Assembly (NCBI RefSeq): GCF_910596095.1
Contig: NC_056535.1
Coordinates: 7,977,501 to 8,041,500 of the forward strand
Length of the DNA: 64,000 nt
DNA from: Thunnus maccoyii
Lineage: Eukaryota; Chordata; Actinopteri; Scombriformes; Scombridae
Direction of reading: 5' to 3'
The notes beneath the pieces were generated by a model. That model ran no database searches. It worked only from the letters and a program-made list of their open reading frames with translations, and had not been told where the DNA came from. Made by a program: the position numbers and the translations under genes. Below, in pieces: positions 1-64,000 of this stretch. Position 1 is the first letter of the stretch; every line of letters begins with the position of its first letter.

Positions 1-1124
1 TAATATATAGGATGTACAGTAAAGATCCTTGCGATTGATCATAAAGAATAAAATGGAATGATATTTAACATGACATAAAATGAAGGACTTAACAACTTTA
101 CAAACTAATTTATTAACCAATCAATTAATAGATCGTACTAATAATGACTTGATAATTAACTGGACAATAAACGCAGGGATTAACAAAAGACTGGGTGGCA
201 GAATTAATTTCTGTCAGAATTAATTAAGTTGCACGCGTGGTAACACCGCCTACACATTCAGGTGATGGGGGCTCTTGTTTTTTTTCCAACTTTTCTGAGA
301 AAGAGAAAATAATCTGCAAATTAAACATTGAATGAAATAATTATTGCAGATGTAGCAATCTATTTTTTAATTGCTCTAATTATCAATTCATTTCCGTAGT
401 AATTTATGAATTAATTATTTATTATGAATGTTATTTTCATCTATTCTTTCATGGATTTATTTATTCATTAATCATTTTCACTTTTTTGTCAAATTAAAAA
501 GTTTGATATTAACAGTGGTGAAAGAAGTATGGAGATATTTTAATGAAGTAAAAGTAGTAATACTACATTATAAAAATACTACATTACAAGTAAAGGCCTG
601 CATTTATAATAAGTGTTAGAAGCAAAATGTACAAAGTATAAAAAAAGGAAGTGGCTCCTGTAAAAATGTTATTCTATTATTATTATTATTATTATTGATG
701 CATTAACGTGTAAGCAGCATTTTAATGTTACAGCTGGTTGAGGTGGAGCTAATTTTAACTAGTTAATATACTATTTGGCAGTTCAGTCTGTAAATACATC
801 ATATTTTAGAAGTTGCTCGTGTTTTGTATGTAAAATTTTTCTTTTTTTCCCCTAACTTCCCTCTGAAATGTAGTGAGTAGAAGAATAATGTAACATAACA
901 CGAAAATTACGCAACTAAAATACCTCAAAATTGCACTGAAGTACAGTGCTTGAGTTAATACCTGATATAATTGTTGATGGATTCAGTTTTTCATTTGTAA
1001 AATCTTGTATCCATCCCTATTTTTATTGTTCAAAAAATTAAATATCAGTTTATGAGCATTTGCAAAGCCCTTGGATTACAGACGAAGTGACCAGTATTGC
1101 CTTTGAAAATACTGAATTTCCCAC
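1..1124. other. AT-rich stretch, presumed last grm6 intron
   Basis: No coding exon is seen here. The final grm6 exon should encode the seventh membrane helix and the cytoplasmic tail; no reverse-strand codons for that conserved helix occur in this stretch, so it must lie beyond the left edge. The DNA is strongly AT-rich and contains a short TTA/ATT trinucleotide run at about 676-697. The 63-codon open frame at 428-619 is low-complexity and not considered real. Confidence 0.6.
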
Positions 1125-10276
<9,152 letters not shown>

Positions 10277-12262
10277 GATGATGACCAACAGAGGTACTGA
10301 CAGCACCAGGCCACTCCCTCTACCTTTGACACCTGGAGAAAGTCAGAAAGGGGCTTTAAGGTCTGATTATCATCGCATCGTATTTTTGTATCATGTCCAT
10401 CATCGTTTTACAGAGATCAAGAAAACTGTCAAACTGCTGCCGTCCCTCAGTCCCCAGTACTCCCCTTAAGTTTCCACTTACTGTAGGAGCTTTAAAGTTA
10501 TATAAGCTTTACTTCCACAATGACCACATGACATTATAAGCTGTATTTTTGTTTGGTATATCACATCAATGAAGCCATATCAGAAATATTCAGAATCAGA
10601 GATATTTTTAATGCTTACATTACATGATATTTTAAATTCTAGATGTCTTTATACAAATTTCCCTGTGATTCTGCATAAAATATTTTGTATCATTGGCATC
10701 TTCAGTAGGATTTTGTATATATAGAAATTAACATGTAGAAGTTTCTGTAGTTTTTCTTTTATCTTTTAAAGGGTTCTGTGGGTTTGAGCATTACCTCTGT
10801 ACAATTTTCTTAAACTGCACCTGTAGTTCTGAAATAAACGTAAACATCTGTTTTGGTGCACTAGAGAGAAAAAAATAAGAAAATAAAAATATCATATTCT
10901 CTATATTATATTAAATTTCAATTATTTGTGTATATTATTTGAAGAGACTGTGTCTAAGGAGAAGATTTTCGACAGCACGGACAACGACAGAATGAATATT
11001 GGAAGCTTTTATCATGCAGAGCTGAGAGCCCATGATGGAAAACACTATAAATTTTGCAGAACAGAAAACATCAACTGAACCATTGCAGCATTTCATGCTC
11101 CAAAAGCTGGAGCAGGTTAATTATATCTGCATGAGGATCATGGACAAAATCCACTGTCATCATTCACACTAAAGCAGAATCATATCCAATGGAATGTAAA
11201 AATTAAATTGCTGAAAGCGCAAATTTATTTAAAAGTTTCCCAGCAGAATTTGGGCACTAGAAAAATATTTGAGTGTTTATGAACTAACTTGAAATTGTTG
11301 AAATCTTAAATCAAAATGTATAAATGTAACATGAATTAGACATACATATTGACAATTTGCATGCTTACAGATTTACTTTCTTTTAAATTGCAATCCATTA
11401 TTTATGATGCTGCATCTTTCTGTTTTTCTGTACCGCACTTGTGAAGTTGAGTTCATGGAAATCAGTTGAAAAGATTCTCAAAATCAATAAGACCCAAATG
11501 TGAATCAAAGCTGTATAATGCAGCACAACTTTTGCAGGTTGACAATTTTCCTCTTATTCCAGTCAACTTGCAAGTAGAAAAAAAAATCATATAAAGGCAC
11601 TTCTTACCTGCCCATTCTTCATTGAACAGTCTTGATTTTATCCATTACATGAGCTCTTCCAAACAGGCCTCCATCCATGGTGATTATATCTAGAGACAAG
11701 GCTCTCCTCTCCTCAACAAAAGTAAATCCTCTATCATCTCAGCCTGTGTGCACTCTCAAAAATAACTATAACCAGACTAAAAACAATGGTCTAAAAAACA
11801 AGTAGTTGTGATTTCTAAAAAAACAAAATGAAACACTGACTTTTGAGGCTTTAGGGTGTAGTATCATGGCAGAATGAGGGAAAAGTGGAAAAAAAGCGCA
11901 ATATTACAGCAGTGAGATTCTACAAATCACTGCCAAATCCCTTAAAAGCTCTCTCTGTCTCTCGTTCTTTTCCCTCTGTGTGCATCTCTGTCCAGGCACT
12001 CCCCCCTCCTCACTCTCTCCCTCTCTTTCTCTCTGTTGAACCCTCTCCTCGCTCGCTCTCTCAGTGCACTAATGGCCACAGATTGGGATTATCATGCAGG
12101 CGTCTGTGAAGAAAGCACTAGGTGGACTAGCCCATATATTTTTTTTTTCATACAGCTGAACCAAATGCAGAACCCTCCCCCCCACCAGTATGATGGAACT
12201 CTGTCACTTTGAGAGATTAGATGAGCAGCGATTTGATTCATACTCTCACATACTAACATGTC

Positions 12263-12307
<45 letters not shown>

Positions 12308-14008
12308 CGCACGCACACACACACACACACACACTCCCTCTCTCTCTCTATCTCTAACACACCTGTCAACACTGGCACAATGGTAGAGAATATCAGTGCA
12401 GAAAAAAAGGTTTCTGCACCACAGAATGCAGCTGGATTAGATTTATTATTGATTTGAGTTGACGCTGTGGGAAAAGCAGCCCCCAGATCACTTTGCAGTT
12501 CATCACCTGTCAATTACAAGCTTGAAAATATTATCACTACTGCCGCCTACTGTACCAATACATACATCTCAAAGAGTGCTTCCAGGATTGAGACCCCCAC
12601 CATCTGGTTTTACAAAGGAAATGAAGCACACGACACATGATTTCCCACAAGTTAAACTCTCACCTTTATAAAGATTAAAAGTATCAGGAGGGCAAGGTGT
12701 GCTAAATTTTAAAAAATATGTTTGGTCTTTCATTTTCTGTGCCGTTTGTGTTGGGCTTAACCCATAATTGGAGCCTGTGTGGCACTCAGCTGAAGAAGAC
12801 ATTGTTCATCCTGACCAACGTCCCTTTGAAATCAGCCAAAGATAAGTTTGGCCTGTTATTAGCAACGGTGTTGTTTGGTGCCTTGTATGCCAGGGACTTA
12901 AAATCAACAATAGATGGCAGGTAGATACTCCAATATCTTATAACCATGACCGTCTTGTAGGTGGTCATCTGATTAGTGAGGGAGTCCTCACTTTAAAAGA
13001 TATTGTTGGACAAGATGGTCTGCTTACTTTCCAATTTAATTCCTCCTTTTTTTTCTACTTACTATTACGCACTGCACTACATGCTTATGGAAAATCCTTA
13101 AGTAAACTGCTAGAGGAATAAACTCAAGGCTTTACAAATTTATGTTAGAATATAAGCAATTGGCACTTCCTTTAAATACTTTATGGTAGCAAGACTTATC
13201 TGCCTTTAAAATAAACCTTAGCAGTCAAATGGCACTCTTTCATCTAGGAACTCCGATGTCAAATGATCCATTATAAATTCAAAATAAGTAATACATTTGC
13301 TCATTTTGCTCTAATGGCATGCCAGGAACTTTTATACATATGGTGACTTCATTCACTAGCTGCCTCAAGTGCTTTTACTAGATTGCACCAATTTGTAATT
13401 ATCACTATCACAAAAGCAATTGTGGTTAATCGGCCTCATGTCAGCAAAAGAGATGATATCTGTATGGAAACTGCCACACATTATCCAAGTGAGAGTGGTT
13501 GCTTTCATTTTTGGGTGTAGTATTTCTAGAAGGCTCTGCAGCAAAAATTCATGGTGCTAAAATCTCCAACTGCGCACACTTAATGTAAGTTTATTTTGTA
13601 CTTTTTTTCTTGTTTTGTTTTTTCCACCTGCCATGTACTGTGTGTATACTAAAATATATGTTTGCATGTATTGATTTGCAGTTCTGCTACTCCCCTTCGC
13701 AAGTTGTGAACAAACATTGCAAGTGGACATTATGTATGGAAGGATGCATCATTGGTGTGACTCTAGTGAACCAAAAAAAGGCATGCTATTGACCCATGTT
13801 CTGTTTACAATAAAAACACATAAAAAAATCCAAATGACTTGTTTTTCCTTTACTTTTAATTCCAAGTTAACACATTCAATGACATATTAGAAAAACAGAT
13901 TTGCCTCTTGCCCATGACATCAGGCAAGCCTGCACAGTCAACCCAAGACAATGAAGGTCTACTGATTTACTAGTACCTGTGTAATACATGACACCTTTTT
14001 GTTAAAAA
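10277..14008. other. Intergenic: grm6 5' region and comt 3' flank
   Basis: I see no coding exon. A possible acceptor (tttctccag at about 10324-10332 on the minus strand) lies just upstream of the grm6 start codon, suggesting a separate 5' non-coding exon, not located. A CT-rich tract lies at about 11995-12060. The comt 3' UTR presumably occupies the region just below 14009, with possible poly(A) signals at 13855-13860 (ATTAAA) and 13590-13595 (AATAAA) on the minus strand. The rest is AT-rich without recognisable structure. Confidence 0.45.
12265..12333. repeat. (CA)n microsatellite
   Basis: CA dinucleotide run interrupted by a few GCACACGC variants, followed by a short CT run. It lies between grm6 and comt. 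The antisense 86-codon open frame covering it is a repeat artefact. Confidence 0.95.
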
Positions 14009-17000
14009 CTACCCTAAGAATACAGACTTCTCCAAGCCATCCTCCACTTTGGTGTACTCCAGGTGAGATTTGAAGTACTGGCTCTCATATTGCGGGCTGC
14101 TACGGATGTACTCCAGGTACTCAGGAGCTCCAGGGCAGATGACGTTGTCAGCCAGCAGGATGCTCCCTTTCCTGAGGAGGCCACACTCCTGATGACAAAG
14201 CAAAGTGGGTGTCAAAAAGAGTTTATATTTGATAAGTATAACATGAGCATAAAAAACTTGCCTCTATCAACTTTGTGTCGGGAAGGTAGCGATCCTTCCA
14301 GTGATCCAGGAAAACCAAATCAAATGTTTTCACTCCAAACTGCTCCTTCATTTTTGGGATCAAGTCACCAGAAGATCCTTCAACTAACTGCACCTGGAAG
14401 AAAGAGATGCACTGACCTGACCTGTGCACATTGATTCATTTGTCTTTTCAGTTCATTTAAAGACAGCAGGGTTTACCTTGTCCTCTAGGCCTGCCCAAGA
14501 AATGACTTGACGAGCAATAGCAGCAAAGTCTGGGTTAAATTCAAGTGTGATGAGCTTGGCATGAGGGGGAAGCAGGCTGGCGATCCGCACCGTGGAGTAG
14601 CCACAGTAGGTTCCCAGCTCCAACACAGTGGCTGGGTTTATCTCAGACACCACTGAGTCAAGAATGCAGCCTGTGGCAAACAACATGGATATAAAAAAAC
14701 AGAAAAAGGTGATATTAAAACATCTAACTGGGTCAAGTGAGGTAAGGATTTTACACCTGAATGCACACAGTCATATCACAGACTTAATCAGTACCTTTCT
14801 CATCCCCCACATTCATGGCCCACTCCTTATGTCTGCAGAACTGATCGATGGCTTGGACCACGCTGCGAGGGTCTCCTCTAGTGGCGTTCTTCTGTACTGC
14901 ACCCAGGAGCCGCTGAAGAGAGGAGTTGGGGGGGAAATAACACTTGGCAATAAGGTTATTTTATTAAAGGCCATTAAGGTGTCACTTAACTGTCGCCCCA
15001 GATACATAAGTTAAATGGTTAAATGGTAAAAGAAGCTCCTTACAGGACAGGATTCATTGGAAATGTTTCAGCCCAGAGTAGTCTTCCTCAGGCAAATACA
15101 TGAAACTTTCAACAAAGCTGAAATGTTTTAACATAAAGATAACACGCATCAGGATGGCTGACAGAATGGACTTTCTTAACAGCTAATATACTTTCACTCT
15201 TTTATCATCAGATGGACTTTTGTATGTATCAAATCTCTCTTATGTATGTACATACAGTATATTTAGATTTTTGGGGGGATTTTAATTGAATTTTTCTGCC
15301 TCATTCTCCTGCTTTCAGTGTCGTTTATGACCTTTTATTGTCTTTACTTTCCTAACTCTGGAAAAGGGTCTATGGTCTATCAATAAACTATCATTATTAT
15401 TATTTATTTTACTGTTATTCATTTTATCATTATTATATGATGTTATAAACCTTCTCCTTCCCTTGAATGAGAAAGTGTGTCCAAACCTTTGCCTGATTGA
15501 ACCTCTTCTCTTTGTGGGCTTTATGGGCACATACAGACTAGACTTGACTGACTCCTTCACTCTCTTAGTAGTTTTGTTACACTTGTTATGATGGGAACAC
15601 TTGCATCTGATTGGTTTGTGTACATAGAGTTTGTTGTCCTCAGCAAGTGTCCAGCATACTGTCAAACTTCAACATGAGCAGAGGATAAAGTTAACAGAAC
15701 ACAGTATACTGTACATTATTGGGTTCCTAACTGTAGGAAGCCCTGTCTACAGATTTAAGTGAAATGTTATAACTATAGAAGGTTATGGTTCATACATTTT
15801 TTGTTATTATCTGTTAATTGACGATGGCACATTTCTGACACGATCAAAAGACAATGGGGCCTGTGCTTTGGGTTTTTTATTAGGTTTTTTGTGTTTGTTT
15901 TGTTTTGTTTTGCTTTAATTAGGGACAGATGAAGAAGAATCAGCCCTGATTAATTAACACAAAGAAACAGAGGAAAAAACACTTTTCAGTAGACAATAAA
16001 CAAGCATGAATGGACATGTTTGTATATCCATGTACTATTCACTGTTTACTTTTTGGTGTATGGGTGTATGCATGTGTTACATGCTGGGGTTGATGTAATT
16101 ATAAAATACTTTTTATCTTTTCATGATTGTAATATTGGATCTTTTTATTAGTTATTTGTTATTTGCTCAATTTCTGACACATGCAAAAATTTTCTTTGGT
16201 ACGATTATGTCTTGTAAAACTTGCTATTTCGGGAGTCACTATTAATGCAACAAATGCAGGCAGGACCTGTTGTCATAGCAGGAAAAGCGCAGGTGCAACT
16301 AATAACATTAACGATGGTTCTGTTACAGTCAAGGGCCCCACTGAGCCAGCTTGCACAAAAGTAGGGCAGTGGGACATCTAAATGGGATGCAGTTGTTATT
16401 GTGGTATTAGTTACACCTGCGAAGGGCCTTTTGTTTCATGTTAAATCCACTCCTGAACTGCACCTGTCTTGTTTTCTTAAACACCAAGAGAGCCTGGATA
16501 AAAACAAAGGTCTGTCTGAGTTTTTACACCACTCTGTGAAAATTATTTTTTTTCCTTTTCCAATAAAAGTGCAATTTTACTTGGTCACATTATCACATTC
16601 ATGTGTTGAAAAAATATCATTAATCAGGATTTAGCCATGCTAGCGGTGCGGTTCTACAGATGACAACGTCTGTCTGTTGGTCAGTCAGTCGGTCGACATC
16701 GGTCCACCACTTTGTTTCAGACTGAAATATCTCAACAACTATCAGATGGAGTGCCATGATTCTTCCACAGACATTTATGGTCTTCAGAGGATAAATCCAA
16801 ATGACTTTTACGTCTCCCTGATCTTTCCCCTGGCGCCACCATAAGGTTGACATTTGTGGTTTTAAATGAAATATCACCACAACTATTGGATGGATTGTTA
16901 TAAAATATCCATCCTTTTGCTCCTCAGGATGATATGCAATAACAGTGGTGATCCCATCATCAGGTCAAAATTTGAATTTGTCCAATACTTCGGTTTATGA

Positions 17001-17197
17001 CCAAATACATGCAATCGACACCATACCTGTGGACGTGTAGACTGGGTCAGCGTGTCCAGCATCCGCTCCACTATGACATCATGCCAAATCAGAGCCAGTC
17101 CAGCATGATACTGCACAGCGGTGGGGATCACCCATCTGTACAGAACATACAGGAGAGCTGCTCCACCGGTGCAACTGTAAAAAAGAGTCAACCACAT
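14009..17197 (-). CDS. comt: Catechol O-methyltransferase, membrane-anchored form
   Basis: Transfers methyl from S-adenosylmethionine to a catechol hydroxyl, inactivating dopamine, noradrenaline and catechol oestrogens; Mg2+-dependent. Coding exons: 17197-17027, 14912-14795, 14670-14477, 14393-14262, 14188-14009. Phases close to 264 residues (human membrane form 271). Residues about 9-30 form a membrane anchor, matching the MB-COMT layout. The SAM-binding block reads [32 protein letters not shown] carries the catalytic Asp and Lys; [15 protein letters not shown] carries the metal-binding Asp-Asn pair; [14 protein letters not shown] carries the late Glu. [13 protein letters not shown] is diagnostic of COMT rather than the paralogue TOMT. 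The fourth intron uses a GC donor. Whether this is teleost paralogue a or b is not resolved. Confidence 0.94.
16624..16990 (+). repeat. LINE-like interspersed repeat fragment in comt intron 1
   Basis: It contains AACTATTGGATGGATTGTTA and the related upstream block CAACAACTATCAGATGGAG, reverse-orientation counterparts of the repeat at 5181-5500. Two diverged units are again present, about 150 bp apart. No coding capacity. Family unidentified; the strand only marks inversion relative to the other copy. Confidence 0.45.
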
Positions 17198-19079
17198 CCT
17201 ACAAACAAGAAAGAGAGGGCATAAACATTAATTCAACATGGTTAGATGGTTCTGGTTAGAGGCTGGGATAAATGAACCAGAAAAAACGGACACACAATGC
17301 AATAAAAACACATCTGCATGAGGTGAATGAAAGCTCTCATATCTACCCTCACTCTTCCTCTCTCTTTGTGTTGGACTAATGAGATGGGTGTTTACTATTC
17401 AGTGTACCACTTCTGATTTCATTATCTGCTGCTGCTGCTGCTGCCAGGTCCAAGCTGCACACTCACACAATCTCAATGTGATGATATCACTGTGGGATAT
17501 CATTTAATATCAACTGCAATAAGCACACAACACAGCGCTTTTTGTGTAGTTTCTTGAGCACAGATGAATTAGAGAAGAACAGAGCGAAAAGGAGGAGAAC
17601 AGCACAGCCAGAATCCTGAACAAGGACTCTTGTGGGAAAGCAGTGATGCTGGAAACGGATTCACCTTGCAGTAATAATGCAACTGTGAAAGACCAATGGT
17701 AGTTGAGGTAATTCCTTTTGATTTGGAGTTTGAGTTGCATGGCAACTGGCTGGGGGTTAAGAGCTGTGTCACAAAAGGCAGAGCACTGGGACTTTAACCT
17801 TTACTTTGGCTTCCTCCTAGCATATACATAACCAAGAGGCCCAGAAAGAGAAACGCAGAGTATTCCTTGCAGGGCTTCCTGGCACACACACATACATCTT
17901 TAATCACCTCCAAATGTAGAAATGATTGAAGGGATGTGTAGGGACACTTGAAGGAAATACACAATTGCATAATACAAAGTTACATCCTGTGCATACAAAC
18001 CAAATTCACTCTCTGTGCAAATAACATCAAAGGCTCTCAAATAAAAGAATAGGAAGGAGAACAAGAATATGCAGGTTATTTAAAATCCCCAAAACTTGTT
18101 CATTATTGAAGATATAACAAATCATTAGTTTTGAAAATGTCATGACTGAAGAGTATCACAGCAATGTCAGTTTTTTTGTTACTAAATCTAACATTTGGTG
18201 GGTCTCCACAATATTTCATTGTAGTAAGAGTGCACAAACAGTACAGTCCAAAGCGAAATTAAAACCAGATGGAGTCTTGTTCTCCCTTGAGCAACACAGG
18301 GGCAAACACTTGTTAGGCACAAAAAACCCTCCTGCATTTTTAAAGGGTCTCTCATTAAAATCTAATAGAAAATCAGACTTACATGTGTAGGCAGGCAGCG
18401 CTCCCTGTCCTCTTCTCACCTCTCTCTCCTCGCTGCTAGAGGAAAACTGACTTTCCCAACATCCGGACATATGCCTGCGTTTACATGAGACTAACTCCTC
18501 CCTCCGCTTCCTGCCATCCCCCTCTCTCTCTGGACTCTGTGAGAGTGCAAGGAATGCACAACAGACCAAATCTAACTTACATGCTTGACATTTACTGATT
18601 TACTAGGGCTCATTTTGAGTGCTGTTGCGACAAACACTATTTATTATTTCTAGATGTTAAAACCGATATTTAGCAAATGCTGAAGACCTCATTTTTTATT
18701 TTGATTACATTTTCACCCTCTTGTCATGTCACAACGGCTGCCTCAGTGTGATTATTTGTTACTCATTCTGTCCCTCCATTCTGCCGCTGCTCACTTTCCC
18801 CATTTAATCCTTAAATCAACCTGTCCTGCCTCAGCGTCTGTCTTCGGATCTGTGTATACACACCACGTGACAAAAGTGTCTTAAATAATCCGAAAATTGC
18901 TGAGCCCTTTTCCTTGTTGATTCATCCAGGTAATTCTTCAGATTGACATTTCTGAGATGGAGTGCTGTCAGAAAAAAATCCAGTTTTGCAGCAACTTGTA
19001 CTGTGTTTCTTCAAGGTGTGGTCTTTTCATTACCTGTCTTAGAAATAACTACTGAAGAGTAAGAGTAATTTTATATCAA
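17198..19079. other. Intergenic: comt 5' region and srpk3 3' flank
   Basis: No coding exon is seen. On the minus strand a G-rich, purine-rich block at about 18600-18413 ends in GAGAGAGAG followed by a good donor GTGAGAAG; this could be a non-coding first exon of comt, but there is no independent support. A CTG trinucleotide run of five units lies near 17430. Nothing else is recognisable. Confidence 0.35.
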
Positions 19080-19085
19080 TTTATT
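19080..19085 (-). terminator. Candidate srpk3 poly(A) signal
   Basis: The minus strand reads AATAAA here, about 310 bases past the srpk3 stop codon at 19393-19395. Position and sequence fit a cleavage/polyadenylation signal; untested. Confidence 0.5.
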
Positions 19086-19392
19086 GAAACTCAAGAACCT
19101 TGTGATCATGTTAGAAAGCATGTTCCCTGTAAGACAAAACTTCTTGGTTATTGCTGTGCCTGAATTAGATATGACTGCCATTAAAATACTAAAAAAACAA
19201 ACAACCCGGCTGGGTAAAGGCTCTTACTCAGGCTAGTAAATATTCATGAAAGCTGTGCTCATGATGCCAGCACCACACCACTACTGTATATCCCACAGTT
19301 GACCAGGTCCACTGTCATATCCAATGTGTCCAAGGCTGCTCCTGAACTGAGAGCTAGTCCACTGATGTCTGAACAAGACAGAGCCTGTGTGT

Positions 19393-25930
<6,538 letters not shown>

Positions 25931-26249
25931 CTGCAACAGAAAGAAATGTGCATGCTTTCAAAAATAGAGTTCTTGAATCACGCTTAAATCTCTGAAACAA
26001 GAGTTCACTGTTTGTCTCTGGCAGTAACAGAGCAGTATAGTAATGGAGATGTAACAGAGAGTTTCTTAAACTACTGCAATTAACAGCTACACAACCAGAT
26101 ATCCCTAAACAGAGACAGGATTACACAACTACGAACACTAACACACTGCTGGCAAAGTTGCTAAACATAATGTAATGAGAATATATTCATGTAATCAGAT
26201 ATCTTGATGTGGCTTATCTATCAGTGTCTATTTACCAGTAACAGTATTA

Positions 26250-26927
26250 ATTCAAGCTGCAAGCAGCGTTGGCCGGGACCTCGCACTCTGGCCCGTCGGG
26301 ATCAGATCATTTTGCCTTTTAAAAATATATTTCTCACGAATGTGGTGTGCTTTTATTTTGAAAGTTTGATTGACATGTATACTGTCAGGTGTGTAGAGAC
26401 AATAAGTAACTGCAGCAGGACACAGAAAAATATTCATATATTGGAATAGAGAGTGTGAGCGAACCCACACCTTTTTGAACATTTACTGCTTCCACATAGT
26501 TTTAGATACAGACTTCACAGACTTTGACCTACAAATCTTGAATTTACATGTTTGTTCTGTCTTTTACTGTTTTTGAGATATTAGAGTCTGAGTTTTAAAG
26601 TCTTTTCTTGCTCCTCTTGTGATTTTATAATCAGTGTCAATCGCAGAATGTTTCACAGCACTGAGGGAGTGACATCACCAGGACAATTTGGAGAGGAGGA
26701 TTTTAGAGTACCCTTCTTGTGAAATCCCCTCATTAAGAGAGAGACCGTCCTCCCCCTCAGTACACACAGCCCCATCTACACACCAAACTGTAATAAGCAT
26801 ATTCAGCTCTATTTTCTAATTTGGTGAGTTTTTGAGCATATTTAGGGGGTCAAATCTCGCAATAATAGAGAAACAAATACACGAAATACAATAGCGCATT
26901 TGCACCTTCAGTGCTCAGGCCCTAATA
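26250..26927. repeat. Teleost interspersed repeat, class unresolved
   Basis: It begins TTCAAGCTGCAAGCAGCG and ends near CACCTTCAGTGCTCAGGCCC. I recall this start and end pair from repeated sequences in many fish genomes, but cannot assign a superfamily. Short open frames across it are not gene-like. Confidence 0.45.
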
Positions 26928-27027
26928 AAGAAAGACACAAACAAACAAACAAACAATCAAACACATGAAAAACAATAGAGTCCTCACCCTTAAGCGAAGA
27001 CTACTGTTTTACAGTAGTCCTCTGTCT

Positions 27028-27063
27028 TAAGAAAGAAAGAAAAAGAAAGAAAGAAAGACAGAG

Positions 27064-27106
<43 letters not shown>

Positions 27107-27329
27107 AAAAGAAAGAGAGAAAGAAAGAGAGAAAGAAAGAAAGAAAGAAAGAAAAAAGAAAGAAAGAAAGAAAGGAGGAAAGAAAGAAAAAGAGAGAAAG
27201 AAAGAAAGAAAAAGAAAGAGAGAAAGAAAGAAAGGAGGAAAGAAAGAAAAAGAGAGAAAGAAAGAAAGAAAGAAAAAGAAAGAGAGAAAGAAAGAGAGAA
27301 AGAAAGAAAGGAGGAAAGAGAAAGACAAA
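27028..27329. repeat. (GAAA)n purine tract
   Basis: About 300 bp of GAAA, GAGA and GGAGGAAA units with all purines on the plus strand and only one interruption by pyrimidine near each end. The antisense frames rich in Phe, Ser and Leu are artefacts. It lies upstream of the recognised srpk3 exons. Confidence 0.95.
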
Positions 27330-27479
27330 AAACACACGAAAAACAATAGGGTCATACCTTACTGGTTGGACATTCATGCACACAGGAAAAGGAGTCTGAT
27401 GCTCGGGTTCGCGCGTACAAGCGTTAGCGGAGGGACCATATTTGGTGTGAATCATAGACATATAGACATAGGTCTGAGT

Positions 27480-27757
27480 ACGACCCATGTATGTATAAAG
27501 AGATCTGGATACAGCGTCAGAGGCGGGGCCCGTTCATTCCTATGAAAGTTGTTCAAACCGCTCTCAAACCTCCGTCAGGCAGCGGGACGGCTGAGGGGGC
27601 GTGTCATCCCGCCGCCCGACTCTAAAGCGCAGACTCTGGCTCCAAATGACGTCACGCAAGCAAGATGGCAGCTTCCGGAAAGGAGATGTCTTGGCTTCAC
27701 TTTTGCATAGCGGTAGGAAGTGGCGGCGCGTTGTCCATATTTATATACAGTCAATGG
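27480..27757. mobile_element. Probable MITE
   Basis: The left end reads CGACCCATGTATGTATAAAG and the right end, in reverse, CGGCCATTGACTGTATATAA, an imperfect inverted pair. The inner sequence TCCATATTTATATACAGTC resembles a dispersed fish repeat I recall. It has no coding capacity. Boundaries are approximate. Confidence 0.5.
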
Positions 27758-28520
27758 CCGGGACACACATATCGGCGCCCATGATTAAAACAACTACACA
27801 GCCCGCTGCTGCGGCGCTCTCGCCTATTTTTTTCCGCTTGATACGCGGTTCTCAGCGAAAATAGACAGTGAAAATGATCTGTTGATGTTTGTATTTACAT
27901 CATACCAGCAACATTACACCTTTCACTATAGTTTCAAAGTCTGTATCTGTAGAATATGTCACAGACATGAAGTGTCACCACTGCGGGTCAACCTGCGAGG
28001 TGTACGCCGGGGCAGGGAGCCTCCCTGGAGGGGAACTCCAGCGCGGAGGGTCGGTGACACACGGAGCTTCACCTCTCCTGGGAGTGGAGCCTCACTATCA
28101 AGAAAGACTGGAAAGACTGATTTCCCCCTCGCCATCCTCCATCATTATCTCTCTCTGCTTTGTCCCTCTTTTTTTCTTTTTCTTCCGGCCTTTTTGCTCG
28201 CTTTCTGTGATATTAGTTCAAACCGGGACTCCCGCCTGCCGTTTTAACTGCTTGCAGACGGAGATTAGGTGTTGTTATTTTCCATATCTGTTGTCATTTA
28301 GTTTGGAGGTTTGTTTGTCGGAGTGTGTTTGGCTCGTTTGGGGAACTTGGTGATCTCTGAAGGGATTTTCTTCACTTGCAGCTGTGACAGCGGGGGTTTA
28401 ACTGGCGGAAATAATCAATATAATCGATTAAAAAAAACCCTGTCCTGTGTGAGGACTGAAGTATCCCCAACCAACCCCACCATGCCCGTCAGAAAGAAAG
28501 CCACACATATTATTATTTGA
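27758..28520. promoter_or_regulatory. CpG-rich block, possible promoter
   Basis: This stretch is clearly richer in CpG than its surroundings (for example CTGCTGCGGCGCTCTCGCC and GTACGCCGGGGCAGG). It lies about 2 kb upstream of the first recognised srpk3 exon and would fit a promoter or 5' non-coding exon of that minus-strand gene, or a plus-strand transcript. Two overlapping plus frames of 121 and 154 codons cover it; neither resembles a family I know. Confidence 0.35.
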
Positions 28521-31500
28521 GCACACGCTTCTTAACCTTTTTCTGTCTGAACTAAACATAAATGAAGTTTATAATGAAATGATATGAAACATTCTATTAT
28601 TGATGCCCATTATCAAAGTTCAACACTATGTAGAAAGATAGATCTGGCAGCAGCAGCAACACTGTCTGTGTGGACACTGCAGCAGTTCAGTGACACACAC
28701 ACTCTGCTCAGGTAGATGTAGCTGTGTGACCCAAGCTAACCAGTCTATTACACAGTCTGTTTGTGCCACTTTTCAACACTGATTGCAGTAGGCTGTTTGA
28801 AATGACATTTCAAAGGAGCCAGTGAATGTGTATGTTTATTTTTAGCTGTTGAATGGCATGTCAACGTAAATAGCTCCTGACACTGGCCCAACTGCAACTG
28901 AACTCTTCCTGATATTGCATTGACTGCTGCAGTGTGGGAGCCTCCGTTGTAAGCATGAAGCTGGCAATTCAAATTAGTTCATGTTCCTTGAAGGACGTCT
29001 GGCTGGGACAGTTCTTTTATAAAGACTGCTCTTACTGTACTCAGTAATTGATAATAGATTTATTGGTGGTTGTATACTTTCAGTAATGGATCTCTCAGGA
29101 GGTAGTAAAAGTCATCTGACATTAAATTAAAAAATAGAACAATGTATTACTGGTACTTCAAAATTAAAGTCTAAAATTTCTACTAGCGATACATCTGGAT
29201 TAACTTGATAAAACCTGAGAGTCCTGACACATGTTAAATTAAAATACAGTGTACAACGAATATACACCTAACTGGTGTTTATGCACTACACAGTTTAGCT
29301 TTTTGTTTGTTTGAATATTTTAGAGGCTACAAATATTCAAATATGCTTATTGTCACCTTGCTATTGTCACCTTGGGTAAATGAAAAATTTCAAGTTGGGA
29401 TCAAAACTATTGGCTTTACTTATATTAACAACACGGATGGTAAAAGAAGGCCTATGGAGGCCTTGCTACTAATGTTTTAAAAAACTATTAGTAGCAGCTC
29501 TTTTTTACACACCTGCTACATTTTTAGGTTCAAATATTCATATAAGGTAGAGTTATTGCTCCATGAAACTTTGTTTTTACTTTGCCAGTTAATTCATGAC
29601 ACTTACAGGTAGCTAAACTTTGTATAGGTTATTCCTCTGCATTGGTTGACAGTTAGCTTGAGCCCTTATGTTTATATGTCTTGTTTTATAAATTGCATTT
29701 TGTATATTGTGTATACTTTCCATTTCTTAATTGACCTCTGTTGCCTTTTGCTCCCACAGCGACACCAAGTCAATAATTTTATTTTGAAGGTTTTTGCAGG
29801 AAGTCTAGTTTATTCTAGTGCAGGACTAAAAAAAGTGCAGCACATGTTGCAGGTTTTAATAATGAGACTTGGTAAAAGAAATACTCAGTGAGCCTTATTC
29901 AGTCATAATAAATACTCAATATTAGAGGTGGAGCTTACTTACCCCCTTGTGTGTGATAGCCTATATCCAGTTTTAATATTTGTAACGCGGGAAATAAAAC
30001 GAGCCACCCTGGAACGAGGACAGCAGAGTCCCTCCTCACATGCTCTGCCCCTAACTCTGCTCTGTGTGACTGAAAAACACTCAGGTCCAGAAATAGCTGC
30101 TGCCAGCTGCTGGTGCTGCTGCTTCTGGTTGCAGCTACATGTTGCTACCGGCTGGTGCTGCAGCTACATGTTGCTGCTGCATCTATCACTATGTGGCTAC
30201 CAGCACTATTTCCACAGGCGGTGAGGAGATCATTCTCTTATTTATTTATTTAGCTTTGACTTTCCTATCCAAATACAGGATTTAGAAGGATGCTACACTC
30301 ACACCTATCACACCGGGTCCTAATGGACACATTAAAAATATTACTGTATATAGGCTACTAGTGATACTAGAGCAGATTTTTTAAAAGTTAATAGCATCTG
30401 CTGTACTAAAGAACATGTCACTTATTATTTAATAGTGTGGACATACTACAGGTCACCTTGAAGAAATTTGCCACAGCAGATTAAAAAAAAAATACCAGAA
30501 CACATAAGGTCAATATTACTCTTGTAAATCTGTGTATCAAAAGAAAATTAATTTTAAACTCTTTCTAAACAAGTGCTTCTGAGATTATTATAAGATTATG
30601 GACTATAGTGAAGAGTTCACCAAAAAACCCCTCTTGAAACAGTTTAAAGCCCTTTAACACCCATAGGTCCACCAACACAGGTGTTCACTTACTTTTACTG
30701 ATGAGGCCGCTTCTCAGGACTGTATGAGTGAATACAGACTGTGCTTGATTGTCATCTCCCTACTACCTGTAAGACCATTATCATTTTTATTAGTACATTA
30801 AGTTTGATGACTTTATGTAATATGCCAAATAGGCCCTTTTCTTTTTATCTAATTATTTTTGGGGGCAGTTTTATGCATTTATTACTGACAGTAGAGAGCT
30901 GACAGGAAATGAGAGATGTGACAAAGGTTGCTGGGGAACATTGCAGCAGACATGTTGACTTAATATAGCAGATTACACAGGTGTAATTAATAATATTAAT
31001 AAGGGCTGCACTCCACTCAGTTTTGCATGCTGGTTCACTAACATGGCCGACTGATACACCTAAATGGACCAGAGCCATCGTTAACAGTTATTAATTACAC
31101 ATATGCTTTTTCTGCTACATAAGCTCTGAATAAAGAACAAGAAACAGAAAGGAACAACTTCTTTACTTCTGCAAAACGTACTTTATGTCTTACAATAAAC
31201 AAACCTTCTGTGTTGATTTCAACATGACACTTTATTTAGTAGAATGAATGCACAATCTCATACATACAGTATAGGGCAGGCCTATTTAGCCTTATTTAAT
31301 AGGCCTGATTATAAAGAGAGGAGGGAAAGAGAAAACAGCTGCTCTTAAAGACGAAAAAAAGAGAAGAATCAAATATTAACACGTCACACTGCTGAGTGAA
31401 ATGGTTTTAACACACATTACCAATTCCCGCACTGATGAGAAAGAGCTACAGTAGATAGCTACAAAATGTTATAGGTTCATAAATATAATATAGTTTGAAT

Positions 31501-33542
31501 AAATTTGCTTTAGAGCTAAATTTATATCATTTATTTTCAACTTACAGAGTACATTATATGAAAAATACATTTACGACCCCCAGTGCACAGCAGTTTGGTC
31601 TTTGATTTCAGGTTTTAACCAGCTGGAAGAAGCTCTGTGAAGCTGGATACTGAGAGGATGTGAACATATCAGACAGCAGAAGAAACCAGGTAACATTCAA
31701 TGGTGTGCTACAGTTTGTAACAGAGTAGAAAACATCATCATCACACAGTATGAGACTTATGACACACAGAAAGAATTACATTCAAATGAGTCCCAAGATG
31801 GCCAAAGATCAAGTACATTAAATGGAAAAGAAATTTAAACACTTAAAAAAAAATATGTGGAGTTCTGTTTACACCACAACAAATAGGATTTTATTTCTTA
31901 CTCTGATTTTTCTGAAGTTTAAGTTGCAGAGTGTTATCAAGACTCTGAGTACAAACTTAGAAATATATTATGACGCATAACTACTCAGATTTAAAAAAAA
32001 AAAAAAAGTCAAGTAATTTTTTTAAATGACACAAAAATCAAGCACATGTTATGAGTTGAAATGCTAAAATCATTACAAATACAAAAATCAGCCAGCGTGA
32101 ATTCTCATATTCTCTGGTGTGAGACCTGCTCACACCGCTATTCACAATACTGCAGCAGCCCTATTCTGTTCACACCATCAACCTCACTTTTTACAACCAA
32201 TTAAATAGTGCTCACTTGGGGGTAGAAGGTGTGGGGGAGGCTTTTGTGATTACATACAGTATTATGTGGTTAGTTTAAAAATTACATTGTTAGTACGGGA
32301 ATAAAATATCAGCTTGTAACTCATCAGTCCAATCCACGCTATATACAGACTAACACTGAGATAGACCTTCAGCAGATGATGACAAAACTCACTCTCCTTA
32401 ATTTGTCCCCATTATAAACCCTGTCAAAACCTTCCTAAAGCCTGTCATCTCTCTTGGTGACAATTTCATAGGGAATTAAGGCTTAAGATGTTCATAAAGT
32501 GCTGTGTATGACAGTCAAATCCTACACAACTAAGTGCAGAAAATCTGATTTGAACAGAGTACATTGTTGTCACACAGTCATGTGCTACTGCCATACAGTA
32601 GGTCTCACAACAGCCCTCAGGTTTTTCCTAAAACTGATCTAATTATTCTGTCAAGGTCGACACAGAGAAAGCTACATTTGTCAGCCAGCACTCAGCTGAA
32701 TCTAGAAAACCAACCAAAAAAAATCACAATAGAAATGACATCATTCCAAATACCCTAATTTAGTGACATCATGAACTGCTTTCAGTTTTTGATTCGACTA
32801 AGCTCACAAAGGCTTAATGCTAGCATTACAGATTATTAGAAAGCACTTTAAAGTTTTCTAACCAATATTTATGTTGCTGCATTAGAACATTTAGGCACTC
32901 CCGTTCACTACTCCAATATGCTACAGTTCATGGCCTGTTACAGTTATCAAACATGAAAAATACAAATGGCTGTGAAATTAACGGCAGATGAAGACTGAAG
33001 CATGTTTTTTGCGTTTTATATAGTTTACAAACACACATTCACCGGCATGTATTAATACTTTTCAAATGACGTGAGCTCGTATAACATCTATGTATATCAC
33101 ACGATTAATGAGCAATAAATTACCTCTTTAATATAACTGTTCTTTATATCTCAGAAGATACAAAATAGTAATTTAGAGTTGTATATATTCTGTAAAAAAG
33201 TATATGGGAGACTTTTCAGGGTTATTAGGAAGGATCTTACTGCTCGTGTTGGACCAGAAATATTGATATATGAAGTACAGCATGACCATATTGTTATTAG
33301 ATGCACCATAAGTCACCTCCTGGGTTTGAAGTTTATATACTGGTGGGATCAGTTATAACACATGGAACTTGCCAAGGCTTTTTCACACTGTACAGCTACA
33401 GTTTGTCATTTATTACAGTCTTTTTTCTGCTGAGGTTGCCATGTTTTGCTTTGCAGTTGAGGTCACACTGTATCAACTTGTCTGTATAAGTGTGTGTGAC
33501 TATGTGAGGTTATAGTGTTTTTGCTCATATAATGTAGAGAGG

Positions 33543-33587
<45 letters not shown>

Positions 33588-33595
33588 CTGCTGCT
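28521..33595. other. Intergenic / ccdc120 3' region
   Basis: I recognise no coding exon. The ccdc120 3' UTR starts below 33596, with a possible poly(A) signal on the minus strand at 33409-33414. Near 30100-30190 lies a CTG/CTGCTG-rich patch with a repeated GCTGCAGCTACATGTTGCTG-like block. A TTTA run is at about 30238-30252. The rest is AT-rich and unstructured by eye. Confidence 0.4.
33544..33587. repeat. (GT)n microsatellite in ccdc120 3' UTR
   Basis: About 22 GT units with one TTTG break, directly after the ccdc120 stop codon at 33596-33598; it is therefore probably transcribed as CA in the 3' UTR. Confidence 0.9.
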
Positions 33596-36500
33596 TCAGA
33601 CAAGGGTGCCTGGGTCTGCACTGGGTTCCTTTGGGGTCGCCTCCTGCATCTGTGGATGAGGAGTCTCCTGATAGAGAGAGAACTCCATCGACCTGTCGGG
33701 GAGGCAACACAAATCAATACAGCACGCCACAAACAAGAAGCAGGCAGTGGAGGGTAAAACCACAGTGAGAATAAGTCTTGAAATTAAAGTTTTATTTCAC
33801 CCTAATGCAGTTTAGGGAGGAATGTCCTTGAAAATTCATAAAATTCATGTGAAACATGCATGCATTTCCACAATTTATTTCTTAAGTTGTCAAGTTTTAC
33901 TGTGTAAATATGACTCATTTTCTTTTTTGGGCAATTCATGGAAGCCTATGAGCTCTATGTGAGAGTGTTTTTGATCAGGAAACAATCACAATTGAGAGCC
34001 TGGATGTTGGCACGAGGCAGCCAGCAGCAGCAGGAGATAATGCTGACAACGCAAAAAACCAAACACAAACAGAAATAAAACAACCTAGATTGTAAAAGTC
34101 ACAGGATGATAGATGGATTGGTTTGGGATAGAGTGAGAGTAATGGAACCATCCTTGGCTGCCGGCTTCCAGTGAGACAGAAGTTAAAGCAAATCTCAGTG
34201 GTGCAGACTGACTGAGTGGCTGTATGTACAAACATGCATGTTGATATTCATAGTTTGCAAAATTCTTACGGTGGTACGAACCATAGTCAGCACCACAATT
34301 ATGTAATTTACAAGATAATTAATAAGTGCACTCACGGACAAACTTGACAGGCCTCTGTTTTTTCTACAATTTTACTGTCCATTGTGATGCCTCATTGTTA
34401 TTTAATGTATTTCAGTTCTCTTAGATATATAGCTATCAGACCATTTTGTACACACTCCTACACATCATAAGCTGAACTGTGTGGAATAGCTTCTCACAGC
34501 TAAAATCTTACATCCAAAATTTCTTCTACTAGGTTAGGTTTATTTCTTTTATATGTTTTTATGATGTGTAAATGAACATCATATAGCTCACAACACTGTG
34601 ATGATTCTCACCAATAGACATATAGGTGTAAAATAGAGAAGGTGAAGAAAAAAAAAAATACTGACCTTCCATGCAGCGGGTGACCGTGGAAGCTGGCTGA
34701 CTGGGGTATCTGAGGCCTGTGGAGGTTGGCTGGTTCACCTTGAACAGACTGGGCCAGGGGGTGGGGGTGTGAGAGGCGAGAGATGCCTGCCTCGTGGCCC
34801 TTTGGGGCAGCAGGAGGATAGCCGAGGGCGTTCCTCAGGTACCAGTCCCTCAGTCCCTCCAGAGCCAGGGCTTTATGCAGGCTTCGCGTTGAGTCCTCTG
34901 GGGTTGGAAGAGAGAACTGTGGGGGTCTGCGGCCAAAGGAGGTGCCAGACAGCTCGGTCTGGTAAGGGTGCAGGTTAGGGATGGAGGATGTGGTGGTGCC
35001 AGAGGCAGGAAGGGGAGACTCATACGCTGACAGCAGGATGGCGTCCTGGGGATGTTGCTGCAAAGGAATAAAGGGCCCACAAGATTTGGTTCTAGTGACT
35101 TTGACCCTGCGCAGTTCAGCTTGAGACCCTCGGAGGACCATGGGGCTGTAAGGAGGTGCAGCACTTGGGAGGTGCACCTGTGAATGGGAAAAGCCGTTGG
35201 CATGGGGAGGCACTGCCGCAGTGGAGGAGCGAGGAGAGGGCAGGTCCTGCCAGATCCTGCCTGTGGACTGGTACAGGTGGTGCTGCACTTGCATCCTCTG
35301 CTGCTTCCCCCAGATATAGTCCATCAGCAGCTCGTTGTAGCCTCCCCCGGCTCCCCTGCCTCCCATGGACAGACGCAGTTTGGCCTGTTCCACAGAGCTG
35401 TCCACATGTCTCTCAGGGCTGCCCAGGTGAATGTGTCGCAGCTTGCCGTCAGTCAGTGTCTCTGAGCTTTTGTAGGGCCCTCCTCTGGGGTGCATCCCGT
35501 TTCTGGGCGCTGGATCGTCAGGGAGGCTCGATCTATCCAGCAGGGCCTCAGAGCTGTTACTGCGCCTGGCCCTGGAGCTGTAAGGGCAGCTTCGATGGTC
35601 AGAGGAGGATCCCTCCTGGGCCAGTGGGATCATATATGGCACATCCAGGCTGCCAGACCACTGCTTCAACCCATTACCCCCTGACGCATCCGACCTAAGG
35701 CAGAGATGGAGCACAACAACAACTTACATTAGGAGAAGACTCAGAGCAGCTATGGATAAAGACGAGTGACTGAAAGCAGTTTTAATCAAAACTGTGTAAT
35801 TGCATTTCACAGAAAATCACTTAAGAAGGGACCATTTTTATGATTAAAGACCAAATGTTGAGCTAATGCCCTTGCTGGTAGCTAAATATGACACTAATCG
35901 ACACTAATCGCAGTGGGGGGGGGGGACTGTAACTGTGCTACATAGACTGAAGCAGCCCAGTATCACAGATTACCTGACATGAACGCTGATTGGAGCAGTT
36001 CTGGCCAACAGAGGAGTAGCTGGAACACTTCTCCCTTCAACGTTAGATGCACTTCTTGGTAAAGAGTGAGTTGGGCTGTGAAAAGTAACACCAGATTACA
36101 TGGATGCATTTACCGATTATCACCGATACATGACAACAATCATGATTGTGCACACATACAGTACAGTATGTATGTATGTATGCTCTCAGACAGATCAAGA
36201 AGACTCTCGCAGCCGGCATTTAAGAAAAGTACCTAACAGAGCTCGTGACAGAGTTGCGGCGTGTCCTCATCTCGTAGTAAATCTCTACTGGAGACAGCTT
36301 CCTGCTGATCCTGTGGTCAGGGCTGCCCACAGTGAGCCGGGGCTGCGACAGGGAGCGCTGGTCAGCAGCCACACTGGGAGAAGACTCTTTTGGGAGGAGA
36401 CAAACAAACAAATGACATGAAATGCAGCCCATTCACAGATGACTCTCATTTAAAGCATGAAGATCCAACTAGGCTATTTTGGGTTTACAACTGTAATGTG

Positions 36501-38609
36501 ATTCCGTATTCTGCTTCTTAACAACACAAGTGCTAATGAGTCTCCCACTCACCAAGTTGAATGTGAAATGCAAAACACTGGCAAATACATAAAGCTATTT
36601 CTACTGCTTGTTTTAGAAATTATGCTGACATGTCTTTCAGTTAAGCTCATCATGAATGTGGATGTATAATACACATGAGAAAAAGAGACAGCTGTAGGGA
36701 GATGGTTTGCATATAGTTGACTCACCATTGTCATGGGATGTTGAGTCTGACATGGAGCTTGTACTCTCTGACATGACAGTGTCCTCTAAAAGACAACAAG
36801 ACATTCAGCTCAGACAATACAGCATGAAATTTTAAATCTTTACTAAAATAGATGTATATGGCTGCATGAGCTTTTGAAAAGCTTAAAAAGTTTCATGATT
36901 TTTATGAATTTATTCCAGATTTTTCAGTTTTTGACAAATGTTGGTACAAGTGTGCATTAGATTGCTGTGTAGTTCTACCTGTATGACACCCCCGATGGAC
37001 TGTCCTCTTGCTATTTGGGACATTTCGGTCTGATTCCGTATGTCTGTACAAAGCACCGGTGAAGATGGCTTTCATCTGCTTTCTCTGGGCAGCCTCATCC
37101 TGCAGCCAGGGACAGCGAGCTGTGTTAGACCACAGTACACACGGCAATACAGCTGCTGCGTAAACACAATTGATATTCAAGGTGTTGACTTACCTCTGCC
37201 TTGCTATTGGGCGACAGGCCAGCTCTGCGCTGCACCACTGGTGGTTTCTCCCCCGTCTCCAGGGGGAAAGCACGTGGCAACTTCCCAGTCAGCTCCTGCA
37301 GAGGACATTCATTAGCCTCCAGTAACTAAAATCCTTCTTCACACTTGCCTGTGAGGTTCAAAGTGTTGCATAAATGATACCACTTAAGAGGTAACTTTAA
37401 GTCGCAATAAAACCATCTTTTAAATGCTTCGCTGCTCTGAAATAGATACGCAAGAAATAATGTTACCATCATAGTTTACCTCTAAAGCAGAAACAGCGTA
37501 ACTCTGCAGATGAGTAGTGCATCTAACTTCTAAATTAGCTACACTGACAACAGAAAAGACAACTTGTGAACCCAAGAATAGAGCATGCGATGAGAGAGTG
37601 AGTCACGACACATCCTGCTGAAAACATCAAGATGTGTTAAGCAGCTGTTAATGAAAAGCTGAGGCAGCTGGGGCTTTATTAAGATGTGCCGACAAGTTCT
37701 CTGGAGCAATCAAGCAAATATTAATATCCAGCCTTTTTTATCTAAAAAAAAAAACAGATTCTCAACAAGTTGCCAGTTAAATCTCAGCTCAAACATTAAA
37801 ATGTACTGATTTTTCTAATGTTTCACATCTATAGAATATTAAAAACATTATGAAACCACTCTCATCAGTTAAAACACAATAGATTACTACTTAACATCTA
37901 AACCTGAGGTGTGTGGAGTGAGAACACTGTATTCAGAGTCATGTACGGTTCAGAGCTGATCTACTCACTGCTTCCTGCAAACAGACTTGTTTGAGCTCTC
38001 CCACTCTGCTGTTGAGGAGAGCCTCCAGGGCCTGCTTCCTCTCTTGCAGAGCTGCGACCCTCTCAGCCTGCAGCTTGCTGTCCTGGCAGCCTTGAACATC
38101 TACACAACACAGCACACATAAGGCATCCTCAGAACATCTGCATTAAAAATAATAGACTGGACATTTCAGGTCATATCATGGGAATTCATGTGAGACTCAA
38201 ACTACTTTTACTGTTTAAAATAGTCTAATTACATTAGAAATGCAGTCTTTTGGAAATGTTTTACACTTTCACAATGGTTGCCTTTTAAAGTGTCTGTTGC
38301 TAACAATATGATGTCTGTTCACAGTTAGTCAGTAATCTGATAAGATTATCTGACAGCTGTGGTGACAGTACGTGAACAAAAGGCCTTCACACATACAGCT
38401 GTTTTTCTAGTTGGCTGTTCCCTAGAGAAAAACACTTTTGTTTTCATTCAGTTGAAGTGTCAGAAAAAACACAAGCTGATAGATTTGCCAGGCCATTTCA
38501 GGCTTGTCCAGACATTCAAGTGTGTCTTCACACCAGGATCCGCAAGAAGTCATTACTCACCTGGAGCCCCCAAACCCATGGATGTGATCACATGTCCTTT
38601 GACCTCCAT
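33596..38609 (-). CDS. ccdc120: Coiled-coil domain-containing protein 120
   Basis: CCDC120 is a cytohesin-binding, centriole/microtubule-associated scaffold of the FRMD4-INAVA-CCDC120 family (from knowledge). Coding exons: 38609-38561, 38099-37969, 37295-37194, 37099-36979, 36785-36726, 36386-36233, 36075-35974, 35694-34666, 33692-33596. Phases close to 614 residues; human is about 630. The start MEVKGHVITSMG matches the human CCDC120 start MEVKGQLISS, which distinguishes it from INAVA. Residues about 18-75 form the CUPID-type coiled coil (RVAALQERKQALEALLNSRV, VCLQEAELTGKLP). Conserved blocks follow: RRNSVTSSVSPTHSLPRSAS, EGRSVPATPLL, RRSNSSEALLDR, RTKSCGPF and LALEGLRDWYLRNALG. The last exon adds a 31-residue tail unlike the human end. 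An acceptor just upstream of the ATG (about 38621) implies a 5' non-coding exon further up. Confidence 0.93.
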
Positions 38610-41600
38610 GTGATGTAATTCTGGGGACTTTACAATTCACACACCCAGCCACGCCCTCACCTGATGAAAAGAAACTGAGATTTAACTGCAGCTGAGATGC
38701 AACAGCAACACACATTTGTTGGTCTTCTTTCCCCCTCTAACCTTGCAGTATCAGCCATGTGTTCTCTTGAGGTGTAGAGTCAATGGTTGCATTTCTAGCA
38801 GGTCAGCAGTGGATAAACATGGGTGTCTCCTACTTCAGATGACACTAAGTACCATCAGGGGGAGCCACTGCACCTCTGATCAGGTGTCTAAAGCTGAATC
38901 CTTAAAAAGATTTTTAAAAAAGTATTACAAATTCAACTTGGTAAAAAAAAGAATAGTGAAATAATATATTTTCTTCTATGTAAAATATACACAAATCATC
39001 AGAAACTCAGCAGGTCAGAGAATCTGTCAACATTACATTACGTTAAAAGCACTACAAACCTCGATTTGACAATACAGAAAGCCATATTTAAAATATGCAT
39101 TTAGCCAGTTTTATCGAACATTCAGAAAATAACATAAGTTCAGCAAAAGCCTTAAATAACTTGTACCTTAAAACATTCTGAAAGTGAGTAATACTCTAAA
39201 ATTAGCTCTCAGACGCAATTAGCAACCAATTAATTTGCAAAGAGGAGGAAAAATGAGACAAGAAAAGTAACATTAATAATGTATAAAGAGAAATGAGGGG
39301 GAGAAACCTAAACCCTGTGTGTTTTATGTCTCAACAGCTCTATAGTTACTGGTACAAAAGGGAGAGAGAGCCAGAGGAACAGAGCCAGAAGCAAAGTGAT
39401 GGAATAAATAACAGGCGAGGAATAAATGCAATGTTCAGTGGGGTTTCCTCTTTGCTGCTGTCATAAATATCAAGGTTTACATGGAGCTCACTTTCAATGG
39501 AATTACCTTTACTATGTTTTATGGCTTCTATGTTTCAGATCATCTCGGATAATTCTATTGACGTGGAAAAAAATCAAACTGAATAAAACACTTTTTTTTT
39601 TTTTTACAACCTTAGACAAGAAATGCTGCCTTCACTTGCCTGAACAGGCAATGTTTCATGTGCACTTTCCCCCACATAATAGAGGTTCATTACAAACAAA
39701 GCCTCTTCCCGAATACCCAATAGAGACCTGACATCCAAAAATAGCGTTAGCGTTTTCTGCCAAAAGCCCCTCACTCAACGCTGCTCACAAATCGCTGCCA
39801 TAAACAAGCATCTTGCTGTCTCCTTGCCAGTCGAGTAAATCATAAAATCTAAATGGAAGGCCTCAAGGGCTGAATCAAAATTACCCTTCCAAAGACTGCT
39901 TCTGGCAGCATCACATCTTTCAAAAGGAAACATTTATCTATCAGTTATTCTGCTGAAAGGAGCAGCTGTCTCAAAGCTCTGCACACAACTGACCAGCTTT
40001 TTGCTTTTTTGGGGTCAGTAAGACACAGTGTTCTGTTTTCCTGACTCAAACAACATAAAAAGTGAGGCTCGCTTTGTGTAAAGACATACTTGAAATACTT
40101 CTACCCAGTTTGCGTTGGCTCCTGTCCTGGAACTGAACCAGTAACTGCTGTTTGCTCCTGTACGTGTGAAAACCCCCAGCATGCTTGACCTCCCACTGAC
40201 AGACAAGTAGGAGCCTTTCACACTAAACAAGTGGCAGAGTTACGACCGCCGCTCAGACAAAAGCTCACATGAATCCTGTTAGACAAAACCTCGTTCATGA
40301 TGATCAGATTTTAAGTTAATCTAATATACTGAGCAGGACTTTCACCTGGGAATGTAGAAAGCAGTGTCACAGCTGTGCTCTGTTGAGCAGTAAGCCCTCT
40401 GAGAGAAGCAGTCAAGGGAAGACAGAAAGAGACATTTGGTATTTCTCTGGATGGTTGCTGGGCAGCTGAATGCTGGAGCCAAAATGCTGCCATGCCTCCT
40501 AAAAATGGCTTTGTCCAGAAACCAAAACATTTGCTTGGAAAGTTGGTGCTGTCCTTTTCACTCTCTGAACTCTGGGCTTTATCTCTTCATAAAGCTAACA
40601 ATCCATTTCATACAAGTTTGATTTGTTACGCTATAACTGCTAATACAGTGATTTAAAGCAAGACTAAGTAAGTTTTCAAGAAGAAACAACACATTCTCCC
40701 TCTTACTAATGAAAAGTTACATTTATGAGCAACTAAAACATACTCTTGCTAAATTAAATACGCTGCAGTTTTGCTGCTACAGCCTCACATGGTCTGGTAT
40801 GACCAGTGGCTGATGGTGGCTAATGTTAGCTAATGTTAGCAATCTATAAAAAAAAAGTTAGCAAATAAATAATGCTGTTTAAGTGACATTACTGGGTAAG
40901 TTTGCTGACATACTGACTCTCCTCAACGTACTACTCTATATGGCAACACACTCTCACTCTTCTGTATGTACAGTACCAGTCAAAGTTTGGACACACTTTC
41001 TCATTCAAGAGAATGGGAAGGTGTGTCCAAACTTTTGACTGGTACTGTATGCTTTTCCAGTATGTGATGCTGGCACCAGTGGACATGACGCTCAATGACA
41101 TGGCCAATGTTTTAGCATTTGTCATTATCCTGTTATTGCCAGCTGTTCAACAAAAGTTATGGTCTCACTTTAGTGTAGCCCAGAGCATATCCAGTTCATG
41201 GAAGCTTTTACATTCCCTACTTCTAAAACTAAATATTGCTGTGGAAAACTTTCTAACATCAGTTGTTGCTGTTTGGAATCAACAGAAGATGATTTCCGTT
41301 GCATGCTGGCAGCAGTAGTTACAATAGATAAGCTGAAATTGAAAAGGTGTCACCAGCAGAGTGAAAAATGACAGAAAGGAAATGTAAAGAAAATGGCATC
41401 ACAATAGGAGCCACAATCTCTGGTAAAAGATCCCCAAAACACCACGGTAGTGACCACTTAGCACCAAAACATACATAGCCTACATTCAAACAGCACATCA
41501 CTCAAGGGTTACCACAAACATAAGCATCGCTTCAGTGAATGACAAGAGCTAGAGGAACAGTGAGAATCAATCAACTGCAACAGGTCGCCCTTCTAACTAC

Positions 41601-44600
41601 TACTGAGTCTAACAAATAACACACCTGAGAGGATCAGTGGGCTCACTGGTTGAAGTCAAGCACTAACTGCTTAAACATCTGGTGTGCAGATGTGTGCGGA
41701 GGTACAGGTATAACAACACGGGACTGCATCACATTCCAGAGAGAAGCCTGCGGGAGACATGGGGGACAATGAAGAATCAGATAAAGCAGCATCAAAGATC
41801 AAAGGAACGATTGAGGGAGATATGAATACAAGAGATATGAACGCAACACGATCGTCAAACACATGTTGACTTAGCGTGTGTGTGTATGGTGGGGGGGTGG
41901 GGGGGGTATCAGGGGCTGGATGGCGGTATAGATAGCACTGTGGGAGCCATGTTGATTAAAACATGAGCCGTGCGATGAGTGAGCTGCCCCTGTGCAGCTC
42001 GCATCACACGAATGCAAATCAGCGAGGAGTTTAATATTCAAGTCCGACGGGCTAAACACTAAAGCCTGTACGGTAGGTCCAATCCTACCATGTCCAAACA
42101 AGGAACTGCTATGCTCTCTCTTCTGCTTAGAAGTCATACATATTAGATCTCAACATTCATAGCAAAGCTAAATTACTACCGGCAACAGTTTTATATCCAG
42201 TTTCCTCATCCCTTGATAAACACGATGCCTCCCAGCTTTTAAAGAGATTCACTATCTCTGCTGTCAGCTTTTATCTGGCCCAGGAGTCCCAGGAACAGGC
42301 TACTGTTGTCAACAGCATTTATGGAACAGATATATTCATGACTTACAGAAGAACATGTCTTAATATGTTACAGTAGATGCTTCTCCATCTGTTGCAACTG
42401 GCATTGGATGCACAATATGTTTGTTAGTCCTGTCAATGGGCAAACTGGAGCAGCTGACAAGAGAGAAAGAACAGCTGAAATACCACCTCATGCTCACTAC
42501 AGACAGGTGAGGCTGGCAGCCCTCATGTTGACTGTTGGTGTTGACACAGCTGCTACTGTTGTGAACTTACACATGGTAACCAGACAAGGGTTACAACTAT
42601 TTAGCTCCTGTTAGACAAGTACAAAGGTCCCAAAACTGTCGCTGAGGAGTTAAAACTAGGCCAACAGTGTTGTAGACTGTGTATCATTGACATTTTCATT
42701 GAACATGTTGGAAATCTGGTTCTCACAATTCCTTCAATGGTGCACCATGACTACACTTCCTGTGTTTCCTCTTGACACGTCCAACCTCTGAACCTTACTT
42801 TCTTTATTTGTTAGAAAACAGTAATGTGACCTTTGTCTTCATGCTCTCTCTGCCATTCATATCAAACTCCAAGGACATTATACACCCATGGGCAAATTGT
42901 AATGATGAAGATGAAGAGTAGAAATGTCAATAACCTAAAGATAAAAAGGCATACTACATTTATGACTGTATGAATAGAAGATCGTGGTCAGTTAGAACAT
43001 ACAGCTGACTCAATGCAGAGGATTTACTACTGAACTACCTCCACCTGACTAACCCCAACCAAAGAACTGTAGAGGGTTTATAGAAGGTCAGGTGACCCTG
43101 CCCCCAACCCCCCACCAACTAATATGATCTCTTCTTGCGCTCTGTGAAATACTGATTTATAACACGCTTATCGGCGCACAGCAGGGCAGCTTAGCTTGGA
43201 CTGACCAATCGTGTGGCTAGCTATTTCTCCTCCCTGGCCTTGACGCTCACCTTTGCACGTTTGACACAACTACCACTGGTGAAACAAAGCAATCTTGGTG
43301 ATTGCTATCCACCTGGATTCTGCTAAGCTGAGGTGGGGAGGAGTAATAAAGAAAGGAATGTGGCTCTAACGTCCGAGGGGATTATTCATATACATTTTCC
43401 CTTTGCTCTGTAACACCTGGAGGTATTTCTGTATGTATTCCATAGACATTTCCATGTTCCACTGTGCCTATAATCCGCTTTGTTGGTTTTGGAGGGAGTT
43501 CAGAACTGCTTAGGATGTGCAGCCACAGCCATACACATCCATTCATTACTATACATGCATAACAGCCTGATCTGATTCTTTTGTGCTTTCATGTTCTTTA
43601 TAACTGAAGAAATGTGGGTGAATTCTCTCTGCGCTGCCACTCTGGTGTATTTTCAACACTTGATAAGGTCTGGGAATTGATTCCCTGAGCTCACACACTA
43701 AGCACTGAGACACGTTGGATGAAACCAATGGCATCTTTTATTTAATTTTAAATCCATGACAAGGTAAAGGTAAAAGGGTTTGCTGAAGGTTCGATCTGGA
43801 TCGGGGGTGAGAGTGTAAACACACTTGTAAACATGCATGCATGTCAGTAAACTACTACTGAACCAGATGCTCAAATTATGTCAGTCCACGTCTTAAGGGC
43901 ATAATAAAAGGAGCAGTGTCACCTTGATGTGCTCCATGTAAGAACATGGCAAAAGAATACTATTGTGTTTGCACCAATCTGGGTCAAGATCTACTTCCAT
44001 GGTGTTTGATTGAATTGTAACACTCAAGGTAGCGTGAAAACCACAGGGAGTGATTCATAAACAAGTAGAGTACAATGCTACGGATTTGAACAGAACAGTG
44101 AACAGAGGGGAGAAAACAAACACCAACATGTGTTAAAATCCAAAGGGATCAAGATGAAAGCAAGCATAAATGGTCTCCTACCTTCACTTGCAATAAAACA
44201 GCAAAACCATATGTCTTTGGAAACAGTCTAATGGTCCGTGATGATTTCAAAGCCCCGGAAAATACAAGAACCCCAAAATAGGAACAATCAGCACTTTTAA
44301 ATATGCTCGGCAGTAAAGTGGAAAACACTCCTCTGAAAACAGTGAAGTGTTTCCCAAATACACCAAAGGTGGACTGGCAGTGAATCAGCCTCAAGGCACT
44401 GACTGAACCTTGCTACAGATTTAGATGAGTTTTTTCAGAACCAGACAGACATCCTTGTTCAGGAATCTGTTAATAATAGGGCTTTACACTGCTGCATGAG
44501 AACAAGCAGTATTAATAAATGAGAACAGTGAAATCAATAAGGCCCAGCAGACAGCAGCAGCAGCATGCTTCTGCCTATTTTGCTCCATAACAATGCAGCA

Positions 44601-47600
44601 ACAGGGAGAAGTTGTGTATTCCCAGGAAGCATGACACAGATTTTCACTCTTTTAAAGCTGCCCGTTTGAATTCATGCAGATGTGGTTGCAATCCTGGCAT
44701 TTCCTGCCTTTTAATGAATGTACCACACAAACAATATGTTGCTCTGTTTACAGGCGCTGGAAGACAATACGAACCCAAATGAGAGACACATTGCATTCCA
44801 TTTTCTTACAGTCCTTGCATTTAATTTTACAGGCGTGTTGTTTAGCTCAGTCTGGAGAGCATGTGTGCCCACATTAAGCCCGACTTCCGAGGCTGCAACA
44901 GCAGCCATCCTTCATCTGCATAGCCGTTGCAGACGGCAGCACCGGCTGATAAAGAAACACACTGGACTACTTAATGGAAGCAATAACATATCGCAGGTGT
45001 GTCACTGACTGACACGATGACAAACCCGGTTTTTACGATAAGGTGGATACTACGTGTCCAAATAAATAAAATTCACAATAACGCTTAGTAGACTCCTATA
45101 TAGGCCAAGCTGTTCTTACAGAGAATATATAGGTTGTGTTGACTGCTTTTCATTCATATGCCCAGTTAGGATGAGAAGGACATCTTGGAGCAGAATCCCC
45201 TCTTACCAGAGAGCATGACCGGAGGTCTCCATGGTCCTCTGTAGCAAAGCCAAGCCGAGAAAAACCATTCCTGTGTGAGACTACAGGACGAAATCCTCAT
45301 CAGAAGAATGCTCTAATGAATAAAATGTGCGGTAATTCGCAACAAATAAAAAAAGCCCCTCGTTCATGGTGGCTTCGTATCCCAATTGTAATTCACCAGC
45401 AGCCTCTCGACCTCCGCTGCGTCGGAGCCCTGCGCATCTACAGACCTGTTTTCAGAAAGAAGAAAGGTTTCCCTTCTGCACCGGATGAAAACCCTCTATT
45501 CTACACAGCCAACTGACTCGACACTGTCACAGCAAAGATGCCCCTCCCAGATGTTACATGCCTTCAATGTGCGCCACTTAATCCAGTAATAAATATGTTA
45601 TCCAGTTGTTGCCAGTGTGTAGTCCGGTCCGCCCCCTGAGCAGATCCAATTACTCTCTGAAGACTATTTAAATTAGTTATATTTTCAGTCTACATGCAGA
45701 CATATTGATAACATCAGTTGTTAATTCATTTTAAACGTATATAAATCGTAGCCTATGTGTGTGTTATAAATATAGTCTAACACTGTTTGAACTGTCACAA
45801 ATCTGCAGCAGATATGTGAATACATTTATTAAATCAAATATTTAAAAAAAATCCATTTTAAACAATACTTGTTAGCTATAAAAATACAACTCTTTCTGTC
45901 AGCCATGCTAATATACAATATACACACTTACAGTAGTTGAACATATGAAACCAGGTATAGCATGCCAACACTTAGATAAAATAAATCACAACAGTCTTAA
46001 TAGCGCTCAACTCTATGTTGAACGTGTTTTAGGTTGAAGTGGACATTTGTTTTCTTTTTAAGAAGGAAACGTATTATTCTACATTACAAGCTATACTGTT
46101 AAATGCAGTAAGTATCATCATCAGAGATGTTTGACGTTAAAAACACAGACCATATCACATCAGGTTCAAATTAAGACATAATTGTGTTTCCCATTGAAAT
46201 AATGCATAATAATAAAACCTATAATTCATCCAACACCTAGTTCACTCTGACAGTGACTGAAACATTATCTGACTCAGTGTACTGTTGCCTCATCATCTCT
46301 TTGTTAGTCACCCTAACAAAGGATGAAATAGCTGGATAAACCCATGAAGTAGCAGCTATATGCTAATATGTTTGGCCCACCAGGGAATATAAAAGCATAC
46401 ATTCTTCTCAGGAGTCTTTGAGATGTATTAAGTCCATCAGACGTATTTGACAAATATTATAAAGGAGTCAGCAAGAAAAGTTTATTTTCACACTGCCTTC
46501 AAAAAGACAGACAGGAAATATGGAAAACCTTTCATGTCAATTCTGTAAATATGTTTGAATTCAAAGACTAACAGCAGGTTCTAAAAGAAAAATTAACTGC
46601 CCCCAAACATTTCAAAATGTGCACAGTTACTTGAGGAAACCATGATAATAAAAATAAATCATTTATGCTAAGGATACATAAACTTTCACATTGTTAAAAT
46701 CACAGGATTGCAATGGAGAAGGGACGGGCCAAAAAAGTTTATTTTTTAAATTTACATAGTTCAATTTTAAAAATCCATCAAAAGATTTAAAATACATTAA
46801 ATACTGAGAATAATGCTAGACTAGAAGATAAACGGAGGGACATGTTTTAAGAAGGTTTCACACACTTTTACCAGTTTAATAAATAGTGTCATCTGTAAAA
46901 TGACTTTTGGCTACAAAACCAGTTTTATTTGAGGATATCACTAAAAAAAAAAAAAAAAAAACATTCATACTAAAGGTATTCTGGTTTCTGCGTGGTAAAA
47001 TGTCAGCACATGTTCAATCTGCCGATCTAAACCAGCTCATGTCCTGTCTGCATCAGCCCAAAAATTTTGATGAATGTGGAAAAGACAAAAATACTAAAGA
47101 CTAAAATAACGTCCTAGCAAGATTAACGTTCAATGAATCTCATGATTTCAAATGGCACAACAGATTTACAACATTAATCACAACGGTTGTAAAAATGAAC
47201 CCAACCTTTTCACATTATACTGTTTTGTTTTGTCGTATTGTCAGAGTTTCAGAGCCCTGCGGTTTGGACTCTGACTGGTACACTGCAAGACAACATTGTT
47301 GTTGTAGCTTTGACTTTATGTTTTGGGTTGTTGTCTGGAAAATAAACTTTCATGCTGAGTATAGTGACTTTCTGCTTATGTGTAGTGTTTGTCTTACACC
47401 AAACATAGCTTTTAGCATAATGGTTAAAAACCTCAATTTTGTTCCCTTCAGACCACATAGCTTACTAACACTCACATTCTTACACTTTGTTTTAGTCGCC
47501 CACGTCTTCTGGTGATCACTTCCTCAGACGTCTACAGTTTTTTTTAACAGTGGATTTGCCTCACTGACATAAAGCTGCAACTGTTGAAGCAACAGTTGTT

Positions 47601-47918
47601 TTCTGAATACCGTCTCATAACTCACCATGGAGCCATAGATCATCATGATTGACCTTCATGCTCCGTATGATGTTCAGTGTTCTTGTATCCGTCTCAGTTG
47701 GTACTATTCACTAACTCTGTTGTACACTTGTTAACGGGTGATCTCTACTCAACATACAGTGTCATTTACTAATAATTTAGGTGCATCATAATAAATGGGG
47801 TGAATATTTGGGCAGTCACTTATTGTGTTTTACAGTTGTACTTAATTTGGTCAATTTGTAGATATTTATCTTTACGTTATCAGTTTTCACATGAAGTGAG
47901 ATTCAATATTGAAAAGCA

Positions 47919-47949
<31 letters not shown>

Positions 47950-48721
47950 AAAAAAATCTAAAGTGGAGGTAAATCCATGTAATGAAATCAGAGTCTAATA
48001 TCAAAAAAGTACATTTCAAAGTCTCCTTTTTCAATTCTTTTTGCATATACTGGAAAACACAATCATTTAGAACTTTAAACATTAAGTCGGAGCCAGTAAT
48101 GCACAGATAAATATCAAAACCTTTGATGAATCAATAAAATCAATAATTTTCTATAAAATGGAAAAGGGGGACAAGATGCAAATGAACTTCAACAAAAACA
48201 TGCTGGCCAGCTCCACTCGTTATCTTATACAGAATACGGATGCATGATAACATTGTTAACATGGGATTAAAGGATAAGCAGGTTCATTGCTAATAATGTT
48301 ATTTTTGGGCTGAAAGATCCAATTTGGGGAGGGTTATCGATTCCTCAAGTAAGAGTGTGGATCGACCAACAACACATTAACCACACAGCATGATAACAGA
48401 TTTGACCTCTACCCGTCACACTGTCCAAACTCTGATATAACAGTCATGACACAAGAAAAAAAAAACAAAAAACAGAAGACATCTGAGAAAGAAACGCACC
48501 TGGATTATAATGTCACAGCTCCTGGAATGCCTTTGGTGATTCTTCAGATAAACAAATCATACTAATACAGTCCAGAGGTAAATCTGTAAAGTGTCTTATG
48601 TTATCACCAAAAGAAAATCAGAAACCAAAATGAACTAAATGGCACAGAGTTGTACCATAGGACTGGTGGTCTCCAATATGGTCGTAGATTTTTGTTCTGT
48701 TTCTGCAGAAGTTAAAAGTTC
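38610..48721. other. Intergenic: ccdc120 5' region and mbd1 3' UTR
   Basis: No coding exon is recognised. The upper part, below 48722, should hold the mbd1 3' UTR; candidate minus-strand AATAAA sites lie near 46920 and 46480, so the UTR could be long. The ccdc120 promoter and first exon must lie above 38621; a mildly CpG-containing patch at about 45340-45560 is the best guess by eye. A 24-base T run is at 47920-47943. G-rich runs occur at 41887-41909. Otherwise unremarkable. Confidence 0.4.
40971..41047. mobile_element. 77-bp Tc1-derived mini-hairpin
   Basis: A near-perfect palindrome: left arm CAGTACCAGTCAAAGTTTGG continuing through ACACACTTTCTCATTC, right arm its reverse complement with about three differences, and a loop of only a few bases. 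TA dinucleotides flank both ends (40969-40970 and 41048-41049), the Tc1/mariner target duplication. The end sequence is a known type of fish Tc1 terminus (recollection). Confidence 0.85.
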
Positions 48722-49768
48722 TCATCCTCGCAGCATTCTGCAGTTAAAACAGATACTCACGTTTTTCTTAACCAAGAAATCACATGTTGACGCCCGCTCT
48801 AGTGTGATTGGGTCTTTATTAGATAACGGCTCTTTGGGGGGCAGGCCTTGGCACACCACGTACTTCTCCAGACCCAAAAGCAGATTCACCACTTCAGTCA
48901 CCGAGGTCAAGCGTGCCGGGTAGTCGTCGTACAGCGGGTGGGTGGGGAGCAGCGGCTGCTTTTGGACGGTGACCTGATAGCAGAAGCCGGGGTCGATCAA
49001 CACTATGGTGTCGGCCATGTTGGACTGTTTAGCACACTGGATAAGCTGCAGCTGCGGGCCCTCCACCATTATGGCATACCATAGGATTGGCAGTACAGAG
49101 GAACGTAAAGACTTAAGCAGTTTCATTAGGTGGTTTTCAATGTCCGCACCAGTCCCGGCTGGATTATCAGCTAAACTGAAGATCTGCGTAATCTGCAGAG
49201 AACAGAATGAAAATAAAAATACACACACAAGTTTAGCATTGTGTGTGGTTATCCAGACAATTAATATAAATATATTTTGTGAATGAAGACACTACGCACT
49301 CATCATTAGGGATGGATATCCTGGGGATTTTATCATTACTACTACTCTTATCAATACTCCTTATCTGTCTGGTTCTTTATCGATACTTTTATCGGTTCTT
49401 TTTCATTACGCAAAAATTGCTTTCTTAAAATACATTATTTTAAAAACTAATAATTTTTTATAAATAATATAAAACATATTATTTTAAAAAGAATACATTC
49501 AGAACAGGATTAGAGATGATTTATTTTGACATATAATTAAATATTGTTTCTAGAGCAGCAACAGTAATGTTCACAACAGCAAAGTCACTATAAACTCAAT
49601 AATATATCACTGGAAATAAAATCTAACATGTCAATAAAATAAATAATATTTCTGACATAAGTTTATAAAGAATGAAGAACACAGACATCAGTCAGTATCA
49701 GTCATTGATCCTGTCCTCCTCCCTCTGCTGCTGATGTGATTCACTTCTGCAGGTAGCGCTGGTTGAGC

Positions 49769-49799
<31 letters not shown>

Positions 49800-52700
49800 G
49801 CTGGTTTGAAGAGGGGAGGGGGGCTGTCGTCTCAGCCAGTAGCTAGGTTTACAAGAATTTGACTAGTTTTAAGATGCGTTAAAAACTAAGCTGAACAGTT
49901 AGGCTACATACAGAGAGCTTTGGTTTTAGCTTGTTCTTAACAATTCACTATTAGCCTAACCAGCAAGCGGTGGTTGTGTAAAACATGCTGAGTTAATAAC
50001 TACAGACTTATTTTTATAACGATAAAGAGTGTTACCTTGACTTGACGAGGTCAAGACAGTTGGATTTTTAGTTTCAGTATCTTAGCTGGGAGGCTGCACC
50101 ACTGAGGACGTAGGTACAGCAGCCACTTGGCTAAAACAATCAAACATGCTGTGCTGCTTCAAATTTAAAGAATGTTGTATTTGTGTTTCGTGAGATTGCT
50201 GGTGTGACCCCCTTTACACGGCGCAGTCACGTAACGTCAAACGTAATCACCTGACGCCAGCAGCTTCATCAGCACTGTTTGTCCAGGAGCTTATCAATAT
50301 TTCAGTACTGACCAGTCAGGAACCAGTACCAATTTAGTAACGGTTCTTGGTACCCATCCCTACTCACCATGGGCAACTCTTCTTCATCTTCCTCTTCGTC
50401 TTCAACATGCCTTTGACCATCTCTGCCTACAAATGATTTGTCTCCATCCCATCTGCTTAGCTGGTCCTGGATTGACAAAGTTGAACTCATGAGCTTAACT
50501 ATTAACTGCAACTACTGTCAGTCAAATGTCAATCTGTAACTCATATGCAATCAAAATTATCCAATCTGGAAAAAAAAACAAAAACCGAAATTGAATCATC
50601 GTTTCACCTATGATAGTACAAGAAGGGCCAGGCCCCCCAAAAAATTTTAATGGCAAAAATAACGCCAAATATCCATTCATTTGGAAATTAATAGCTTTTG
50701 TCTGTGCAGCGCTGTACCAAAACATGAGTTAACCTCTGTGTCGTTGCCTAGGAAACCGTTGGAAGTAACTCTTTTTAAGAAATAGGGAATTGCGTAATGT
50801 GTCTGCATGGCGATTGAGTGGTTGAGTGAGAGAGCGAGCAGCAGAAAAGTGATGGTGAATGTGAGTGGAGCAGAGGAAAAAGGAGTAGCAAGTAGCAGTA
50901 AGTTGTCAATCTGGCAGTAAATGTACAGTACAGACTACAGTGTTTCAGTTAATAAATGCTGCAGCTTCTCAAGACCAAGAAAAAGTCACATCTGTTATTT
51001 CCCCAAGTGCTGGAAAAATAGCAACAATGGGTTAACCTGACCCAAAGACACTAAACAGAGAAACAGAGAAGGGAGAAATGTGTGGCTGCTGAGTTCACTC
51101 TGTCCCGTATCATCCAACACAGCATTCAAGACATTGAACATGACACAAGTATGACTGAAGCTAAATTTGTGCACCATTAGTAGTTGCAACATAAGTGACA
51201 TTATGAGGCCTCATTCACTGACAGTCTGTACTTGCACAATGACCTAAACAGTAGTAACTGTGCTGCAGCACTCCACTGTAATCCAGTAAGACACTGCAGT
51301 TGTGTAATTGTAACAAGCTGGTGCAAAATTTGCCCTTCTGCCTACTACACTGACTGAATGCTAAAGCGTTGATGATGTGTCCAGATATTTTCATCTGTTC
51401 AAGTGACCACATGAGCAAACTGAAGGACAGCCAAGAACAGACGAGTGACAAGTAGAGAGCACAAACAGCTTGGCAGCGATATGCTTCCTTTATAAGGAGA
51501 TCAAATTAACTTCACCCCCAAGACAGTCAAGAGTAGGGGGGGGGGGGTTACTCCTACTTGAGAATAGGGTGAGAAGCAGCAGAAAATTGACAACTCATCA
51601 CATGCGTGCACACCCGTAACAAACTCAGTAATCGACCTCGAATTAAATGCTTGGAGGTGCAGGTGTGACACTATACACTGGTCAACCTGGTCAAACAGTT
51701 GGATCCAGGCCTGGATTCACTGAGGAGAGCCAGAGCCAAAGGCCAAATAACAGCATGACAACAGATATATAAGGAAACAGACAAGCAAAAGGCTCATGTG
51801 ACATGGCTTAATGTCAAAGAAAAAAAAAAAAAAACAAGTCAGGAGGAGTGTTGCTTTCCATCCTGGTTTTCAAAGCACAGATTGACAACCAGCAGAAACA
51901 ATGTGTGCAAATTTGCAACATCCCTAAAATGAAAAGCAGGAAGAACGTAAACTTACTAGATGGGAGTTGTTATGGTTGCCGATGTGAGGGACTCTGTCAG
52001 GCAGCCCATTTCGCACTCCAAAATCTGAATGATTTAACTGTTGAAACACAGCGTTCAGTTGACGTTCAGTTTGGTGAGATGAGTTTTGAGGCGAACAAGA
52101 ACATGTAGATAAGAATCTATTTTCACACCTGCATAGATGATTGGTGGTTTCTCAAGTTCATCTCATAAGCGAGTTTACTACCGCCGGCAGGCTCGGAGCT
52201 CCAATTCATCTGCAACGACAAAATATAAGCAAAGTAAGAAGAAAAGAACAAATCAAGTTTCGGAATTATCAACTGTGATGTTAAAAACATATTTTTTGTT
52301 AAACTCAAAAGGCACTGGCAACTCACTTGTAAGTTAATGTCATCATCTTCATTGTCAGTGAAGTCCATGCCAAGTTGTGCTCCCTTGTTTTTCTTTAAAC
52401 CTGACTTTCGACTGTATGTGTAGTGAGGCCTTGGCCTGCCTGGGAGTAGTGGATTATCTGCCCCATAGTCACCTTGTCCCATCTGGAAGGGTAGCAAGTG
52501 TCTCTGCCGAATACAAGCATTGACACATTTCAAACAGACGCTATTACATCAGTACCACAAGATACAGCAAATAGATTAAAAATTTGGCCCAGCAGTGTCC
52601 CACCATTGCCTGTCTCTGACACTGACGTAGACGACACTTCTGTCTCTTTTTGTTGCTACCTCCGAACTTGGGTTTGTCTATACAGAAATCACACGTGCCG

Positions 52701-55700
52701 CAGTCTTTCCTGCAGAGACAGGCTTTGCATTCCCCACAGGAACGCCGCTTCCGCTTCTTATGCCACTGAAAACAAAGAAGAGGAGAATTTAGCAAAAACA
52801 TGAAGACATAATGTGACAATGAAGTGAACAAATCAGCAATAATTAGACCATGTTGTCAACTATTAGGTAGAGGAAAAGGGCATATATATGAACTCTAAAC
52901 CTTTTTAAATAAGTCTGAAAAAAAATGAATCAAATGACAATTATAAAAGAAAGATGGAGCTATGCAACTACTTAAATACTGCCAGTGGAAACATTTATGT
53001 GGATAACAGATGATGAATAAGAAATCTCTTCTGACAAACCACACACAACCATGTAGAAAAACATATAATCTCTCAAGAGACTTGATAACCACATGACACC
53101 ATATTATATGCACTACTTGTCCTGCACCCTTTCCTAAAAGGTGTCCTTTTATAGACCTTGCCAGAGAAAACTCTGCCTCTGCTGTGAGTGGCCAACATTG
53201 TTCCAACTAGAAACTGTATCCAGCCATACCTTAGCAAAACTATGACCAAACTGGGCATACAATCATAGAGCAGATTTGGTTTTAGGGCTGCAACTAACAT
53301 TTTTTTTTTTTTAATCGGTTAATCTGCTGATAATTTTCTCAAATAGCCTAATCGTGTTATCTGTTGTTTTGAGAAAAAAAAAAAGCTTTCTTAGAGAAAT
53401 TTTGTCTGATCAACAGTCCAGAATCAAAAGTGAGTTAGTTGACATTATTAATTTCTAATTAACATTGTGGGTGTATGTGATGTGCTGTTGTGTGTAGCTT
53501 TGTATTTTGTATAGTGTGTTCTTTGTGGGGTTTTTTGTTTGTTTTGTTTTGGTTTTTTTGTTTGTTTTGGGGTTTTTTTTTGCTTTGTACTGTTTGTTGT
53601 TGTGCTGTTGGATGTTTTGATTGTGGGGGACTACGGATGCAAATTAGCTTTGAGCTAACTCTGGTGCAGTGCATCTTTAATATTTAAAACTGCACACTGT
53701 CCCAATCAATAAATCAAATCAAATCAAACATATTCATTTTACTATCATGTATGACACAGAAAAGCTTCACATTTGAGGAGAATCCTCAAATTGTTTGAGG
53801 AGAATCCTAATATTTGAGAAGCCACAACTAGAAAATATCTGGCATTATTGCTTTTAAAGTAAATAAAATGATTATTTGATTATCAAAATAGCTGCCAATT
53901 AATTTTCTGTCGATTAACTGATTAATTGCCTAATCTTTGCAGCTCTATTTGGTTACAGACATTTTGTTTCTGCTTTTCCCACTGTGAGAACTTGATACCA
54001 CTGGAGTGCACAGTGGGGATGCATGATATTGGATTTTTTGCCAATATCCGACACACTGATATTTTCGAACTCATTTTGGCTGATTGCCGATGCTGAAATA
54101 TACACATATTTTTTTCCACCTGGCTGAGCAGACTATTACACACGCAGTCATAGATTTTACTAAGTATGATCAAGAATATATGATGGAAGAACTTAGGAAG
54201 ACTGGAGTTCAGGAGCTCAGCATTAAAACTTTAATGAACCTGCCAAGTGGGTTGAGCAGTAGAGTTTTCTTTGAGGTTATTAGACAGACAGGATTAATGT
54301 GTAGGATTTAATCTCTGGCCCACACTTTGGAGCAGAAGGTGAATACACCTAATACGCTGGTTGCCAACCGCCGTTATAAACTTAGAAGAAGGAGAAGGAG
54401 TTTTTTTCAAACAGAGTGGTGCATCTTGTCAGCCGAGGTGTTTCCTATCTATGCAGCCGAACACAGCAGCTCATTCGCGGACTGTTTCACCTTGACAGTC
54501 CCGGTGCTTCGTCTGTAAGCTCTTCTTCACTCAGCTGCCCGACAGACCTGCTGCTTCTTCCTATTTTAACCTGAATAATGAACTGGGGCTCAGTGCTCCG
54601 GTCGGATCCACGGAAAGCCGGGCTAGCTGGGAGTGGAGCCTGCGGAGGAAGCACCGGGACCGTCAGGATGAAACAGTTCACGGAGGGAAGCACAGCCAGG
54701 TGGTGAGAGAGAAGGCGACCAATCAACCTGTCATATCAGTAAGAAATGTTCATTTCGGGCCAATATTTCATTTTTAAGCCTTTATCGGCCGATACTGATG
54801 ACATGCCGATATTATCGTGCATTCTTAGTGCACAGTAACTGACATGAGCTCAAGTGGACAACAGCTGTGAAGGACTGCTCTGGATTGCTTTATGTCACCC
54901 GGTCTCTATGGAAGAAGAAAAACACTCACATCATCATCGTCATCGGTTGACATGTCTTCGTCGTCATCTACGTCCACGTTAACTGAGAAGTTCTCAGTGT
55001 CACTGCTTTTGAGACTCGGGTGCTGCGGGAGTGAAAAAACATAATGTGACGATGGGAAGATTTAAAACATTCTTTAGAGAAAAAAAAAGATATTGGATTT
55101 TTTTAATTTGGTAAATTATTTGATGATGACTATTACCTGTGAGTCCGTAATTTCACTCTGCAAAATAAATTACTTATTAGAACTCAGTGAATCAATCACA
55201 TGAATCATTTCATGTCAAAGCCATAATTCATGATTTGTGTCCACATTGCAATTACAAACCGTGTGATACATTGTTGAAAGTCTACAATTCGGTATAACTG
55301 AGACCAAGTCTGACCCTGACTGTAAACCTTCAGAAAAACAGAATATTCTTGGCCTATAGTGGGTGTATTTGAAAGATTTGTGCATCTATAATCACAGCCA
55401 GCAATCACCATTGACTTAACAACCAAGCAGTGGAACTTTGCTTTAAATTTGCCACATTATAGCCAGTTTTACACATGAAGTTCAACAAGAACCAATGAAA
55501 ATCTACAGAAGCCTTTGAAATCACTACATGGAGATCTTTGACCCCCCCCCCCCCAGCAAGCATCTTAAACAAACGTACTTTGATTACACATGTTTTCATC
55601 ACCTGGAAACTCATGCTGTCATCAAATGTTTCAGGAATGTCATTATGAGGTCTCTGGTGCAGGAAGCCTCCACTTCCAGGGCCCTAATGTAACAAACAGA

Positions 55701-58700
55701 ACCAAAAGAGAATTTTAGAAGACATTTTTCTATTTAACAATAAACAACTAAATAAACAAGTGTTGTAGCTTACCTTACGAATAGGACATATACACCTGCG
55801 TTTCCGGCATATTCGTTTTCGGGTCTCAGGGCTCTGCAGTCCATGCTTGCAGTTGGCACATTGTCCACAATTAACTGTATTATGGCATCCGACACACTGC
55901 CCACAAGGAATCCACTACAGTAGACATAAACAAGAAAAAAAAAAAAATCACCCTTTTCAGTTGGATAAGAAACAGCAAAACATCAGATGAACTAATCTTT
56001 ATCACCTCATTATGTATCTTTTTCCAGATGTTTCTTTGTTTTTATCAAACAAGTGTTATGATGACCTTAAGAAGAACAAAGCTGGCCTGCATTACAGTAG
56101 CAGAAGTTACTAAATGTGAAGATGACAATTGATATATATATATATATATTTAGATTGACAAGTTTTCTTTTCTAATATAGCACCAAGGTTTACAGCACGC
56201 ACCATCCCTACAATAATTAAATAAAATATTTATTTATTGTAAACTCGTTTGTAACAAACAGTTATCTTTTTAATATGTAGACTAAATAACATCAGACCTT
56301 ATCTCCTTATTGACAAGACCTCGTCTCCCCATTGAGAGACGCTGTGCGCATTAACCCACGAAGCACAGCGGCGTAACTTCATTGATTATTTACATCTCCA
56401 GACACGCTGTCAGGATCAGTCAGGATCTAATGTTAATTAAAAGTCCTGTGTTCTTCTACACATACAAAAAGGTCAGCTGTTACACACACAGTCCAGGTTC
56501 ATACAGTGCAATTGTTTGAAGTAAAGCAGCCATCCTGACGAATCCTGAGCTCTATTATGTCGAGCAGCACAGCAAAACTAATTATTGTAGTTATCAACTT
56601 GACAGGACAGAGGAAACTATCCAGGGGAAACAGAAATAAATGTTTAGCTTCTGAAATATTTTTTTAGACAGAGAAGCGAAAAACAAGTTATTTTCTGGTT
56701 TTGGATTAATTTCTATTCCAGTTGCTGATTTGAAGATGGAAAACTAGTTAGAGGAGCAGGAAAAAACAGGGAGTGGATTTTTTTTTTTTTTTTTAATTCA
56801 CATGCATTTGTTTATCCTGTTATCAAACAAGTTGAACAGAGCTTTGGACGGAGGGTACATGGACCGGGAGGCAGCATCACACTTCCCGTGCCTAGTCTGC
56901 CGGAAAATAGAGGACGTCAGTTGAGTGGGCGGTCCTTCAGTGTCGCCCAGGACACATTGCGTTCACACTGCTAAAAGAATGTGCCCACATGTGGCCCAGA
57001 CCACCTCCGAATGTGGTCTGAGTGATCAGATCTCAACACGTCTTGGATGCATTCAGACCTGCATTTAGAGCTGACCACTTGTGATCTAGCCCGCATATGG
57101 ACACATTCTTTTAGCAGTGTGTATGCGGTGTGGTCTTGGGCCATACTCATACATACATACTCATTTGCGCACAAACGCCAAGAAATGAATGACAGTGTAT
57201 GTAATTGTCAGCGTCTCTCTCTCCTCTGCTCCACTCCATGTGTATGTGTGGAGCCGGAGGGGTTGAGCTCCGCCCTCAGTGAAAGAAGAGAAGAGAGCAG
57301 AAGAGAGAAGAAAAACCTAGCATGCACATAAATGACAGCATAACACAGAAGAGACTATATTTGTGTTATTTACCTAATTCATGTGCACTTGTTTCATTTC
57401 AGCTCAGTGTGAGAGTCTCTACTGTGTTTTGTGCTAATTTATGGTGGCACTAGTTTCTCTCCTCTGCTCTCTGTGTTTCACCGAGGGCAGGGCTCAGCCC
57501 CTCCGGCTTCACACACACAGAGTGGAGCAGAGGAGAGACAGACAACTACACTTGTTACGTTACTGTAAGTGCAATTAAAGCTCTGTGAGTAAAAAGCCAA
57601 GAGTAATTTATTAACGTAACACGCTGTCTGATTTCCATTTGGGCAGAAGAGTTCTGATTTTGCCCACACGCCAAGGTCTTTGCAAACTACCACTTCTTTT
57701 AATTTCCAGCCAAGTAGGCAAAGGAACAACAAACACATTTGGTTTATGCAAAAGGTAATGATGTGTTTATTTGCATATAGAACAGGGAAGTGAGATCTGA
57801 TAACAAGCGCTCACTAAGATGCATGTGGAGACGCATTCTAATGCTTTAATGCCAGGTGTGAAATGATGTACTAAGAGCTGTTCACTTGTGATCAGATCAC
57901 CCAAGATGCATGTTAATGCCAGGTGTGTACAGGGCCCCTGTATGTGTATGTGTGTGTGTGTGTGGAGCTCAGCCCCACCCTCCTGCCAACAGTCACAGAC
58001 CACAGACAGAGAGCAGAGGAGAGAGATGGAGAGCGTGTGTGCGTGTGGTTTGCGTTAGTTGTGATTATTATGTGCAATGTCAAATTTGAGCAGTTAGCCG
58101 CAGCGCTGCACCACTGGTGAAAGCATACACGGGAAACACTGCGCTTTGCAAACATTAAATATTTGTTTAACTGTTTATTTTACAAGGGCATTTAAAAGCC
58201 CCTGTCATCCCCATTCCAAGGGCAATTTTACATTTTTTAGGGGCATTTTGCCCCAAGCCCCAATTAATTTCCAAACTACAATCCTTGCAGCATGATAACG
58301 CTTTCACACAGCCCAGAGTGATCAAACGTTCTGCCAGTTTCAACAATGAAACTCCATCATATTAACAGGATATTCACACACTGTGTCTGAACCCATGGTT
58401 TCATTATGGTGCTGGCCCGAACATAAGACAATAATTTATTCTGGAAATGACGTTTGAAGAAACTGGGGGGCCTCTTATATTCAAGGACTAGACAATACAT
58501 GTTAACATTCAACATTCTTGTTGAATGGAGAGTGCACCAGTGTAACAACCTGCTCCTACAGAGAGTGATGTATTATGGGTTTTTTGTAGCCTTAATGTTG
58601 CAATGTTACAATGTTGCAATCTTGCAGAAGACATAAATGTACTTTTACAGATGATGAGGAGCTCAAAAAGATTTTTAAAAAGTCTGAAAAAGTTCACTGC

Positions 58701-61457
58701 TGGAGAAAATAATTTTGACCGTTTCCAACAACCTGACAGGAGAGAATGTGGTTGTGTGACTGATAGACAAGCTGCATAAATCTGCTCTAATGGTATTATT
58801 TCACTTTTACAAGAGAAAAAGCTTTGAGGAGGACTCTCTTCTCCTTGGATCAACAGTATCTCAGTGAACCTGTCCCAACAGGATGAGTGTTAAAGTGTGT
58901 TGAAATTTTCAAAAAGTCTTTTTTTCCAAAAACAGGTGTTGGAAAGGGGGTCATCTTATATTCAGGGTAGTCTTACATTCAGGCCAGTGCAATATCGTGT
59001 TACTGATAAGTGCCACCTGGACAACATGCTAAAACTTTGGCTAGTTCACATAGCTAAAATGCAGCTATTGACAGACAATGTTTTACCTTTCTAAAACGAA
59101 TCATCGGATGTTCTTTTGTCTTTGAGGCTGTTGGAATTAAAAAGAAATAAACAACATGGGATTAGGAAAACTGTAACCCAACCCTCAATCAATGCCGTGA
59201 TTTTTTTTCTGTTTCTTTAGAATCATGACACTGCACACTCACGTACCCCAACAGGTGGGACAGGAGGGCCTCTTTCTTTGCTTGTCGTACCATGTCCCTG
59301 TGAAGGAAATACCACATCTGGCACAGATCCTGTGGAGAAACATGATAATTTTCAGTCCATCTGCATGTATCAGCGACTCACAAATAAAACCCTTCTGAGT
59401 GAGTGGAAATGCTCATGCCTTGTAAATTACCATTGACAAGTTTTAGTGAAAAAGCTCATTGATTGACATATGAACTGAAGTTCATGACTCACAGAGTGCT
59501 GTCCTCTGACCCGATTTCTCCATTTATGGAGGGGAGCGGGATCGATCTGGATGATGAGGGAAGGGGAAGTTTAATTTTATCTTCGTGTACTGCATCCTTA
59601 TTGCAAGCACCATGGTTTGGAGTTCCCATTGTACTCTGCATGGAGAAACTTGTTTGGTTGGAGTGGATGGTTTTGAGGCTCTGGCTTGGAGTGAGCCTGT
59701 GGTGGGAGTCTGGAGTGTCCGCCCCTTCTCCTCTCTCCATCCAGCTGGACTCCGAGGAAGAACGCTCTCGTATCTTTCTCTAACAGATAAGAACATGAGT
59801 GTAACTAATTGTAGGACACCTTAAATGGTTAAAGTTCTGATGTTTTATCATGATAAAAGAGGCCAATACCTTCGCTCTGTTTCGAACTCTTGTTGGTGGT
59901 GCTTCGCCATTGTAGAACTTCCCTGTTTTATATTCAAATGTTGACAAGTCAAGAACTCCCTCCAGCACTGACGCCAGCTCTACTCTGCTTCTCAGTCGAT
60001 CACCACGTGGACTGTGAAGGAGAAAAAAAAAACAATTACAACTACAAAGAGCTGAATGACTAACCAAAATTTAGCCACACTCAACCTAATTTCACTGATG
60101 TCAGAAAAGAATTTAATCTTTTATCTTTTAGCACAGTATAATGCAATGTTGCATTGTCCCTTAGTCCTCATCATGATTAGAAGATAAAATTTTACCATTT
60201 TGTAAATGTTTTACCAATTTATCAAAATATTAAAATGTACAGTTATTTTGATAGTGATTTTTGATTAAATTGCACAGCCCTAAATTACACACTGTTGTGT
60301 GAATACTATTTACTAAAAAGTGCACAAGAAGCAGTTGCAAGAGGAATAAAAGAGTAAAGGAGTGGCAGAAAGTGGTTAAAAAGCAGTAAAATCTCAGCAA
60401 TAAATATTCAGAACATTGTTGAGCACCAGGTAGGTATATGATAAAATATGTTCTGCCCCCTGAATTAAAAGCAACTGTACAGTGGGATTATTTTTCAACA
60501 GGAGAGGACTTACCTCAGGTAATAAACATCCTTCTGGCCAATGCTTGAACCTGAGCGCCGGACAACTTCTTTGCGTTTCCAACCCTCTCCAAGTACAGGC
60601 CACTCCACCCATCCCTCATCAGGATGTGATCGCTTACGGCGAGGAATGTGAAGCCTGAAATAAGAAGAGATAATGTTACTGTGACATGTTAGAAATGCAT
60701 ACAAAAGTATTTCACATAGCACAAACAAGACACATTCAAGAAACGGTTAGCTATTTTGTGTAAATATTTGTTTCTTTCAAAAGAGGGAGGCAAATTTGCC
60801 TAGAGGTTTAAGATAAGCTGATTCTTTCAGCCACAATTGAAACAAACAGCAAGACATTTAAACGCCCTCTGATTTATCACTGGCAGGTCCTCTGAATATC
60901 ACTGTTTACACTTTAAGACAGATATGTTGTAAAACAAATAACACTCACAATATATTAATATATAATATGCTGCTCATTATCAGATTTTGCTACAAGATAT
61001 ATGGGCTCTGCAGACAAGCAACATGTTGGAGAAACTGTGACAGTGTTTCAGTATTAATACATGACAGAAAACAACATTATTCAACGTACTGATAAATCTT
61101 TTTGAAGGCCTTCTCACTGCCCGCCACGCTCTCACTCCTTTCACTCTCTCCTGCTAGGCTTTCCACCTCTGGATCATTGTTACCCGTGCTATTGACATCA
61201 TCATCCTCCTCAAGGGGCTCAAACCAGTCAACAGGAGGCTCACCACCAATGGCCTTAGCCTCCTCCTTTGTCTCTTCTGGGACAGGATCTGACTTGGGGG
61301 TTTCCTCTGCATCGATAGTGTCTGAAGGTGTCGATTGATCCTGTGCTGATGCTGCCTCTGAGGTGTTTTCTGCCTCACTGGGGGTCTTCTCTGTGTTTTG
61401 TCCCACATCTTCTTCCACGGGCTCTCTGCCAGGGCTCTGCACTGGTTCCTTGTCCAT
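48722..61457 (-). CDS. mbd1: Methyl-CpG-binding domain protein 1
   Basis: Nuclear repressor binding methylated CpG through its MBD and unmethylated CpG through CXXC fingers. Coding exons: 61457-61090, 60654-60514, 60011-59870, 59779-59493, 59329-59247, 59127-59087, 55914-55774, 55683-55603, 55157-55137 (21 nt), 55022-54930, 52765-52604, 52503-52327, 52209-52129, 50466-50368, 49192-48722. Phases close to 795 residues. An acidic N-terminal extension of about 120 residues precedes the MBD (GWVEWPVLGEGWKRKEVVRR, then SPRGDRLRSRVELA). Next come a CARCGISFTG...CPTC motif, one CXXC finger (CGQCVGCHNTVNCGQCANC), an acidic linker, and a second CXXC finger of CXXC3 type with KFGGSNKKRQKC. PMITQIFSLA matches the start of the human C-terminal repression domain; about 145 residues after it have no human counterpart I recognise. 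An acceptor at 61662 precedes the start exon. Confidence 0.93.
49307..50362. mobile_element. Non-autonomous hAT element at an mbd1 splice donor
   Basis: Terminal inverted repeats: left TAGGGATGGATATCC; right, read in reverse, TAGGGATGGGTACCAAG. The flanking 8 bp are CTCATCAT (49299-49306) and CTCACCAT (50363-50370), a hAT-type target duplication with one difference. The 1,056-bp interior has no transposase frame. It fills almost the whole last mbd1 intron. It contains a run of 30 G residues. Confidence 0.85.
49771..49800. repeat. Poly-G run of 30
   Basis: Thirty consecutive G on the plus strand, inside the hAT element above; a further G-rich patch follows (GAGGGGAGGGGGG). The mbd1 transcript would carry C here. 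The exact length may be affected by sequencing error at a homopolymer. Confidence 0.9.
53282..53946. mobile_element. hAT-type MITE with nested insertion, mbd1 intron
   Basis: The left end reads TTAGGGCTGCAACTAAC; the right end, in reverse, AGAGCTGCAAAGATTAGG. A perfect 8-bp direct repeat ATTTGGTT flanks it (53274-53281 and 53947-53954). Both ends carry the GATTAATTG/ATCGGTTAATC motifs of this family. The middle (about 53455-53735) does not belong to it; see the separate entry. Confidence 0.85.
53455..53735 (+). mobile_element. Retroelement 3' end nested in hAT MITE
   Basis: A T/G-rich segment ends in a short-unit tail AATCAAATCAAATCAAA, the kind of 3' tail seen on some non-LTR retrotransposons. 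It interrupts the surrounding hAT repeat, so it arrived later. The plus frame across it is low-complexity (Phe/Leu/Cys) and not a gene. Family not identified and boundaries approximate. Confidence 0.5.
54014..54827. mobile_element. Non-autonomous hAT element, mbd1 intron
   Basis: Left end TGGGGATGCATGATATTGG; right end, in reverse, TAAGAATGCACGATAATATC. A perfect 8-bp target duplication GTGCACAG lies at 54006-54013 and 54828-54835. No transposase frame is present; the short open frames inside are not gene-like. It lies in the same mbd1 intron as the element ending at 53946, only about 60 bp away. Confidence 0.88.
56965..57120. repeat. Inverted repeat, probable small MITE
   Basis: The first and last 19 bases (56965-56983, ACACTGCTAAAAGAATGTG, and 57102-57120) are perfect reverse complements; the inside pairs partially through GTGGTCTGA/AGTGGTC blocks. 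It is in the mbd1 intron between exons 6 and 7. A related TGATCAGATC...TGCATG block recurs at about 57890-57930. Confidence 0.6.
57209..57541. repeat. Long imperfect hairpin in mbd1 intron
   Basis: The left arm (about 57209-57300) includes CTCTGCTCCACTCCATGTG and GAGCCGGAGGGGTTGAGC. The right arm (about 57461-57541), read in reverse, has CTCTGCTCCACTCTGTGTG and AAGCCGGAGGGGCTGAGC. The spacer pairs too (AACACAGAAGAGACT with AGAGTCTCTACTGTGTT), so the whole 330 bp can fold back. A third, partial copy of the block is at about 57960-58030. Confidence 0.65.
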
Positions 61458-63246
61458 TGATGCACCAGTTTAAACTACAAACAATCCAACGCGTTTTTCC
61501 AGGAGACAACCAAGATATCCTTTCCAATCAGTCTTGCATCCCATTTAAAGCGGTGTATTTTCCACACAGTCCGGGGATTTAGCCGCTTGACCTCGGCCTG
61601 TGATGTCTGGGCAGGTGAACCGTGAGAATAGTTGGCAGCTGTTCAGGTTGTCATGGCAGAACCTAGAAAAAGGATGTTGTTAACACACAAATTAAACACG
61701 ACATATGTCTAGTGCAATTTACCTAGCTCGATATGTTACTGTCGGTTTTACAACGTTACTTGATAGCTATGACTTCACGAGCAGACATTCCCTTATAGTT
61801 AGCACAGTATTACAAAGTATTTGCAACGCGAATTAATTTGGCTGACGAGGAGTATTTCCCAGTCTTGAAGATGTTATCTAGCTGCCACAAGGACGTAGCT
61901 ACCGTTTATCCATGGTTGATTAGCTAACACTGGGATGTAGCAACTGTTAGCTACACTAGCTAAGCTAACCTCAACTGGTGAAAGTGCTCACATTCTCTGA
62001 TATGGTGCTGATTATCTCTTAATACACAGTTTAGCGACATGCCGCATAATATCACCAGTGCAATGCCAGTACTTAAATAAGGACCGTAAGTAAGGTGAGC
62101 TGGAGTAGAAACACTGAGACTAAAAACGGTAACGGTAGTAACGTTAGCTTCCGTTAGCTGTAGCGTTCCTTCATGGTTACTATAACGTTACACATTTACT
62201 CCTCTGGGTTGAGAGCTGTGTATCACCACCACTCTACAAATGTTTGCTGTTAGGCAGGGCCGACAAAATACATGCACACACCTTTAGAGTAATATTCCTC
62301 AGATGCTCGGCACTCCAGTCACTACACACATCACTTCCATTTACAAGGTAGGGCTAACGTTGCTAACTACGAATCGAGGCTACACCAAAGATGCAAATCC
62401 GCCTGACTCCGCCTACAGACATTAAACACCCATAGATCCTGTTCATTGATAGATGTTAACAGACGCTACACGTTGACGAACTGCGGAAGTAGTTAATAAC
62501 ATAATAACATGATACATTTTGTCAGAAGGGAAAGGTAAAAAGAGAATTAGTAGACTGCATAGTAATATTAGAGTATGGAAGTGAAGGCGTAAAGGGGTGA
62601 TTCCTCTGTTCCCGCCTCATCTTTCTCCTTTAACTGTGCTGCATTCACGGGTTATTAGAAAGACATGTAAGCGCACCTAACCGCTGGGAGTGCGGTGTTT
62701 CTCCTGAATCCTGGGTTGCCTGGACTGCTTGGTTGTCAGTGCGTCACATTATAAGACGCACAGCATGGAAACTACCATGAAAATGAATGTCATATGATAT
62801 AGTTTCCCTCTCCATGTTTATACTAAATGTCTATTTCGAGGCTCCATCATATGCATGCCCAATTGCATTAAGCAGCTTGTACTATAATCAGCAGGCATAT
62901 GAACGTTTCTTATTCAAATGATGTATGGTAAATGTTTTACAAAAAAGAAAAAAGAGGTGTTAATAATGCAAAACCTTATTTGTCTTACTTCACAAGACCG
63001 GTTGAGGGCATTTTGTGCCATTGCCTGAGTCCTTTAAATATTATCCTATAAAACCTAGGCTAACCTTATTAAGACTTTAGAAAAATAATACTGGAGAATC
63101 AAATATGAAACAAACTGTTTTCATGCTATCAATGGCATCTTCATGGTGGAGAAGGATGGACCACTGAAGTTGTAATACTCATAAATCAAAGGCATAAAGT
63201 GTAGAAAGGCCAACAGAAATGATGAAATAAATGCAAGTTAAAGGTT
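61458..63246. promoter_or_regulatory. mbd1 5' UTR, promoter region and cxxc1 downstream flank
   Basis: The mbd1 start exon extends upstream to an acceptor (ttttctag) with exon start at 61662, so the 5' UTR is spliced; the first exon is probably between about 61700 and 62400, where repeated GTTAGCTA-type motifs and moderate CpG are seen. No TATA box or coding exon was recognised. Between about 62480 and 63246 the sequence is AT-rich, and I see nothing in it. Confidence 0.4.
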
Positions 63247-63252
63247 TTTATT
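63247..63252 (-). terminator. Candidate cxxc1 poly(A) signal
   Basis: The minus strand reads AATAAA here, about 250 bases past the cxxc1 stop codon. Position fits the 3' end of a short 3' UTR; untested. Confidence 0.5.
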
Positions 63253-63500
63253 TAGGGCGTTCATACCAAAAACAGCAGTTTTCAATCAGCAGTAATTCAT
63301 CTAACCGCAGTCAGGAAAAATATATATCCATTTACCACTTTGAGTGAATTATCATACAAAGATTTAAAATAATTATTTAGTTACAAAATCAGTTCACATC
63401 AAAATGGTAGTAACCGATCTACAAGTTAAAACCCTCACACTCATGTCTCTTGTTATGTACAGTGATCTACAGATCTGAGGACAGATGCAGACTAGGTTGA

Positions 63501-64000
63501 CTACCTATCCTTGTTGCTACGGAGATCAGTCGTCAAAGGGTCGTGCTGAATAGTCTGGTGCAACATCAGAGCAAGCAGACCGGCTCTGTTGGTCATAGCA
63601 GTCCTGACATTACGCTCCTGTTCAAAGAGCTCGTCCAATTTGTACCACTGTAGGGAAGAAGAAAAACAGGTTAATGAAGAAGAAGAGGTCTACTGAATGT
63701 ACAACTACATCTGACTGGATGGATGCAAATATCATCAAATGTAGGATTTTCTTTGACATTTCCAAAAGAAAAGCTGCAGAATTCCCAATAAATACCAGAA
63801 GTTACGTCTCTTTACACCAAATCCACAATCAACTTACCACCCTGACTCGCTCCAGGTCTACCTCAGCCCTCCTGAGCTTTTCCCAGTTGTAATGTTTGTT
63901 GCATTTCCTTTTAGAGACTCTGCAGTACTCTCCTGTCAGCTCAAACACATTCTTCACCAGAGGACATCCACACACCTCATCCACTGGGATCTGGACACCG
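63501..64000 (-). CDS. cxxc1: CXXC finger protein 1 (CFP1), C-terminal part only
   Basis: CFP1 binds unmethylated CpG and recruits the SET1 H3K4 methyltransferase complex. Only the last two exons are in the window: 64000-63838 (running off the right edge) and 63647-63501. They encode 102 residues of the conserved C-terminal domain: a cysteine segment (DEVCGCPLVKN, GEYCRVSKRKCNKHYNWEKL), then ELFEQERNVRTAMTNRAG, LLALMLHQTIQHDPLTTDLR and the end SNKDR. This region is near-identical to the mammalian C-terminus as I recall it. The PHD finger, the CXXC finger and the coiled coil would be further upstream, outside the window. It is head-to-tail with mbd1, about 2 kb from its start codon. Confidence 0.95.

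What the first reader, a model, noticed from the sequence alone, without database searches (positions are those of the whole stretch)
49299..50370. hAT element inserted exactly across an mbd1 5' splice site, duplicating it
The penultimate mbd1 coding exon ends at 50368 and its donor reads ATG|GTGAG followed at once by the element's first base T. The 8-bp target duplication (ATGGTGAG on the coding strand) therefore spans the exon-intron boundary. The near copy keeps a working donor because the element's terminal T restores GTGAGT. The far copy, at the other end of the element, is now ATGATGAG, with the GT lost. Removing the element and one duplicate leaves an intron of about 111 bp, a normal small fish intron starting GTGAGTGCG. 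So a transposon landed on a splice site, the gene kept its reading frame, and the redundant donor appears to have decayed. This is a neat case of how insertions at donors can be tolerated.
Basis: partly seen in the sequence, partly recalled or inferred. Interest (0 to 1): 0.75.

Follow-up and report, generated by a model that had tools for sequence, protein, structure and literature searches.

The report
Transposon sitting on tuna splice site
In what is most likely yellowfin tuna, a piece of mobile DNA landed exactly on the start signal of a gene's intron, and the short duplication it made on landing left one intact copy of that signal in place; it is a clear example of a known kind of event.

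Summary
A 1,056-bp hAT-type element (minus strand, 50362-49307) lies between ATGGTGAG (50370-50363) and ATGATGAG (49306-49299). The first copy spans the donor of the penultimate coding exon of mbd1b (50466-50368). A database protein named Thunnus albacares mbd1b isoform X2 matches the window and joins ELPM|ITQIF across this intron; its contig length equals that of the window's contig.

Removing the element and one duplicate leaves a 111-nt intron. Predicted proteins of sea bass and turbot (2 of 133 homologues) read straight through it: 99 and 102 nt, no room for the element, GT right after the ATG codon. The joined tuna intron finds the sea bass protein, not the turbot one, in a database search. 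So the donor is ancestral and the far G-to-A change derived.

Twelve other duplicate pairs average 1.0 mismatch of 8, so drift can explain the lost donor. The near donor 9-mer is unchanged because the element's first T replaces the displaced +6 T. Untested: RNA reads, other tunas, the transposase source, recurrence. Ordinary mechanism, well documented case.

The parts
50368..50466 (-). penultimate coding exon of mbd1b (99 bp, ends ...GAGTTGCCCATG, phase 0)
   Evidence: P0001 joins DQLSRW...ELPM to ITQIF; acceptor before 50466
50363..50370 (-). near copy of the target-site duplication, ATGGTGAG, spanning the exon-intron boundary; donor GT at 50367-50366
   Evidence: sequence
50362..50370 (-). 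predicted donor in use, 9-mer ATGGTGAGT; its +6 T (50362) is the element's first base
   Evidence: sequence; same 9-mer as in the joined pre-insertion intron
49307..50362 (-). non-autonomous hAT-type element, 1,056 bp, TAGGGATGGGTA...TATCCATCCCTA
   Evidence: terminal repeats, family copies in the same genome, 8-bp duplications in copies
49299..49306 (-). far copy of the target-site duplication, ATGATGAG; the former donor GT now reads AT (derived base at 49303)
   Evidence: sequence; ancestral state GT from P0073 and P0116
49193..49298 (-). rest of the original intron (106 nt), ends TTCTCTGCAG
   Evidence: in-frame similarity to the read-through intron of P0073
48722..49192 (-). last coding exon of mbd1b, ITQIF...MLRG and stop TGA
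   Evidence: P0001

Best explanation
A non-autonomous hAT-type DNA transposon inserted into an 8-bp target (ATGGTGAG) that spans the 5' splice site of the last coding intron of mbd1b in the tuna lineage. Cut-and-paste insertion with 8-bp target duplication copied positions -3 to +5 of the donor to both sides of the element. The element begins with T, so the exon-side copy kept the exact pre-insertion 9-mer ATG|GTGAGT. The intron grew from about 111 to 1,175 nt. The intron-side copy became a redundant donor whose use would have put the element into the mRNA, with an in-frame stop starting 64 nt past the boundary. It later lost its GT by one G-to-A change, at a time and for reasons (drift or selection) not shown. 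Shown: the element and its ends, the duplication, the gene model's junction, GT in two element-free relatives. Inferred: that the near donor is used in RNA, the transposase, and the order insertion then mutation.
For: Element ends, inverted repeats and flanking 7-of-8 duplication. Family: 8-bp duplications at 6 to 8 of 8 in 12 of 16 loci where a paired 5' and 3' end was found; target composition T at position 2 and A at position 7, as the hAT element Hermes (passages of PMC2803484). Gene: MBD and CXXC domains; P0001 joins ELPM|ITQIF; 97 of 120 listed homologues carry PM directly before IT at this place, 83 of them PMITQIF exactly. Empty site: P0073 and P0116 read through a 99- and 102-nt intron beginning V-S-V after M; against P0073 0 of 5,000 shuffles reach the joined tuna intron's score, against P0116 17 of 5,000; P0073 is the top of three database hits of the joined-intron query, E 8e-14, above the tuna protein itself. 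Neutral yardstick: mean 1.0 mismatch in 8 over 12 family pairs. In-frame stop.
Against: No transcript data were available. The relatives' introns were seen only as amino acids in predicted proteins (2 of 133 listed homologues), so their DNA is unseen and a mis-modelled join cannot be fully excluded; P0116 was not returned by the joined-intron search and aligns weakly. Of the 120 homologues, 10 join a different sequence before IT and some skip the exon (P0069, P0104, P0110), so the exon may be alternative. The far side still has a weak GT 4 nt further on (TGAGTGCGT, scored 3.75 against 8.7 for the near donor). No transposase-bearing relative was found because the genome search did not complete.
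Confidence: 0.93

Rival explanations
1. The far copy ATGATGAG is the ancestral sequence and the near GT arose later; the donor was created after insertion.
For: The two copies differ at exactly this base, so in tuna alone either state could be ancestral.
Against: Sea bass and turbot, without the element, read M|V at this place, i.e. ATG followed by GT; the joined tuna intron is homologous to the sea bass one.
Confidence: 0.03
2. Selection, not drift, removed the far donor because its use put the element and a stop codon into the mRNA.
For: The single change hits the GT; use of the far donor would meet a stop starting 64 nt past the boundary. Donor score by a small matrix from 14 donors of my gene assembly falls from 8.7 to 3.85.
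Against: Twelve other duplicate pairs average 1.0 mismatch of 8 (pairs kept at 6 of 8 or better, so biased low), and the window copy differs from fragment consensuses by 5 of 93, 20 of 152 and 25 of 198. About one hit in eight is expected without selection, and 2 of 8 positions would kill the GT.
Confidence: 0.3
3. The 7-of-8 repeat is a chance match and the element is not a precise insertion.
For: The duplicates are not identical.
Against: Chance about 0.0005; the repeats abut the element ends that family copies share; two relatives lack the element.
Confidence: 0.005

Closest known systems
hAT-superfamily non-autonomous DNA transposons of vertebrates
   Same: 8-bp target duplication, short terminal inverted repeats, nTnnnnAn-like target, many copies of differing length
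   Different: No transposase source identified here; family name not assigned
[quoted passage not shown]
   Same: The target duplication supplies a donor next to the element
   Different: Here an existing intron and donor were hit; no new intron was made. Whether the family sits on other introns was not tested
Maize Ds and Ds1 elements (PMC5432752, passages seen)
   Same: hAT-type element with 8-bp duplication changing the donor landscape of a gene
   Different: Ds and Ds1 supply donors from their own ends; here the host donor itself is duplicated and the element gives only the +6 T

Membership tests
hAT superfamily (non-autonomous) | 8-bp target-site duplication | tested here: met
   7 of 8 at this copy; 6 to 8 of 8 in 12 of 16 other loci with paired ends
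hAT superfamily (non-autonomous) | short terminal inverted repeats beginning T/C-A-G-G-G (motif recalled) | tested here: met
   TAGGGATGGGTA / TATCCATCCCTA, 11 of 12; 15 bp perfect between the 5' and 3' fragment consensuses, read by eye
hAT superfamily (non-autonomous) | target preference nTnnnnAn | tested here: met
   13 targets: position 2 T 10.5 of 13, position 7 A 8 of 13; Hermes consensus from passages of PMC2803484
hAT superfamily (non-autonomous) | mobilised by a hAT transposase with the same ends in the genome | not tested
   The genome search with PF05699 did not complete
Introner | element creates a new intron at an intron-free site | tested here: not met
   two relatives have the intron without the element
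mbd1 (mbd1b) | MBD plus CXXC zinc fingers and orthology | tested here: met
   Pfam PF01429 and PF02008; P0001 named Thunnus albacares mbd1b isoform X2

The most novel reading that the evidence does not exclude
Donor sites are a structurally buffered landing place for hAT-type elements. An 8-bp duplication covering -3 to +5, plus a terminal T that restores +6, leaves the donor intact, and the family's nTnnnnAn target preference suits donors of the form nTG|GTRAG. If so, tolerated insertions exactly on donors should be over-represented across vertebrates, while the mirror event at acceptors should be rare.
Probability: 0.15. Interest if true: 0.55.

Novelty: new member of a known kind. Interest (0 to 1): 0.36.

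Why it matters
It shows at base resolution how a transposon can land on an essential splice signal and leave it intact: the duplication made on landing gives the gene a spare. It also gives a testable example of what happens to the spare donor afterwards.

Tried and rejected
A paralogous tuna intron as empty-site control: only the gene itself and one weak hit (46% over 37 aa, C4, L010) came back, too distant to use. Intron DNA of other fish: the genome search states that the window's genome has no relatives there, so I used predicted proteins that read through the intron. Rfam on 48700-51200: no match up to E 1. Pfam and PDB on my first C-terminal piece (186 aa starting at MSS, before P0001 corrected the exon start): nothing. 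Search for other copies of the family directly after GTRAG (pattern GTRAGTAGGGATGGRTA) and for hAT transposase (PF05699): not completed. Six of ten paper searches looked for prior cases of transposon insertions on donors; the closest seen were introners and Ds elements. A soybean CACTA paper (PMC2613891, passages) did not bear on the question. I make no claim that such a case is absent from print.

Rows dropped: of 16 loci with paired ends I used 12; L019, L026 and L035 reached at most 4 of 8, and L028 (6 of 8) was left out because its 5' end looked internal. Several loci appear on both strands in that output (25 rows) and were counted once. L004 and L038 are the same place, so the 14 rows (3' end) and 13 rows (700-900) behind two fragment consensuses are 13 and 12 distinct copies; L002 in the 17-copy 5' set is an outlier at 22%. 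The fragment 377-620 had one copy and was not used. My first count of PM|ITQIF, 86 of 120, allowed variants; one search recounts 83 exact.

Full report
What was checked. The window lies in G000:C3:7977501-8041500, a 782-Mb genome in 54 contigs. The best protein match to the assembled gene, P0001, is named methyl-CpG-binding domain protein 1b isoform X2 of Thunnus albacares, and its longest contig has 37,555,862 bases, the length of C3. So the window is most likely yellowfin tuna. The gene carries an MBD and CXXC zinc fingers. My first exon assembly agrees with P0001 except at three places (an eight-residue stretch, a seven-residue stretch and the first 13 residues of the penultimate exon) and at the C-terminal end, where P0001 runs on to the stop. 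P0001 places the penultimate coding exon at 50466-50368 and joins ELPM to ITQIF; the last coding exon runs 49192-48722 with its stop.

The element. On the gene's strand the exon ends ATG, followed by GTGAG and then TAGGGATGGGTACC. The element runs 1,056 bp to ...CATCCCTA and is followed by ATGATGAG and TGCGTAG. The flanking 8-mers match at 7 of 8. In the same genome a search with the 5' end gave 43 rows, one of them the copy itself; 25 of the other 42 begin within one base of the element's first T (40 of 73 candidates were scored). The 3' end gave 64 rows (40 of 333 candidates scored). Of 16 fetched loci with a 5' and a 3' end in the right order, 12 were taken as having an 8-bp duplication: L012, L016, L018 and L022 at 8 of 8; L017, L023, L024 and L029 at 7; L013, L015, L034 and L036 at 6. 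By chance at least 6 of 8 is expected in 0.5% of fixed pairs. Including this copy, position 2 of the target is T in 10.5 of 13 and position 7 is A in 8 of 13, like Hermes (passages of PMC2803484). The 5' and 3' fragment consensuses share a perfect 15-bp inverted repeat (read). This is a non-autonomous hAT-type family with copies of 264 to 1,322 bp among the 12. That a hAT transposase moves it is inferred from established knowledge of the superfamily; the search for one did not complete.

The empty site. Two of the 133 homologues in hand read through the intron in frame from the conserved PM: P0073 of Dicentrarchus labrax, ELPM|VSVLLRIFLLAVRAATDNANPFVYLFSVCCSLQ|ITQIF (33 aa, 99 nt), and P0116 of Scophthalmus maximus, EFPM|VSVLLRLFMWALWTTTENVNMLRVCCHADSVVLQ|ITQIF (34 aa, 102 nt). 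With the element and one duplicate removed, the tuna intron is 111 nt and translates in the same frame to VSA-stop-CLHSQNIFILIVWITTHNAKLVCVFLFSFCSLQ. Against P0073 it scores 46, which 0 of 5,000 residue shuffles and 0 of 3,000 nucleotide shuffles reach; the other two frames score 18 and 0. Against P0116 it scores 31, which 17 of 5,000 shuffles reach. A database search with the joined intron and its exon edges (76 residues, about half of them exon) returned three proteins: P0073 first at E 8e-14, then the tuna protein P0001 at 2.3e-5 and P0069 at 2.9e-4; P0116 did not come back. P0073 outscores the tuna protein because it holds the intron residues. So relatives have this intron without the element and with GT at the same place. 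The element is an insertion, GT is ancestral, and AT at 49303-49302 is derived. A caution: these are predicted proteins, seen as residues and not as DNA.

Why the gene tolerates it. The duplication covers positions -3 to +5 of the donor, and the element's first base, T, stands in for the displaced +6 T. The near donor 9-mer, ATGGTGAGT, is therefore the same as before insertion. If the far donor had been used instead, the message would meet a TGA that starts 64 nt past the boundary, inside the element. Exon definition (established knowledge) favours the near donor. By a small matrix built from 14 donors of my own gene assembly the near donor scores 8.7, the far copy 3.85, and a GT four bases further on the far side (TGAGTGCGT) 3.75; the gene's own donors run from 4.88 to 10.65. 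That the gene is in fact spliced so is inferred from the database gene model, not from reads.

Drift or selection. The far copy has one change, and it hits the GT. But the 12 family pairs average 1.0 mismatch (pairs kept at 6 of 8 or better, so biased low). The window copy differs from the fragment consensuses by 5 of 93, 20 of 152 and 25 of 198 bases, which are rough figures since subfamilies are mixed. About one change in eight is what an unconstrained duplicate of this age would carry, so selection is possible but not needed.

Homologues. Of the 120 listed (of 180 found), 83 carry PMITQIF exactly and 14 more PMIT with a variant after it; 8 have another residue in place of M, 10 join a different sequence before the last exon, and 5 were not placed by the patterns used. 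Among the ten, P0069, P0104 and P0110 look like exon skipping and P0073 and P0116 are the read-through models. The junction is conserved; the exon itself may be alternative in some fish.

Known context. Introners that take their 5' splice site from the target duplication are described in PMC9860276 (passages), and Ds-type elements that alter donors in PMC5432752 (passages). The tuna case works alike at an existing donor. It is a new member of a known kind, with an unusually clean record.

Noticed in passing
G000:C24, about 3.36-3.61, 5.88-6.19 and 8.36-8.52 Mb: The middle part of the element (query bases 385-900) has a dense cluster of copies of about 75% identity on one chromosome, suggesting local amplification of that part (40 of 836 candidates scored).
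   Followed up: no
window 49771-49800: A run of 30 G inside the element (plus strand); the one family copy aligned there (L036) has no such run.
   Followed up: no
G000:C4:32338294-32338404 (L010): Weak match (46% over 37 aa) to the mbd1b C-terminus; perhaps an mbd1a-like paralogue.
   Followed up: partly
proteins P0069, P0104, P0110, P0073, P0116: In some fish models the penultimate mbd1b exon is skipped or its following intron retained, so this junction may be alternatively spliced.
   Followed up: partly
window 1458-10342, minus strand: Open frames that look like a class C receptor (metabotropic glutamate type), judged by eye from the translations only.
   Followed up: no
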